Positions 1 to 64,000 of a stretch of DNA of 64,000 nucleotides are shown here, one piece after another. Source of the DNA: an uncultured Lachnospiraceae bacterium. GTDB taxonomy: Bacteria; Bacillota; Clostridia; Lachnospirales; Lachnospiraceae. The translations under genes and the position numbers were made by a program. The stretch covers positions 1-64,000 of the forward strand of contig CANPZE010000012.1 in assembly GCA_947589315.1 (NCBI GenBank), given 5' to 3'. Numbering within the stretch: position 1 is the stretch's first letter; every line of letters starts with the position of its first letter. The notes under the pieces were generated by a model. The model was not told the DNA's origin. It made no database searches and saw nothing but the letters and a program-made list of their open reading frames with translations.

Positions 1-663
<663 letters not shown>

Positions 664-837
664 TTACATAAATAAAAAAAGAATTCAACAATTTTTTCTA
701 GTTTTTCCAGGCAAAAACTGTAGATTATCGCTAAAAAAATACTTGTATACAAAAAAATTGCCGAAAGAGGAAGACAGTGTTCACAAAAGAAAAAATCTTT
801 TTAACAAATCAGACATAATTTGGACATATTTTCTTAC

Positions 838-940
838 TATAATGAGGTACGGAAAGTGAAAACTTTCTACTCCCACCCTATTATACGCTGGATAACATAA
901 GTTATCCAACAGAAAGAGCCTTAGAGGGCTCTTTTTGTTT
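838..940 (+). ncRNA. candidate small structured RNA (TATAAT box, two hairpins, intrinsic terminator)
   Basis: TATAAT at 838-843; hairpin GAAAGT-GAAA-ACTTTC 852-867; hairpin TGGATAAC-ATAA-GTTATCCA 889-908; terminator AGAGCC-TTAGAG-GGCTCT-TTTTT. Confidence 0.4.
914..940 (+). terminator. intrinsic terminator
   Basis: AGAGCCTTAGAGGGCTCTTTTTG stem followed by T-tract. Confidence 0.75.
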
Positions 941-1057
941 TTCTGGAAACTAAGCATTTAACTTTGGGAGACAATGTGATAAAATGATAAAAAGTTACGA
1001 TTGCTTCTGCTATATCAGGAGGGGACAGAGGAGAATTGGAGAGGAACAAAGAGTACT

Positions 1058-1774
1058 ATGACATGGAAATACATTTTGTTTGATTTAGATGGAACCCTGA
1101 CCGATTCCAGTGAAGGGATTTTAAATTGTATAAAATATGCCCTGGAGGCGGCAGGAAGGGATATCCCGGATACGAAGAGCCTAATGAGGATGATCGGGCC
1201 GCCGTTGATGGAAGGCTTTCAGGAAGTGATCGGGATGAATCGCCAGGAGGCAGCAGAGGCTACGATGAAATACCGGGAACGCTATAATGTGATAGGGCTT
1301 TTTGAAAATAAGCCCTATGAGGGGATCCAGCAGCTGCTGGCCGGGCTGAAGAAGGAAGGGAAATGTCTTGCGCTGGCTACCTCCAAGCAGGAGAATTGTT
1401 CCATGCGGATCCTGCGGCATTTTCATTTGACCCGTTATTTTGACGTGATCGTAGGAAGCACACTGGACGGCAGCCGGATTACGAAGCAGGAGGTTATCCA
1501 GGAGGTGTTTCAGCGTTTCCGCCTGAAGGAAGAGCAGAAGAAAGAAACGATCATGGTGGGTGACCGCCGGCAGGATATTCTGGGAGCAAAAGCCTGTGGG
1601 ATAGCTTCCCTGGGGGTCTATTATGGATTTGCAGAGCAGGGGGAACTGGAACAGGCCGGAGCGGACTATATTACCCGTTCTGTGAAGGAGACGGGGAGAT
1701 TTTTGGCAGAAAGAGAGGAAGGTTCTGATGGGGAAAGGACAGGGAGAGAAGTTGCCGGATCAGAAGAAGAATAA
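1058..1774 (+). CDS. HAD-family hydrolase, phosphoglycolate phosphatase-like
   Basis: ILFDLDGTLTDSSEGI motif I, ATSKQ motif II, MVGDRRQDILGAKACGI motif IV. Confidence 0.9.
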   Translation: MTWKYILFDLDGTLTDSSEGILNCIKYALEAAGRDIPDTKSLMRMIGPPLMEGFQEVIGMNRQEAAEATMKYRERYNVIGLFENKPYEGIQQLLAGLKKEGKCLALATSKQENCSMRILRHFHLTRYFDVIVGSTLDGSRITKQEVIQEVFQRFRLKEEQKKETIMVGDRRQDILGAKACGIASLGVYYGFAEQGELEQAGADYITRSVKETGRFLAEREEGSDGERTGREVAGSEEE

Positions 1775-2846
1775 GAAAAACGCAGGGCTTCTTTTTTTAG
1801 GGGTTCTTGCTGTGGGGCTTTTTGTTGGCTGCGCCCTGATCCTGGCGCATCTTCTCCGGCCCGATAGGAAGGCAGAAGAGCAGGCAAAGGAGGAAGAGAA
1901 GCCTCACCAGGAGACACAGGTGAAGCTGGGCAAATACAAGGGAATCCAGGTATCTCTAAAGGTGACGCAGGAGGATCTGGATGCAGAGATCGAGAATATC
2001 CGGGAAGAGCATGCCACCTATGAGAAGCTCAGCGGTACGGTAGCGGATGGCGATCTGGTCTATGCAGAGTTTGAAGGATATGTGAATGGAGTAAAGGCAG
2101 ATATCACCTGTGGCAGAGATTATGTGGAAGTAGGTTCGGGGGAATGGGTGTTTGAAAATGGGCTGATCGGGGCAGTAGCCGGAGAGGACAGCTCTTTTGT
2201 TGTTACGGTCCCCGAGAATTATTACCAGGATCCTTCCGTGGATGGGCAGGATGTGGAGTTCCGCGTTCGAGTAGAATATATCTGTGGGAAAAAGATCCTT
2301 CCCAAATATAACGATGATTTTGTACAGTCCATATCCAAAAAGTATAATACTGTGAAGGAGTACAACGCCCATTTAAAAAAGAGCATTGCTGCAGACTATC
2401 AGGAGAACCGGGCAGAATATGTCTGGCCGGAGGTGATGGTGGCGTGCAAGGTGAAGAACTATCCGGAGGAGCTTTTGAAAGAAGCAGAGCAGGAGGTTCT
2501 CCAGGGGTATTATGACATGGCGGATATCTATGGGATTACCAGGGAAGAGGCGTTCGTTTCCTTTGGCTACCAGGGAGAGGAGGACTTCCGGGAGAATGGA
2601 CTGGAGGAACTGGCAGAGGAGACGGCTAAGGAATATCTGGTAGCCCAGGCAATTGCAGAGGCTGAAGGGATTACCTATGACGATAAGGACTACCAGGAAG
2701 TTGCAGAGGAAGAGTATTCCTATGTAGAAGAGAACTATGATTCCCAGCAAAGCTATGAAGCTGCCAACCAGAAGCTGCTTCAGCAGAAGACCCAGGTTAA
2801 GGTGGTTAAGGACTGGCTGGCAGAGCATGCGGAATATGTTTATTAG
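1728..2846 (+). CDS. membrane-anchored trigger-factor-like FKBP-type peptidyl-prolyl isomerase
   Basis: N-terminal TM segment (LLFLGVLAVGLFVGCALILAHLL), FKBP-like region (GDLVYAEFEGYVNG...FENGLIGAVAGE) and trigger-factor-C-like helical C-terminus. Confidence 0.75.
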   Translation: MGKGQGEKLPDQKKNKKNAGLLFLGVLAVGLFVGCALILAHLLRPDRKAEEQAKEEEKPHQETQVKLGKYKGIQVSLKVTQEDLDAEIENIREEHATYEKLSGTVADGDLVYAEFEGYVNGVKADITCGRDYVEVGSGEWVFENGLIGAVAGEDSSFVVTVPENYYQDPSVDGQDVEFRVRVEYICGKKILPKYNDDFVQSISKKYNTVKEYNAHLKKSIAADYQENRAEYVWPEVMVACKVKNYPEELLKEAEQEVLQGYYDMADIYGITREEAFVSFGYQGEEDFRENGLEELAEETAKEYLVAQAIAEAEGITYDDKDYQEVAEEEYSYVEENYDSQQSYEAANQKLLQQKTQVKVVKDWLAEHAEYVY

Positions 2847-2883
2847 GACAGAGAGGAATTGTTAGAGAAGAAGGGAGGCGCCT

Positions 2884-3498
2884 ATGGAAAAGGAAAAGTA
2901 TGTGATTAATGGATATCAGTTTCAGACCAGGGCGGAATATGAGAGGGCGGGAAAAGAGAAGGAAACGATTGCCTATCTGACGGCTAACACGGATATGACG
3001 GATATGAAGGCGGTATTGAAGCTGTATAACCGTTCTGTGGAGAAAGAGGCGTTCCGCACTATTATAGGGCTGGAATTTCTATGTAATATGCGCAAGAAGC
3101 TTATCGCGAGTAAGATCGCATCGGAGGATACGCTGGCGCCTGTGACAGTTCCCGGAACCGGCAGGGCTGCCGGGGCGGGCCGTGAGAAACAGGAGGGACA
3201 GGGAAAGGATATTTACAAGGAGCGTTATGAAAATGCCGTTGCCAACCAGAAGATTAAAAACATATTGATCACTGTATTGGCATTGGTGATCATTGCTATG
3301 CTGATCATCACCTGGACTTCCAAATATACGGTATTTACCTATTTTACTGATTATAAGAATGATATCCGGAATGAAGTGATCGATGAAATGGAAGAATGGC
3401 AGCAGGAGCTGGAAGAGCGGGAGAAGGCCCTGGAGGATCAGGAGCCGGATACGGGGAAGGATCCTAATATGGACAAAAGCCAGGGGATGGGAGAATGA
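2884..3498 (+). CDS. hypothetical single-TM protein
   Basis: ORF with RBS; TM segment IKNILITVLALVIIAMLIITW; acidic coiled C-terminus. Confidence 0.6.
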   Translation: MEKEKYVINGYQFQTRAEYERAGKEKETIAYLTANTDMTDMKAVLKLYNRSVEKEAFRTIIGLEFLCNMRKKLIASKIASEDTLAPVTVPGTGRAAGAGREKQEGQGKDIYKERYENAVANQKIKNILITVLALVIIAMLIITWTSKYTVFTYFTDYKNDIRNEVIDEMEEWQQELEEREKALEDQEPDTGKDPNMDKSQGMGE

Positions 3499-3544
3499 GC
3501 CGGATGGAACAGCGGGATGTTAGTGACAGAAGGGATGGATTTCA

Positions 3545-4216
3545 ATGGATAAGCGAAAGATATTAGTAGTGGATGATGAACAGAGAATGCGGATCCTGGT
3601 CAGTGATTTCCTGAGTAAGAAGAATTTTCAGGTACTGGAGGCTGGAGACGGTGAAGAGGCATTAGAGGTCTTTTTCCATAATAAAGATATCGTTCTGGTG
3701 ATCCTGGATGTAATGATGCCCAAGATGGATGGGTGGCAGGTGTGCCGGGAGATCCGGCAGTATTCCCAGGTCCCTATCATGATGTTGACGGCAAAGGCGA
3801 ATGAAAAGGATGAATTGCTGGGGTTTGAGCTGGGCGTGGACGAGTATATTGCTAAGCCCTTCAGTCCCAAGATCCTGGTGGCCAGGGTAGAGGCCGTCTT
3901 AAGAAGGACCAATGCCATAGATGGGGAGGTCAAAGAGATCGGGGGGATCTCCATAGATCAGGCAGCTCATGAGGTGAGGCTGGATGGAAAGGTTGTGGAG
4001 CTGAGCTTTAAAGAGTTTGAGCTGCTCAACTATTTTATCAGCAACCAGGGGGTCGCTCTTTCCCGGGAGAGAATCTTAAATAATGTATGGAATTATGATT
4101 ATTTTGGGGATGCAAGAACAATCGATACCCATGTAAAGAAGCTTCGGAGCAAATTGGGAGATAAAGGGGAATATATTCGGACTGTCTGGGGCATGGGATA
4201 TAAATTCGAGGTGTGA
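3545..4216 (+). CDS. OmpR/PhoB-family response regulator
   Basis: Receiver domain (VVDDEQRM, VILDVMMPKMDGW, KPFSP) plus winged-helix C-terminus (RTIDTHVKKLRSKLG...IRTVWGMGYKF). Confidence 0.95.
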   Translation: MDKRKILVVDDEQRMRILVSDFLSKKNFQVLEAGDGEEALEVFFHNKDIVLVILDVMMPKMDGWQVCREIRQYSQVPIMMLTAKANEKDELLGFELGVDEYIAKPFSPKILVARVEAVLRRTNAIDGEVKEIGGISIDQAAHEVRLDGKVVELSFKEFELLNYFISNQGVALSRERILNNVWNYDYFGDARTIDTHVKKLRSKLGDKGEYIRTVWGMGYKFEV

Positions 4217-4220
4217 TCAG

Positions 4221-5789
4221 GTGATGAAAGAAGGAATCCGAAAAAGATTGCCAGGGCAGTCCATAAGGACAAAGCTGGTCTTGCTGCTGATCGTACTTCT
4301 GATCTTGACGATCGCAGCAGTCTGGCTCATGAATATTGTGTTTTTGCCGTCTTATTATGAATATAGCAAGGTATCCATGTTGTCAGAATCCTTCCAGGCA
4401 ATGAATGATACTGTCTGTGGCGATACAGAATTTGCGCAGGAGGACGCGCTGTCCGAGAGCAGCCTGCTGTCCATTGAGCAGCTGGAAGCCAACCGTTCTA
4501 TGAATATTTACCTCTTTCAGATCGGTAATTTCTATGGAAATCTGTATTATACCTTTGCTTATCCAGAGTTAAGCTCCCTCAGTGAAATGGAGAGGGAGAT
4601 GGTCAAGGAGAAAACCTATGAATATGTCCTGTCCGTGATACAGGGAGAACGGAATACGCAGGGGAAGGAGCAGCTGCGCAGCAGGAAAAATTATAAGGTA
4701 TATAAGGTCTATGATGAACGGATCCAGTCTAATTATCTGGAACTGTTTGGCCAGCTGGAAAATGATTCTTTTGTTTATATCCGCACCAATTACCAAAGTA
4801 TGCGGGAGGGAGTAAGGATTTCTAACCGTTTTCTGGTATATATCGGCGTGGGGGTGATCCTGTTGGGAGCTGTTCTGATGATGGTGATCAGCGCTGACTT
4901 TACCAGGCCTATTCTGCAGCTGACGGATATCGCTACCAGAATGTCGGAACTGGATTTTGAGGCCAAGTACCAGGTTACCACCTGCGATGAGGTGGGAAGG
5001 CTGGGCAACAGCATCAACTCTCTGTCAGAGCGTCTGGAAAATACAATATCGGAGTTGAAAACGGCCAATAATGAATTGCAGAAGGATATTGAGAAGAAGA
5101 TCCAGATTGATGAGATGCGGAAGGAATTTCTGTCTAACGTCTCCCATGAACTGAAGACGCCGATCGCATTGATCCAGGGATATGCGGAGGGACTGGCAGA
5201 CAATATCAGCGATAATAGTGAAAGCAGGGAATTTTACTGTGAGGTGATTATTGATGAAGCAGACAGAATGAATAAGATGGTAAAAAAGCTTCTCGCGCTG
5301 AACCAGATCGAATTTGGGGAAGAACAGATCACCTTTGAGCGTTTTAATATTGTGGAGGTGCTGAATTCTGTCATCCAGTCTGCTACACTGTTGGCGGAAC
5401 AGAAGGGAGCTCAGATCTCTCTGCAGGCAGAAGGGGCGGTTTATGTGTGGGCTGATGAATATATGGTCGAGGAAGTCATTACCAATTATATCAGCAATGC
5501 GATCCACCATGTGGATGAGAGGGGAGAGATTAAAGTCACAGTGAAGGAGCAGGAAGATGTAGTGCGGATCACCGTATTCAATACCGGCCAGAATATCCCT
5601 CAGGAGGAATTAGATAAGATATGGATTAAGTTCTACAAAGTGGATAAAGCCCGGACCAGAGCCTATGGGGGCAGTGGGATCGGCCTGTCGATCGTCAAGG
5701 CGGTCATGGACGCCCTGCACCAGGATTATGGGGTCAGAAACTGTGAGGATGGCGTAGAATTCTGGTTTGAACTGGATTGCCGCAGCTGA
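4221..5789 (+). CDS. sensor histidine kinase
   Basis: TM segments, HAMP-like region, H-box FLSNVSHELKTPIALIQGYAEGL, N-box and G-box (GGSGIGLSIVKAVM). Confidence 0.95.
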   Translation: MMKEGIRKRLPGQSIRTKLVLLLIVLLILTIAAVWLMNIVFLPSYYEYSKVSMLSESFQAMNDTVCGDTEFAQEDALSESSLLSIEQLEANRSMNIYLFQIGNFYGNLYYTFAYPELSSLSEMEREMVKEKTYEYVLSVIQGERNTQGKEQLRSRKNYKVYKVYDERIQSNYLELFGQLENDSFVYIRTNYQSMREGVRISNRFLVYIGVGVILLGAVLMMVISADFTRPILQLTDIATRMSELDFEAKYQVTTCDEVGRLGNSINSLSERLENTISELKTANNELQKDIEKKIQIDEMRKEFLSNVSHELKTPIALIQGYAEGLADNISDNSESREFYCEVIIDEADRMNKMVKKLLALNQIEFGEEQITFERFNIVEVLNSVIQSATLLAEQKGAQISLQAEGAVYVWADEYMVEEVITNYISNAIHHVDERGEIKVTVKEQEDVVRITVFNTGQNIPQEELDKIWIKFYKVDKARTRAYGGSGIGLSIVKAVMDALHQDYGVRNCEDGVEFWFELDCRS

Positions 5790-5887
5790 TCGCCCTGTGT
5801 GTTTCGTTTTCTTGCGTAAAAGGGGAAAACATGTTACAATGAGAATAATTTAGGGTCATGTACAGATTTCACAAGGAGGGAGTAAAT

Positions 5888-6583
5888 TTGAAGAAAAAGG
5901 CGGTTGCAGCGGCGCTGTCTGTAGCAGTGTTGCTGACGGGTTGTACCTCGGTTCCGGATCTGACCAGCGCGGATCAGAATATGGAAGCAGAATATATGGC
6001 AGGAGCCTTATTAAAATATGATAAGAATTATGAGTATTCCTTAGATTATGACCGTTCTGTGCTGGATGCCACTCCTACGCCGGAGCCCACTCCCAGCGCT
6101 GCGCCGGCTGCTACTCCTGGCGTGACAGGGCAACAGGGGAGCGATGGGGCATCGCAAGGTCCGGAGCAGGCGGAGCCGCAATCCGTTTCTTTGGATCAGC
6201 TGCTGGGCAAAAAGGATATCCAGGTCCGGGTTCAGGCCTGCAATCTGAAAAAAACCTATGGCACTAGCTATGCGAAAGTAACGGCCCAAAAGGGAAACCG
6301 GCTTTTGGTGGTTCATTTTAATATAAAGAATACCGGAAAGGCGGCCAGAAAAGTGGATCTGTCTGGCAACGGAGTGCGCTATACGTTGAATATAGGCGGA
6401 GAGGCAGTGGCAAGCCCTCTGTTATCTATTGTAGACGACCTGCAGTATTTTAAGCAGAAGATAGGCGGCGGAGAAAGCCGGCAGGCGGTATTGATCTTTG
6501 AGATTAAACAATCCCGTTCTGTGAAGGATGCGGAGCTTTTCGCCTCCAGGGAAGGGTATTCCTCGAAGATCTCCTTGGATTAA
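5888..6583 (+). CDS. lipoprotein, DUF4352-like C-terminal domain
   Basis: Lipobox AVLLTGC; TTG start behind AAGGAGGGA; Pro/Ala-rich linker TPTPEPTPSAAPAATPG. Confidence 0.7.
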   Translation: MKKKAVAAALSVAVLLTGCTSVPDLTSADQNMEAEYMAGALLKYDKNYEYSLDYDRSVLDATPTPEPTPSAAPAATPGVTGQQGSDGASQGPEQAEPQSVSLDQLLGKKDIQVRVQACNLKKTYGTSYAKVTAQKGNRLLVVHFNIKNTGKAARKVDLSGNGVRYTLNIGGEAVASPLLSIVDDLQYFKQKIGGGESRQAVLIFEIKQSRSVKDAELFASREGYSSKISLD

Positions 6584-6647
6584 GGAATAATTGATACAAA
6601 TATAAAAAAGGCATTCGATGGTCTGCATCGTGAAAGGAAGGTATTTT

Positions 6648-7559
6648 ATGGAAACAGGTATTTTATTGGAAAGTGGAACGAATGAACTGGAGATCCTGGA
6701 ATTTCGCGTGGGAGAAAATTATTATGGGATTAATGTGGCAAAGGTGCGGGAAATCCTGCCATATCAGACCCCTACGCCCATTCCCAATTCGGATCCAAGG
6801 ATTGAAGGGATTTTTATGCCCAGGGATGAGATCATTTCCATTATCAATCTGGCAGAGGTAATGGGGAAAAGGAACCAAGACAATATAACAACCGATATGT
6901 ATATCATTACTAATTTTAACCGGTTAAATACCGCCTTTCATGTGCATGGGGTAGCCGGCATCCACAGAGTATCCTGGTCTTCCATTGTAAAGCCTGATTC
7001 TACAGTGAATGCGGAGGGAAAGGGAATGGCGACCGGCATTATCCGTATTGACGGACGGCTGGTGATCATCCTTGACTTTGAGAAGATTGTTTCTGAGATT
7101 AATCCGGAGACCGGCCTGAAAACTTCTGATGTGGATCATATGAAGGGCCGTAAGAGAGTGGATTATCCGATTCAGATTGCCGAGGATTCTCCGCTGTTGA
7201 GCAAGATGCTGGAGAATTGCCTGCAAAAGGCAGGATTTACGAATATCACTATGTCCGCCAATGGGCAGGAATGTTGGAATAAGCTGTGTTCCTACAGGGA
7301 TGCGGGTACTTTGGACCAGCATGCAGCCTGCATTATTACAGATATTGAGATGCCGCAGATGGATGGGCATCATCTGACCAAACTGATCAAGGAAGATCCG
7401 GAAATGAAGGAAATACCGGTCATTATTTTCTCTTCCCTGATCAATGATGAAATGCGGCGCAAGGGAGAGACCCTGGGAGCAGACATGCAATTGTCTAAGC
7501 CGGAGATCGGCCAGCTGGTAGAGGCTATAGACACTGTATTGGGAACTGCAGGGGAATAA
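6648..7559 (+). CDS. cheV: chemotaxis protein CheV (CheW domain plus receiver domain)
   Basis: CheW-like N-terminus (LEFRVGENYYGINVAKVREILPYQTPTPIPNSDPRIEGIFMPRDEIISIINLAEVMG) and receiver C-terminus (CIITDIEMPQMDGHHL). Confidence 0.9.
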   Translation: METGILLESGTNELEILEFRVGENYYGINVAKVREILPYQTPTPIPNSDPRIEGIFMPRDEIISIINLAEVMGKRNQDNITTDMYIITNFNRLNTAFHVHGVAGIHRVSWSSIVKPDSTVNAEGKGMATGIIRIDGRLVIILDFEKIVSEINPETGLKTSDVDHMKGRKRVDYPIQIAEDSPLLSKMLENCLQKAGFTNITMSANGQECWNKLCSYRDAGTLDQHAACIITDIEMPQMDGHHLTKLIKEDPEMKEIPVIIFSSLINDEMRRKGETLGADMQLSKPEIGQLVEAIDTVLGTAGE

Positions 7560-7587
7560 GAGAGACAGATAAAGTGGCAGTACTTCA

Positions 7588-8955
7588 ATGTTCGATAAGG
7601 AGAATGGCAGTTTGAGCGATTTAAATAACCAGGATGCAGAAGGCATCGATGTGGATCTGAATGAGATGGACAATCTGGACGATTTTATGAATCTGGAGGA
7701 TTTTGCCAGTCTGGAGAATCTGGAAGAGCTGGATGATCTGAATGACATACCGGATCTGGAAGGAATGGAGCCGGAGGCCGCTCCTGATGTAGGGCTGGAT
7801 GCTTTAGATGGGTTTGACGATCCAGAAGAAGGGGATATGTTTAATATTACTCTGCCCGATGAGGAAGAGGGAAACAATGAGGAGGACGTGGACAGCATGC
7901 TGGAAGGGCTGCTGGATGACCTGGATACCAAAGGATCCCTGGAGGAAGAAGCTGTTCCTGATGAATCGGTGGACGATATGGGAGACCTGTTACATATGCT
8001 GGGAGGCTCAGATTCAGATTCAGAAGAAGATACGGCTGAGCCGGAGAAGGCAGAAGACAGCAAAGAAGATGCTGAGGAAGAAGATCTCTTATCATTGGTA
8101 GAGAATTCCGATATGGACCAGCTGACGGCAGAGGAACCTGAGGAAGAAGAGAAGGAAAAGAAACCAGGACTGATGAAGCGTCTCTTCGGCAATATAGTGA
8201 CCGATGAGATCGCGGAGGCAGAACGGGCTGCCATGGAAGCGGAAAAGGAAGCTGCCGGCCAAAAGGAGCAGGAGGCTGCGATCAAGAAAGAAGAAGCAGC
8301 GGCGGCGAAGGCAGCCAAAGCGGAAGAAAAGGCGGCGGCTAAAGCGGCCAAGGCGGAGGCCAAAAAGGCTAAAAAAGCTCAAAAGGCAGAAGCCAAGGCG
8401 GCGAAGAAGGCAGAGAGAGAAGCAGAAGCGGCCGAGGAACTGCAGGTGACCGGCAAGCTTAATAAAGTAGGCGTATCGATTATCGTTGTATTGACTGTGA
8501 TATTCCTGGCAGGAGAGATTTCCGGGACGCAGATTTTCAGTTATCGGAGCACAGTAAATGCAGCCAAGGATTATCTGAAAGCCAAAAAGTATACGCAGGC
8601 ATATGAGGAAATTCTCGGAACCAACATGAAGAAAAAGGATCAGGAGACCTATGATAAGATCGTCACTGTCATGAAGGTGCAGCGTTCCCTGAATGCCTAT
8701 GAGAGCTATATGAATATGGGATACACCCCGGATGCGTTAAATTCCCTTTTGGTGGGAATGCGGCGTTATGATGAAAATATCGAGAAGGCCAGAGGGCTGG
8801 AGGTGGATCAGGACCTGGATTCCTGCCGGGAAGAAATTCTTACTATATTATATGATGAATTTGGATTGTCTGAAAAGGCTGCTTATGATATACTTGCTTT
8901 GGAAAAGGAAGAGTATACAGAAAGAGTTGTCGAGCTCGGAACAGACAATAAGTAA
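7588..8955 (+). CDS. hypothetical protein: acidic N-terminus, Ala/Lys-rich segment, single TM
   Basis: Asp/Glu-rich N-terminal ~200 aa, then AAKAAKAEEKAAAKAAKAEAKKAKKAQKAEAKAAKKAE, then VGVSIIVVLTVIFLAGEI TM. Confidence 0.6.
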   Translation: MFDKENGSLSDLNNQDAEGIDVDLNEMDNLDDFMNLEDFASLENLEELDDLNDIPDLEGMEPEAAPDVGLDALDGFDDPEEGDMFNITLPDEEEGNNEEDVDSMLEGLLDDLDTKGSLEEEAVPDESVDDMGDLLHMLGGSDSDSEEDTAEPEKAEDSKEDAEEEDLLSLVENSDMDQLTAEEPEEEEKEKKPGLMKRLFGNIVTDEIAEAERAAMEAEKEAAGQKEQEAAIKKEEAAAAKAAKAEEKAAAKAAKAEAKKAKKAQKAEAKAAKKAEREAEAAEELQVTGKLNKVGVSIIVVLTVIFLAGEISGTQIFSYRSTVNAAKDYLKAKKYTQAYEEILGTNMKKKDQETYDKIVTVMKVQRSLNAYESYMNMGYTPDALNSLLVGMRRYDENIEKARGLEVDQDLDSCREEILTILYDEFGLSEKAAYDILALEKEEYTERVVELGTDNK

Positions 8956-8960
8956 GCAAG

Positions 8961-8987
8961 GGAGAGTCTCGTGGGACTCTCCTTTTT
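8961..8987 (+). terminator. intrinsic terminator
   Basis: GGAGAGTC-TCGTGG-GACTCTCC-TTTTT. Confidence 0.85.
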
Positions 8988-9033
8988 GGCATCCTTACAA
9001 GGATAGCAGATTGCGGGAAGGAAGAGGCAGGAT

Positions 9034-9642
9034 ATGATAGCCATTATTGATTATGATGCAGGAAATCTGAGAAGCGTGGAGAAGGCGCTGCTGTCTCTGG
9101 GACAGGACTGCGCAGTGACCCGGGATCCGAAACAGATCCTGGATGCGGAGAAGGTGATCCTGCCAGGGGTAGGGGCTTTCGGAGATGCGATGGAGAAGCT
9201 GAAGCATTTTGGATTAATCTCAGTGATTCGGGAGGTGGCAGAAAAAGGGACACCATTCCTTGGGATCTGTCTGGGGCTGCAGCTGCTTTTTGAGAGCAGC
9301 GATGAATCCCCTGGGGTGCAGGGGCTTTCCCTGTTAGAGGGCAAGATCAAAGCGATTCCTCCCAAAGCCGGATATAAGATTCCTCATATGGGGTGGAATT
9401 CTATTAAGATTGCCCCCAACGCCAGGTTATTTCAGGGGATTCCCCAGGATTCCTATGTATATTTTGTACATTCCTATTATTTGGAGGCAGGCCATCCCGA
9501 GGAGGTCGCGGCGACTACGGAATATATTACGCCTATTCATGCCTCTGTGGAGAAAGGAAACCTGTTTGCCTGCCAGTTCCACCCGGAGAAGAGCGGTGAT
9601 ATCGGGCTGCAGATCTTAAAGAATTTCTGTGATCTCGACTGA
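9034..9642 (+). CDS. hisH: imidazole glycerol phosphate synthase, glutamine amidotransferase subunit
   Basis: [49 protein letters not shown]. Confidence 0.95.
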
Positions 9643-9677
9643 GCAGGGAAGTGTTGGAGAGAAAGGATGGACAGAAT

Positions 9678-10445
9678 ATGTTTACGAAAAGAGTGATCCC
9701 ATGTCTGGATGTTCATAATGGCAGAGTAGTAAAGGGCGTGAACTTTGTAAATCTGCGGGATGCAGGGGATCCTGTAGAGGTAGGGGCGGCTTATGGCAGA
9801 GAAGGGGCGGATGAGCTGGTGTTCCTGGATATCACAGCCTCCTCCGATGCAAGGGAGACGAAGGTTGATATGGTGCGCCGGGTCGCGGAGACGGTATTCA
9901 TTCCCTTTACAGTAGGGGGAGGGATCCGTACCGTGGAGGATTTTAAGGTAATCCTCCGGGAAGGGGCGGATAAGGTATCTGTCAATTCTGCAGCCATTAT
10001 GAATCCGAATCTGATCTCGGAGGCGGCGTTGAAATTTGGCAGCCAATGCGTTGTTGTTGCCATTGATGCTAAGCGGAGGGCCGATGGAAGCGGCTGGAAT
10101 ATTTATAAAAACGGCGGCCGGGTAGATATGGGGATCGATGCTGTAGAGTGGGCGATGAAAGCAGCCCAATTGGGGGCTGGGGAAATCCTTCTTACGAGTA
10201 TGGACTGCGATGGAACGAAGAATGGGTATGATAATGAACTGACCAGGGTCATTTCTGACAATGTCCCTATCCCGGTGATCGCCTCCGGGGGAGCAGGGAA
10301 GCTGGAACATTTCCGGGATGCTTTTACGCAGGGCCATGCAGAGGCTGTACTGGCAGCATCTCTTTTTCATTATAAGGAACTGACGATCCGGCAGGTAAAG
10401 GAATACCTGCGTCAGGAAGGGATCAGTGTCCGGTTGGACAGTTAA
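9678..10445 (+). CDS. hisF: imidazole glycerol phosphate synthase, cyclase subunit
   Basis: [33 protein letters not shown]...[15 protein letters not shown]...VIASGGAG. Confidence 0.95.
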
Positions 10446-10467
10446 AGGCAGAGAAGGGGGAAGAACC

Positions 10468-11145
10468 ATGGCAATGATTCAGAATGACTGGCTGGATGCG
10501 ATACGGGGAGAATTTGGAAAGCCCTATTACCGGGAATTATTTGAGTTTGTAAAAGAGGAATATAGCCGGGTGGTAGTATATCCCCCGGCAGATGATATTT
10601 TCAATGCATTTCATTTCACTCCCTTATCTCAGGTTAAAGTCCTGATATTGGGACAGGATCCCTACCATAATGTACATCAGGCCCATGGGCTGAGTTTCTC
10701 CGTGCCTGCGGACCAGAAGGAGATCCCTCCGTCTCTGCAGAATATTTATCAGGAGCTGAAAGAGGATCTGGGCTGTAAGATTCCGAACAATGGCTATCTG
10801 AAGAAATGGGCGGATCAGGGCGTCCTTTTACTCAACACAGTATTGACTGTGCGGGCGCATCAGGCCAATTCCCATCAGGGGAAGGGCTGGGAGCAATTTA
10901 CGGATGCAGTGATCCAGGCGGTAAATTCCCAGGACAGGCCGATTGTGTATATGTTGTGGGGAAGGCCGGCGCAGAGCAAGATACCAATGTTGACGAATCC
11001 CAAACATCTGATATTAAAAGCGCCCCATCCCAGTCCGTTGTCTGCATACCGGGGGTTCTTTGGCTGTCGGCATTTCAGCGCCGCCAATGCATTTCTTCAG
11101 GAACATGGGGCAGAACCTATCGACTGGCAGATTGAGGATGTATGA
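10468..11145 (+). CDS. ung: uracil-DNA glycosylase
   Basis: VLILGQDPYHNVHQAHGLSFSVP, LLLNTVLTVRAHQANSHQGKGWEQFTD, APHPSPLSAYRGFFGCRHFSAAN. Confidence 0.95.
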   Translation: MAMIQNDWLDAIRGEFGKPYYRELFEFVKEEYSRVVVYPPADDIFNAFHFTPLSQVKVLILGQDPYHNVHQAHGLSFSVPADQKEIPPSLQNIYQELKEDLGCKIPNNGYLKKWADQGVLLLNTVLTVRAHQANSHQGKGWEQFTDAVIQAVNSQDRPIVYMLWGRPAQSKIPMLTNPKHLILKAPHPSPLSAYRGFFGCRHFSAANAFLQEHGAEPIDWQIEDV

Positions 11146-11184
11146 TAAGTAATCATAAGAATTGAGAATAAAGGGAGGGTCTCT

Positions 11185-13575
11185 ATGGAGACAGAGAGAA
11201 GCAAAAACGATACAGAGAAGGCTGCAGGGAAGGCAACAGCGAAAAAGGCCGCATCCGGGAAAGCAGGGACGAGAAGCAGCGGAGGGAGCAAGGGCAGTAA
11301 AGGGACTGCCGGAGCAAAGAAAGGTACCAGGAAGGCTGCCGCCGGGAAGAAGACGGCGCTGGCGCCATCGGACCTGAAGGATCCCCTGGTGTTCGGCCTG
11401 GATATTGGGACCAGGAGCATTGTAGGAACTGTCGGTTATAAGAAAAGTACGGACCGTTTTGTGGTAGTGGCGCAAGTATCCCGGGAACATGAGACAAGAT
11501 CCATGCTGGACGGGCAGATTCATGATATCAATGCGGTAGCAGAGACCATCCGCCAGGTAAAGGAGGAGCTGGAGGCGCTGCTGGACAGAAAGCTGACAGA
11601 TGTATGCATTGCGGCGGCAGGACGCGTACTGAAGACTGTGGTTACTGAGGCAAAGGTCGAATTTAATTATGAGACTGTGATCACCAGCGAACATATTTAT
11701 TCTCTGGATATGCTGGGGATCGAGAAGGCCTATGAGCTTCTCCGACAGGAAAAGCACAGCGATGAGCTGCAGTTTTACTGCGTGGGATATTCTGTGATCC
11801 GCTATTACCAAAATGACTATCCGATATCCAATCTGGAAGGGCATAAGGCCAATTCCATCAGGACGGAGCTGATCGCCACCTTCCTGCCGGATGAGGTGGT
11901 AGATGGGTTGTATGCTGCCGTAGAAAAGGCAGGGCTTTTCGTTGCCAATCTGACCCTGGAGCCCATTGCCGCCATTAATGTTGCGATTCCGGAGCGTTTT
12001 CGTCTCCTGAACATTGCCCTGGTAGATGTCGGAGCCGGTACCTCAGATATTTCCATTACCAATGACGGGAGCATCCTGGCCTATGGGATGATCCCTGCGG
12101 CGGGGGATGAGGTGACCGAATGTATTGCCCGCCATTACCTTACCGATTTTGCAGAGGCTGAGAAAATCAAATGTCAGAGTACTACCAGGAAACAGGTATC
12201 CTACCATGATATTATGGGACTGTCCCATAGGGTATCTGCAGAAGAGGTAGCCCAGATTACAGAGGAAACCGTCCGTTCGATCACCCGCCAGGTGGCAGAC
12301 AGGATCATTGCCTTAAACGGGGATAAGCCGGTAAGCGCTGTATTTCTTGTAGGGGGCGGCGGGAAGGCAAGGGGATTTGCCTCTTCGCTGGCAGAGTACC
12401 TGGGAATCCAGGAAGAAAGGGTGGCTATCCGGGGCGCTGAAGTGCTGGGGGGAGTACAGTTCCTCCAGGAGGGGATCAAAGTAGATTCCCTGCTGGTAAC
12501 GCCGATAGGCATCTGCCTGAATTATTATGAACAGAGAAATAATTTTATCTTTGTAACCGTAAATGGGGAGAGGATCAAGTTATATGACAATAGCAGGCTG
12601 AGTGTGGTGGACGCTGCCTTGCAGGTTGGTTTTCCTAATGACGAGCTGTTTCCGAAAAGAGGAAAATCTCTTAATTATTATGTAAATGGGAAGAAGCGGA
12701 TGCAGCGGGGCAATGCGGGAGAGGCGGCAATCGTCAAGGTGAACGGACGGGAGACCGGCCTGAATGATGGGATTGTCCAGAATGATAAGATTGAGATTAT
12801 TCCTTCCACGCAGGGGAAGGATGCAGAGTTAGAGGTGGGACAGATTCCGGAATATCGTTCTACCATGAGCTTTACCTTCAATGGCAAGCCTGTCCTTTGC
12901 CCTCGTTTTGTACGGGTGAATGGGGAGCTCGTATCAGAATTTTATAATATCCAGGAGGGGGATCGGATTGAGATCCTGGCTTATTATACTCTGGAACAGG
13001 TTCTGGAGTTTATGGATATCATATACCGGGGCAGGATCTATGTGAACAATGCGGCGGCTCAGATGGATACCAGGGTCTATGATAATTTTTCTGTGGCCTG
13101 TGAGATCAAAAAAGAGGAGCCGAATTATCAGCAGCTGATGGAGGAATATGGAGATGGCCAGGTGCCGGAGGCGATCCGGAACGGTGAGATCATGCCGGAG
13201 GACATGGAATTGGAATCTGTGTTTGACACAGAGGAGCCTGTTCCGGAGGACCAGGAGGAAGCAGGAGAGGAGCATTCCGAAGCAGAGGATTCCCAGGAAT
13301 GGGAGGAGGATGAGCCGATCTCCCCAGGTGAGGCAAAGCCATCCCCTGTGGCAGAACCGGCTGTGGATATTTCCGTGCAGGTCAATGGGGAAGAGGTGAT
13401 ACTGAGGAATAAGCCGAAGTATATATTAGTAGATGTGCTGGACTTTTATCCCTTTGATCTGGCGGTGGCCGGCGGGGATCGGCTGGAGACCAGGATCAAT
13501 GGGATTGACAGTGATTTTACAGCCCCGGTGAAAGCGGGGGATGTGATTACGATACAATGGGTATCAAATGGATGA
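11185..13575 (+). CDS. FtsA/PilM-like actin-fold ATPase with Lys/Ala-rich N-terminal tail and extended C-terminus
   Basis: FGLDIGTRSIVGTVGYK, LVDVGAGTSDISITNDGSI, AVFLVGGGGKARGF; basic low-complexity first ~60 aa. Confidence 0.8.
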   Translation: METERSKNDTEKAAGKATAKKAASGKAGTRSSGGSKGSKGTAGAKKGTRKAAAGKKTALAPSDLKDPLVFGLDIGTRSIVGTVGYKKSTDRFVVVAQVSREHETRSMLDGQIHDINAVAETIRQVKEELEALLDRKLTDVCIAAAGRVLKTVVTEAKVEFNYETVITSEHIYSLDMLGIEKAYELLRQEKHSDELQFYCVGYSVIRYYQNDYPISNLEGHKANSIRTELIATFLPDEVVDGLYAAVEKAGLFVANLTLEPIAAINVAIPERFRLLNIALVDVGAGTSDISITNDGSILAYGMIPAAGDEVTECIARHYLTDFAEAEKIKCQSTTRKQVSYHDIMGLSHRVSAEEVAQITEETVRSITRQVADRIIALNGDKPVSAVFLVGGGGKARGFASSLAEYLGIQEERVAIRGAEVLGGVQFLQEGIKVDSLLVTPIGICLNYYEQRNNFIFVTVNGERIKLYDNSRLSVVDAALQVGFPNDELFPKRGKSLNYYVNGKKRMQRGNAGEAAIVKVNGRETGLNDGIVQNDKIEIIPSTQGKDAELEVGQIPEYRSTMSFTFNGKPVLCPRFVRVNGELVSEFYNIQEGDRIEILAYYTLEQVLEFMDIIYRGRIYVNNAAAQMDTRVYDNFSVACEIKKEEPNYQQLMEEYGDGQVPEAIRNGEIMPEDMELESVFDTEEPVPEDQEEAGEEHSEAEDSQEWEEDEPISPGEAKPSPVAEPAVDISVQVNGEEVILRNKPKYILVDVLDFYPFDLAVAGGDRLETRINGIDSDFTAPVKAGDVITIQWVSNG

Positions 13576-13592
13576 GAAAGGGATAGAAGAAC

Positions 13593-14387
13593 ATGGAGAT
13601 TTGCAGTATTGCCAGTGGCAGCAGTGGAAACTGTGTCTATATCGGGCATGGGGGACGGCATATTCTGATCGATGCCGGGATCAGCCGGAAACGGATCGTA
13701 GAGGGGTTAAAAAGCCTGGGGGTGGCGCCAGAGCAGTTAGATGGGATTTTTGTTACTCATGAACACAGCGACCATATCCAGGGGATTCCCATGATGGCCA
13801 AGATGTTTCATACTCCCATCTACGCAACGGCAGGGACATTGGATGCCATTCGTCAGAAGGATAAGGAGCAGGTGATCGCTCTGGAGCAGATGTTCCAGGT
13901 GTGTGCAGACAGGCCGGTAAAGCTGGGGGAAATGCAGATCATGCCCTTCCATACATATCATGATGCTTCGGAGCCCGTCTGCTATTCCATAGAGGCAGGG
14001 GGGCATAAGGCCAGCATTGCCACTGATATGGGAAAATATGATGAGTATATTATTGGACATTTGGAGGGAAGCGAATTTCTGCTCTTGGAGGCAAATCATG
14101 ATATCAGCATGTTAGAAGCAGGAAAATATCCCTATTCCCTGAAACGGAGGATACTGAGTGACACCGGACATCTTTCTAATGATGACACCGGCCGTCTGCT
14201 ATGCCGGCTGATGGGAAGAGGATTACGCTATGCCTTCCTTGCCCATCTTTCTAAGGAAAATAATTATCCGGAGCTGGCCTATGAGACTGTGCGCTGCCAG
14301 CTGTGGGAAAAGATGGGAAGCAGGGAGATGCCTTTTCATCTGGAAGTAGCAGAAAGGGAAAGGCTGTCCATGCCGGTGGTCCTGTAA
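13593..14387 (+). CDS. MBL-fold metallohydrolase (YycJ/WalJ-like)
   Basis: CSIASGSSGNCVYIG, FVTHEHSDHIQGI, DTGHLSNDDTGRLLCRLM. Confidence 0.85.
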   Translation: MEICSIASGSSGNCVYIGHGGRHILIDAGISRKRIVEGLKSLGVAPEQLDGIFVTHEHSDHIQGIPMMAKMFHTPIYATAGTLDAIRQKDKEQVIALEQMFQVCADRPVKLGEMQIMPFHTYHDASEPVCYSIEAGGHKASIATDMGKYDEYIIGHLEGSEFLLLEANHDISMLEAGKYPYSLKRRILSDTGHLSNDDTGRLLCRLMGRGLRYAFLAHLSKENNYPELAYETVRCQLWEKMGSREMPFHLEVAERERLSMPVVL

Positions 14388-14443
14388 AAACAAGGCGTTA
14401 TCAACTAAAATATAAGCGTGGCAACGCAGAAAAGAGGGAAATG

Positions 14444-14716
14444 ATGAAGAGAACCGTAATAACTGTAGTAGGGAAAGACAGCGTGGGAATTATTGCCCGG
14501 GTATGTACGTATCTTGCAGAGAATCAGGTGAATATCCTGGATATCTCCCAGACCATTGTAGATGGCTTCTTTAACATGATGATGATCGTGGATACTTCCC
14601 GGTGCAAGGTGGATTTTGGCGTCCTGGCGGATGAGATGGAGCGGATCGGTGAGGAAATGAGCTGTATCATCAAGGCGCAGCGGGAAGATATTTTTGATAA
14701 TATGCACCGTATCTAG
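14444..14716 (+). CDS. ACT domain-containing protein
   Basis: [50 protein letters not shown]. Confidence 0.9.
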
Positions 14717-14747
14717 CAAAGACGATAGAGCAGGAATGGAGAGCGCT

Positions 14748-16112
14748 ATGATAAATATATATGAGGTCCTTGAGACCAATGAAATGATTGAGAAAGAAAA
14801 TCTGGATGTACGCACGATCACCCTGGGGATCAGCCTCCTTAGCTGTATTGACAGCGATCTGGAACGGCTGAAGGAGAAAATTTACGATAGGATCACTGAC
14901 GTGGCAAGAGACCTGGTAACCGTAGGACAGGAGATTGAGAGGGAATATGGCATCCCTATTGTCAATAAAAGGATTTCTGTCACGCCTATCGCTCTGGTGG
15001 GCGGAGCCGCCTGCCACACGGCAGAGGATTTTGTGGAGCTTGCAAAGACATTGGATCGTGCGGCTAAGGAGGTAGGAGTCAATTTTATCGGCGGCTACAG
15101 CGCTCTGGTATCGAAGGGCATGACTCACAGCGATGAACTGCTGATCCAATCCATTCCCCAGGCGCTGGCGGAGACGGATTTTGTCTGCAGCTCGGTCAAC
15201 CTGGGTTCTACCAAGACAGGGCTGAATATGGATGGCGTACGGATGATGGGAGATATCATTTTGGAGACTGCCCGGCTGACCGGTGACCGGGACAGCATTG
15301 GCTGCGCCAAGCTGGTGGTATTCTGCAACGCTCCTGATGATAATCCTTTTATGGCGGGGGCCTTCCATGGAGTCAGCGAGGCGAATGAGATCATCAATGT
15401 GGGGGTCAGCGGCCCAGGCGTGATGCGCAAGGCTCTGGAATCCCAGCATGGGACAGATTTCGGGACATTATGCGAGACCATTAAGAAAACGGCTTTTAAG
15501 ATCACCAGAGTAGGGCAGCTGGTGGCCAGGGAAGCCTCCCAGCGGCTGAATATTCCGTTTGGGATCATTGATCTGTCTCTGGCGCCTACCCCGGCTATTG
15601 GGGACAGTATTGCCGATATCTTTGAAGAAATGGGATTGGAGCGCGCAGGAGCGCCGGGGACTACAGCGGCGCTGGCTTTGTTAAATGATCAGGTGAAAAA
15701 GGGCGGCGTTATGGCGTCTTCCTATGTGGGCGGACTGAGCGGCGCTTTTATCCCAGTCAGCGAGGATCAGGGGATGATCCGCGCTGTGGAGAGCGGGGCG
15801 CTGACTTTAGAGAAGCTGGAAGCCATGACCTGCGTCTGCTCTGTAGGGCTGGATATGATCGCAATTCCTGGGGATACTAAAGCCAGTACGATCTCCGGAA
15901 TCATTGCAGACGAAATGGCCATTGGCATGGTGAACCAGAAGACTACAGCCGTCCGCCTGATCCCTGTGATCGGAAAATCTGTGGGGGACACTGTGGAATT
16001 TGGGGGCCTGCTGGGTTATGCCCCTGTGATGCCGGTCAATTCCTTTGATAACAGAGACTTTATCAATCGGGGAGGACGGATTCCGGCGCCTATCCATAGC
16101 TTTAAGAATTAG
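14748..16112 (+). CDS. PFL family protein (UPF0210/DUF711)
   Basis: [79 protein letters not shown]; directly downstream of the ACT-domain gene. Confidence 0.9.
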
Positions 16113-16163
16113 GGGCGGGCCGTAAGCAGGCTTGGCATAATAAAAGGACGGAAGGAGTTTAAA

Positions 16164-17621
16164 ATGTTGGAGCAGTTGTATGCCCATGATTTTTTCCGCT
16201 ACTTTGAGGAAATTTCCCAGATCCCCAGAGGCTCGGGCCACAATGAAAAAATCAGCGGGTATTTAATGGATTTTGCCCGGGCGCATGGCTTGGAGGCCTG
16301 GCAGGATAGCGCATGGAATGTGGTAATCTGCAAACCGGCGTCAGCCGGCTGCGAGGAGGCGCCGGGCGTGATACTACAGGGACATATGGATATGGTATGC
16401 GAAAAGGATGCCGGCGTAGAACACGACTTTCAGAAACAGGGGCTGGAGCTGCGCCTGGATGAGGAAGCTGTTTTTGCCAGAGGGACGACACTGGGAGGAG
16501 ATGACGGAATCGCCCTGGCGTATGGATTGGCTATCCTGGCGGCAAAGGATTTGGTACATCCCCCCTTGCAGCTTGCCGTCACTACAGATGAGGAGACCGG
16601 GATGTCCGGCGCAAAGGCATTGGATACTTCCCGTCTTTGTGGGAAATACTATATCAATATAGATTCAGAGGAGGAGGGCGTACTGCTGGCCGGCTGTGCC
16701 GGAGGGCTGAGGGTATGCCTTTCCCGCGCATTGAGGCCGGTACGGCAAAAAGGGCAGAAAGTGGCCCTTACGCTTGGAGGATTAAAAGGGGGACATTCCG
16801 GCAGTGAGATTGATAAGAACCGGACAAACGGAGTGCTGTTGATGGCCCGCCTGCTGCTGGAACTGGGGCAGAAGGAATCCTGTTGGCTGCGGCTTTTAGA
16901 GGGTGGCAATAAAGATAATGCCATCCCCCGGGAAGCTGTTGCAGAGCTTGTGGTCCCTCCCCAGAGGGTGGCAAGCCTGGAACAGGCCTTTCGGGAATTG
17001 TTGTCCCGCTATCAGCAGGAATTGGCAGGCTTTGAACCGGATCTCTGTGGAGAATGCAGTCTCAAAGAGGCCGGGGAGTGGACTGCCCTGGACCGGGAAG
17101 AGGCGCAGAAGGTACTGTCAGTACTTTTGTTGGCTCCCAACGGAGTCCAGGCTATGAGCGGGGATATTCCCGGCTTGGTGGAAAGCTCTTTGAATATGGG
17201 GATTTTCCGTATGGCTGCAGAAGAGGGGCATATGAAAGCGCACTACTCTTTGCGGAGTTCCGTTACCGGGTATAAGGAATTTATGGCCGGAAAGCTGCGG
17301 CAGCTGGCAGAACTGACAGGCATGGAATACTGGGAAGGAGACCGCTATCCTGCCTGGGCGTTTCGGAGGGATTCCCGCCTCCGGGAGATTATGGCACAGG
17401 TCTATCAGGAACAGTATGGTGTTCCGCCAAAGATAGAAGCCATCCATGCAGGGCTGGAATGTGGCATTATTTCCCATGCCCGCCCGGATCTGGACATGGT
17501 ATCTATCGGACCGGACATTCCAGACATTCATACGCCGAGAGAGAGGCTGATCATCGGATCTGCGATCCGTACCTATGAGTATCTGAAGAACGTGCTGGAG
17601 CGTCTGGGCGGGGAACGGTAA
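16164..17621 (+). CDS. pepD: aminoacyl-histidine dipeptidase (PepD, M20 family)
   Basis: FEEISQIPRGSGHNEKISGYL, ILQGHMDMVCEKD, GTTLGGDDGIALAYGLAI, IHAGLECGII, SIGPDIPDIHTPRERL. Confidence 0.93.
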   Translation: MLEQLYAHDFFRYFEEISQIPRGSGHNEKISGYLMDFARAHGLEAWQDSAWNVVICKPASAGCEEAPGVILQGHMDMVCEKDAGVEHDFQKQGLELRLDEEAVFARGTTLGGDDGIALAYGLAILAAKDLVHPPLQLAVTTDEETGMSGAKALDTSRLCGKYYINIDSEEEGVLLAGCAGGLRVCLSRALRPVRQKGQKVALTLGGLKGGHSGSEIDKNRTNGVLLMARLLLELGQKESCWLRLLEGGNKDNAIPREAVAELVVPPQRVASLEQAFRELLSRYQQELAGFEPDLCGECSLKEAGEWTALDREEAQKVLSVLLLAPNGVQAMSGDIPGLVESSLNMGIFRMAAEEGHMKAHYSLRSSVTGYKEFMAGKLRQLAELTGMEYWEGDRYPAWAFRRDSRLREIMAQVYQEQYGVPPKIEAIHAGLECGIISHARPDLDMVSIGPDIPDIHTPRERLIIGSAIRTYEYLKNVLERLGGER

Positions 17622-17638
17622 CAGATAATAGACTGAAT

Positions 17639-18823
17639 ATGAGGGTTTACGATATGAGAGAAGAAAATAGGAATCAGGAAGAGAAGGACAACGATCTACA
17701 CCAGGAGAGCCGCCAGGGTGAGGATGCTACAGAAACGGGACAGAGCAAGAAGAAAATGCCTTTGTGGGGAAAGGTATTGATCATTATATTCCTGGTCTTA
17801 TTTGCACTGGGCGGGGCAGGAGTCGCTTTATTCAATTACTTTTATGGACAGATGACCATTGACGATGGGGAGGACGTCCAGGCCCAGGAGGAATATTTTG
17901 ATGAGGATGAGGGCATTGAGGACCTTAAGGAGATGGATCCGGACAAGATCATGCTGGACAGCGCCCAGAGCATACAGCAGAATAAGGATGTGGTAAATAT
18001 CCTGGTCTGCGGGGAAGAGGCCATCGGCGGTGGCCGAGGCCGGACAGACAGCATTATGATCGCTACGATCAATCAATGGGATGGAAATCTGCGTCTCACG
18101 TCTATCATGCGGGATACCTATGTACAGATTCCGGGATTTAGTGATAACAAGATCAATGCCGCCTATCATAACGGTGGAATGAAAACTCTGAAAAAAACGA
18201 TCCAGAAGAATTTTGGCATCACAGTAGACGGCTATGTGCTGGTCAATTTTGATTCCTTCCAGGAGGTGATTGATGCCCTGGGAGGGATTGATATTGAACT
18301 GGCGGCTGACGAAGTAAGCTATCTGAACAATACCAATTATATTTCCGATTATTCCAATCACAATCTCCAGGTGGGCGTAAACCACATGAATGGCAATCAG
18401 GCCTTAGGATATGCCAGGATCCGATATGTACAAAAAGATGGACAATATGGGGATTTTGCCAGGACGCTGCGCCATCGCACTGTCATGACGGCAATCTATG
18501 ATAAGCTGGAGGACAAGTCTACCCTGGAATTGGTGGCAATGGTGCCCAAGCTGCTCCCTCTGGTGACTACCGATATCAAGAAAGAGGAATTGATCAATTA
18601 TCTGTATATGGGCGTTACTGTGCGGAACAAGAATCCGGAATTAAAGACGCTGAATGTGCCTGTAGTGGGAGCCTATCAGTTGACCCGCGTCCGTTCCATG
18701 TCGGTGATCATTCCCAGCAGCCTGGAGGAAAATGTGGATGCCATGCAGAAGTTTATATATGGAAGTCTGGCGGGAAAAGAGAAAGACGGAGAAAAGGGAG
18801 CCCATATTACAATCGGGCAGTAG
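17639..18823 (+). CDS. LytR-CpsA-Psr (LCP) family protein
   Basis: Single TM; GRTDSIMIATINQWDGNLRLTSIMRDTYVQIPGFSDNKINAAYHNGGM, LGGIDIEL, QALGYARIRY. Confidence 0.92.
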   Translation: MRVYDMREENRNQEEKDNDLHQESRQGEDATETGQSKKKMPLWGKVLIIIFLVLFALGGAGVALFNYFYGQMTIDDGEDVQAQEEYFDEDEGIEDLKEMDPDKIMLDSAQSIQQNKDVVNILVCGEEAIGGGRGRTDSIMIATINQWDGNLRLTSIMRDTYVQIPGFSDNKINAAYHNGGMKTLKKTIQKNFGITVDGYVLVNFDSFQEVIDALGGIDIELAADEVSYLNNTNYISDYSNHNLQVGVNHMNGNQALGYARIRYVQKDGQYGDFARTLRHRTVMTAIYDKLEDKSTLELVAMVPKLLPLVTTDIKKEELINYLYMGVTVRNKNPELKTLNVPVVGAYQLTRVRSMSVIIPSSLEENVDAMQKFIYGSLAGKEKDGEKGAHITIGQ

Positions 18824-18844
18824 CCTGTATCAGGAGGAATTGAC

Positions 18845-19918
18845 ATGAGGAAAAAGGCATTGATCGCTATGAGCGGCGGTGTGGATTCCAGCGTGGCGGC
18901 ATGGCTGGCGAGGGAACAGGGCATGGAATGCATGGGCGCTACCATGAAGCTGTATGAGGGGGAACAGGAGGAGGCCTGCGGTACAAGGACCTGTTGTTCT
19001 GTGGATGATGTAGAGGATGCCAGAGGGGTAGCGGACCGCCTGGGGATTCCCTATTATGTAATGAATTTTAAGGAGGATTTCCAGGAAAAGGTGATCCGGC
19101 GTTTTGTAGACACCTATATCCAGGGAGGGACTCCCAATCCCTGTATTGACTGCAACCATTATATGAAGTTTCAGGGACTGATGCACCGGATGTATGAGCT
19201 GGGTTATGATTATATCATAACAGGGCATTATGCCCGGGTGGCCTATGACCGGGAACGGAAACGGTATCTATTGAAAAAGGGGGTCGATGAGGGGAAGGAT
19301 CAGAGCTATGTGCTGTATAACCTGACCCAGGAGCAGCTGGCGCATACCCTTTTTCCTCTGGGGGATTACCATAAGGAGAAAATACGGGAGATAGCCAGGG
19401 AGCAGGGGTTTGCCAATGCTGGCAAGAGAGACAGCCAGGATATCTGTTTTGTGCCGGATGGAGATTATGCCCGATTCATTGAAGGATATTGCCACCGAAG
19501 CTTTCCCGAGGGAGATTTTGTCCGCCGGGATGGGACGGTGGTAGGACGGCATAAGGGGATCATCCGCTATACCATTGGACAGAGGAAGGGACTGGGCCTT
19601 TCCCTGCCCCGTCCGCTGTATGTATGTGACAAGGATGTAGAGAATAACCAGGTGATCCTGGGAGAAAAAGAGGAACTGGAGCAGGGGAGCCTGGAGGCAG
19701 ATTCTGTCAATCTCATTGCCATGGAGGAGTTAAAGGAACCTGTACGGTGTAAGGCCAAGATCCGTTACCGGCAGAAGGAGGCCTGGGCCTGGGCGCGCCA
19801 GAAGGAGGACGGCAGGCTGTATGTAGAATTTGAGAAACCACAGAGAGGGATTGCACCGGGACAGGCAGTAGTCCTGTACCAGGAAGATGTCGTGCTGGGA
19901 GGAGGAAGGATCCTATAG
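18845..19918 (+). CDS. mnmA: tRNA 2-thiouridine(34) synthase MnmA
   Basis: AMSGGVDSSVAAWLAREQG, TPNPCIDCNHYMKF, DSQDICFVPDGDYARFI. Confidence 0.95.
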   Translation: MRKKALIAMSGGVDSSVAAWLAREQGMECMGATMKLYEGEQEEACGTRTCCSVDDVEDARGVADRLGIPYYVMNFKEDFQEKVIRRFVDTYIQGGTPNPCIDCNHYMKFQGLMHRMYELGYDYIITGHYARVAYDRERKRYLLKKGVDEGKDQSYVLYNLTQEQLAHTLFPLGDYHKEKIREIAREQGFANAGKRDSQDICFVPDGDYARFIEGYCHRSFPEGDFVRRDGTVVGRHKGIIRYTIGQRKGLGLSLPRPLYVCDKDVENNQVILGEKEELEQGSLEADSVNLIAMEELKEPVRCKAKIRYRQKEAWAWARQKEDGRLYVEFEKPQRGIAPGQAVVLYQEDVVLGGGRIL

Positions 19919-19951
19919 AGATAACATAAGGTTTTTTATGGGGAGGATGTT

Positions 19952-21106
19952 ATGATTCTGGTAAATGGAAGAGTGCATACGATGGCAGGAGCAAACTATG
20001 AGAGAGGATACGTAGAGATTGCAGGCGGGAAGATCACAGGGGTAGGAGACATGAGAGAGCTGCAGCAAAAAGAAGGGGATCAGCTTCTGGATGTGACAGG
20101 GTGCTGGGTACTGCCCGGCCTGATCGATGCCCATTGCCATGTGGGAATCTCAGAGGAAAAGTGGGGACAGGCAGGGGAGGACTGCAACGAACTGACTACG
20201 CCGGTCACTCCCCAGATCCGGGGCATGGATGGAGTGAATCCTATGGACCCGGCCTTCCATGACGCCATTGGGGCTGGGATTACTTCGCTGATGACAGGAC
20301 CGGGAAGCTCTAATGTAGTGGGCGGGCAGTCTGTATTTATGAAGACCCGGGGCAGATGTGTTGATGAAATGATCGTGAAGGCGCCAGCGGCCATGAAGGT
20401 TGCCTTTGGAGAGAATCCCAAGGTAAATTACGGAGATAAAGACCAAATGCCATGTACCAGAATGGGGATCGCCGGAATGCTGCGGCAGGAATTATTCTGC
20501 GCCAGGCAATATCAGAGGAAGAAGGAGCAGGGGCTGCTGGAAAGTGAAGATTTTCGGTATGAAAGCTGGCTTCCGGTGTTACAGGGGGATATTCCGTTGA
20601 AAGCTCATGTGCACCGGGCAGACGATATCTTAACGGCAATCCGCCTGGGAAAAGAATTTCAGCTGGATATGACTCTGGACCACTGTACGGAAGGGCATCT
20701 GGTGGCTGAGGAGATCGCCGCTTCCGGGTATCCGGTGATCGTAGGCCCGGACCTGACTGCGCGTTCCAAGATCGAAATAAAGAATATGAGCTTTAAGACA
20801 GCAGGAATCCTGGCAGAGAAGGGAGTAACTACAGCCATTATGACAGATCATCCTGTGTCCCTGATCCAGTACCTTCCCCTTTGCGCAGGATTAAGCGTTA
20901 AGCATGGATTAAAGATGGAGGAGGGATTGAAGGCCATCACGGCCAATGCCGCCCGGATCTGTGGCGTACAGGACCGTGTGGGGACGCTGGAGCCTGGGAA
21001 AGATGCAGATATAGCAGTCTTTACCGGGAATCCCATGGAAGTATTTACCCGGACGCGGTATACGATGATCAATGGAGAGATCGTATACCGGGAAGGGGAC
21101 TCCTGA
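19952..21106 (+). CDS. amidohydrolase family protein
   Basis: WVLPGLIDAHCHVGISEE, HVHRADDI, MTDHPVSLIQYLPLCA, GTLEPGKDADIAVFTGNP. Confidence 0.88.
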   Translation: MILVNGRVHTMAGANYERGYVEIAGGKITGVGDMRELQQKEGDQLLDVTGCWVLPGLIDAHCHVGISEEKWGQAGEDCNELTTPVTPQIRGMDGVNPMDPAFHDAIGAGITSLMTGPGSSNVVGGQSVFMKTRGRCVDEMIVKAPAAMKVAFGENPKVNYGDKDQMPCTRMGIAGMLRQELFCARQYQRKKEQGLLESEDFRYESWLPVLQGDIPLKAHVHRADDILTAIRLGKEFQLDMTLDHCTEGHLVAEEIAASGYPVIVGPDLTARSKIEIKNMSFKTAGILAEKGVTTAIMTDHPVSLIQYLPLCAGLSVKHGLKMEEGLKAITANAARICGVQDRVGTLEPGKDADIAVFTGNPMEVFTRTRYTMINGEIVYREGDS

Positions 21107-21215
21107 TAAATTGTATACAATTATACATTGACCCCATTCGTAATTTATGGTATAAAATAAAAGGGATTTTGAGAGAGATTGAGATTACGATTACGATAGA
21201 AAGGGGTCATTTACC

Positions 21216-22415
21216 ATGTCACTAGAATTATCCAGAAAAGCAGCGGCTGTTAAGCCTTCCTCTACCCTGGCGATCACAGCCAAGGCAAAAGAGCTTCGGG
21301 CGCAGGGAAAAGACGTTGTAGGGTTTGGAGCAGGAGAGCCGGACTTTAATACGCCGGAAAATATCTGCAATGCAGCGATTGATGCGATCCACTCTGGATT
21401 TACCAAATATACGCCTGCATCCGGTACGAATGAATTGAAAGAGGCGGTATGCAGGAAATTTAAGGAATTCAATGGATTGGATTATAAACCGGAGCAGATT
21501 GTCATAAGCAACGGCGGCAAACATTCTTTGACTAATATTTTCACTGTGCTGCTGAACCCTGGGGATGAAGTGATCATCCCGGCGCCTTTTTGGCTTAGCT
21601 ATCCGGAGATTATTAAAATGGCAGACGGCGTCCCGGTGATCGTCAATACGGCAAAGGAACAGGGATATAAGCTGACGGCTCCGGCGCTTCGTCAGGCTGT
21701 GACGGATAAGACAAAGGCCCTGGTACTGAATACGCCGAATAACCCTACCGGAATGTTGTATACCCGGGAGGAGCTTCAGGCAATTGCAGAGGTAGCAGTA
21801 GAGAAAGATTTCTATGTGGTAGCGGATGAAATGTATGAAAATCTGGTATACGGAGAGCAGGAACATGTGAGCATTGCCAGCCTGGGCAAGGAAATATATG
21901 ACCGCACGATCACCTGCAGCGGCCTGGCCAAAAGCTATGCCATGACAGGATGGAGAGTTGGATACACCGGATCTTCTGTAGAGATTGCCAAGCGGATGGG
22001 AAGCGTGCAGAGCCATCAGACCTCCAATCCCAATTCTATTGCCCAGAAGGCCGCTGTAGAGGCGTTAAATGGGCCTCAGGAGTCTGTGAAAAAAATGCAT
22101 GATGAGTTTGACAAAAGACGGAGATATATGTACCAGCGTATCTGTGATATGCCGTACATCAGCACAGTCGAGCCTATGGGGGCCTTTTATGAGTTTGTGG
22201 ATGTCAGCCAGGTGATCGGAAAGAGTTATCAGGGAAGAGTGATCCGGGATGCGGCAGAAATGGCGGAGATCCTGATCAATGATTACAATACAGCAGTGGT
22301 TCCCTGTGCAGATTTCGGTTTTCCGGATCATATGCGCCTGTCGTATGCGATCTCTGTTCAGCAGATTGAAAAGGGACTGGACCGGATTGAAGCATTTTTA
22401 AAAGAATTAAAATAG
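21216..22415 (+). CDS. pyridoxal phosphate-dependent aminotransferase (AspC/PatA-like class I)
   Basis: GAGEPDFNTPENI, NTPNNPTGMLYTREEL, SGLAKSYAMTGWRVGY. Confidence 0.92.
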   Translation: MSLELSRKAAAVKPSSTLAITAKAKELRAQGKDVVGFGAGEPDFNTPENICNAAIDAIHSGFTKYTPASGTNELKEAVCRKFKEFNGLDYKPEQIVISNGGKHSLTNIFTVLLNPGDEVIIPAPFWLSYPEIIKMADGVPVIVNTAKEQGYKLTAPALRQAVTDKTKALVLNTPNNPTGMLYTREELQAIAEVAVEKDFYVVADEMYENLVYGEQEHVSIASLGKEIYDRTITCSGLAKSYAMTGWRVGYTGSSVEIAKRMGSVQSHQTSNPNSIAQKAAVEALNGPQESVKKMHDEFDKRRRYMYQRICDMPYISTVEPMGAFYEFVDVSQVIGKSYQGRVIRDAAEMAEILINDYNTAVVPCADFGFPDHMRLSYAISVQQIEKGLDRIEAFLKELK

Positions 22416-22450
22416 AAAATATAAAATAGAAAATATAAAATAGAAAATAG
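22412..22450. repeat. A/T-rich ~14 bp tandem repeat (about 2.8 copies)
   Basis: ATAGAAAATATAAA ATAGAAAATATAAA ATAGAAAATAG immediately after the aminotransferase stop codon. Confidence 0.8.
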
Positions 22451-22457
22451 AAAAAGA

Positions 22458-22504
22458 AAAGAGACTGCAGCGCTTTTTTGGAAAAAGGCCCGCAGTCTCT
22501 TTAT
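22458..22504. terminator. bidirectional intrinsic terminator between convergent genes
   Basis: AGAGACTGC ... GCAGTCTCT with T-tract on the + side and T-rich run on the - side. Confidence 0.75.
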
Positions 22505-22513
22505 TCCTATTGG

Positions 22514-22843
22514 TTATTCTTTTCCGTTCCGTCTTGCCAGGATTTCTGCGATCTCGATCAGTAATACCCGGTCCTCTGTCTGGATGTATGGATGCTCTTC
22601 TTTTAGGAATTCTGTACTTTGTATCTGCTTTGGTTCATATTCACCCTGCAGGATCTCATTCGGGCAAGTATCTAAGGCATAGCAGATAGCAAGGAGTGTA
22701 TCCAGAGACATTTTGGCTGCGCCGCCCTCAATATGGGCGATGTGGTTTGTAGATTTATCAATTCTCTCTGCCAGCTGTGCCTGCGTCATTTTCGTTTGTT
22801 TTCTCAGTTGCTTTACGTTTTGGCCAATCTGTTTTAAATCCAT
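22514..22843 (-). CDS. XRE-family helix-turn-helix regulator (paralog 1)
   Basis: IGQNVKQLRKQTKMTQAQLAERIDKSTNHIAHIEGGAAKMSLDTLLAICYAL. Confidence 0.92.
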   Translation of the reverse strand: MDLKQIGQNVKQLRKQTKMTQAQLAERIDKSTNHIAHIEGGAAKMSLDTLLAICYALDTCPNEILQGEYEPKQIQSTEFLKEEHPYIQTEDRVLLIEIAEILARRNGKE

Positions 22844-22854
22844 TTCCTCACCTC

Positions 22855-23190
22855 CTACTGCTGGTTCCGGGTAGCCAGAAGATCGGCAATCTGCGATAGC
22901 AGGAGCTGATCATCGGACTCCATATAAGGGCTGGTCTCCATGAAGAACTCGTCCATATCTTCTTTCTTCATAGGGTACTCTCCCAGCAGGATTTCATTAG
23001 GAGAGGCATTCAGTGCTTTGCCGACGTCCACCAATGTGTCCAGAGACATTTTGGCAGTGCCGCTTTCAATGTGTGCAATGTGGTTTGGCGATTTGCCAAC
23101 TTTATCTGCCAGCTGCGACTGGGTCATATCGATCCGCATCCGCAGCTTTTTTATGTTCAGGCCAATTTGTTTCAAATCCACCGCATTCAC
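22855..23190 (-). CDS. XRE-family helix-turn-helix regulator (paralog 2)
   Basis: IGLNIKKLRMRIDMTQSQLADKVGKSPNHIAHIESGTAKMSLDTLVDVGKAL; similar to the adjacent ORF along its length. Confidence 0.92.
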   Translation of the reverse strand: MNAVDLKQIGLNIKKLRMRIDMTQSQLADKVGKSPNHIAHIESGTAKMSLDTLVDVGKALNASPNEILLGEYPMKKEDMDEFFMETSPYMESDDQLLLSQIADLLATRNQQ

Positions 23191-23619
23191 CTCCTATTTG
23201 CATTATTCATTAGAATAATCGGAATTTTGTAAAATGAAAATGTTATCAGAAACGTGATTCTGGCACAATCCGGATAGGTTTTGTGAAAAAATGGTATTTT
23301 AAATGGTTTTTTTGTAAAAAAACGTAGTTATTTTTTATATTGGGACCACTCTTTTTGATAATAGTATTGTGGATATGTAAAAATAAAATACGAGAAAAAT
23401 ACAGAGAAATTATGAATACTTTACGGAAGCTCCCTGACCGATATGAGCAGAATTTTTTGTCAAACTATGTTGAATTTCAAATATTGGTATGCTAAATTGT
23501 AAAATGAAATTGGAATATTATGGAAATATTGGAAAAATATGGATAAAGTAACAGAAAATGGATCACACAAAATTACACATAATGCATTCTGACATTTTGC
23601 TATAACAGGAGGGGTCACA

Positions 23620-24951
23620 TTGGTTCGCAAATACATGGAATACGATGTCTATGAGGCGTTATTGCAGCGTTTCCGGCTGCTGTTTGAGGAATTTGAAAAC
23701 ATCTATCTATCCTTTTCCGGAGGGAAAGACAGTGGGCTATTGTTGAACCTATTGCTGGACTATCGCAACAAATATTATCCTGACAGGAAGATCGGGCTTT
23801 TTCACCAGGATTTTGAAGCGCAGTATACGGTAACGACAGAATATATTGAAAGAACCTTTGAGAGAGTCAAGGATGAGGTAGAGCCCTATTGGGTCTGCCT
23901 TCCTATGGCCACCCGCACGGCCCTCAGCAGTTATGAAATGTATTGGTATCCCTGGGATGACAAGAAAGAGGAGTGCTGGGTCCGCGAGATGCCGGATAAA
24001 GAATATGTGATCAATATGAAAAACAATCCCATTACTACATATCATTACCGGATGCATCAGGAAGACCTGGCGAAGCAATTTGGCAGATGGTACCGCAGCT
24101 CCCATGGCGATGGAAAAACGGTATGCCTTCTGGGAATGCGGGCCGATGAATCGCTGCAGAGATACAGTGGTTTTCTGAATAAGAAGTATGGATACCAGGG
24201 ACAATGCTGGATCAGCAGGCAGTTTAAGGATGTGTGGTGCGCTTCTCCCATGTATGACTGGAGCACCAGGGATATTTGGCATGCAAATTATCTTTTTGGC
24301 TATGACTATAACCATCTCTATGACCTCTATTATAAGGCGGGGCTGCCGGTATCCCAAATGCGGGTCGCCTCCCCCTTCAATGACTATTCAAAGGAGGCCC
24401 TCAATCTGTACCGGGTCATTGACCCCAAGATCTGGGTCAAGCTGGTAGGACGTGTGCAGGGGGCTAACTTTGCCTGTATCTATGGAAAGACCAAAGCGAT
24501 GGGATACCGCAATGTGAAGCTGCCGGAGGGGCATACCTGGGAATCCTATACCCGTTTTCTTCTGGATACGCTTCCTGCCAGGCTGCGGAACAATTATGTA
24601 AAGAAATTTAATACCTCCATCCAATTCTGGCATAATACCGGCGGCGGCCTGGATGAGGAAACGATCCGGGAACTGGAAGAAAAAGGATATCAGATTCGGC
24701 GGAACGGGGTGTCCAATTATACCCTGAATAAAAAATCCAGGGTAATATTTACAGAGAAAATCCCTGATGATACCGATGATATCAAGTCCAGTAAAGATAT
24801 TCCCAGCTGGAAACGGATGTGCTATTGCATCCTGAAAAATGATCACATTTGCCGTTTTATGGGATTCGGCCTGACTCGCCAGCAGCAAAAACAGATTGAT
24901 CTGATCCGGCAGAAATACAAAGGAATCGAGGAGGTAGAATATGAGTTATAA
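23620..24951 (+). CDS. IbrA-like protein (PAPS reductase/DUF3440 family)
   Basis: PP-loop IYLSFSGGKDSGLLLNLLL; LGMRADESLQRYSGF; DIWHANYLFGYDYNHLYDLYYKAGLPVSQMRVASPF. Confidence 0.85.
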   Translation: MVRKYMEYDVYEALLQRFRLLFEEFENIYLSFSGGKDSGLLLNLLLDYRNKYYPDRKIGLFHQDFEAQYTVTTEYIERTFERVKDEVEPYWVCLPMATRTALSSYEMYWYPWDDKKEECWVREMPDKEYVINMKNNPITTYHYRMHQEDLAKQFGRWYRSSHGDGKTVCLLGMRADESLQRYSGFLNKKYGYQGQCWISRQFKDVWCASPMYDWSTRDIWHANYLFGYDYNHLYDLYYKAGLPVSQMRVASPFNDYSKEALNLYRVIDPKIWVKLVGRVQGANFACIYGKTKAMGYRNVKLPEGHTWESYTRFLLDTLPARLRNNYVKKFNTSIQFWHNTGGGLDEETIRELEEKGYQIRRNGVSNYTLNKKSRVIFTEKIPDDTDDIKSSKDIPSWKRMCYCILKNDHICRFMGFGLTRQQQKQIDLIRQKYKGIEEVEYEL

Positions 24952-25489
24952 AAGTCCGGCTTACCATGTGATCCCAGTGCCTGTAGAAAAAGTAGAAGCG
25001 AATACATACAATCCTAATACTGTGGCTCCTCCGGAAATGGACCTGCTCTATGACAGCATTAAGGAGGATGGATATACTATGCCAATAGTCTGTTATTACG
25101 ATGGCGCCCGGGATGTATATGTTATTGTAGATGGCTTCCATCGTTACCGTGTTATGCTGGAACATAAGGATATCTATGAGAGGGAGAAGGGGCTGCTGCC
25201 TGTATCTGTGATCGATAAGCCGCTTGACGGGCGTATGGCCAGTACCATACGGCACAACCGGGCCAGGGGGAACCATGATGTGGACCTGATGAGCAATATT
25301 GTCCGGGAATTGCATGAGCTGGGCCGCTCTGATGCCTGGATTTCCAGGCACCTGGGCATGGATCGGGATGAGATCCTTCGGTTAAAGCAGATTACAGGCC
25401 TTGCGGCCCTTTTTAAGGATATAAAATTTGGAAAAGCCTGGAAGCCATCGGAAGAGGAAGATTCTGAGAGAAATCCCCAGGAAAGTTAA
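24941..25489 (+). CDS. IbrB-like ParB-N domain protein
   Basis: VEANTYNPNTVAPPEMDLLYDSIKEDGYTMPIVCYY, VIVDGFHRYRV, STIRHNRARGNH; 11 bp overlap with the upstream IbrA-like ORF. Confidence 0.85.
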   Translation: MSYKSPAYHVIPVPVEKVEANTYNPNTVAPPEMDLLYDSIKEDGYTMPIVCYYDGARDVYVIVDGFHRYRVMLEHKDIYEREKGLLPVSVIDKPLDGRMASTIRHNRARGNHDVDLMSNIVRELHELGRSDAWISRHLGMDRDEILRLKQITGLAALFKDIKFGKAWKPSEEEDSERNPQES

Positions 25490-25497
25490 GTAAGACA

Positions 25498-25526
25498 TTG
25501 ACATGTATTTGGTAATATCTTATAAT
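25498..25526 (+). promoter_or_regulatory. consensus sigma-A-type promoter
   Basis: TTGACA (25498-25503), 17 bp spacer, TATAAT (25521-25526). Confidence 0.8.
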
Positions 25527-25659
25527 TTGGGTATGTAAAAAATATAAAATAAAGAAAAAATGCACAAATTCGATTTTCCCATAGGGGCAATGTCAAAATG
25601 GTGCGGGAACTACAGGAGAAGGGAAAGACTTTCAAGTAGTTTAGTGAAAGGAGAAGAGT

Positions 25660-27588
25660 ATGGAGATAATTTGTTTAGAGGAAGAAAAATGTGTGGGGTG
25701 TAATGCCTGCGTCAGAGTCTGTCCGGCAAGGGACGCCAATATTGCACGTATGGGAGAGGATGGACAGCTGAGGATATCCATTGATGAAGAGAAATGTATT
25801 CGATGCGGCGCCTGCATTAAAGCCTGCGCTCATCAGGCAAGATATTATAAGGACGATATACACGAGTTCCTGGAAGCGTTAAAGTCTGGGGAAGAGATAG
25901 CTATGATCGTTGCTCCTGCTGTCAAGATCGCTTTTGATGGGAATTGGCGTCATGCGTTACAGTGGCTGCGCAATCAAGGTGTGAAGGCAATTTATGATGT
26001 AGGTTTCGGCGCAGATATTTGTACCTGGGCTCACCTTCGATATCTCCAACAGCATCCGGATGCCAAGGTTATCTCCCAGCCCTGCGCAGCGGTAGTAAAC
26101 TATATCCAGCGCCACAGGACGGAGCTGATCCCAAGCCTTTCTCCGGTACAGAGCCCGATGATGTGCATTGCCATTTATATGCGGAAGGTATTGGGATATC
26201 GGGGGAAGATCGCCGCGCTTTCTCCTTGCATTGCCAAGATTGATGAATTCCGGGAGACGAAAGTTATTGATTATAATGTGACCATGGAGCATTTGAGGGA
26301 CTACTTTAAAGAACAAGGAGTACATCTGCCAGAGGTCAAGCTTTACAGTGAATTTGAGTTTGATGAGCAGCAGGGCCTGGAAGGATCCATATATCCCAAG
26401 CCCGGCGGATTGATGACCAATCTGCTAATTCATGATCCTACGCTGGAGGTGGTCACCTCTGAGGGTACCGGGAAGCTGTATGAGGATCTGGATATATACG
26501 GGGAACAGCGCAGAGAGTGGCTTCCTACTGTTTTTGACGTACTGAACTGTGAGAATGGATGTAATGGGGGACCGGCCGTAGGCGTGGATTACCAGCGGTT
26601 TGCCATGAATAACATCATGTATAAGGTAGAGCAGCATGCAAGACAGGTCAGGAAGGCTAATGTAAGCCGGAGGGGAGTAGACAAGCAATATGCCGAGTTT
26701 GATAAGAAACTTAACCTGAACGATTTCCTGCGTTCCTATACCGACCTGAAGGGATCTGCCAAGGAGGTTACGGAGAGAGAGATCAATCAGGCATTTGAGC
26801 TGCTGGGCAAGCATACAAAGGAGGAGAGATCCTTCGACTGTCATGCCTGCGGATTTAAGTCCTGCCGCGATATGGCCATAGCTCTGGCCAAAGGCCTTAA
26901 TGAGAAAGAAAACTGCCATCAATTCATGATGCATTCTATCCGTGAGGAGCGCCAGAAGGTAACGGAAGTCAATGACGAAGTGTTGACAATGAATCAGGAA
27001 CTGATGGAAATCTTCAATCAATTGACAGACAATATTGAGAAGGTAAAGACAGAGACTGACAGTATCCGTGAGGTTGGCAACAGGAGCAGCGAGGAAATGG
27101 GAAATGTAGCCAGCCATATGCATGAACTGAACCAGTTAAACCAGAATATTTCCAAATCCATGGAGAATATTAATTCCAGTGTAGAGCAATATAATATTAT
27201 GACGCAGGATGTAGAAAAGATTGCAGGCAAGATCAATCTGCTGTCCCTGAATGCAGCTATTGAGGCGGCGCGGGCAGGAGAAGCCGGCAAGGGCTTTGCT
27301 GTAGTCGCATCCAACATTCGGGATCTGTCAGACAGCTCCCGGGCATCTGTAGGCAATGCCAAAGAGAATGATGAAGGCATTCATCAGGCAATCTCGGATG
27401 TCAATGTGGTGACTAAGAACTTTAATGAAGCAACGGATGAATTGCTCCACGCAATAGATATTGCCAGAGAAAATGTAGGCAAGACCTCAGAGAAGAGTGT
27501 GATGATCCAGGAATCCATGGATACGGTAAGCCGCATTGCCGAAAAGGTGCAGGAGGTTATCCAGAATACCAATGCGATCCTGCGTTGA
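25660..27588 (+). CDS. soluble [FeFe]-hydrogenase-like / methyl-accepting chemotaxis fusion (putative sensory hydrogenase)
   Basis: Two 4Fe-4S ferredoxin motifs ([23 protein letters not shown]), H-cluster-type cysteines ([31 protein letters not shown]), Fe-S motif [29 protein letters not shown] core [34 protein letters not shown]; no TM segment seen. Confidence 0.88.
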
Positions 27589-27633
27589 TTCTGGGAACGG
27601 CGCCAGTAAAAAGGATCCATACATAAATATAAA

Positions 27634-27701
27634 ATATTGCAGACAATAGTACAACGTTCTTGAAATAGTTTTATTTCAGAACGTTGTACTGGATATTGCA
27701 G
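27634..27701. repeat. long near-perfect inverted repeat bracketed by a 9 bp direct repeat
   Basis: ATATTGCAG-acaat-AGTACAACGTTCTTGAAAT-agtttt-ATTTCAGAACGTTGTACT-gg-ATATTGCAG. Confidence 0.85.
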
Positions 27702-27733
27702 GTATTTATCTGATACGGCTCAAGTCCGCTAGA

Positions 27734-28951
27734 TTGGAGGAAGAAATGAAAGGATATCGTCGGATCTTTGTCATTGTGCTGGACTCTCTGGGAGTCGGTG
27801 AAATGGAAGATTCCTATACATTTGGAGATATCGGTGTAGATACTCTGGGGCACGTTGCCAGTTCCATGGATCAATTCCACATACCCAATCTGCAGCGGAT
27901 GGGGATGGCCAATCTTCACCATGTACAGGGAGTCAATCCGGTAGAAAAGCCTATGGGCCGTTATACCAAGCTGTTGGAGAGAAGCTGCGCTAAGGATACT
28001 ATGACGGGACATTGGGAAATGACGGGGATTTATACGACTAAGCCTTTCCGGACCTTTACGGAACAGGGCTTCCCCCCGGAGCTGATCCGGGAATTAGAGA
28101 AGCGCACCGGCCGAAGGGTGGTAGGCAACAAGAGCGCCAGCGGGACAGCGATACTGGAAGAGCTGGCACAGGAAGAGCTCCATCATAATGGATTGATCGT
28201 TTATACATCTGCTGATTCAGTGATGCAGATCTGCGGCAATGAGGAAACGATGGGACTGGAAACCCTGTATCAGTACTGCCAGATCGCCCGGGAACTGACG
28301 ATGCGGGACGAATGGAGAGTGGGACGGGTGATTGCCAGGCCTTATGTAGGGCAGAAGCCCGGCCAGTATAAGAGAACCTCCCACCGCCGGGATTATGCGG
28401 TAAAGCCTTCCGGCAAGACTGTGCTGGATGCATTAAAGGAAGCGGGATGGGATGTGATCTCTGTGGGAAAGATATTCGATATTTTTGCCGGACAGGGGTT
28501 GACAGAATCCTACCATTCTGATTCGTCTGTCCATGGGATGGAACAGACGATGGAACTGGCCAAGAGAGATTTTAAAGGTCTTTGTTTTGTAAATCTGGTG
28601 GATTTTGATACTCTTTGGGGGCATCGGCGGGATCCGGCAGGATATGGCAGGGAACTGGAACGGTTTGATGAACGACTGGGCCGGCTGACCCATTTCCTGC
28701 AGGAGGACGATCTGCTGATCCTGACGGCAGATCACGGAAATGATCCCACTTATACAGGGACAGACCATACCAGGGAGAAAGTCCCCTTTATCGCCTGGTC
28801 GCCTTCCATGCGAAAGGGCGGAGCGCTGCCGGAACAGGATACCTTTGCTGTGATCGGGGCTACGGTTGCCCAGAACTTTGGTGTAAAAATGCCGGAGGGA
28901 ACAATAGGGACTTCTATTCTGCGGGAGCTGATACAAAATCCACAGGGCTGA
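27734..28951 (+). CDS. deoB: phosphopentomutase
   Basis: [67 protein letters not shown]. Confidence 0.95.
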
Positions 28952-29052
28952 CAGAGAACTATGGACGAATTATGAAAAGCATGTTATACTAAGCTGGTAT
29001 GAATATGATTTGTTGGACGTAATGACGGGAACAAGCCAAGGAGGAAGAAGAA

Positions 29053-29784
29053 ATGAGCGATTTTGATGATGCAAATGTTGATAAGGATTTGTTAAGCCAA
29101 ATTTTTGCAAATGATATCCCTTCAGAGGAAGAGGATACCGTAAAGGATGATCTGTTTGCCGATTCTTCAGGAGATATACCGGATCTGCTGGCAGAAGAGG
29201 ATCTCCCGGAGGAGACAGAGGAGGAAGCTGCAGATGACCAGGAGGTTCCAGAGGCAGAAGAGATAGAAGAGCCTGCTGCGGAGGAGACAGCTGCATCAGA
29301 GAGTACGCTCCCGGCCCAGGATCCTGCCGAGGCCTCGGAAGATGTTACAGTTATCTCCAAGGGAACCAGCATTAACGGTGGGATTTCGGCCAATGGATCC
29401 CTGCAGATTATGGGAAGCATTGACGGTGATGTGGACTGTCTTGGAAAATTGTATATCTATGGCCAGGTATCCGGTAATGTATCCGGCGCCGAGGTATTTA
29501 TCAAGACTAACCGCCTGGAGGGGAATATCGATTGCGTGGGAGAACTGAAGATTGAAGTGGATACCGTTGTCATCGGCGATGTGTCAGGCTCGGCTGCTGT
29601 CATTGCCGGAGCTATCAAAGGCAACATTGATGTCAATGGGCCGGTTACGATCGACTCCACGGCAATTATCAGAGGCAATATCAAAGCAAAGTCCATCCAG
29701 GTTAATAATGGAGCAGTCGTAGACGGCTATTGTTCATTAAACTATGCCGGCGTGGATCTGGATGATATTTTTGAAGAAAAATAG
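29053..29784 (+). CDS. bactofilin family polymer-forming protein with acidic N-terminal extension
   Basis: Beta-helix pattern ISKGTSINGGISANGSLQIMGSIDGDVDCLGKLYIYGQVSGNVSGAEVFIKTNRLEGNI; first ~95 aa Asp/Glu-rich. Confidence 0.88.
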   Translation: MSDFDDANVDKDLLSQIFANDIPSEEEDTVKDDLFADSSGDIPDLLAEEDLPEETEEEAADDQEVPEAEEIEEPAAEETAASESTLPAQDPAEASEDVTVISKGTSINGGISANGSLQIMGSIDGDVDCLGKLYIYGQVSGNVSGAEVFIKTNRLEGNIDCVGELKIEVDTVVIGDVSGSAAVIAGAIKGNIDVNGPVTIDSTAIIRGNIKAKSIQVNNGAVVDGYCSLNYAGVDLDDIFEEK

Positions 29785-29798
29785 GCAGGAGAGACGGT

Positions 29799-30503
29799 AT
29801 GGCAAAATATAAAAGAGTGATGCTGAAGCTGAGTGGGGAAGCTCTGGCAGGAGAGAAGAAGACCGGCTTCGATGAGGCTACCTGCCTGGAAGTAGCCAGA
29901 CAGGTCAAGGAGCTGACAGATCAGGGAATCCAGGTTGGCATTGTGACCGGCGGCGGGAATTTCTGGAGAGGGCGCACCAGTGAAAATATTGACCGTACCA
30001 AGGCAGATCAGATCGGAATGCTGGCAACGGTTATGAATTGTATTTATGTGTCGGAGATCTTCCGTTCTGTGGGAATGAAGACGGAAGTGCTTACGCCGTT
30101 TGCCTGTGGTTCCTTTACCCGGCTGTTTTCTAAAGATACGGCTAATGCCTGCTTTGCAGAGGGAGTCGTGGTATTTTTCGCAGGGGGGACGGGACATCCG
30201 TATTTTTCTACAGATACGGCCACGGCGCTTCGGGCGGTGGAGATTGAAGCAGATATTATCCTGTCCGGTAAATCCATCGATGGGGTATATGATTCGGATC
30301 CGGCGGTAAATCCGGCGGCGAAGAAGTATGAGGAGATCACTATGAAAGAAGTGATCGACCAGCGTCTTGGCGTGATCGATCTGGCGGCAGCCATACTTTG
30401 TACAGAAAACCATATGCCGATGATGATATTCGGCCTGAATGAAGAGAACAGCATTGTCAACACGGTAAAGGGCGTGACAAAGGGCACATTGGTTTCCTGC
30501 TGA
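29799..30503 (+). CDS. pyrH: UMP kinase
   Basis: KYKRVMLKLSGEALAGEKKTGFD, IVTGGGNFWRGR, FAGGTGHPYFSTDTATALRAVEIEADIIL. Confidence 0.96.
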   Translation: MAKYKRVMLKLSGEALAGEKKTGFDEATCLEVARQVKELTDQGIQVGIVTGGGNFWRGRTSENIDRTKADQIGMLATVMNCIYVSEIFRSVGMKTEVLTPFACGSFTRLFSKDTANACFAEGVVVFFAGGTGHPYFSTDTATALRAVEIEADIILSGKSIDGVYDSDPAVNPAAKKYEEITMKEVIDQRLGVIDLAAAILCTENHMPMMIFGLNEENSIVNTVKGVTKGTLVSC

Positions 30504-30525
30504 CAGCAAATAGATGGAGGGCATT

Positions 30526-31080
30526 ATGAGTGTAGAATTAGAGCAGTATAGAGAGAAAATGGAGAAATCATTAGATAATCTGGCAAAGGAGTATACATCG
30601 ATCCGCGCAGGGAGGGCCAACCCCCATATTTTGGACAGGATCACGGTAGAGTATTACGGACAGCCTTCCCCGCTGCAGAATGTAGCGAACATATCGGTGG
30701 CGGAGGCAAGGACTTTAGTGATCCAGCCCTGGGAAGCCAGCCTGGTGAAGGAGATCGAGAAGGCGATCTTAACCTCTGACCTGGGCCTGACGCCTAATAA
30801 TGATGGCAAGACGATCCGCCTTTCTTTTCCGGAGCTTACAGAGGAACGCCGTAAGGAGCTGGTAAAGGATGTAAAGAAAAAGGGGGAGAATGCCAAGGTG
30901 GCTATCCGCAATATCCGCAGGGATGCCAATGATATGATAAAAAAGCAGCAGAAGGCTAATGAGATATCAGAAGATGAACAGAAGAACCTGGAAAATGAGA
31001 TCCAGAAGCTTACGGACGAAAAAATAAAAAGCATTGACGGAATGATCGAGGACAAATCCAAAGAGATCATGACAGTTTAA
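30526..31080 (+). CDS. frr: ribosome recycling factor
   Basis: [59 protein letters not shown]. Confidence 0.97.
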
Positions 31081-31102
31081 AGCAGAACAAAATGGAAAAG
31101 AG

Positions 31103-31131
31103 GGATAGGCTGATACAGTCTGTCCCTATCC
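31103..31131 (+). other. hairpin between frr and uppS
   Basis: GGATAGG-N15-CCTATCC; only a weak T-run follows. Confidence 0.45.
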
Positions 31132-31164
31132 TTGTAAATAGGCAAATTATAGGGGGGACAGGAT

Positions 31165-31878
31165 ATGAAGGAGACCAGGACCGTTCCCCGGCATGTGGCG
31201 ATTATATTGGATGGTAACGGCAGATGGGCCAGGAAGCGTATGCTGCCCAGGAATGCCGGCCATGCTGCCGGGAGTAAAAATGTGGAGAAAATCTGTGAAG
31301 CAGCATGGAATATGGGGATTGAATACGTGACAATGTATGCCTTTTCTACAGAGAATTGGTCTCGTCCCCAGGAAGAAGTGGATGCTTTAATGAAGCTGCT
31401 GCACAGTTACCTGAAAGACTGTATCCGTACCAGCAAGAAGAATAATATGCAGGTACGGGTGTTAGGCGATATTACCCGCCTGGAGCCTGATCTGCAGCAA
31501 CGGATCCGGGAGTTGGAGGAGGTGTCAGCCCAGAATACAGGCCTCCATTTCCAGGTGGCGCTGAATTATGGAGGACGGGACGAGATCGTCCGGGCTGTAA
31601 GAAGGATGAGCGAAGATGTGAAAGCGGGGCGGCTGGAGCCTTCTCTGGTGGATGAGGAGCGGATCGCCTCCTACCTGGATACCAGGGGGATCCCGGACCC
31701 TGATCTGATGATCCGTACCAGTGGGGAACAGAGGCTGTCTAATTATCTGTTATGGCAGCTGGCTTATGCCGAGTTTTATTTTACGGATGTACTTTGGCCG
31801 GATTTTGATAAAAAGGAACTGGAAAAAGCGGTAGAATTCTATCAGTCCCGGGATCGGCGGTTCGGCGGGGTAAAATAA
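31165..31878 (+). CDS. uppS: isoprenyl transferase (undecaprenyl diphosphate synthase)
   Basis: HVAIILDGNGRWARKRMLPRNAGHAAG, TMYAFSTENWSRP, LMIRTSGEQRLSNYLLWQLAYAEFYF. Confidence 0.96.
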   Translation: MKETRTVPRHVAIILDGNGRWARKRMLPRNAGHAAGSKNVEKICEAAWNMGIEYVTMYAFSTENWSRPQEEVDALMKLLHSYLKDCIRTSKKNNMQVRVLGDITRLEPDLQQRIRELEEVSAQNTGLHFQVALNYGGRDEIVRAVRRMSEDVKAGRLEPSLVDEERIASYLDTRGIPDPDLMIRTSGEQRLSNYLLWQLAYAEFYFTDVLWPDFDKKELEKAVEFYQSRDRRFGGVK

Positions 31879-31899
31879 AGAAATGGAGAGTACAGTAGG

Positions 31900-32688
31900 A
31901 TGTTTTGGACAAGATTAGCAAGTGGTACCGTGTTAATGGCGATCACCATTGCCCTGATGGTCAATGGTGGTTTTCCCTTATTCTGGGTGATTACAGTGAT
32001 CTCTCTGATCGGATTGTTTGAGTTATACCGGGCAGTGAAAATGGAAAAAACATTTCCTGCGCTGGTTGGTTATATATCCAGCCTGGTTTTGGATATATTA
32101 GTGTTAAACGAAGAATATCAATATCTGATATTCTGGCTGATCCTTACATTGATGGTAATGATGGGAACCTATGTGATCGCATATCCCAAGTATAATTCAG
32201 AACAGATCGTTATGCTGTTTTTTGGCGTATTCTATGTCACTCTGATGTTGTCCTTTGTCTTTAAGGTACGTTTCCTGGAGGAAGGGATCCTGCTGGTCTG
32301 GCTGATTTTTATTGGCGCCTGGGGATCTGATACCTGCGCTTATTGCGTGGGCAAACTGGCGGGCAGGCATAAGATGCCCTCTACCCTCAGCCCCAACAAG
32401 ACGATAGAGGGCTGTGTGGGCGGTATCTTAGGAGCGGCCCTGATCGGCTTTCTCTTTGCGCTGGCTTTTTATAAGGACAGAGACCTGTGGTGGCAGTTTG
32501 CGCTGATCGGGGGCGTATCTTCAGTAATCTCCCAGATTGGGGATTTGGCGGCCTCAGCCATCAAAAGGAACCATGATATCAAGGATTATGGAACATTGAT
32601 ACCTGGCCATGGAGGGATTCTGGACCGGTTTGACAGTATCCTGTTTACGGCGCCGATCGTATATATCCTGGCAGTGTTCCTGAGATAG
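31900..32688 (+). CDS. cdsA: phosphatidate cytidylyltransferase
   Basis: Multi-TM; SDTCAYCVGKLAGRHKMPSTLSPNKTIEGCVGG, SQIGDLAASAIKRNHDIKDYGTLIPGHGGILDRFDS. Confidence 0.96.
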   Translation: MFWTRLASGTVLMAITIALMVNGGFPLFWVITVISLIGLFELYRAVKMEKTFPALVGYISSLVLDILVLNEEYQYLIFWLILTLMVMMGTYVIAYPKYNSEQIVMLFFGVFYVTLMLSFVFKVRFLEEGILLVWLIFIGAWGSDTCAYCVGKLAGRHKMPSTLSPNKTIEGCVGGILGAALIGFLFALAFYKDRDLWWQFALIGGVSSVISQIGDLAASAIKRNHDIKDYGTLIPGHGGILDRFDSILFTAPIVYILAVFLR

Positions 32689-32762
32689 GCGGGTCTTGTT
32701 TTCAGCAGGCAGCAGAGGAAGGAAAAAGACGCAGTAACAATAGAGAAATGAGGAATGGCAGT

Positions 32763-33911
32763 ATGAAGCAGATTACAATCCTGGGATCTACAGGATCTAT
32801 CGGAACACAGACGCTGGAGGTGATCCGGCAGAATGAGGATATGCAGGTGGCGGCTCTGGCGGCAGGCAGTAATATTGACCTGCTGCAGGAGCAGATTCGG
32901 GAATTTCATCCGGAGTTAGTCTGTGTTTACCAGGAACAGAAGGCCAGGGAACTGGCGCGGCGCCTCCAGGGGGAAAATGTCTCTGTATTGTATGGTATGG
33001 AAGGGCTGACCGCCTGCGCATCTCTGCCGGCAGCAGATGTAGTGGTTGCGGCTATGGTGGGAATGATAGGAATCCGTCCGGTGGTAGAGGCTATCCGTTC
33101 AGGAAAGGATATTGCCTTTGCCAATAAAGAGACTCTGGTAACAGCCGGACATATTATTATGCCCATGGTACGGCGGCACCAGGTATTATTAATGCCGGTG
33201 GACAGTGAGCATGCTGCTATATTTCAGTGTTTAAGTGGAGAGCATCACAGGGCAGTCAGCCGCATTCTTCTGACAGCTTCCGGCGGGCCCTTCCGGGGGA
33301 AGACCAGGGCAGAGTTGGAAAATGTTCAGCTGGAGGATGCCCTCAGGCATCCCAATTGGACCATGGGCAGGAAAATAACAATTGATTCCTCTACCATGGT
33401 CAATAAGGGATTGGAGGTCATTGAGGCCAGATGGCTTTTCGATGTGGACTTTGACCGGATCCAGGTGGTGATCCAGCCGCAAAGTGTTATTCATTCTATG
33501 GTAGAATTTAAAGACGGCGCTGTGATAGCGCAGCTGGGCACGCCGGATATGAAGCTGCCTATCCAGTATGCGCTCACTTATCCGGAGCGGAGGGATCTGC
33601 CCGGAGAGAGGCTGGACTTTGGAAAATTATCCCAGCTTTGTTTTGAATTGCCGGACACAGACACCTTTTATGGATTGTCTTTGGCCTATCAGGCGGGAAA
33701 AGAGGGAGGCAGCATGCCTACGGTATTTAATGCGGCCAATGAAAAGGCAGTATCCTTGTTTTTGGACAGGAAGATAAAATATCTGGATATTCCTGCAATC
33801 ATAGAGACAGCAATGATGGAACATCATACCCTTCCAGATCCTTCTCTGGAGGATATCCTTGAGGTGGAGAAAGAGGTTCATAGGAAAATAGAAGAAAAGA
33901 AAGGCTGGTAG
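32763..33911 (+). CDS. dxr: 1-deoxy-D-xylulose-5-phosphate reductoisomerase
   Basis: MKQITILGSTGSIGTQTLEVI, FANKETLVTAGHII, PVDSEHAAIFQCL, HPNWTMGRKITIDSSTMVNKGLEVIEARWLF. Confidence 0.97.
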   Translation: MKQITILGSTGSIGTQTLEVIRQNEDMQVAALAAGSNIDLLQEQIREFHPELVCVYQEQKARELARRLQGENVSVLYGMEGLTACASLPAADVVVAAMVGMIGIRPVVEAIRSGKDIAFANKETLVTAGHIIMPMVRRHQVLLMPVDSEHAAIFQCLSGEHHRAVSRILLTASGGPFRGKTRAELENVQLEDALRHPNWTMGRKITIDSSTMVNKGLEVIEARWLFDVDFDRIQVVIQPQSVIHSMVEFKDGAVIAQLGTPDMKLPIQYALTYPERRDLPGERLDFGKLSQLCFELPDTDTFYGLSLAYQAGKEGGSMPTVFNAANEKAVSLFLDRKIKYLDIPAIIETAMMEHHTLPDPSLEDILEVEKEVHRKIEEKKGW

Positions 33912-33916
33912 ATTTT

Positions 33917-35269
33917 ATGAACATACTTGCAGCGTTATTGATATTTACTGTGATCGTAGTGGTCCATGAATTTGGGCATTTTCTTCTGGCAAAGAAGAAT
34001 GGCGTGGAAGTTACAGAGTTCTCTGTGGGAATGGGCCCGCGCCTGGTCACGGCGGCTAAGACAAAGGATGGGATCAAGTGTAAGCTGTTCTGCTCCCAGA
34101 AAACATTTGACAGCCGGGAGGACTGGCAGGGGATCACAAAATATTCATGGAAGCTGTTCCCGATTGGCGGCTCCTGTGCCATGGTGGGAGAGGATATGGA
34201 GGATGATTCTGAGGGATCTTTTAATAGTAAAGGGGTCTGGGCCAGATTTTCTATTATCTTTGCCGGACCATTCTTTAATTTTCTTTTAGCCTTTGTCTTC
34301 TCTGTGATCATTTTGGGAGTCGCCGGCGTGGATCTGCCCAGGGTGACAGAGGTATATAGCGGCCAGCCGGGAGAGGCGGCCGGTATAAAGACGGGGGATT
34401 TGATCAAACGGATCGATGGCAAAAAGATTTCCATTGGGCGCGAGCTCACTACCCATTTCCAGTTCCACCCTATGACAGGAAAGGACATACAGATCGTGGT
34501 AGAGCGGGATGGGGAGGAAAAGACGCTGATGCTTTCTCCTGATTATACCACCTATCTTTTTGGGTTTACTTATTCTGCAAATGCTCTCAACACTAAGATA
34601 TCGGAAATATCCCAGGACAGTGCATTTGCCAAAGCGGGGATCCGGGAAGGAGACAGCATTGTCAGCGTCAATGGGACGGCAGTGCATACCGGAGAAGAAT
34701 TGGGCCATATCATGGAACAGGAAAAGGCCAGCGGCCAGCCGGTGGATTTTGTGATTCAGAGAGATGGGCAGGAGAAGTCTTATACTGTGGCCCCTGTGAA
34801 ATATGAGGGGCGGGGGCTGGGGATTGCCGCCCTGGAGAAAACGAAAATGGGTCCCTTACAGATTTTAAAATACAGCGCTATTGAAGTGCGCTTCTGGATT
34901 GTATCGGTGCTGGGAAGTCTGGGGCAGCTGATCAGCGGACAGCTGACCACCAATGATATCTCTGGCCCGGTAGGTATTGTGGACATGGTGGGCGGTGTTA
35001 TTGACGAGAGCGCCTCCCAGGGGGCTTTGCCTGTATTCATCAATATGCTGTATATGTCTGTGCTTCTCAGCGCCAATCTGGGGGTGATGAACCTTCTGCC
35101 TCTTCCGGCGCTGGATGGAGGAAGGCTGGTGTTCATCCTTATTGAAGGGATCCGGGGAAAAGCCATTGACCGGGAAAAGGAAGGGTTCGTGCATTTGATC
35201 GGTTTCTTTCTGCTGATGGCGTTGATGGTATTTGTTATGTACAATGATATTATAAAGATCGTACGGTAA
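33917..35269 (+). CDS. rseP: RIP metalloprotease (site-2 protease, RseP)
   Basis: VVVHEFGHFLLAKKNGVEVTEFSVGMGP; PDZ-like regions; LLPLPALDGGRLVFILIE. Confidence 0.95.
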   Translation: MNILAALLIFTVIVVVHEFGHFLLAKKNGVEVTEFSVGMGPRLVTAAKTKDGIKCKLFCSQKTFDSREDWQGITKYSWKLFPIGGSCAMVGEDMEDDSEGSFNSKGVWARFSIIFAGPFFNFLLAFVFSVIILGVAGVDLPRVTEVYSGQPGEAAGIKTGDLIKRIDGKKISIGRELTTHFQFHPMTGKDIQIVVERDGEEKTLMLSPDYTTYLFGFTYSANALNTKISEISQDSAFAKAGIREGDSIVSVNGTAVHTGEELGHIMEQEKASGQPVDFVIQRDGQEKSYTVAPVKYEGRGLGIAALEKTKMGPLQILKYSAIEVRFWIVSVLGSLGQLISGQLTTNDISGPVGIVDMVGGVIDESASQGALPVFINMLYMSVLLSANLGVMNLLPLPALDGGRLVFILIEGIRGKAIDREKEGFVHLIGFFLLMALMVFVMYNDIIKIVR

Positions 35270-35282
35270 GAAAGAGGTGTCT

Positions 35283-36332
35283 ATGTATCGGGACAATACA
35301 AAGGTGGTACAGATTGGAAACCGCAGGATCGGCGGTGGGAATCCGATTGCGGTCCAATCTATGACTAATACAAAAACAGAAGATATCCAGGGAACGGTAA
35401 AGCAGATTCTGGGACTGGAAGAGGCGGGCTGTGAGATCATCCGGTGCGCTGTACCGACTATGGAGGCAGCAAAGGCTCTTGCAGAGATTAAGAAGCAGAT
35501 TCACATTCCGCTGGTGGCAGATATCCACTTTGACTACCGCCTGGCCATTGCGGCAATGGAAAATGGCGCAGATAAGATCCGGATCAATCCAGGCAATATC
35601 GGTGATGAAAGCCGGGTAAGGGCGGTAGTAGATGTGGCAAGAGAGAGGAATATCCCTATCCGGGTGGGCGTGAACAGCGGATCTCTGGAGAAGGAATTGC
35701 TGCAGGAATATGGTGGCGTCACTGCCCAGGGGCTGGTCCGCAGCGCCCTGGACAAGGTAGCAATGATCCGGGGAATGGGATATGATAATCTGGTTGTTAG
35801 TATTAAGGCATCGGATGTGATGATGTGTATCCGGGCCCATGAGCTGATCGCGCAGCAGACCGACTGCCCCCTCCATGTGGGGATAACGGAATCCGGCACA
35901 GTACTGTCAGGCAGCATCAAGTCTGCTGTAGGATTGGGAAATATTTTATATCAGGGAATCGGCGATACGATCCGTGTCTCGCTCACCGGGGATCCTTTGG
36001 AGGAGATCCGTTCTGCCAAGCTGATCCTGAGGACTTTGGGGCTGCGCAAAGGCGGCGTAACGGTGGTATCCTGTCCTACCTGTGGCCGGACGCAGATAGA
36101 TTTGATCGGCCTGGCAGGGAAGGTGGAGGACATGGTAAAAGACCTGGATCTGGACATTAAAGTGGCTGTCATGGGCTGCGTTGTGAATGGGCCGGGAGAA
36201 GCGAGAGAGGCGGATATCGGCATTGCAGGAGGCAATGGCGAGGGGCTGCTGATCAAGAAGGGCGAAGTGATACGAAAGGTGCCGGAGGCAGAACTGCTGC
36301 AGGCATTGGAGGCAGAATTGAAGCAGATGTAA
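35283..36332 (+). CDS. ispG: 4-hydroxy-3-methylbut-2-en-1-yl diphosphate synthase
   Basis: IAVQSMTNTKTEDIQGTVKQI, LVADIHFDYRLAIAA, INPGNIGDE, SCPTCGRTQIDL, MGCVVNGPGEAREADIGIAGG. Confidence 0.96.
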   Translation: MYRDNTKVVQIGNRRIGGGNPIAVQSMTNTKTEDIQGTVKQILGLEEAGCEIIRCAVPTMEAAKALAEIKKQIHIPLVADIHFDYRLAIAAMENGADKIRINPGNIGDESRVRAVVDVARERNIPIRVGVNSGSLEKELLQEYGGVTAQGLVRSALDKVAMIRGMGYDNLVVSIKASDVMMCIRAHELIAQQTDCPLHVGITESGTVLSGSIKSAVGLGNILYQGIGDTIRVSLTGDPLEEIRSAKLILRTLGLRKGGVTVVSCPTCGRTQIDLIGLAGKVEDMVKDLDLDIKVAVMGCVVNGPGEAREADIGIAGGNGEGLLIKKGEVIRKVPEAELLQALEAELKQM

Positions 36333-36346
36333 GGATGTGACGACAG

Positions 36347-39300
36347 ATGGAGAAATTACTTTTGGAGACCTTTGAGGGCCTTTCTCTGACAGACCGGCAG
36401 AAAAGTTTGCTGGCCGATGTAAGAGTGGAGAGGATCAGGCTGTATCAGAGAGAGCATCGGATCCGGATCTATCTTGTCAGTGACCATTTGATCCCCTATC
36501 GTGAAATCTGCCTTCTGCGCTTTTCTCTGGAGAAGGTTTTGGCCAGGACGGGGCTGGAGGTGCAGCTGGAGGACCGCTACCGGCTGTCAGTCCAATATAA
36601 CGCCGCATATTTTTGGAGAGAGTATCAGGAGAGCATCCTTTTGCTTTTAAAAGAAGAAAACATCCTGGATTTTGATATGTTCTACAGCGGGCAGGCAGTG
36701 ATGGAGGGAGACGAATTGCTTCTGACCTGCGAGGATGACAATATATACCGCGCCCGGGAGGCTTCTCTGATCCAGAAGGTACAGAAGATCTTCCGGCAGA
36801 AGGCAGGGCTGGAGATCTCCATGCGCATTATCTATGCGAAGCCGAAGGAAAGAGTTCAGACTGCCAGGGAGGAGAAAAGTAACGGCGATATTTCCTATGT
36901 CGTTGCTCCCAGGGAGCAGGAGGCCGCCAGACAAAAGGCCGTAAGAAAAAAGGAAACATCCTATGAGAAGAAGGGAAAAAGCAATTATGGCAGAAGCAAA
37001 GTAGACGGGGAATGCTTCTATGGACGGAATTGTGAAGGAAACCTGACCAGGATTGCGGACATCCAGGAGGACAACAGTGAGGTTATCATTGAGGGGCAGA
37101 TTCTTTCTGTTGATGAGAGAGAGCTTCGCACTGGAAAGATTTTGTATACCTTTTCTGTGACAGATTTTACAGATACCATTGGAGTAAAAATATTCCTTCA
37201 GCCGGAGCAGGCAGAGGATATCCGGGGACAGGCGGCCAAGGGGCAATTTGTCAGGGTGAAAGGCATACCTTTATATGATAATTACAGCCGTGAGATTACT
37301 ATCTCCTCTGTAAGGGGGATTAAGCCGGGAAAGGATAACCGGACATTTCGTATGGATCATTATGAGGGGATGAAACGGGTAGAGCTTCATGCCCATACTC
37401 AAATGAGCGAGATGGATTCAGTAATGGCCGTACAGGACTACGTTAAAACGGCGCTGCGTTGGGGACATAAAGCCATTGCCATTACAGATCATGGGGTGGT
37501 TCAGTCCTTTCCCGATGCAGAGCATGCCCTGAAGCCGGGCGATGATCTGAAGATAATCTATGGAATGGAGGCTTATCTGGTAGATGATCTGATAGAGATC
37601 GTAGAGAATGAAAAGGGACAGGATTTTGCCTCCTCTTTTGTGGTATTTGATCTGGAGACGACAGGGATCGGAGCCAGAAGTAATCAGATTATTGAGATTG
37701 GGGGAGTGAAGGTAGAGAACCGCCGGATTACAGACCATTTTTCGGCTTTTGTAAATCCCGGGATCCCTATCCCCTATGCTATCCAGCAGCTGACAGGCAT
37801 TAATGACAGTATGGTTCATGATGCCCCTGGGATCGATCAGGTGCTTCCAGAGTTCTTGGAGTTTTGCCAGGGCTGTGTAATGGTGGCCCATAATGCAGAA
37901 TTTGATATGGGATTTATCCGGCAAAAGGCGAAGGATAGGGGCATTGCTACGGACTTTACGGTAATTGATACGGTAGCCATGGCGCGGGCGCTCCTTCCCC
38001 AGCTGAAGCGTTATAAGCTGGACAGGGTGGCGAAGGAGCTGGGAGTATCCCTGGAACACCATCACCGCGCTGTAGATGACGCCCAGGCTACAGCAGAGAT
38101 TTTTCTCCGTCTGGTGCAGCGTGTGGAGAACAAGGGGATTCATGATCTGGCCCAGTTAAATGAGTTCGGCCGTCCCGATGAGGAAGCCATTCAGAAGATG
38201 CCTTCCTATCATGCGATTATTCTGGTGAAAAATGAAGTAGGGCGGGTAAACTTATACCGTCTGGTATCGGAATCCCATTTAAAATATTATAACCGCCGCC
38301 CCAAGCTTCCCAAGAGCCTGTATCTCCAGTGGAGAGAGGGGCTGATGATGGGGTCGGCCTGTGAGGCGGGAGAACTATATCAGGCCCTTCTCCAGGAAAA
38401 ATCCGATGAAGAGATTGACCGTCTGGTGAGGTTTTACGATTATCTGGAAATCCAGCCTCTGGGCAATAATGAATTTATGATCCGGGACAATGACCATTAT
38501 GCCCATATCCAGGATGAGAATGACCTGATGGAGTTAAACCGGAAGATTGTCGCCCTGGGGGAAACATACCATAAGCCTGTAGTTGCTACCTGTGATGTCC
38601 ATTTTCTGAACCCGGAAGATGAGGTGTACCGCCGGATTATTATGGCGAAAAAGGGATTTGCCGATGCGGATCAGCAGGCTCCGCTATTCTACCGCACTAC
38701 AGAGGAAATGCTGGCTGAATTTCAGTATCTGGGAGCCGCTAAGGCGGAGGAAGTGGTTATCACTAATACTAACCGGATCGCAGATATGATTGATGCAATC
38801 TCTCCCTGCAGTCCCAGAAAATGTCCTCCGGAGATTGAAAATGCAGATCAGGATCTGCGGGATATCTGTTATAATAAAGCACATTCCATCTATGGGCCAG
38901 AGCTGCCAGAGGTCGTGACGGAGCGCCTGGAGAGGGAATTAAACTCTATCATCAGTAATGGCTATGCAGTGATGTATATTATTGCCCAGAAGCTGGTGTG
39001 GAAGGCGAATGAGGATGGGTATCTGGTAGGCTCCCGCGGCTCTGTAGGGTCTTCCTTTGTGGCCACGATGGCGGGGATTACAGAGATTAATCCCCTTCCC
39101 GCCCATTACTATTGCCCGGAATGCCATTATTATGATTTTGATTCCCCGGAGGTCAAAGCGTATGCGGGGAGCTCTGCCTGTGATATGCCGGAGAAGGCGT
39201 GTCCTGTCTGCGGACATATGCTGGCCAGAGAGGGACATGATATTCCTTTTGAGACCTTTTTGGGATTTAAAGGGAATAAGGAGCCGGATATTGACTTGAA

Positions 39301-40717
39301 TTTTTCCAGTGAATATCAGAGCAATGCCCATGATTATACCGAGGTGATCTTTGGAGAGGGACATACCTTCCGGGCGGGAACGGTGGGTACTATGGCTGAT
39401 AAGACGGCGTATGCCTATGTGAAGGATTATAATGAAGAACGGCAGATTCCCCTGAGGCGTGCGGAGATTGAGAGGATCGCTTCCGGCTGTGTAGGAGTGC
39501 GCAGGAATACGGGACAGCATCCTGGCGGCATCATAGTGCTTCCTATGGGGGAGGAGATTTATACTTTTACTCCGATACAGCATCCTGCCAATGATATGAA
39601 TAGTAAGACGATCACGACCCATTTTGATTACCATAAGATTGACGGCAATCTGTTAAAACTGGATATCCTGGGACATCAGGACCCTACTATGATACGTATG
39701 CTGGAGGAATTAACCCGGGTGGATGCCTCTGAGATCCCTATGAATGATAAAAAGGTTTTATCTCTCTTTGAGAGTACGGAAGCTCTGGGGATCACTCCAG
39801 AGGATATAGGGGGCTGCACGTTGGGAAGTCTGGGGCTGCCTGAGCTGGGGACCCATTTCGTTATCAACATGCTGATAGCCACAAAACCTAAATGCTTCTC
39901 GGATCTGGTGAGGATTTCCGGCCTTTCCCACGGTACGAATGTATGGCAGGATAATGCGGAATATTTTATTGCCAATGGGGACTGTACCTTGTCTACTGCT
40001 ATTTGTACCCGTGATGATATTATGACGTATTTGATCCGGATGGGGCTGGAGAATGAGCGTTCCTTTAAGATCATGGAGAGCGTCAGGAAGGGCAAAGGGC
40101 TGGATGAAGGGATGATCGCAGACATGAGGGCCTGCAATGTACCAGAGTGGTATATTGAATCCTGCCAGCGGATTAAATATATGTTTCCCAAGGCCCATGC
40201 GGCGGCTTACATTATGATGGCTATGCGGGTGGCTTATTTTAAAGTATATTATCCTCTGGCGTATTATGCTGCATACTTCAGTATTCGCGCCACCTCCTTC
40301 AATTATGAATTGATGTGTCTGGGAAGGGAACGCCTGGAATACTATATGGAGGATTATAATAAGCGCAGCGCCAGCCTGTCTGATAAAGAGAAGGAAACGC
40401 TGGAGGATATGAAGATCGTGCAGGAAATGTACGCCCGGGGATATGCCTTTGAAAAGCTGGATCTGTACCGGGCAAAGGCAACTCGCTTTCAGATCGTAGA
40501 TGGGAAGCTGATGCCGTCTTTTTCTACGATAGATGGGTTGGGGGATAAAGCTGCAGAGATGATCGAGGCAGAAGCTGCGAAGGGAAAGTTTCTCTCCCGG
40601 GAGGATTTTAAGAACCGATGCAAGGTTAGTGCGACTGTGGTGGATAATATGGCAGATATGGGATTGATGGGGGATCTGCCCCACAGTAACCAGATGTCGA
40701 TTCTGGATTTTTTATAG
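36347..40717 (+). CDS. polC: DNA polymerase III, PolC type
   Basis: PHP domain (VELHAHTQMSEMDSVMAVQDYV), exonuclease (FVVFDLETTGIGARSNQIIEIG), polymerase core (GSRGSVGSSFVATMAGITEINPLPAHYYCPECHYYDF), HQDPTMIRML. Confidence 0.97.
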   Translation: MEKLLLETFEGLSLTDRQKSLLADVRVERIRLYQREHRIRIYLVSDHLIPYREICLLRFSLEKVLARTGLEVQLEDRYRLSVQYNAAYFWREYQESILLLLKEENILDFDMFYSGQAVMEGDELLLTCEDDNIYRAREASLIQKVQKIFRQKAGLEISMRIIYAKPKERVQTAREEKSNGDISYVVAPREQEAARQKAVRKKETSYEKKGKSNYGRSKVDGECFYGRNCEGNLTRIADIQEDNSEVIIEGQILSVDERELRTGKILYTFSVTDFTDTIGVKIFLQPEQAEDIRGQAAKGQFVRVKGIPLYDNYSREITISSVRGIKPGKDNRTFRMDHYEGMKRVELHAHTQMSEMDSVMAVQDYVKTALRWGHKAIAITDHGVVQSFPDAEHALKPGDDLKIIYGMEAYLVDDLIEIVENEKGQDFASSFVVFDLETTGIGARSNQIIEIGGVKVENRRITDHFSAFVNPGIPIPYAIQQLTGINDSMVHDAPGIDQVLPEFLEFCQGCVMVAHNAEFDMGFIRQKAKDRGIATDFTVIDTVAMARALLPQLKRYKLDRVAKELGVSLEHHHRAVDDAQATAEIFLRLVQRVENKGIHDLAQLNEFGRPDEEAIQKMPSYHAIILVKNEVGRVNLYRLVSESHLKYYNRRPKLPKSLYLQWREGLMMGSACEAGELYQALLQEKSDEEIDRLVRFYDYLEIQPLGNNEFMIRDNDHYAHIQDENDLMELNRKIVALGETYHKPVVATCDVHFLNPEDEVYRRIIMAKKGFADADQQAPLFYRTTEEMLAEFQYLGAAKAEEVVITNTNRIADMIDAISPCSPRKCPPEIENADQDLRDICYNKAHSIYGPELPEVVTERLERELNSIISNGYAVMYIIAQKLVWKANEDGYLVGSRGSVGSSFVATMAGITEINPLPAHYYCPECHYYDFDSPEVKAYAGSSACDMPEKACPVCGHMLAREGHDIPFETFLGFKGNKEPDIDLNFSSEYQSNAHDYTEVIFGEGHTFRAGTVGTMADKTAYAYVKDYNEERQIPLRRAEIERIASGCVGVRRNTGQHPGGIIVLPMGEEIYTFTPIQHPANDMNSKTITTHFDYHKIDGNLLKLDILGHQDPTMIRMLEELTRVDASEIPMNDKKVLSLFESTEALGITPEDIGGCTLGSLGLPELGTHFVINMLIATKPKCFSDLVRISGLSHGTNVWQDNAEYFIANGDCTLSTAICTRDDIMTYLIRMGLENERSFKIMESVRKGKGLDEGMIADMRACNVPEWYIESCQRIKYMFPKAHAAAYIMMAMRVAYFKVYYPLAYYAAYFSIRATSFNYELMCLGRERLEYYMEDYNKRSASLSDKEKETLEDMKIVQEMYARGYAFEKLDLYRAKATRFQIVDGKLMPSFSTIDGLGDKAAEMIEAEAAKGKFLSREDFKNRCKVSATVVDNMADMGLMGDLPHSNQMSILDFL

Positions 40718-40803
40718 GAATCATGGAAGCTCTCATGGAAGCTCTGCGTCCTTGCTAAACATCCTGCAATATGCTATAATCTGACATGCTTTGAAGAAAT
40801 GGC

Positions 40804-40989
40804 ATGGATATACATATCATAATGATTATGTCCCTATTGCTGATTATGCTTGCAGCACCATGTATTCCTGTACAGGCGGAAGAAACAAGCACAGTCCAAG
40901 TGGAAACTGTTGAGGTTGTTGCAAGCCAGTCGGCGGCAGGAAAGTCAGTGGCATTTAAGAACACTAAAGGAAAGAACTTAAGAAATTAA
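40804..40989 (+). CDS. small putative secreted peptide or fragment of a larger secreted protein (61 aa)
   Basis: Signal-peptide-like N-terminus MDIHIIMIMSLLLIMLAAPCIPVQA followed by 36 aa polar tail; hairpin CCCGGTTT...AAACCGGG downstream. Confidence 0.4.
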   Translation: MDIHIIMIMSLLLIMLAAPCIPVQAEETSTVQVETVEVVASQSAAGKSVAFKNTKGKNLRN

Positions 40990-41085
40990 CGTATTCCTTT
41001 TCCCGGTTTGAGACGGATAAAACCGGGAAAAGGCGGTACGTATATTTTTGCATAACGAACAGATAGCATATGTGGAGGAAGAAAT

Positions 41086-41418
41086 TTGAACTTGGCAATC
41101 TATATCGTTGGTATGCTTTCATTCCTTAGCGGGTTCTATTTTGTGAAGAAAAGTGAAACGAAATGGAATGGCGTGTGTGGATTGTTCATAGCCTATGTGG
41201 TTTGGATAATGGTCCAGTCTCTGGCAGGGATATTCAAACTGTTTTTCCGTTATCCGGTACATGCCTGGCAGTATGGCCTGCTGGGGCTGGGCTTGGGGAC
41301 CTATTGTTGGGTTCAGGTGTTCCGGAGCAAGGAGAGGCAGCAATACGAATATGCCCTGTCAGATTTTTTGATAGTTTTATTGCTGATTGTCCTGGGGTTA
41401 TGGCGTTATGGCATCTGA
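41086..41418 (+). CDS. hypothetical multi-TM protein
   Basis: Hydrophobic segments; TTG start behind GGAGGAAGAAA. Confidence 0.55.
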   Translation: MNLAIYIVGMLSFLSGFYFVKKSETKWNGVCGLFIAYVVWIMVQSLAGIFKLFFRYPVHAWQYGLLGLGLGTYCWVQVFRSKERQQYEYALSDFLIVLLLIVLGLWRYGI

Positions 41419-41582
41419 GCGGATTCATTGTTGCCGGGAGTTAATCCTGCTCAGCAGCATAAGCGTTTGGAATTGGAAAACGGAGCCATATCGATATCAA
41501 TTTCGGAGATAACAGTGATAGCGCTGTTACGGTAATATAAGATGATAGGCTAAAGGGAAGTAGATGTAGGAGAGTTGAATTT

Positions 41583-42404
41583 ATGATAGAAAAGACATTT
41601 GAAACGCCTTGCGGCACAATCCATTATTGGATAGGAAAAGAGAAAGACACCCTGGGCGTTTCCCTTGTGTTTCTGCCGGGACTGACTGCTGATCACAGAT
41701 TATTTGATCGGCAGATTGCATATTTTGAAAAGAAATATCCTGTTTTTGTCTGGGACGCACCGGGACATGCCACGTCATGGCCTTTTGCCATGACTTTTTC
41801 TTTAGAAGACAAAGCAAGGTGGCTAAATGAGATCCTGATAAGGGAAAATATGCAGAATGTTGTCATTGCCGGGCAGTCCATGGGCGGTTATGTGGGGCAG
41901 ATGTATGCGCAGCTGTTTCCTGAAAAGCTACGGGGATTTATCTCCATTGACTCTGCCTCTCTGCAAAGAGATTATATCACTGCCGCAGAGCTTTGGCTTT
42001 TGAAGCGCATGGAGCCGGTATACCGCTATTATCCATGGAAATGGCTTTTGAAACAGGGAACAAATGGTGTTGCCGTTTCTGACTATGGGCGGGCGCTGAT
42101 GCGCAGCATGATGATGGTCTATGACGGCGACAAGGAGAGATATGCGAAGCTTGCAGGGCATGGATTTCAGATTCTGGCGCAAGCGATAGAAAAGGAGCTT
42201 CCTTATGAGATCAAGTGCCCGGTTCTGTTGATCTGCGGCGAAAAAGACCATGCCGGTTCCTGCATCAGATACAATAAGGCATGGCATAAAAAGACTGGGT
42301 TCCCGATTGCATGGATTAAAAACGCAGGACACAATTCCAATACGGACGCACCGGAACGGGTCAATGCGCTGATCGAGGGATTGATAGATAAGACTATGCA
42401 TTAG
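41583..42404 (+). CDS. alpha/beta-fold hydrolase
   Basis: VFLPGLTADHRLFDRQIAYF, NVVIAGQSMGGYVGQMYAQLFPEKL nucleophile elbow, C-terminal GHNSNTDAPERVN. Confidence 0.85.
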   Translation: MIEKTFETPCGTIHYWIGKEKDTLGVSLVFLPGLTADHRLFDRQIAYFEKKYPVFVWDAPGHATSWPFAMTFSLEDKARWLNEILIRENMQNVVIAGQSMGGYVGQMYAQLFPEKLRGFISIDSASLQRDYITAAELWLLKRMEPVYRYYPWKWLLKQGTNGVAVSDYGRALMRSMMMVYDGDKERYAKLAGHGFQILAQAIEKELPYEIKCPVLLICGEKDHAGSCIRYNKAWHKKTGFPIAWIKNAGHNSNTDAPERVNALIEGLIDKTMH

Positions 42405-42477
42405 AAAAGGGGTTATCCTGCATTGAAAAACCTTTATTATGGAGTGCAGGAAAGCTAATTTAACGGAGGAATTTATT

Positions 42478-42870
42478 ATGGCGGTTTCAGAGATCAAGGC
42501 TGTATTTCCAGCAAGTGTACAAGAGGTTTGGAACATTGTCACTTCTCTTGAAAACTATCAGTGGAGAAGTGATTTAAGCAGGATAGAGATACTGAATGAT
42601 AAACAATTTGTAGAATATACGAAAGCGGGCTTCCCGACTACCTTTACAGTCACCGTATCGGAGGCATATAAACGCTGGGAGTTTAGTATGGAAAACAACA
42701 ATATGAGAGGGTACTGGATCGGTATTTTTGAAGAAAAAGACGGTCAAACAGAAATTGATTTTATAGAGGATGTGACTGCTAAGAAGCTGATCATGAAACC
42801 TTTTGTAAAAGCATTTCTGAGAAAACAGCAGAATCAATATGTAATAGACTTGAAAACAGCATTGCAGTGA
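42478..42870 (+). CDS. SRPBCC-family protein
   Basis: VSEIKAVFPASVQEVWNIVTSLENYQWRSDLSRIEIL. Confidence 0.75.
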   Translation: MAVSEIKAVFPASVQEVWNIVTSLENYQWRSDLSRIEILNDKQFVEYTKAGFPTTFTVTVSEAYKRWEFSMENNNMRGYWIGIFEEKDGQTEIDFIEDVTAKKLIMKPFVKAFLRKQQNQYVIDLKTALQ

Positions 42871-42888
42871 TAACTTTTGCTTTTGATT

Positions 42889-42954
42889 CTACTTATGGGG
42901 CGTCCATTGTATGAAAAGTTTGGATTTGTGAAGATAAATGATGAAATGAAATAA
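42889..42954 (+). pseudogene. remnant of a GNAT acetyltransferase C-terminus
   Basis: LMGRPLYEKFGFVKINDEMK-stop resembles a GNAT C-terminal motif (GRPLYEKxGFVKxNDEM) with no upstream coding body. Confidence 0.6.
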
Positions 42955-43031
42955 TTCCTTAATCAACGAGACCGTTTCAAGTTTTGTGTAAACTCAGAAA
43001 ACCGATATAAGATTTGTGAATAATTACTGAA

Positions 43032-43060
43032 GGGCAGAGCCAATTTTTATGGTTCTGCCC
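43032..43060 (+). terminator. hairpin, probable terminator
   Basis: GGGCAGAGCC-AATTTTTAT-GGTTCTGCCC followed by a short T-rich stretch. Confidence 0.6.
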
Positions 43061-43206
43061 TTACTTGTATTATACAGTGATTTTTTGGGATAGTCCCTAA
43101 CTTTTTTCTGTCACTGATCACAGAAAATTCTTAAACATAATCTCATCATCCAGACAGGCTGAATGAATTTTTGCGCCATAGCTCCATGCCCTCTGTTGGT
43201 GCTATG

Positions 43207-43824
43207 CTATCTGATAAAATGTGTCGGCTTCCACGCTTCCTTTTCCGGCAAGCCATACTTTTCCTTGCCCAGGGCAATGCTCTTCATCAGAAAAGCCATA
43301 TTCCTTGCCAGCACGCGCATTGTCTGTAAGCCTTCCTCGTCCTTCTCCGCTTCTCCTTTTTCCCTTCCGTGGGCGCTGTTCCAATACTGGCTTGATGCAA
43401 CCGGCATATTAGAAATCGTAAAATATTTGTTTAGCTCGTCAAATGTAGCGGAAAGGCCGCCTCTTCTTGCTATTACAACACTGGCTCCGACCTTCATTGT
43501 CGTATCAAATTGTGTGCTGTAGAATAATCTATCTAAAAATGAGATTAAGGTTCCATTGGCCGATGCATAATAGACTGGACTGGCAATCACAAGCCCATCT
43601 GCTTTCTCAAATTTTGGCGCAATCTCATTCACCAGATCATCAAACACACATCTTCCCTTTTCAAAGCAGAATCCGCAAGCAATACATCCTCTGATATCCT
43701 TATTGCCAATCTGGATTATCTCTGTCTCAATTTCATTTTCCTGGAAAATCTGCTCCATTTCATGAAGCGCCCTCTCCGTATTTCCCTCTGTCCTTGGAGA
43801 ACCGTTGATCATTAAAACCTTCAT
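43207..43824 (-). CDS. flavodoxin family / NADPH-dependent FMN reductase
   Basis: MKVLMINGSPRTEGNTERALHEM, DIRGCIACGFCFEKGRCVFDD, KADGLVIASPVYYASANGTLISFLDRLFY. Confidence 0.88.
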   Translation of the reverse strand: MKVLMINGSPRTEGNTERALHEMEQIFQENEIETEIIQIGNKDIRGCIACGFCFEKGRCVFDDLVNEIAPKFEKADGLVIASPVYYASANGTLISFLDRLFYSTQFDTTMKVGASVVIARRGGLSATFDELNKYFTISNMPVASSQYWNSAHGREKGEAEKDEEGLQTMRVLARNMAFLMKSIALGKEKYGLPEKEAWKPTHFIR

Positions 43825-43846
43825 AAATATACCCCTTTCTATTCCC

Positions 43847-44545
43847 TCACATTCCTGCAATTTCCATCCGGTTTAGCACCCCCTGCACATCGATCCCCGG
43901 ATGGGTAAAATAAATCTGGCAGATCTGTTCCGTCAGTCTGCGGCTTATTTTTCGCGTCTTCATAATGCGTTCCACCGATTTCCCTTTCTCCAAATCCCTC
44001 ATTACCGCTTCTACAATTTTCTGTAGGTCCCCCGAGCCAAACTCCAGGCATGGCTGGGCAGGTTCTGTGTTCCGCTGGCCTCTGCCAGATAAATTGATCT
44101 TTCTTACCTGAAAGCCGTCCGTTTCTGTGTCAAACGACAGCACAGCCATCGTTACCGCTCCCCCAAAGCGCTGCGGGCCTCCGCTTCCCGGGTTCAGCCA
44201 GAGCTTTCCGCCTTCTTTTCTTTCCTCATATTTGTGCGAATGTCCGTATATGATGATATCAGCTTCTTCTGCTTTCTCAGACATCTGCTTTTTATTGTGG
44301 ACCATATAAATTTTTCTTCCATAGCAGTCAAAAAGAATCTCTTTTGGAAGCTGATCCGCCAATTCTCTGTCACAATTCCCCCTGACTGCAACTACTTTGA
44401 CTATTTCCTCCAGCCGGTCCAGAGCTTTCTGGCTGGCAATATCCCCGCCGTGCAGAATAAGTTCAACCGATGGAAGGATCCCGAGCAGTTCGGGCCGCAA
44501 TATTCCATGCGTATCTGATATCACAGCCACTTCATGTACTGACAT
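43847..44545 (-). CDS. YfcE-family metallophosphoesterase with C-terminal helical extension
   Basis: VAVISDTHGILRPELL, LILHGGDIAS, VRGNCD, IIIYGHSHKYE, WLNPGSGG; extra ~65 aa C-terminus. Confidence 0.88.
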   Translation of the reverse strand: MSVHEVAVISDTHGILRPELLGILPSVELILHGGDIASQKALDRLEEIVKVVAVRGNCDRELADQLPKEILFDCYGRKIYMVHNKKQMSEKAEEADIIIYGHSHKYEERKEGGKLWLNPGSGGPQRFGGAVTMAVLSFDTETDGFQVRKINLSGRGQRNTEPAQPCLEFGSGDLQKIVEAVMRDLEKGKSVERIMKTRKISRRLTEQICQIYFTHPGIDVQGVLNRMEIAGM

Positions 44546-44652
44546 AAGCATACTCCTTTTTCCTGTCATCTTCCTGATAAAAACGGAAAGCTATTTTAAT
44601 TATATAATGTCCTGGGGCGGATTGTCAAAATGGATTTTTTCCAGATGATTTT

Positions 44653-44700
44653 GAAAAATTTTACAGCGCCATTAATGAAAAATTTTACAGCGCCGTTGAT
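44653..44700. repeat. 24 bp direct tandem repeat (2 copies, 2 mismatches)
   Basis: GAAAAATTTTACAGCGCCATTAAT followed by GAAAAATTTTACAGCGCCGTTGAT. Confidence 0.9.
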
Positions 44701-44780
44701 GATGAATTTTCTTGCTTTTATCGTAAGCCTTGTATATAATGAATACAATTATCTTCTAAATTATGGTGAGGTGTATAATT

Positions 44781-47700
44781 ATGAAACAATATGCAAAAAA
44801 AGGATTAGCCGTGTTGCTGTGTGCTGCAACGGTATTTCAGCTGACGGTGTCTCCGGCATTGGCGGAGTCTGTCAGCGGCAGGGAAGAGATACCCGCATAC
44901 ATAGAACAGGAGCACAATCATATTCATGGCGCCGGCATTGGATCGGATGCCTTGACGCTGGCTGCCGTTTCGGAACAGTCAGAAACAGCGACAGTAAAGG
45001 AGGCAGTGGATATGACCAGGCCGGTCATCACGATCACGCCGGTGAACGATCACTACAATGGCATGCTGTACTGTGATCCCCCGATCATCACGGTGCATGA
45101 TGACGGCGCTAACCTGATATCGGTGGTTGCATCCACAGATTCTGCATCTGCCAACGGAACGATCACAGATGGAACTGACTGTACCATTTCTATCGAGGGA
45201 ATAAAAGGTTCTTCCTGGACGGTCACGGCGATAGATGATGCCGGAAATGAAGCGATTGAAAAATTTTATGTCGCTCATCAGCCGGTAGGGCGTCAAATCA
45301 TAGATACTGCCCCGACTTGTACGAAACCGGGAACACGTACTGCGTATTCTACCTGCGCAAACTGTGGTGAACGATTTGTCTTTTATTCTTCCAACACGCC
45401 CCAGGCCCTTGGTCACGAGGCGGATATGAATAACCCCCAGAGGCTCACTCCCTGCGGGACGGATTCTGAAACGATTACCGTATACCCATGCATACGCTGT
45501 CAGGCACTTATGACGGAGAATGGTGAAGTCTATGATGTAAAGGATGGAGAGGGACACATCTGGGTACAAAAGAAGAACCAGTCTTCCTGTGAAGTGACCG
45601 GGACTACCTATGAGGAATGTACAAGATGTCAGATTACCCGAAATGTGGAGACCATTCCTGCCAGCGGCCATTCCTATGGAAACTGGAACATTACGAAAGA
45701 GGCGGATTGCGCTACCGGTACGCCGGGAGAAAAAGAGCGTACCTGTACCAAGTGCCACGCAAAAGACCAGCAGATTATTGCTGCGGCTCATGCCTGGTCC
45801 GAACGCATAGAACTGAAGGCGCCTACCTGTACCGAAGCAGGGTATACCGGATTCAAATGTACTGTATGTGAGCGGGAGGATTCCGAACATCATATAGAGA
45901 TCCCAGCCCTTGGCCACAGTTATGATGACGATGGAGACTGTACTACAGAATCTGTCTGCTCCAGAAAAGGATGCAATCAGAAGCTGCCGGCAGTACAGCA
46001 TAATTGGGGTGATTATGGTTACGATCAGACAGGCCATTGGAAAAAATGCACTAACGAGGGCTGTACAAAGACGACAAAAGATATCACTGGCGAAGCAGAG
46101 CCTCACAGCAATGTGCCAGAGAACATGGATTGTACCAGTTCCTGGAACTGCCCGGTTTGCGGATACCAGGTGCAGGGCTATCAGAGCCATACTTTTGACG
46201 GTACCTGGAAGAGTAACGGAACTTATCACTGGCAGGAGTGTACACGGGAGAATTGCAGTTATCAGCGCAAAAAAGAAGCACATACCGGAGGGGACGATGG
46301 AGACTGCACAACGGCGTGGAACTGTAAGACCTGTAAGGCAACGCTGCGGGAAGCTACAACGCACAATTGGAGTGAAAACTATTCCTATATGGTGAATATC
46401 CACCGGAGACACTGCACCAATCCCGGCTGTAATCGGACAACCGATCTGGGAGAACATATATATACCACGGAGACGGGTGACTGCACTAAGAGCGTGATCT
46501 GCGCAACGTGCGATTACGTGGCGATCCATGGGGAATCCAGCCACCGCTTTGCCAACGCCGCCTATTATGGCGATGAGAGAGGCCACTGGCAAGTGTGTAC
46601 CAATAAGAACTGTAAGGTTACGAGCAAAGTTACAGATCATACCGGCGGGGAAGCAACCTGCTGTGACAAAGCTGTCTGCGATATCTGCCGGCTCTCTTAT
46701 GGAAAATTAAATGCGCAGAATCATGTGGGCGGAATAGAGATCGTGAATCAGAAGGCGGCCACGGTGGAAAAGGAAGGATATACAGGGGATGAAGTCTGTC
46801 TGGGCTGCAAAGCCGTTGTGAAGGCTGGCAAAAAGATCCCGAAACTGGAAAAGCCTTGTCTCCATCAATGGCAAACTAAATATGACGACATAAAATCCTG
46901 GGAGCAATGCACGGCCTGTTATGCTGTCCAGAAGGAGAAAGACCATACCTTTACGAAATGGCTGAGCGATGACACGGAACACTGGCAGCAGTGCGAATAT
47001 TGCGAACATGTGACGCATCATTCTCAGCATGTATTGGATACGAGCGCAGTGGATAAGAACTGCAGCACACCGGTTGCATGCAAGGACTGTGGGCATATCA
47101 TGATCGCCGCAAAGGAGCATGTATTTGGCAATGACTGGGCGTATGACGAGGACGGTCACTGGCATGTCTGCGCCAATGATGACTGTGCGCAGACCAGCCA
47201 GGAATTCCCCCACAATGCCCAGGATGATGGAGACTGTACCACGGCGCTTATCTGCGAGGACTGCAGACATACACTGCAGGATGCCCATGCAGAGCACGAA
47301 TGGTCTTCTGTGTGGAAATCAGATGCTAATGGCCATTATCACGAATGTACAAACGATGGCTGTACCAAGAAACAGTATGAGGATCATAGGGCGGCTGCGG
47401 AGGATGGCCTGTGTACCACGCCGATTGTCTGCGAGATCTGTGAATGGGTGATGCAGGAAGGCGCAGCCAGCCACAACTTTGGCGATTATACACAGTATCA
47501 GTCGGATGAGAGCGGTCATTGGCATATGTGCCAGACACCGGGATGTACAGGACGCAGTCCGGAAATGGCGCACTTTGGCGGGACAGCCACCTGCGCACAT
47601 GCGGCTGTCTGCGAGGTCTGCCATCATAGTTATGGTAAGACAGATCCAGAACAACATGACGGCGGTATAGAGATTCGCAATTATGAGGCGCCAACGGAAC

Positions 47701-49025
47701 AGAGGGACGGCTATAGCGGAGATACGTACTGTATCGGCTGCGGCGAAATGATCGCTACCGGCAAGATCCTGAACAAGCTTCCCGAGGGACATATACACGT
47801 TTTTGAGTATAATAAAGAAAACGGTATATACGCATCGGATGATACCTGCCATTGGCTGGAGTGTTCCTGTGGAGAGCGTAAGGAAGTGGTTCAGCACACT
47901 TACGGAGAACTGCAGAAGGATAATACGCATCACTGGGATATCTGTACCGTGTGTGGCAGGGTCTGGAAAGAGAACCATGTTTACGAAGACGGCAAATGTA
48001 CTGTATGTGGGGCGGAGCAGCCCGAGCATGAACACGAGTTTCAGTGGAACCATACGGAGAATACGCACTGGCAGGAGTGCAGCGTATGCGGGGAAAAGGA
48101 AGAGATCCTGGCCCATACCGGCGGCACGGCTACCTGCATAAGCCAAGCGGTCTGCGCGGACTGCGGCCAGGCCTATGGGGAGAAAGATCCGGCCAATCAT
48201 GCAGGCAAGACAGAGCTTCGGGGACAGAAGGAAGCGACAGCGAAGGAAGAGGGGTATACCGGGGATATCTACTGCCTGGACTGTGGTCAGATGATTACGG
48301 CGGGTACGGCCATTCCGGCGCTTGGGGAATCAGGGACGGGGACTGAGCCAATGCCAACACCGATACCGACACCGACACCAGAACCGCTGCCGGAACCGAC
48401 ATCGCCAGTGCCAGTTGCCCCCGGAACATCGGAAGAGCAGCCCCCCGCCGTTTCGGCCGAGGCTTCTAAGAACGCTACGCTTGCCAGTAAAAAACACAGT
48501 GTGAAAATTTCCTGGAAGGCAGACCAAAATGCAACGGCAGGTTATTGTGTTTATGTAAAATCTGGAAACAAGTATGTGAAGGTGGGTACTGTCAAGGCAG
48601 GAGTGACCTCCTTGACCATTAAGAAAATCGGCGGCAAACCCTTGAAAGCAGGAATTACTTACACAGTGCGTGTGGTATCGCTGGAGAATGCAGATGGAGA
48701 AATCAAGGAAGGCAGGAAAATAACCTATACTGTAGCCACAAAGCCTGCAGCGCCGAAATGGTCTTCTGTGAAGCGGCAGAAAGGGACAAAGGCAGTCTTG
48801 AAGTGGAAAAAGGCTGGAAGCGTAACCGGCTATGACATCCAGATGAGTACAAAGAGACATACCGGTTATAAGACGATCAAGAGAGTGTCTGCCGCCAGGG
48901 TTTCCTATACAAAGGCAAAGCTATCGAAGAAGGCGAAGTATTATTTCCGTATCCGCACGTATAAAAAAGTGACTGGAGGGTACGTATATAGCGCATGGTC
49001 AGGCATTAAAACATTAAATAAATAA
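44781..49025 (+). CDS. large secreted Cys/His-rich repeat protein with C-terminal fibronectin-III-like domains
   Basis: Signal peptide MKQYAKKGLAVLLCAATVFQLTVSPALA; about 10 repeats of H-x-W/F...GHWxxC-x4-C...DGDCTT...C-xx-C; Pro/Thr linker PTPIPTPTPEPLPEP; C-terminal VKISWKADQNATAGYCVYV...VLKWKKAGSVTGYDIQMS. Confidence 0.8.
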   Translation: MKQYAKKGLAVLLCAATVFQLTVSPALAESVSGREEIPAYIEQEHNHIHGAGIGSDALTLAAVSEQSETATVKEAVDMTRPVITITPVNDHYNGMLYCDPPIITVHDDGANLISVVASTDSASANGTITDGTDCTISIEGIKGSSWTVTAIDDAGNEAIEKFYVAHQPVGRQIIDTAPTCTKPGTRTAYSTCANCGERFVFYSSNTPQALGHEADMNNPQRLTPCGTDSETITVYPCIRCQALMTENGEVYDVKDGEGHIWVQKKNQSSCEVTGTTYEECTRCQITRNVETIPASGHSYGNWNITKEADCATGTPGEKERTCTKCHAKDQQIIAAAHAWSERIELKAPTCTEAGYTGFKCTVCEREDSEHHIEIPALGHSYDDDGDCTTESVCSRKGCNQKLPAVQHNWGDYGYDQTGHWKKCTNEGCTKTTKDITGEAEPHSNVPENMDCTSSWNCPVCGYQVQGYQSHTFDGTWKSNGTYHWQECTRENCSYQRKKEAHTGGDDGDCTTAWNCKTCKATLREATTHNWSENYSYMVNIHRRHCTNPGCNRTTDLGEHIYTTETGDCTKSVICATCDYVAIHGESSHRFANAAYYGDERGHWQVCTNKNCKVTSKVTDHTGGEATCCDKAVCDICRLSYGKLNAQNHVGGIEIVNQKAATVEKEGYTGDEVCLGCKAVVKAGKKIPKLEKPCLHQWQTKYDDIKSWEQCTACYAVQKEKDHTFTKWLSDDTEHWQQCEYCEHVTHHSQHVLDTSAVDKNCSTPVACKDCGHIMIAAKEHVFGNDWAYDEDGHWHVCANDDCAQTSQEFPHNAQDDGDCTTALICEDCRHTLQDAHAEHEWSSVWKSDANGHYHECTNDGCTKKQYEDHRAAAEDGLCTTPIVCEICEWVMQEGAASHNFGDYTQYQSDESGHWHMCQTPGCTGRSPEMAHFGGTATCAHAAVCEVCHHSYGKTDPEQHDGGIEIRNYEAPTEQRDGYSGDTYCIGCGEMIATGKILNKLPEGHIHVFEYNKENGIYASDDTCHWLECSCGERKEVVQHTYGELQKDNTHHWDICTVCGRVWKENHVYEDGKCTVCGAEQPEHEHEFQWNHTENTHWQECSVCGEKEEILAHTGGTATCISQAVCADCGQAYGEKDPANHAGKTELRGQKEATAKEEGYTGDIYCLDCGQMITAGTAIPALGESGTGTEPMPTPIPTPTPEPLPEPTSPVPVAPGTSEEQPPAVSAEASKNATLASKKHSVKISWKADQNATAGYCVYVKSGNKYVKVGTVKAGVTSLTIKKIGGKPLKAGITYTVRVVSLENADGEIKEGRKITYTVATKPAAPKWSSVKRQKGTKAVLKWKKAGSVTGYDIQMSTKRHTGYKTIKRVSAARVSYTKAKLSKKAKYYFRIRTYKKVTGGYVYSAWSGIKTLNK

Positions 49026-49045
49026 GAAACCAACAAACATAGAAA

Positions 49046-49083
49046 TAGCCAGGAGCGGGTAATACCGCTTTTGGCTGTTTTTT
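49046..49083 (+). terminator. intrinsic terminator
   Basis: AGCC-a-GGAGCGG-gtaata-CCGCTTTT-GGCT-GTTTTTT. Confidence 0.75.
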
Positions 49084-49210
49084 AGGTGTCATAATGTCCT
49101 GGCTGAACCAGGATTGGCTGCTGGAGAATGCAAAAAAAATTGACCGATATGGTGTTGGATGGTAAAATTACAAAAGAGGAGTACCAGGTTAAAATGAAAG
49201 GAATGTGCAT

Positions 49211-50017
49211 ATGGCATTTTCAATGGGCTTTGGAATTTTATTTGTGGTGGCGCTGTTGTGCTGCATGATTGGTTTTTATAAGTATGTGTATTTTATTTCT
49301 ATTGGCTATGGTCTGGCAATTGCCGGTCAGGGGATCGCTATGTTTCTTTTGTTTCAGGACAGGATCAGCATTCCGATAGTGGTCAGCTGTCTGATCTTGA
49401 CATTATATGGATTCCGGCTTAGTGGTTTCCTATTGTACCGTGAGGTAAAGAGCAGCAGCTACCGCAGGCATATGGTCACAGAGATCAAGGACGGTTCCGG
49501 CATGAAGCTTTGGCTGAAGGCCATGCTTTGGATTTTTTGCGGTATTCTGTATCTGTTTATGGTATCGCCGGTTTTTTACCGTTATTATAATGGCAATACC
49601 GGCAGTTCGGTTTCTTTTGCGGCGGGGACGCTGCTGATGGCAGGAGGGATCCTGTTAGAATCTCTGGCAGATCTGAGTAAAAGCCGGCAGAAAAGGAAGG
49701 ATCCGAAACGCTTTTGTGACAAAGGCCTGTTCCGGCTGGTACGCTGTCCCAATTATCTCGGCGAGCTGATTCTTTGGACTGGCGTTCTGGTGACAGGCAT
49801 CACATCCCTTCGCTCCGTGGGACAGTGGATCATCGCCCTGCTTGGCTATTTGGGGATCGTATTTGTCATGTTTAGCGGGGCAAGGCGGCTGGAGGTACGC
49901 CAGAACAAAAACTATGGCTCAGACCCGGAGTATCAGGAATATGTTAAGACAGTACCGATTCTTCTGCCTTTTGTGCCATTGTATAGCGTAGAAAAATATA
50001 AATTTTTAATTTTATAG
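49211..50017 (+). CDS. DUF1295/isoprenylcysteine methyltransferase-like membrane protein
   Basis: Multi-TM; CDKGLFRLVRCPNYLGELILWTGVLV and C-terminal YQEYVKTVPILLPFVP. Confidence 0.75.
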   Translation: MAFSMGFGILFVVALLCCMIGFYKYVYFISIGYGLAIAGQGIAMFLLFQDRISIPIVVSCLILTLYGFRLSGFLLYREVKSSSYRRHMVTEIKDGSGMKLWLKAMLWIFCGILYLFMVSPVFYRYYNGNTGSSVSFAAGTLLMAGGILLESLADLSKSRQKRKDPKRFCDKGLFRLVRCPNYLGELILWTGVLVTGITSLRSVGQWIIALLGYLGIVFVMFSGARRLEVRQNKNYGSDPEYQEYVKTVPILLPFVPLYSVEKYKFLIL

Positions 50018-50033
50018 GAAGATGGAAAGTAAT

Positions 50034-51407
50034 ATGAAACAAACTACGAAATATACACAATATGAGAAAATGACGGGTACGCCCATTCCCCGGCTGATCA
50101 CAACGCTGGCTGTTCCCAGCATTATATCTATGCTGGTCAATAACATCTATAATCTGGTGGATACGGCCTTTGTCGGCAAGCTTGGAACAAGCGCCAGTGG
50201 GGCAGTGGGCATTGTGTTTGGATTTATGGCGATTATTCAGGCATTTGGCTTTATGTTTGGGCAGGGCTCCGGAAGCCTTTTGTCCCGGGCGCTGGGACGC
50301 CAGGATAAGGAACTTGCCTCGGTCCATGCTTCTGCCGGTTTTTTTGGATCTATGTTATGCGGGATTATGATAACGCTGATCGGTTTTCTGTTTCTTGACG
50401 ACATTGTTGTCCTGCTTGGAAGTACGGATACTATCGCGCCGTATGCAAAAACTTATATATCATATATATTGATTGCCGCACCCTTCATGAGCGGAAGCCT
50501 TACCTTGAACAATATTTTGCGCTATGAGGGCAAGGCGGCGCTGGGTATGGTCGGCCTGATGTCGGGTGCGGTTCTTAATATGGTTGGCGATCCCATTCTC
50601 ATGTTTACATTGCACATGGGGATTGCTGGAGCGGGCCTTTCCACTGCGGTCAGTCAGGTCATCAGTTGGCTGATCCTGGTATTCATGTTCCTCTCTGGAA
50701 GGACAGAGACAGAGCTGCGTCTTACCAAAATGCTGCATACCAGCCCTGCGACTTATGGAAATATCATGGCAACGGGATTTCCCAGTCTGTTGCGGCAGGG
50801 ACTGAACAGCTTAACCACGGTACTTCTCAATTCACAGTGCGCTGTTTATGGCGATGCGGCGGTTGCAGGCATGAGCATTGTAAGCAGGATTATCTTTTTT
50901 GCTTTTTCTATAGCGATCGGGATCGGACAGGGATTTCAGCCGGTGTCGGCATTCAATTATGGGGCGGGCAGATATTCCCGTATCCGCAAAGGGTTTTGGT
51001 TCACAATGCTTGCTTCAGAGGGCATTATCATTATCGGATGTGTACTGCTGAATGTTTTTTCGGACAGTCTGATTGCCTTGTTCCGGAATGACCCGGCAGT
51101 CATCAGGGTGGGCGCAAGAGCTCTTCAGCTACAGGCATTGGCAAATCTTTTGCTTCCCGCCTGTATGACAACGGAGATGCTTCTGCAAAGTACTGGAGAA
51201 AGGCTTGGCGCATCCTTTATTTCAGCGCTCCGAAACGGTCTCGTCTTTATCCCGGTGCTTTTGGCGCTTTCCCATTTCAGAGGGCTTGCCGGGATACAGG
51301 AAGCCCAGCCCCTGTCTCTTGTCTTATCTATGCCCCTGGTAATTGCATTTGCAATTCATTTTTTTCATAAGATCCCCCAAAAAGATTATCAGGGAAATAC
51401 TGGCTAA
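50034..51407 (+). CDS. MATE family efflux transporter
   Basis: MTGTPIPRLITTLAVPSIISMLVNNIYNLVDTAFVGKLGTSASGAVGI; FGQGSGSLLSRALG; 12-TM pattern. Confidence 0.93.
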   Translation: MKQTTKYTQYEKMTGTPIPRLITTLAVPSIISMLVNNIYNLVDTAFVGKLGTSASGAVGIVFGFMAIIQAFGFMFGQGSGSLLSRALGRQDKELASVHASAGFFGSMLCGIMITLIGFLFLDDIVVLLGSTDTIAPYAKTYISYILIAAPFMSGSLTLNNILRYEGKAALGMVGLMSGAVLNMVGDPILMFTLHMGIAGAGLSTAVSQVISWLILVFMFLSGRTETELRLTKMLHTSPATYGNIMATGFPSLLRQGLNSLTTVLLNSQCAVYGDAAVAGMSIVSRIIFFAFSIAIGIGQGFQPVSAFNYGAGRYSRIRKGFWFTMLASEGIIIIGCVLLNVFSDSLIALFRNDPAVIRVGARALQLQALANLLLPACMTTEMLLQSTGERLGASFISALRNGLVFIPVLLALSHFRGLAGIQEAQPLSLVLSMPLVIAFAIHFFHKIPQKDYQGNTG

Positions 51408-51439
51408 AGCTGCCCAAGGGCGATGGGCCGGAGAGGAGC

Positions 51440-51467
51440 AGGCCCCTTAGATCAAATCAAGGGGCCT
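51440..51467. terminator. bidirectional hairpin between convergent genes, overlapping the 3' end of the minus-strand GNAT gene
   Basis: AGGCCCCTT ... AAGGGGCCT. Confidence 0.6.
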
Positions 51468-52026
51468 GTGTCAAAAACTCTATTTTTTCATAGTCATACT
51501 TCCTGCGGATCTCTTCCCATTCCTCTTTACAGATCCCAGTTTCTACGATATCATAATACTCTCCATTTTTAAAAATGTGTTTTTTCCGTTCTCCTTCAAT
51601 CCGGCTGCCGCACATCTGGTGCATGCGTATTACCCCTTTATTAAAGGCAAATACCTCTCCAACTAATTTATTTAGCCCTAATGTGTCAAATACATAATCG
51701 TATACGTTCCATTCTAATGCCAGAGCTAATTTGAGGGAACGCTTTTCTTTTACTGCCACATAGTATCCCCAGGAACACTTTCTGTTTTTCCTATCAATGT
51801 CTGCAATATTCAGGACGCCAATCGGCTGCCCGTCTGATTCAATGATAAAATGCATATTATTTTTATCCAGCTTACTGGATTCAAACCATTCGATCTGTTT
51901 TTCTATTGTTAAAACAGGATCCGTATACATAAATTTAGTGATATCCGGACGCATTCTCCATTCCATGATCATTTCCAAGTCTTCCCTGCGGATTTGCCGT
52001 AAAAATGTCAACGTATGTTCCTCCAT
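51457..52026 (-). CDS. GNAT N-acetyltransferase, PseH-like
   Basis: LRQIRREDLEMIMEWRMRPDITKFMYTDPVLTIEKQIEWFE...IGVLNIADIDRKNRKCSWGYYV...NKLVGEVFAFNKGVIRMHQMCG. Confidence 0.82.
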   Translation of the reverse strand: MEEHTLTFLRQIRREDLEMIMEWRMRPDITKFMYTDPVLTIEKQIEWFESSKLDKNNMHFIIESDGQPIGVLNIADIDRKNRKCSWGYYVAVKEKRSLKLALALEWNVYDYVFDTLGLNKLVGEVFAFNKGVIRMHQMCGSRIEGERKKHIFKNGEYYDIVETGICKEEWEEIRRKYDYEKIEFLTQAP

Positions 52027-52053
52027 TTAATTGATCTGATGAAAATCGTTCTT

Positions 52054-52776
52054 CTATATGACGGCTCCCCCGTCTACTCCGATAATTTGACCGGATATGT
52101 ACGAGGCATCGTCCGATGCTAAGAAAACAACTGTTTTGGCCACTTCTTCCGGCAGCCCTGTTCTTCCCATGCTGATATTTTCAATCCGCTTCTTCATTTT
52201 TTCTTCAGGAACATGATCGATCAGATCGGTTTGGATGATCCCGGGAGCTACAGCATTTACCCGTATCCCGTCTCCTGATAATTCCTTGGCTGCAGACTTT
52301 GTGAAGGAGATAACAGCCCCTTTTGTCGCTGAATAAACCGATTGGCCGGCGTTGCCCATGACACCGATGATGGAAGCGATATTGATAATGCTTCCTTTTT
52401 TATTTCTTTTCATAAATCTGGAAGCCAGCTGCGTCAATTCAATTACTGAAAATGTATTAATTTGAAACTGTTCCAAGATGTTTTCAGAAGAGATCATCCC
52501 GATCAGGGCATCTTCCATAATTCCTGCATTATTGACTAAAATATCAATTTTTTTGTTTTCTTTATAAATCGTTTGCAGGATTTCCTTCATCTTTGCAATA
52601 TCCCGGATATCTGCCTCAAAAAATACTGCGCCTGCTTCTTCCCCTTTGTGCCGGGATATTACATAAACAATATCCCCATTTGCGGCAAATTCATGGACGA
52701 TAGCCTTTCCGATTCCGCGGTTGCCGCCTGTTACGATTACCACTCTTTTTTCTTGAACTTTCATTTCTTCCACCAA
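52054..52776 (-). CDS. SDR family oxidoreductase (FabG-like)
   Basis: VVIVTGGNRGIGKAIVHEFA, LVNNAGIM, YSATKGAVISFTKSAAKELSGDGIRVNAVAPGIIQTDL, YISGQIIGVDGGAVI. Confidence 0.92.
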   Translation of the reverse strand: MVEEMKVQEKRVVIVTGGNRGIGKAIVHEFAANGDIVYVISRHKGEEAGAVFFEADIRDIAKMKEILQTIYKENKKIDILVNNAGIMEDALIGMISSENILEQFQINTFSVIELTQLASRFMKRNKKGSIINIASIIGVMGNAGQSVYSATKGAVISFTKSAAKELSGDGIRVNAVAPGIIQTDLIDHVPEEKMKKRIENISMGRTGLPEEVAKTVVFLASDDASYISGQIIGVDGGAVI

Positions 52777-52848
52777 AAAATTCCCAATATTATTTTTGCA
52801 TGCTGCTCCAACTAACGTATGTAAGATATATCGACATTTGCAAATGAT

Positions 52849-52869
52849 AATATTATAGATTATAATATT
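52849..52869. promoter_or_regulatory. AT-rich palindrome in divergent intergenic region
   Basis: AATATTATA-gat-TATAATATT, flanked by ATTTGCAA direct repeats. Confidence 0.45.
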
Positions 52870-52892
52870 TTTGTATTTGCAAGGAGGTTATT

Positions 52893-53612
52893 ATGGAACG
52901 GGAACAGGTCAGGGAGCGGCTGGAGCAGCTGGCGGAGCCGGGATATCAGCAATTTACTGCCAGGCTCCTTCCTGGGACGGAGAGGATCCTGGGAATCCGG
53001 CTGCCTGCGCTGCGCAGGCTGGCCAAGGAGATAGCGGGAGAGGACTGGGCAGGCTGTCTTGCCTGGAAGGAGCCTCTGCTTTTTGAAGAAAGGATGCTGC
53101 AGGCCTTTTGTATTGGTTATGGAAAGGCAGGCTTAGAGGAGATCCTGGCGGCCGCAGAGCAATTTATTCCCACGATTGATAACTGGTCGGTAAATGATTC
53201 CTTTTGCGCATCTTTTAAGATTGCCAGGAAATATCCCCGGGAGGTATGGGATTTTCTGATGGGGTACCGTGCCAGTGACAAAGAATTTGAGGGGCGGACG
53301 GTGGCCGTGATGTTAATGGACCATTATTTGACACCAGAGTATATTTCTCAGGCGCTGGAAGTGCTGGGCGGGCTGCCGGTGAGCGGGTACTATGCCAGCA
53401 TGGGGATCGCCTGGGCCTATGCTACTGCCTGGGCTAAATTCCCCAGGGAGACCAGGGAGTATCTGCTTGCCCATAAGATAGACCAGGCAACCTACCACCG
53501 TACGTTACAGAAATGCCTGGAGTCTTATCGGATTTCCGATGAGGATAAGGAATGGATCAGAGGGCAGAGAGAAAGAAAAGGGAAGGGACAGGAAAATGCG
53601 GATCGATCGTGA
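52893..53612 (+). CDS. DNA alkylation repair protein (AlkD-like)
   Basis: ILGIRLPALRRLAKEIA, IDNWSVNDSFCASFKIARKYPREVWDFL, AWAYATAWAKFPRETREYL. Confidence 0.85.
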   Translation: MEREQVRERLEQLAEPGYQQFTARLLPGTERILGIRLPALRRLAKEIAGEDWAGCLAWKEPLLFEERMLQAFCIGYGKAGLEEILAAAEQFIPTIDNWSVNDSFCASFKIARKYPREVWDFLMGYRASDKEFEGRTVAVMLMDHYLTPEYISQALEVLGGLPVSGYYASMGIAWAYATAWAKFPRETREYLLAHKIDQATYHRTLQKCLESYRISDEDKEWIRGQRERKGKGQENADRS

Positions 53613-53651
53613 GGATATGTTGGAATTGCCCGGAGCATCCCCATCTGGAGA

Positions 53652-54203
53652 TCATGGATCTGCTGAAGTGTGAGAGAACAGGGCGTTATAGTCCTCTGGG
53701 GTAAAACGATGGTAAGTCAAATGGCGGCCTTCCTCCGTGATACAATATCGAAAATCATCTGGCTGCCCCTTTGTAAAGTAGATCAGATAATCAAATTCCC
53801 CATGCTCAGCCTTCTCCACATGGACCTCATCGGAGTGTTTATAGAATTGCCGGATTACCTCATCAATAGTACATCCGTGTCTTTCGATCGTCCGGATGAA
53901 ATCACAGATGAAAGAGGAATTGTCCAGATGGGCATGAACGTAATCTGCTCCCTGGGGTGGGATTGTGATGCAGAAACGCTGCCCATTGTTGGCAATCCCC
54001 AGGTCTCCCAGGCGGTCTCTGACAAAGGCGGAGAAGGCCTGGAGCGCCTGTTGCATTTCTTCGATGGTAAAGCTGGCAGAGAAAAAGGTATTCAAAGAGG
54101 CCATGGGATAATAAAGCCGCACAGATTCACTCCGGTATCCCAATTTAATCTGTTCCTCTGTCAGAATATCTATGATATTATTCTCAAGCCGGGAAAAATC
54201 CAT
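53652..54203 (-). CDS. DUF3877-type hypothetical protein
   Basis: NNIIDILTEEQIKLGYRSESVRLYYPMASLNTFF; family name recalled from memory. Confidence 0.65.
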   Translation of the reverse strand: MDFSRLENNIIDILTEEQIKLGYRSESVRLYYPMASLNTFFSASFTIEEMQQALQAFSAFVRDRLGDLGIANNGQRFCITIPPQGADYVHAHLDNSSFICDFIRTIERHGCTIDEVIRQFYKHSDEVHVEKAEHGEFDYLIYFTKGQPDDFRYCITEEGRHLTYHRFTPEDYNALFSHTSADP

Positions 54204-54279
54204 ATTCTTACCTCATTTCTATCATAATCTATGACCATTAGCTATTGCGGCGGCGGAAGGGCTGCCCCCGCAGAGCCGC

Positions 54280-56493
54280 CTATTCCTCTTCCCGCATCAG
54301 TGGTTCAAAAGTACGAGAGCCAGGCTCCTCGTCATCTTCTGTTTTCTTAACAGTATTTTCAATTGCAAGCTTACAGAAATATTCCTGGCAGTTCAGCTTC
54401 CGCTTGCCGGAGCGGGATGGTTTTTTGTATGTTCCATCAGGCTGCAGGATATGGGCTTTCACATTATCAGCAAGCTGGATTTCTAAAATATGGATCACAT
54501 CTGCCTTTAAGGCGTCATTCTCTACCGGAAACAGGATTTCTACCCGTTTGTCCAGGTTGCGGGGCATCCAATCAGCGCTGCCCATATAAACCTCTTCAAA
54601 GCCGTTGTTATGAAAGTAGAAGATACGGCTGTGTTCCAGGAAGTCCCCTACAATAGAGCGGACCTGGATATTTTCGCTGATGCCGGGAATGCCTGTCTTC
54701 AGGCAGCAGATTCCCCGGACTACCAATTCGATCTTGACTCCCGCAGCGGCCGCTTCATACAGGGCGGCAATGATGGAACGGTCACAGAGGGAATTCATTT
54801 TTGCTTTAATGAAAGCTGTCTTGCCGGCTCTGGCGAAGTCCCTCTCCCGGTGGATCAGTTCAGTGAAACGGTCTCTCAGCCAAATGGGAGCGATGGCCAG
54901 CTTATTCCAGACTGCCGGTTCAGAATAGCCGGAAAGCATGTTGAATACAGCGGTAGCGTCTTCCCCGATGGCTTTTTGGCAGGTGAGCAGCCCCATGTCG
55001 GTATATAGCTTCGCTGTGCTGTCATTATAATTTCCCGTTCCCAGATGGACATAACGGCGGATCCCGTCTTCTTCTCTGCGGACTACCAGAGTGATCTTGC
55101 TGTGGGTCTTTAATCCTACCAGGCCATAGATTACATGACAGCCTGCCTGCTCCAGCTTTCTCGCCCAGATAATATTATTTTCTTCGTCAAATCTTGCTTT
55201 TAATTCTACCAATACCGTTACCTGCTTGCCATTCTCTGCGGCCGCCGCCAGAGAAGCGATAATGGGGGAATGGCTGCTGACCCGGTACAGGGTCTGCTTG
55301 ATCGCCAGCACATCCGGATCTTTTGCAGCCTGTCTCACAAAATTTACTACAGGGTCGAAGGTCTCGTATGGATGATGAAGAAGAATGTCGTGTTCCCGGA
55401 TCTGATCAAAGAGAGAGCCTTCTTCTTTTAACCATTTCGGAGGCTGGGGAGTATATTTTTTGCCCCGCAGATGGTCATAGCCCTCCAGGCCGGAAAGCTT
55501 CATTAGGAACGTCAGATCCAACGGGCCGTTGATCTTAAAAATATCCTCCTCCCGGATGTTTAATTCCTTTTTCAGGATTTTCAGTAACTGCTTGTTAGTT
55601 CCTTCCTCTACCTGCAGCCGGATCGCTTCGCCCCACTGCCGTTTTTTGATCTGCTTTTCAATCTCCATCAGCAGATCCGCCGCCTCGTCTTCTTCGATAG
55701 AAAGATCGGCATTTCGCATAACGCGGAACGGAAAAGCGCAGATCACCTCATAATTCATGAATAGGCGGTGGATATTCCGTTCTATGATCTGCTCCAAAAG
55801 GATAAAAGTCTTTTCTCCTTCTGTGGCAGAGGGGATTTCTACTGCCTGGGGAAGGCCGGAGGGAACCTGTACGGTAGCAAAGTCCGTGTCAGAGTTTTCC
55901 CGGTTTTTCTTCCCGCCGTGGGAAATGTAAAGTTCCCGGAAATGGCCGTTGCTGTCGTCTGTCTTAGGCGTTGTTTTCATTTTCAGAATGGCGCCAATGT
56001 TCAGAGACTTGTTGCGGATCAAGGGAAAGGGACGGGAGGAGTCTACTGCCATCGGAGTCAGTACAGGATAGACTTCCGCCTGAAAATAATTGTCTACAAA
56101 TTTTTCCTGGGCGGGTGTCAGATCCTCGTGATGGGAGAGAAGGTGAATCCCATTTTTGGCCAGTGCGGGCACCAGGCTTTTATTATACGTATCGTATTGA
56201 TCCCTGATCAATTGATGTGTGCTCTCACTGATCGCTGTAAGCTGCTGTGCCGGCGTCATCCCTGCGATATCCTTTTTGGTATAGTTTACTTGAACCATAT
56301 CTTTTAAAGAGGCCACGCGTATCATATAGAATTCATCCAGATTGGAGGCGGTGATGCTTAGGAATTTTAAGCGGTCCAAAAGAGGAATATTTTTATCCTG
56401 AGCTTCCCGCAGGACACGGTAATTAAAGGAAATCCAGCTGAGTTCCCGGTTGTAAAAATATTCTGCTTTGGCGTAAGGTGATTTATTGTTCAT
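54280..56493 (-). CDS. ppk1: polyphosphate kinase 1
   Basis: FYNRELSWISFNYRVLREAQD, NNIIWARKLEQAGCHVIYGLVGLKTHSKITLVVRRE, HLGTGNYND, GSADWMPRNLDKRVEILFPV. Confidence 0.96.
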   Translation of the reverse strand: MNNKSPYAKAEYFYNRELSWISFNYRVLREAQDKNIPLLDRLKFLSITASNLDEFYMIRVASLKDMVQVNYTKKDIAGMTPAQQLTAISESTHQLIRDQYDTYNKSLVPALAKNGIHLLSHHEDLTPAQEKFVDNYFQAEVYPVLTPMAVDSSRPFPLIRNKSLNIGAILKMKTTPKTDDSNGHFRELYISHGGKKNRENSDTDFATVQVPSGLPQAVEIPSATEGEKTFILLEQIIERNIHRLFMNYEVICAFPFRVMRNADLSIEEDEAADLLMEIEKQIKKRQWGEAIRLQVEEGTNKQLLKILKKELNIREEDIFKINGPLDLTFLMKLSGLEGYDHLRGKKYTPQPPKWLKEEGSLFDQIREHDILLHHPYETFDPVVNFVRQAAKDPDVLAIKQTLYRVSSHSPIIASLAAAAENGKQVTVLVELKARFDEENNIIWARKLEQAGCHVIYGLVGLKTHSKITLVVRREEDGIRRYVHLGTGNYNDSTAKLYTDMGLLTCQKAIGEDATAVFNMLSGYSEPAVWNKLAIAPIWLRDRFTELIHRERDFARAGKTAFIKAKMNSLCDRSIIAALYEAAAAGVKIELVVRGICCLKTGIPGISENIQVRSIVGDFLEHSRIFYFHNNGFEEVYMGSADWMPRNLDKRVEILFPVENDALKADVIHILEIQLADNVKAHILQPDGTYKKPSRSGKRKLNCQEYFCKLAIENTVKKTEDDEEPGSRTFEPLMREEE

Positions 56494-58069
56494 AGGAACC
56501 TCCTTTCCTGCGTTGCTTTAAGATTGGTTTAATGCCGAAGACTTCCTCGAAGAAGTCGGCATGAATATTGAAAATCCCCTGTTCCAGCGTAATATCATAC
56601 AGCGTGTCGCCAGTAATCGTAAGCTGCTGCTTGCGAAGGGCCAGGGTAATATGCTGAAACTTTTGCTTATGGCTCCGGTCCATGGAATGGGCCAGACAGA
56701 GGATTGCATTCAGCTTGGCAATCTTGATATAGTCATTGCGGTCGAAAACATCCCGGATCTCGTCAAATTTTGGAAAGTCCTCCGACAGGTAGCGCACAGT
56801 ATAAGCCACGATCATCCGCTCCTTATGGGAGAGACCGATAATCTCTGTGGAGGTAACGATCTTATAGGAATTTTCCCCCACATCGTTTAGATTGATATAA
56901 CTCCCGCAGTTGTGCAGGATAGCGGCGATCTGTAAAAGCTCCCGGTCCCGGCGGCTCATATTTTGCTGCCGTTTTAAGGCGTCAAATATTTTTAAGGCAC
57001 AGTTCTCAATATTGGCGGAATGGGCGTCATTGCAGCAGTAGCGCAGCGAGAGATTTCTGGCGGCGCTGATAATATCCTCGGCAAAGCTGTGGGCGGGGGT
57101 GATCCGTTCCTTTTTCTCTGCAAATTCAGCCGCCATGCCATCGCACAGGGTTATGCCGGAAAGCCACATTTGCTCTGCAGAGGTTTCTTCAAAAATATTA
57201 TGGTAGATCATGGCCGTCGGCAGCAGAAGAGAGGCCTGGGACAATGAGGTGTTCAATTCCTTGCGCAGTTCCTCCGGTTCCTGGGAGGAGATCGCCTGGT
57301 AAAATTCTTCGTATTCCTGCCGGCTGACAGAATCTTTCTTATTCCCTTTGCTGTCAGTGGGCTGCAAATGTCCGAAATTGTGTACACTAAGATATTTCAC
57401 AAAGCTGCGCAGCTGGTTGCCCATTGCAACGATGTTTTTGATTTTGTGGTTCTTCAGATACAGCCTGGAAAAAGTGTGCAGATCGTTAGAAATAAATTCA
57501 TATACCAGATTCCGATAGTTGTCGGTCTGATTTTTCATGGTCTGCAGGATCTCTTCAATACGAAGGGAGCCCAGGCGGATATTCTGGGTGGTGATCAGTG
57601 TGTTTTGGTCAAAAAGCGATATCTGCATGCTTCCGCCGCCCACATCGACCAGAAGAGTTCCCTTTTGGATCAGCTTATGGAAGGAATTTTCCTTCAGGGC
57701 GATGGCTTTATAATATAGGTAACGCTGTTCAGAATTACTAAGTATTTTTATGTCAAAGGAGGTACGCTGCTTCACCTGATCCAGGACAATGAAATTATTG
57801 TCTGCCTCCCGCAGGGCGCTCGTAGAAATGATCATGTAATCTGCGATTTTATATTCTTTCATTTTCTCCCGGAAGCCCAGGAGAATAGTGCATAATTTAT
57901 CAATGGACTGGTAACTGATATGTCCTGTGGAATAAGTTTCGTAGCCCAGCGGGGCAGAATGATGGACATATTCCAGCTCGTGAATCCCTGTTTTTTTGGA
58001 TATTTCGTAGATCCGCAGAGAGGTTTGGTGAGAACCTACGTCAATTGCGGCAAAAAGCTTTACTGCCAT
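56483..58069 (-). CDS. Ppx/GppA-type exopolyphosphatase
   Basis: AIDVGSHQTSLRIYEI, STSALREADN, LLVDVGGGSMQISLFD; HD-like C-terminal region AAILHNCGSYI. Confidence 0.92.
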   Translation of the reverse strand: MAVKLFAAIDVGSHQTSLRIYEISKKTGIHELEYVHHSAPLGYETYSTGHISYQSIDKLCTILLGFREKMKEYKIADYMIISTSALREADNNFIVLDQVKQRTSFDIKILSNSEQRYLYYKAIALKENSFHKLIQKGTLLVDVGGGSMQISLFDQNTLITTQNIRLGSLRIEEILQTMKNQTDNYRNLVYEFISNDLHTFSRLYLKNHKIKNIVAMGNQLRSFVKYLSVHNFGHLQPTDSKGNKKDSVSRQEYEEFYQAISSQEPEELRKELNTSLSQASLLLPTAMIYHNIFEETSAEQMWLSGITLCDGMAAEFAEKKERITPAHSFAEDIISAARNLSLRYCCNDAHSANIENCALKIFDALKRQQNMSRRDRELLQIAAILHNCGSYINLNDVGENSYKIVTSTEIIGLSHKERMIVAYTVRYLSEDFPKFDEIRDVFDRNDYIKIAKLNAILCLAHSMDRSHKQKFQHITLALRKQQLTITGDTLYDITLEQGIFNIHADFFEEVFGIKPILKQRRKGGSYEQ

Positions 58070-58350
58070 ATGGATCCTCCGTTTCTGAATGTAAATCAAT
58101 ATAATATATTTCTATTTTACGTTATTCTTGGGAAAATAACTAGAGTTTTTCTGTTTTTTTTGAGAAATTTGCAGGGCTTTTACCGATCGGCGCTCCTGTC
58201 CGGACGGGGAAAAGAGAGTGTGAAGTTGCCCCAGTGGGGAAAATACAGCAAACTAAGGGTAGATTTTTTGAGGAAAAGAAGTATAATAAGAAGGGAATGA
58301 ATTGGTAAAAGGATTTAAACAAGGAATTGTCGAAGAAAGGACACAGTAGG

Positions 58351-59406
58351 ATGAAGACATCGGATTTTGCCTATGAGCTGCCCCGGGAACTGATCGCCCA
58401 GGATCCCCTGGAAGACAGAAGCGCTTCGAGGCTGTTGCTTTTAGATAAAAATACCGGGGAGAGGGCACATTCTGTTTTCTGTGAGATTAAAAATTACCTC
58501 CGGCCGGGAGATTGTCTGGTGCTGAATAATACTAAAGTAATACCGGCGCGGTTACTGGGAGAGAGGACAGGAACCGGCGGAAAGGTGGAAGTGTTGCTGT
58601 TGAAACGCCGGGAGGATAATATATGGGAGACTCTGGTAAAGCCGGGGAAGAAGGCCAGGCCGGGAACAGAGCTTAGCTTTGGCGGGGGGCTCCTGCAGGC
58701 CAGGGTGTTAGATGTGATAGAGGAAGGAAACCGGTTGATCCAATTTTCCTATGAAGGGATATTTGAAGAGATTCTGGACCGCCTGGGACAGATGCCTCTG
58801 CCTCCCTATATTACGCATGAATTAAAGGACAAAAACCGTTATCAGACGGTTTATGCCAGATATGACGGATCGGCTGCGGCGCCAACGGCAGGCCTGCATT
58901 TTACCAGGGAACTTTTGAAAGAGTTGGAAGAAAAGGGGATTACCCTTATTAATGTAACGCTTCATGTGGGATTGGGAACCTTTCGCCCTGTGAAGGTGGA
59001 AGATGTAAGCCAGCATCACATGCACATGGAATATTATCAAGTTTCCCCGGAAGCCGCTGCGCAGATTAATGAGACAAAACAGCGAGGGGGAAGAGTGATC
59101 TGTGTAGGGACCACCAGCTGCCGTACAATAGAGTCGGCTGCCGATGCGTCAGGTAAAGTACAGGCCCAGGAGGGAGATACCGGGATCTTCATCTATCCCG
59201 GATATCGCTTCAAGGTCATGGACGGCCTGATTACAAATTTCCACTTGCCGGAATCCACTCTTTTGATGCTGGTTTCCGCCCTGGCGGGCAGGGAATCTGT
59301 TATGGAAGCTTACCGCGAGGCGGTATCTATGAAATACCGTTTTTTTTCCTTTGGGGACGCTATGTTTATAACGGACCGGATCTTACCCTTTGGTTCTGAA
59401 AAGTAA
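58351..59406 (+). CDS. queA: tRNA preQ1(34) S-adenosylmethionine ribosyltransferase-isomerase
   Basis: [72 protein letters not shown]. Confidence 0.96.
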
Positions 59407-59451
59407 GGAAGAAGATGTGGCTGGCTGTGAAATATGAAGGGGAGGCTGATT

Positions 59452-60381
59452 ATGCTAAAAAAGAAAATGTTGTTTGTTTATAATCCTATGGCAGGAAAGG
59501 AACAGATTAAAAATAAGCTGTCAGATATTCTGCAGACCTTCAGTGAGGCAGGATTTATCATAACGATTGTATCTACCGAACAGAAAGGGGATGCCAGGAA
59601 GATCATAGAGGAATATGGAGCTGATTATGAATATGTAGTATGTTCCGGTGGAGACGGGACCATGAATGAAGCGGCGGCTGGTTTGATGCAGCTGGAAAAA
59701 AGGCCGGTCTGTGGTTACATTCCTGCCGGGACGGTTAATGATTTTGCTTCCAGCCTGAAGATTCCCAAGTTGATGAAGAGAGCTGCCAAGCTGATCACCG
59801 AGGGGACGATCTTTCATTGCGACCTGGGAGGCTTTAACCAGGATTATTTTACTTATGTAGCCGGTTTTGGCGCATTTACCGAGGTGTCTTATCAGACTCC
59901 CCAGGAATGGAAAAATGCTTTGGGAAAGGTAGCGTATTTTGCGGAGGCAATCAAGCATGTGTCCGAAATAAAGCCGCATCATATGAGGATTGTTTACGAT
60001 AATGACGAGGTGATCGAGGGGGAATTCATTTTGGGCCTGATCAGCAATTCTGTTTCTGTGGCTGGTTACCGGGCCTATGAGAAGAAAAATATAAAGATGG
60101 ATGACGGCTTATTTGAGGTCATGCTGATCCGGGAATTGAAAAATCCTTTGGAAATCCAGATGGTGTTGAATGCTTTGATGACAAAGAGGCTGGATGCTGA
60201 ACAGATTGTTCGTTTTCGGAGCCAGAAGATACATATCGTGGCAGAGGATGAAGTCCAGTGGACTTTGGATGGGGAGGACGGAGGGTTCTGTAAAGAGGTA
60301 CGGATGCAGAATTATCAGAGAGCCCTGCCGATTATTTGCGCCCAAGAGGCCATTGCAAAAGTCTCTATGCAGCCGCTGTAG
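59452..60381 (+). CDS. YegS/BmrU-family lipid (diacylglycerol) kinase
   Basis: FVYNPMAGKEQIKNKL, VVCSGGDGTMNEAAAGLM, GYIPAGTVNDFASSLKIP. Confidence 0.93.
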   Translation: MLKKKMLFVYNPMAGKEQIKNKLSDILQTFSEAGFIITIVSTEQKGDARKIIEEYGADYEYVVCSGGDGTMNEAAAGLMQLEKRPVCGYIPAGTVNDFASSLKIPKLMKRAAKLITEGTIFHCDLGGFNQDYFTYVAGFGAFTEVSYQTPQEWKNALGKVAYFAEAIKHVSEIKPHHMRIVYDNDEVIEGEFILGLISNSVSVAGYRAYEKKNIKMDDGLFEVMLIRELKNPLEIQMVLNALMTKRLDAEQIVRFRSQKIHIVAEDEVQWTLDGEDGGFCKEVRMQNYQRALPIICAQEAIAKVSMQPL

Positions 60382-60387
60382 GCAAAG

Positions 60388-60440
60388 AAAAAAGCTCTTG
60401 GAGAAAAGGAAAATATAGTCTTTTCTCCAGGAGCTTTTTT
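60388..60440. terminator. bidirectional intrinsic terminator between convergent genes
   Basis: AAAAAGCTC-t-TGGAGAAAAG ... CTTTTCTCCA-g-GAGCTTTTTT. Confidence 0.88.
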
Positions 60441-60445
60441 AGAGA

Positions 60446-61114
60446 TCACTGTCCCAATATGATAATGGTGGAACAGCCATATATAGTGCTGGGAAAGCTG
60501 GCAGCCGCTATTGTGGAATTAAAATTGATCCAATCTCCGGGCTGGATTTCTGACAGGGCGCTTGCATTTCCGTTTTTTGTATAAGAAACGGAGCCTGTCA
60601 GCGCTACATGGGCCTGTACCTGATCGCTTCCATCCTCAGAGATATGGAGGAAAGCGATATAATCTGGATTAGCCGATGACTCTATGGAAATGACTTTTCC
60701 TGTATACCACCCGGCCCCGTTTTCTCTGGGTACGTTTGGCGGGGTAGGATAGGGTGTTTGGGAAGGGGATGGAGTCGGCGAAGGATCCGGCGTTTTCCCT
60801 TCTGCGGAGGATACCGTTACCTTACAGGTCGCTTTCAGCTTCCCAAGTTTGGCAGTAATAGTGACTTTTCCAGGCTTTTTTGCTTTGATAAGCCCTTTCT
60901 TGCTTACTGTTGCAATTTTCTTGTTACTGGATTTCCAAGTGATTTTGGAAGAATTTTTCTTGGAAATGACCTTTAGGGTTTTTGTTTTACCTGTCTTTAT
61001 CGTGCAGGAGGTATGGTTTAATTTTAGTTTTTTGGGTGCGGCTGTGGCATTTGCGCCGAAAAGGCATCCAATGAGCAGTCCGATCGTTACTAAAGCTGCA
61101 GTAAAATGTTTCAT
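60446..61114 (-). CDS. secreted protein with bacterial Ig-like (Big_2) domain
   Basis: Signal peptide; KLNHTSCTIKTGKTKTLKVISKKNSSKITWKSSNKKIATVSKKGLIKAKKPGKVTITAKL; Pro-rich linker. Confidence 0.8.
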   Translation of the reverse strand: MKHFTAALVTIGLLIGCLFGANATAAPKKLKLNHTSCTIKTGKTKTLKVISKKNSSKITWKSSNKKIATVSKKGLIKAKKPGKVTITAKLGKLKATCKVTVSSAEGKTPDPSPTPSPSQTPYPTPPNVPRENGAGWYTGKVISIESSANPDYIAFLHISEDGSDQVQAHVALTGSVSYTKNGNASALSEIQPGDWINFNSTIAAASFPSTIYGCSTIIILGQ

Positions 61115-61280
61115 GGCGGCATCCCCTTTCTGAATGTATTTCTCTCCTTTTTTGTGTTGTGATAATATAGAACAGTAATAAGTTATAAATATACATATTA
61201 TACAGTAAAATTTATTTGTTGAAAAGAATATTCAGCCTACATAAATCGACACAAATCGACATAACAGACCATTTCCCATT

Positions 61281-62060
61281 TTACATCTCTGCAATCCGGC
61301 TGACTCCCACATAGATCTCTGATATTTTATACCAGGTAGGGTAATCGACTACTCCAGTCTGAGGCAGCTTGAATACCCGCTGGAATACCCGGACAGAATT
61401 GGCGGTTTTTTCACCATAGATTCCGTCTTCCGCTATCTTGGGAATCAGCGGATAGCCCTTGGAAATAACATTGAGCTGGTTCTGCAGCTGCCGTACCTTG
61501 TCGCCCGTAGAACCGATGGTCAGGTCATAGCCTGGCCAGGAGGCTGGGATACCGGAGATTTCTTCGGAGGTATTAATATAGATAGAATCTCCATAGAAGG
61601 TACGCAGGATTTCCAGGGCAGAGTAACCGCGGTCGCCCAGCGTCTTGGATTCCCACTGGCGCATCCAGTTGGGGCAGGAGACCTTTTTCCCATCGCAGTA
61701 TTGGGTAAACAGCGGCTGGGTTACATTGGGCTTTGACAAGTAATTAGAGAAAATCGTGTCCACAGCAACAGAGATAGACTCATAAATATTTCTCTGAGGG
61801 ATCCATTTCTGGTCATAAGCAGTGGAACTGGTAATAGTAAAATCATACCCCCGGTTGCGGTACCATTCTGTATACACTCGGTTCAGTGTGATTGACTGTA
61901 TCGCAAGGATATTGGCATATAGCGTTGCTTCCGGCCAGGTGGCGTAGATCTCGCTGGAAGCAACATTTTTAATATAATCCTTATATTTGACATAGTAATT
62001 CTGTGCGCTGGAATCTGAGGGGGGACCATCGTGGACGATAACGTACTCGGGGGATGGAGT
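61281..62060 (-). pseudogene. 5'-truncated gene with SpoIID-like region and peptidoglycan-binding domain
   Basis: In-frame translation upstream of the listed ORF gives PEYVIVHDGPPSDSSAQNYYVKYKDYIKNVASSEIYATWPEATLYANILAIQSITLNRVYTEWYRNRGYDF; no ATG/GTG/TTG before this conserved-looking segment; C-terminus IGSTGDKVRQLQNQLN...IYGEKTANSVRVFQ. Confidence 0.6.
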
Positions 62061-62178
62061 AAGAATTAGTAAAACTCGGGTAAATTTAGGATGGTAATAT
62101 CTGGGATACTCTGGTACAATAAATCAGATATCATTTTCAGAATTCAAAGCATCAGGGAAGAGCAGGAGGTGGAAGGCT

Positions 62179-63462
62179 TTGAGGGAGCGCCAAAAGGGAG
62201 AGTTGAACTGGGAACGGCTGGATAATACAGCCAATTTATTTCCCGTGATCGCTACGGAAGAGATGACTAATGTATTTCGGATATCGGTGACTCTTCAGGA
62301 GGAAATCGATCCTGATATTCTGCAGAAGGCTCTGATTAAAGTACTCCCGTGGTTTGATTCCATGAATGTGAGAATGCGGACAGGAGTATTCTGGTATTAT
62401 TTTGAGACGAACCGAAGAGGCGCGCCCCTGGTGACGGAAGAGAAAGATTTTCCCTGCCGTTTTCTGGAGCCGCGGAGCAATCGAAATTATTTATTCCGGG
62501 TGACCTATTATGGCAGCAGGATCAACCTGGAGGTGTTCCATGCGCTGGCAGACGGGCTGGGAGGGCTGGTATTTCTCAAAGAACTGACTTATCAGTATCT
62601 GCGTCTGCGCTATCCCCAGTTATGTGAGAAGGTGGGGGACAGGCTTTCAGGGGATACTACGCTGAATACAGAAGACAGCTATCTGAAAAATTACCGAAAA
62701 AGCCAGCCCAGAGGCTATCAGTCGGTTCCGGCAGTACATTTATGCGGAGAGCATTTGGCAAAGGGAGAGTTGGGAGTTCTTCATGGTTATTTGTCGGTCA
62801 GCCAGCTGAAAGGAGTGGCCAGGCAGCAGGGATACAGTATCAATGAATATTTATTGGGGGTTTATACCTACAGTTTATATAAAGAATATCTTCATGGCGC
62901 TATATCGCAGAAGCCTCTTGTGATATGCATCCCGGTAAATCTCAGGCCTTTTTTTGAGTCTTTGACAACACGGAATTTCTTTGCAATGGTGAGCGCATCC
63001 TTTCTTCCTCAAAAGGAGGAATATTCTCTGGAGGAGGTTATGGAAATAACAGTCAACAGCCTGCGCAGGCAGATTACAAAGGAGAATCTGGAGAAATTAT
63101 TTTCCTATAATGTATCGAATCAGAAGAACTTGGTTCTTCGGGCCGTACCGTTGCTATTGAAGAAGCTGGTAATGAAACATGTGTATCGGGTCAGTGCCAG
63201 AGCGACTACTACCACGATGACTAACATTGGGAGCGTGGAAGTGGAGAAAGCTTATCAGCCCTATGTGAAACGATTTCATGCTATGATCTCAATGTCAAAA
63301 GGGCAGAACATAAAAGGGACGATCTGTTCCTATGGCGATGAGCTGGTATTCACCTTTACCTCGGACCTGCGGGACGTATCGATCCAGCGGCGGTTCTTTT
63401 CTACCCTGGCAAAGGAAGGGATCGCTGTGACAATAGAAAGTAATGGGGTATATTATGAATAA
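62179..63462 (+). CDS. condensation/acetyltransferase-like protein (HxxxDG motif)
   Basis: LEVFHALADGLGGLVFLKELTYQYL matches the HxxxDG core of condensation/acyltransferase folds; IPVNLRPFFESLTTRNFF. Confidence 0.65.
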   Translation: MRERQKGELNWERLDNTANLFPVIATEEMTNVFRISVTLQEEIDPDILQKALIKVLPWFDSMNVRMRTGVFWYYFETNRRGAPLVTEEKDFPCRFLEPRSNRNYLFRVTYYGSRINLEVFHALADGLGGLVFLKELTYQYLRLRYPQLCEKVGDRLSGDTTLNTEDSYLKNYRKSQPRGYQSVPAVHLCGEHLAKGELGVLHGYLSVSQLKGVARQQGYSINEYLLGVYTYSLYKEYLHGAISQKPLVICIPVNLRPFFESLTTRNFFAMVSASFLPQKEEYSLEEVMEITVNSLRRQITKENLEKLFSYNVSNQKNLVLRAVPLLLKKLVMKHVYRVSARATTTTMTNIGSVEVEKAYQPYVKRFHAMISMSKGQNIKGTICSYGDELVFTFTSDLRDVSIQRRFFSTLAKEGIAVTIESNGVYYE

Positions 63463-64000
63463 ATGTAAAAGATGCGGCGTGATGGTAGCGGATGATACAT
63501 CCATCTGTCCTCTGTGCAGTTCTGTTCTTTTGGAGGTGGAGGAAGCTGTGCCAGGGGACAGGCAGGAAATGTATCCGGACATCAAATTAAAGACAAGGCT
63601 GGTACAGCGGATCTGCAGGATCGCTACTTATATTGCCCTGCTGGCAGAATTACTGCTGATAGTGATCAACTATTATACGTACCCTGCCAGTGGCGTCCGG
63701 TGGTCCATTATTACGGGAGGCGCTATCTTATATCTGCTGGCCACCATGTGGGAGCTGGTTAATCGGAGGAAAGGGCACATACAGAAGATTTACCTCCAGA
63801 TAATCGGCGCCCTTGCATTGATTCTGTGTATTGACTATGTTTTGGGATTTAGCGGCTGGTCATTGGAATTTGGGCTTCCCTGTGTGATCCTGTGTATTGA
63901 TCTGCTTATTGTTGTCTGCATGGCCGTTAATTTTTCCAATTGGCAGAATTATCTATTGCTGCAGATGTTTGCCGTGCTGCTGGGAATAGTGGATCTGGTG
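63455..64000 (+). CDS. zinc-ribbon multi-TM protein (DUF6320-like), truncated by window end
   Basis: MNKCKRCGVMVADDTSICPLC followed by TM helices; 8 bp overlap with upstream ORF. Confidence 0.65.
   Translation, partial: MNKCKRCGVMVADDTSICPLCSSVLLEVEEAVPGDRQEMYPDIKLKTRLVQRICRIATYIALLAELLLIVINYYTYPASGVRWSIITGGAILYLLATMWELVNRRKGHIQKIYLQIIGALALILCIDYVLGFSGWSLEFGLPCVILCIDLLIVVCMAVNFSNWQNYLLLQMFAVLLGIVDLV

Follow-up and report, generated by a model that had tools for sequence, protein, structure and literature searches.

The window analysed here, a stretch of 64,000 nucleotides from an uncultured Lachnospiraceae bacterium, carries two co-directional genes, ibrA and ibrB, preceded by a predicted promoter and a candidate operator (Table 1). 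A sequence-only reading had taken them for an IbrA/IbrB-type pair with kinship to the PAPS-reductase/DndC and ParB/sulfiredoxin families, an assignment that Pfam, PHROG and Foldseek comparisons bear out. The two open reading frames and their overlap of 11 nt are as it described, and the motifs SGGKDS in IbrA and VDGFHRY and RHNRARG in IbrB are present. The arrangement is stable beyond the window: of 39 Lachnospiraceae loci, 36 have ibrB co-oriented with ibrA and directly 3' of it, and the commonest overlap is again 11 nt. Values of dN/dS of about 0.03-0.05 for close ibrAB pairs indicate that both are real genes under strong purifying selection. The pair is a well-conserved member of a known, functionally unexplained family.

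Table 1. Features of the ibrAB locus, in window coordinates.
Feature	Position	Strand	Description and basis
XRE-family regulator a	22514..22843	-	neighbour outside the cassette; Pfam HTH
XRE-family regulator b	22855..23190	-	neighbour outside the cassette, divergent from ibrA; Pfam HTH_3
Predicted conserved ibrA promoter	23455..23504	+	TTTTGTCAAACTATG-TTGAAT-17 nt-TAAATT; -35 TTGAAT 23470-23475; -10 TAAATT 23493-23498; extended -10 TATGC
Candidate operator	23510..23545	+	tandem TTGGAA..TATGG boxes 23510-23526 and 23529-23545, just 3' of the -10
ibrA ribosome-binding site	23607..23614	+	AGGAGGGG; from sequence
ibrA	23620..24951	+	443 aa, TTG start; PP-loop (HUP) ATP-type domain ~28-240, DUF3440 241-424; Pfam, PHROGs, alignments, AlphaFold model (pLDDT 86), Foldseek to FAD synthase/CysH/CysD
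ibrB ribosome-binding site	24930..24934	+	GGAGG, within ibrA
ibrB	24941..25489	+	182 aa, ATG start; ParB_N/Srx NTP-binding fold plus ParB/KorB/Noc-type helix-turn-helix (~113-160); PHROGs, alignments, AlphaFold model (pLDDT 82), Foldseek best matches KorB/ParB/Noc

The two XRE-family genes noted alongside in the sequence-only reading are indeed there and, being 56% identical, represent a tandem duplicate. A partnership with ibrAB is not supported, however, as no close homologue stands beside ibrA in other Clostridia loci; weak XRE matches occur in just a few of about 120 loci, with one of them, in a viral locus (L212), near ibrA. On the other side of the pair, a gene for a [FeFe]-hydrogenase-like/methyl-accepting chemotaxis fusion protein occupies positions 25660-27588; the sibling species have no clear orthologue of it. 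Between this gene and ibrB lies a promoter that matches the consensus perfectly (TTGACA-17-TATAAT, 25498-25526). We rejected the fusion gene as a partner of ibrAB because of this promoter of its own and because no orthologue recurs beside ibrAB; the orthologue search at ibrAB loci returned MCP-type matches only, at 27-32% identity.

IbrA matches DUF3440 (PF11922, residues 241-424, E = 4.6e-89), PAPS_reduct (PF01507, residues 28-238, 6.1e-8) and phrog_2302 (3.9e-96). The SGGKDS loop, D64, E66, W112, R122, GxRxxESxxR, P210, D213, D218 and other positions are invariant in the alignments. The folds nearest to the IbrA model are the PAPS domain of FAD synthase, CysH and CysD, with TM-scores that span the PP-loop domain alone; DUF3440 returned no identified relative. 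IbrA shares with these enzymes the HUP/PP-loop fold and a P-x-x-D-W-x-x-x-D-x-W stretch, but it differs from them in lacking the CysH thiol motif, in the added DUF3440 and in its pairing with a ParB-like protein and not with sulfate or flavin genes. In a profile alignment the position of SGGKDS is taken by SSFGIQ in CysH, and a GKD-type loop is retained in CysD and FAD synthase. The thiol motif ECG[LIM]H was found in none of 138 IbrA relatives, and no cysteine is invariant across 15 diverse members. C93 and C411, which are near-invariant in a closer set (kept in 91% and 95%, respectively; n = 66), leave room for some thiol chemistry.

A clear APS kinase is present in eight of 40 ibrA-positive Lachnospiraceae genomes, which implies that PAPS cannot be the general substrate of IbrA. 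The window's own genome is among these eight and can probably make PAPS; it also has two more PAPS_reduct-family genes, all three lying outside the window's contig. On the contig itself no further PAPS_reduct-family gene was found. The retained ATP-type PP-loop, the absence of the CysH cysteine motif and the lack of a clear APS kinase in most ibrA hosts make "PAPS" a superfamily label. IbrA is no working PAPS reductase and is independent of PAPS, in agreement with the earlier view that simple PAPS reduction does not fit. The name has led annotators to label phage copies as sulfur auxiliary genes. With the ATP-type loop, the fold, the absent CysH motif and the rarity of APS kinase taken together, ATP-dependent adenylylation is the likelier chemistry for IbrA, judged from motif and fold.

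IbrB matches phrog_2159 (3.6e-77), with a ParB_N match under the Pfam cut-off, and its model finds KorB as the best Foldseek match (E = 4e-7), along with ParB and Noc. A ParB/Srx NTP-binding fold is followed by a ParB-type helix-turn-helix, and the sequence contains the motifs DGFHR and TIRHNRARGNH. DGxHR and RxNRAxGxH, the motifs relevant to a putative binding and hydrolysis of CTP or ATP, are invariant in the IbrB alignment, which includes YbdM and phage IbrB. The NTP-binding fold and the helix-turn-helix are common to IbrB and ParB, Noc and KorB. IbrB differs from them in the lack of a ParA, in its DGxHR motif and in its small size, since the model stops after the helix-turn-helix and the C-terminal dimerisation domain is absent. 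ParB, Noc and KorB carry a GERR-type motif at the position of DGxHR. No partner gene that would provide a parA-type link recurs beside clostridial ibrAB, and this, together with the missing dimerisation domain, upholds the earlier doubt about a partition role.

The ibrAB cassette is predicted to have a conserved promoter of its own. Its consensus across unrelated contexts reads TTGTC..A.TTTTGTTGAATTT-N10-A.TGTG.TAAATT. A position weight matrix detects sites in 29 of the 82 regions upstream of ibrA that were compared, across different genera and with unrelated flanks, at scores far above the shuffled maximum; the strict pattern, found in 14 of the 82, is absent from the rest of the 1.32 Mb that these loci comprise. 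A stretch resembling a Spo0A box (TTTGTC[AG]AA, 23455-23470) is located just 5' of the -35 element and is seen in six of the 82 upstream regions against 0.26 expected, which is at most suggestive of sporulation or stationary-phase control of ibrA.

Boxes of the type TGGWAA are arranged as direct or inverted pairs just downstream of the promoter or, in some genera, within its spacer. In the window's 2.96-Mb genome both exact copies precede ibrA, and neither an exact nor a one-mismatch site occurs elsewhere. Strict forms are present in 27 of the 82 ibrA upstream regions as opposed to two independent sites elsewhere in the 1.32 Mb (eight further matches represent the opposite strand of inverted-repeat sites and were not counted as independent); the box core occurs in 24 of the 82, where 0.36 would be expected. 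The strict box is missing from more than half of the clostridial ibrA upstream regions and was not found in 1.12 Mb of viral sequence. A search for the direct-repeat form in 32 genomes gave 46 matches, more than the reversed-pattern control; among the 30 matches that were classified, nine lie at ibrA, 12 in coding sequence and the remainder near unrelated genes. For the inverted-repeat form, four of six sites are at ibrA. Besides ibrA no recurring direct-repeat target, and no wider regulon, was found in the 32 genomes.

The recurrence of ibrA-specific boxes across genera suggests autoregulation. As the cassette's own promoter is the sole recurring site and no other linked gene common across genera could encode a box regulator, the regulator is most simply encoded by the cassette itself, and IbrB would be the box-binding protein. 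However, phage IbrB proteins have a recognition helix that is nearly identical in the alignment to that of the window protein, yet strict boxes are missing from viral sequence, and IbrB may therefore not bind the boxes. A precedent by analogy for autoregulation is DndB of the ParB superfamily, which accompanies the PP-loop enzyme DndC and reportedly controls its own transcription in an ATP-dependent manner (PMC10853773). A riboswitch or other RNA element ahead of ibrA was considered and rejected: the window has no Rfam match and the leader folds no better than its shuffles (z = 1.2), for which reasons we treat the boxes as DNA sites. To our knowledge, and as far as the open-access literature shows, neither the minimal composition of the cassette nor its private promoter and boxes have been described before.

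ibrA occurs as a single copy in the window's genome, in neither of the two other genomes of the genus, and above the cut-off in 70 of 397 Lachnospiraceae genomes (about 18% of those sampled). Further relatives are found in E. coli K-12 (ybdN/ybdM), in Listeria, in 593 plasmid records and in phage records, of which 211 have relatives of IbrA and 218 relatives of IbrB. In some 40 regions from Lachnospiraceae, the cassette is solitary and flanked by unrelated, mostly housekeeping genes, with no neighbour gene shared over these regions. Among 121 flanking proteins there is no clustering of phage or defence functions, and the few PADLOC matches resemble generic families, e.g., cysteine desulfurase. 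Neither sulfur genes nor a Dnd or Ssp set recur in the neighbourhoods. The methyltransferases or defence islands that the sequence-only reading had considered as possible company are not what surrounds clostridial ibrAB.

The distribution of ibrA favours lateral transfer. Identities of IbrA proteins to that of the window range over 67-87% and do not track those of the housekeeping protein PyrH (63-77%; Spearman 0.14, p = 0.42, n = 38), and ibrA is missing from both sibling species. Vertical inheritance is disfavoured by the same observations, though uneven rates or loss may still contribute. Comparison with the two sibling species gave no clean insertion boundary because synteny is lost upstream of pyrH.

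Insight into the origin of the cassette is provided by the phage relatives. Modules composed of SNF2, IbrA and IbrB on IMG/VR contigs and in Lactobacillus phage CR28, as well as lmo1309-1310 of Listeria, have the same IbrA and IbrB as the window. They carry SNF2 directly upstream and often have further genes, for proteins of 110-124 and of 141 aa, a GNAT acetyltransferase, a cupin or a SAM methyltransferase; none of these is found in the clostridial cassette. The survey covered 164 loci from genomes and viruses in which the IbrA ORF is intact, and the helicase was counted by homology. IbrA has an SNF2-type helicase in its vicinity, nearly always directly 5', in 32 of 87 viral contigs, eight of nine alphaproteobacterial and six of 21 other cellular loci, but in none of 47 clostridial or bacillar loci. 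GNAT companions, the identity of which was confirmed, are present in 12 of the 21 other cellular loci (largely Bacteroidota) and in three viral ones, and an ectoine-synthase-like cupin (PF06339, E = 2e-40) in 12 viral loci. The order in Listeria is 124 aa - SNF2 - IbrA - IbrB - SAM methyltransferase. The helicase, methyltransferase, GNAT and cupin companions are nucleic-acid or tailoring enzymes. A conserved protein of about 141 aa adjoins IbrA/IbrB in 33 viral loci (e.g., L222:10224-10649) and has no notable Pfam, PHROG or PDB relative.

Two further features of these loci may be mentioned. In Mycobacterium phage Gaia and marine phages the cupin is fused to IbrB or located beside it (L043:10606-11505, L100:9248-10178, L205:9317-9700). 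The five-gene operon of Listeria monocytogenes (L098:4388-8508) adjoins the gene set pyrH-frr-uppS-cdsA-dxr, which in the window is found about 5 kb away from ibrAB.

Trees of 121 (FastTree) and 51 (IQ-TREE) IbrA proteins, rooted at the midpoint, both unite the solitary Firmicutes IbrA in one clade with a support of 98. The sister group of this clade in the FastTree analysis comprises five viral proteins, the majority of which have SNF2 upstream; the SNF2-linked Alphaproteobacteria come next, and the E. coli IbrA-type proteins are placed on a distant branch. Most simply read, the trees make the clostridial pair a descendant of a phage module with a linked helicase, the helicase having been lost or left behind; the phage-to-cell direction is taken from the midpoint root and from gene content in place of an outgroup. 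A phage connection is in this sense indicated by the nearest relatives, but as a present state it is not supported, since the clostridial pair itself now stands among chromosomal genes.

The E. coli counterparts are more remote. IbrA/IbrB of E. coli are encoded on an island of strain ECOR-9 and are described, in papers citing Sandt et al. 2002, as activators of prophage eib genes. They and the K-12 pair YbdN/YbdM have the same two-gene order and the same domains (PP-loop plus DUF3440; ParB_N plus HTH) as the window pair, with identities to the window proteins of 31% for YbdN and 46% for YbdM. CitR, a LysR protein, represses ybdNM in K-12. The clostridial cassette, by contrast, has no linked LysR gene but a conserved promoter and TGGWAA boxes of its own. 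The phosphorothioation systems DndC/DndB and SspD/SspE likewise pair a PP-loop ATPase with a ParB-superfamily partner, and that partner has been reported to autoregulate (PMC10853773). Unlike these, ibrAB is without a desulfurase, without DndD/E or SspB/C partners and without an invariant cysteine set.

We tentatively favour, without regarding it as established, the interpretation of ibrAB as a self-contained and self-regulated cassette akin to the phage SNF2-helicase/IbrA/IbrB module, which would combine an ATP enzyme with an NTP-switched DNA-binding partner. IbrA would be a PP-loop enzyme that uses ATP for adenylyl transfer, comparable to CysD or FAD synthase and not to a PAPS reductase, and may activate its target through adenylylation. 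IbrB, as an NTP-switched DNA-binding protein like ParB, KorB or Noc, would bring IbrA to its site and could shut off the cassette's own promoter via the TGGWAA boxes. Nucleic acid would be the most likely target, and the effect would become visible as altered expression of specific genes, frequently carried by phages, in line with what has been reported for eib in E. coli. An ATP enzyme that acts on nucleic acid and is guided by IbrB is favoured by the invariant catalytic set and by the helicase, acetyltransferase and methyltransferase companions in phages. A more specific version, possible although on the unlikely side, is that the pair founds an undescribed ATP-dependent nucleic-acid modification. 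NTP-switched IbrB would select the sites at which IbrA adenylylates either a base or the backbone; elaborated versions would arise in phages through the SNF2 helicase, GNAT, cupin or methyltransferase partners, and the version in clostridial chromosomes would be minimal and self-regulated.

The strongest rival interprets IbrAB as purely a nucleotide-sensing transcription regulator, with IbrA sensing ATP or some other nucleotide without catalysis and IbrB serving as co-activator or repressor at host and prophage promoters. It would account for the complete ParB-type helix-turn-helix of IbrB, for the conserved promoter and boxes at ibrA and for the raised prophage eib expression attributed to E. 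coli IbrAB, where ibrB is credited with the enhancement of Eib (PMC7649339, citing Sandt et al. 2002). An entire catalytic PP-loop set that is invariant over a very wide range would nevertheless be unusual for a mere sensor. As phage operons moreover add helicase, GNAT, cupin and methyltransferase genes, and the 32 genomes reveal no wider box regulon, we judge this interpretation rather unlikely, if still deserving of attention. Anti-phage or anti-plasmid defence, either similar to DndC/DndB or by superinfection exclusion, is improbable: superfamily kinship with DndC and ParB-type partners, the phage kinship and the patchy distribution in the family agree with it, and the only match of ibrA in PADLOC-DB 2.0 is DndC, though a weak one (20 bits, 5.7e-5). 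Against it stand the housekeeping character of the Lachnospiraceae neighbours and their generic PADLOC matches, the absence of a nuclease or toxic effector from the clostridial cassette, and the fact that many phages carry the pair themselves.

Still less probable is a role of IbrA in sulfur metabolism, as a PAPS/APS reductase or an ATP sulfurylase under the regulation of IbrB. Its superfamily membership and the APS kinase and PAPS_reduct-family genes of the window's genome might be cited in its favour, as might the joint rise of ybdN (log2 5.5) and cys genes (log2 about 2-2.8) in an E. coli citR mutant (PMC9068703). The latter is, however, a correlation in a single mutant, and the PP-loop is of the ATP type, ECG[LIM]H is absent from the relatives, 32 of 40 ibrA-positive genomes lack a clear APS kinase and sulfur genes do not recur beside the pair. 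Least probable of all, and very unlikely in our view, is a toxin-antitoxin pair, as guessed by TASmania for Listeria lmo1309/lmo1310. The overlapping genes and the autoregulatory-looking operator would fit such a pair, but the listing of the Listeria homologues is by guilt of association only (PMC7020466), bigger operons exist in phages and Listeria, and ibrA is a large conserved enzyme gene whose conserved catalytic site is under strong purifying selection. For the favoured cassette of ATP enzyme and DNA-binding partner, the independence from PAPS, the kinship to a stripped phage module and the own promoter with its boxes give what was an annotation problem a testable form, centred on the protein that binds the boxes, the use that IbrA makes of ATP, and the changes in DNA, RNA or transcription that follow the loss of the pair.

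Plasmids provide some additional observations. On a Subdoligranulum plasmid, an ORF resembling TnpA of the IS200/IS605 type (L265:4388-4846, named by eye) lies about 1 kb 5' of an ibrA with 80% identity, and an element of this kind is a possible carrier of the ibrAB cassette. Distant IbrA relatives are encoded on 323 Klebsiella and 188 Escherichia plasmids, and one E. coli plasmid has a LysR gene after the pair, similar to citR beside ybdNM in K-12.
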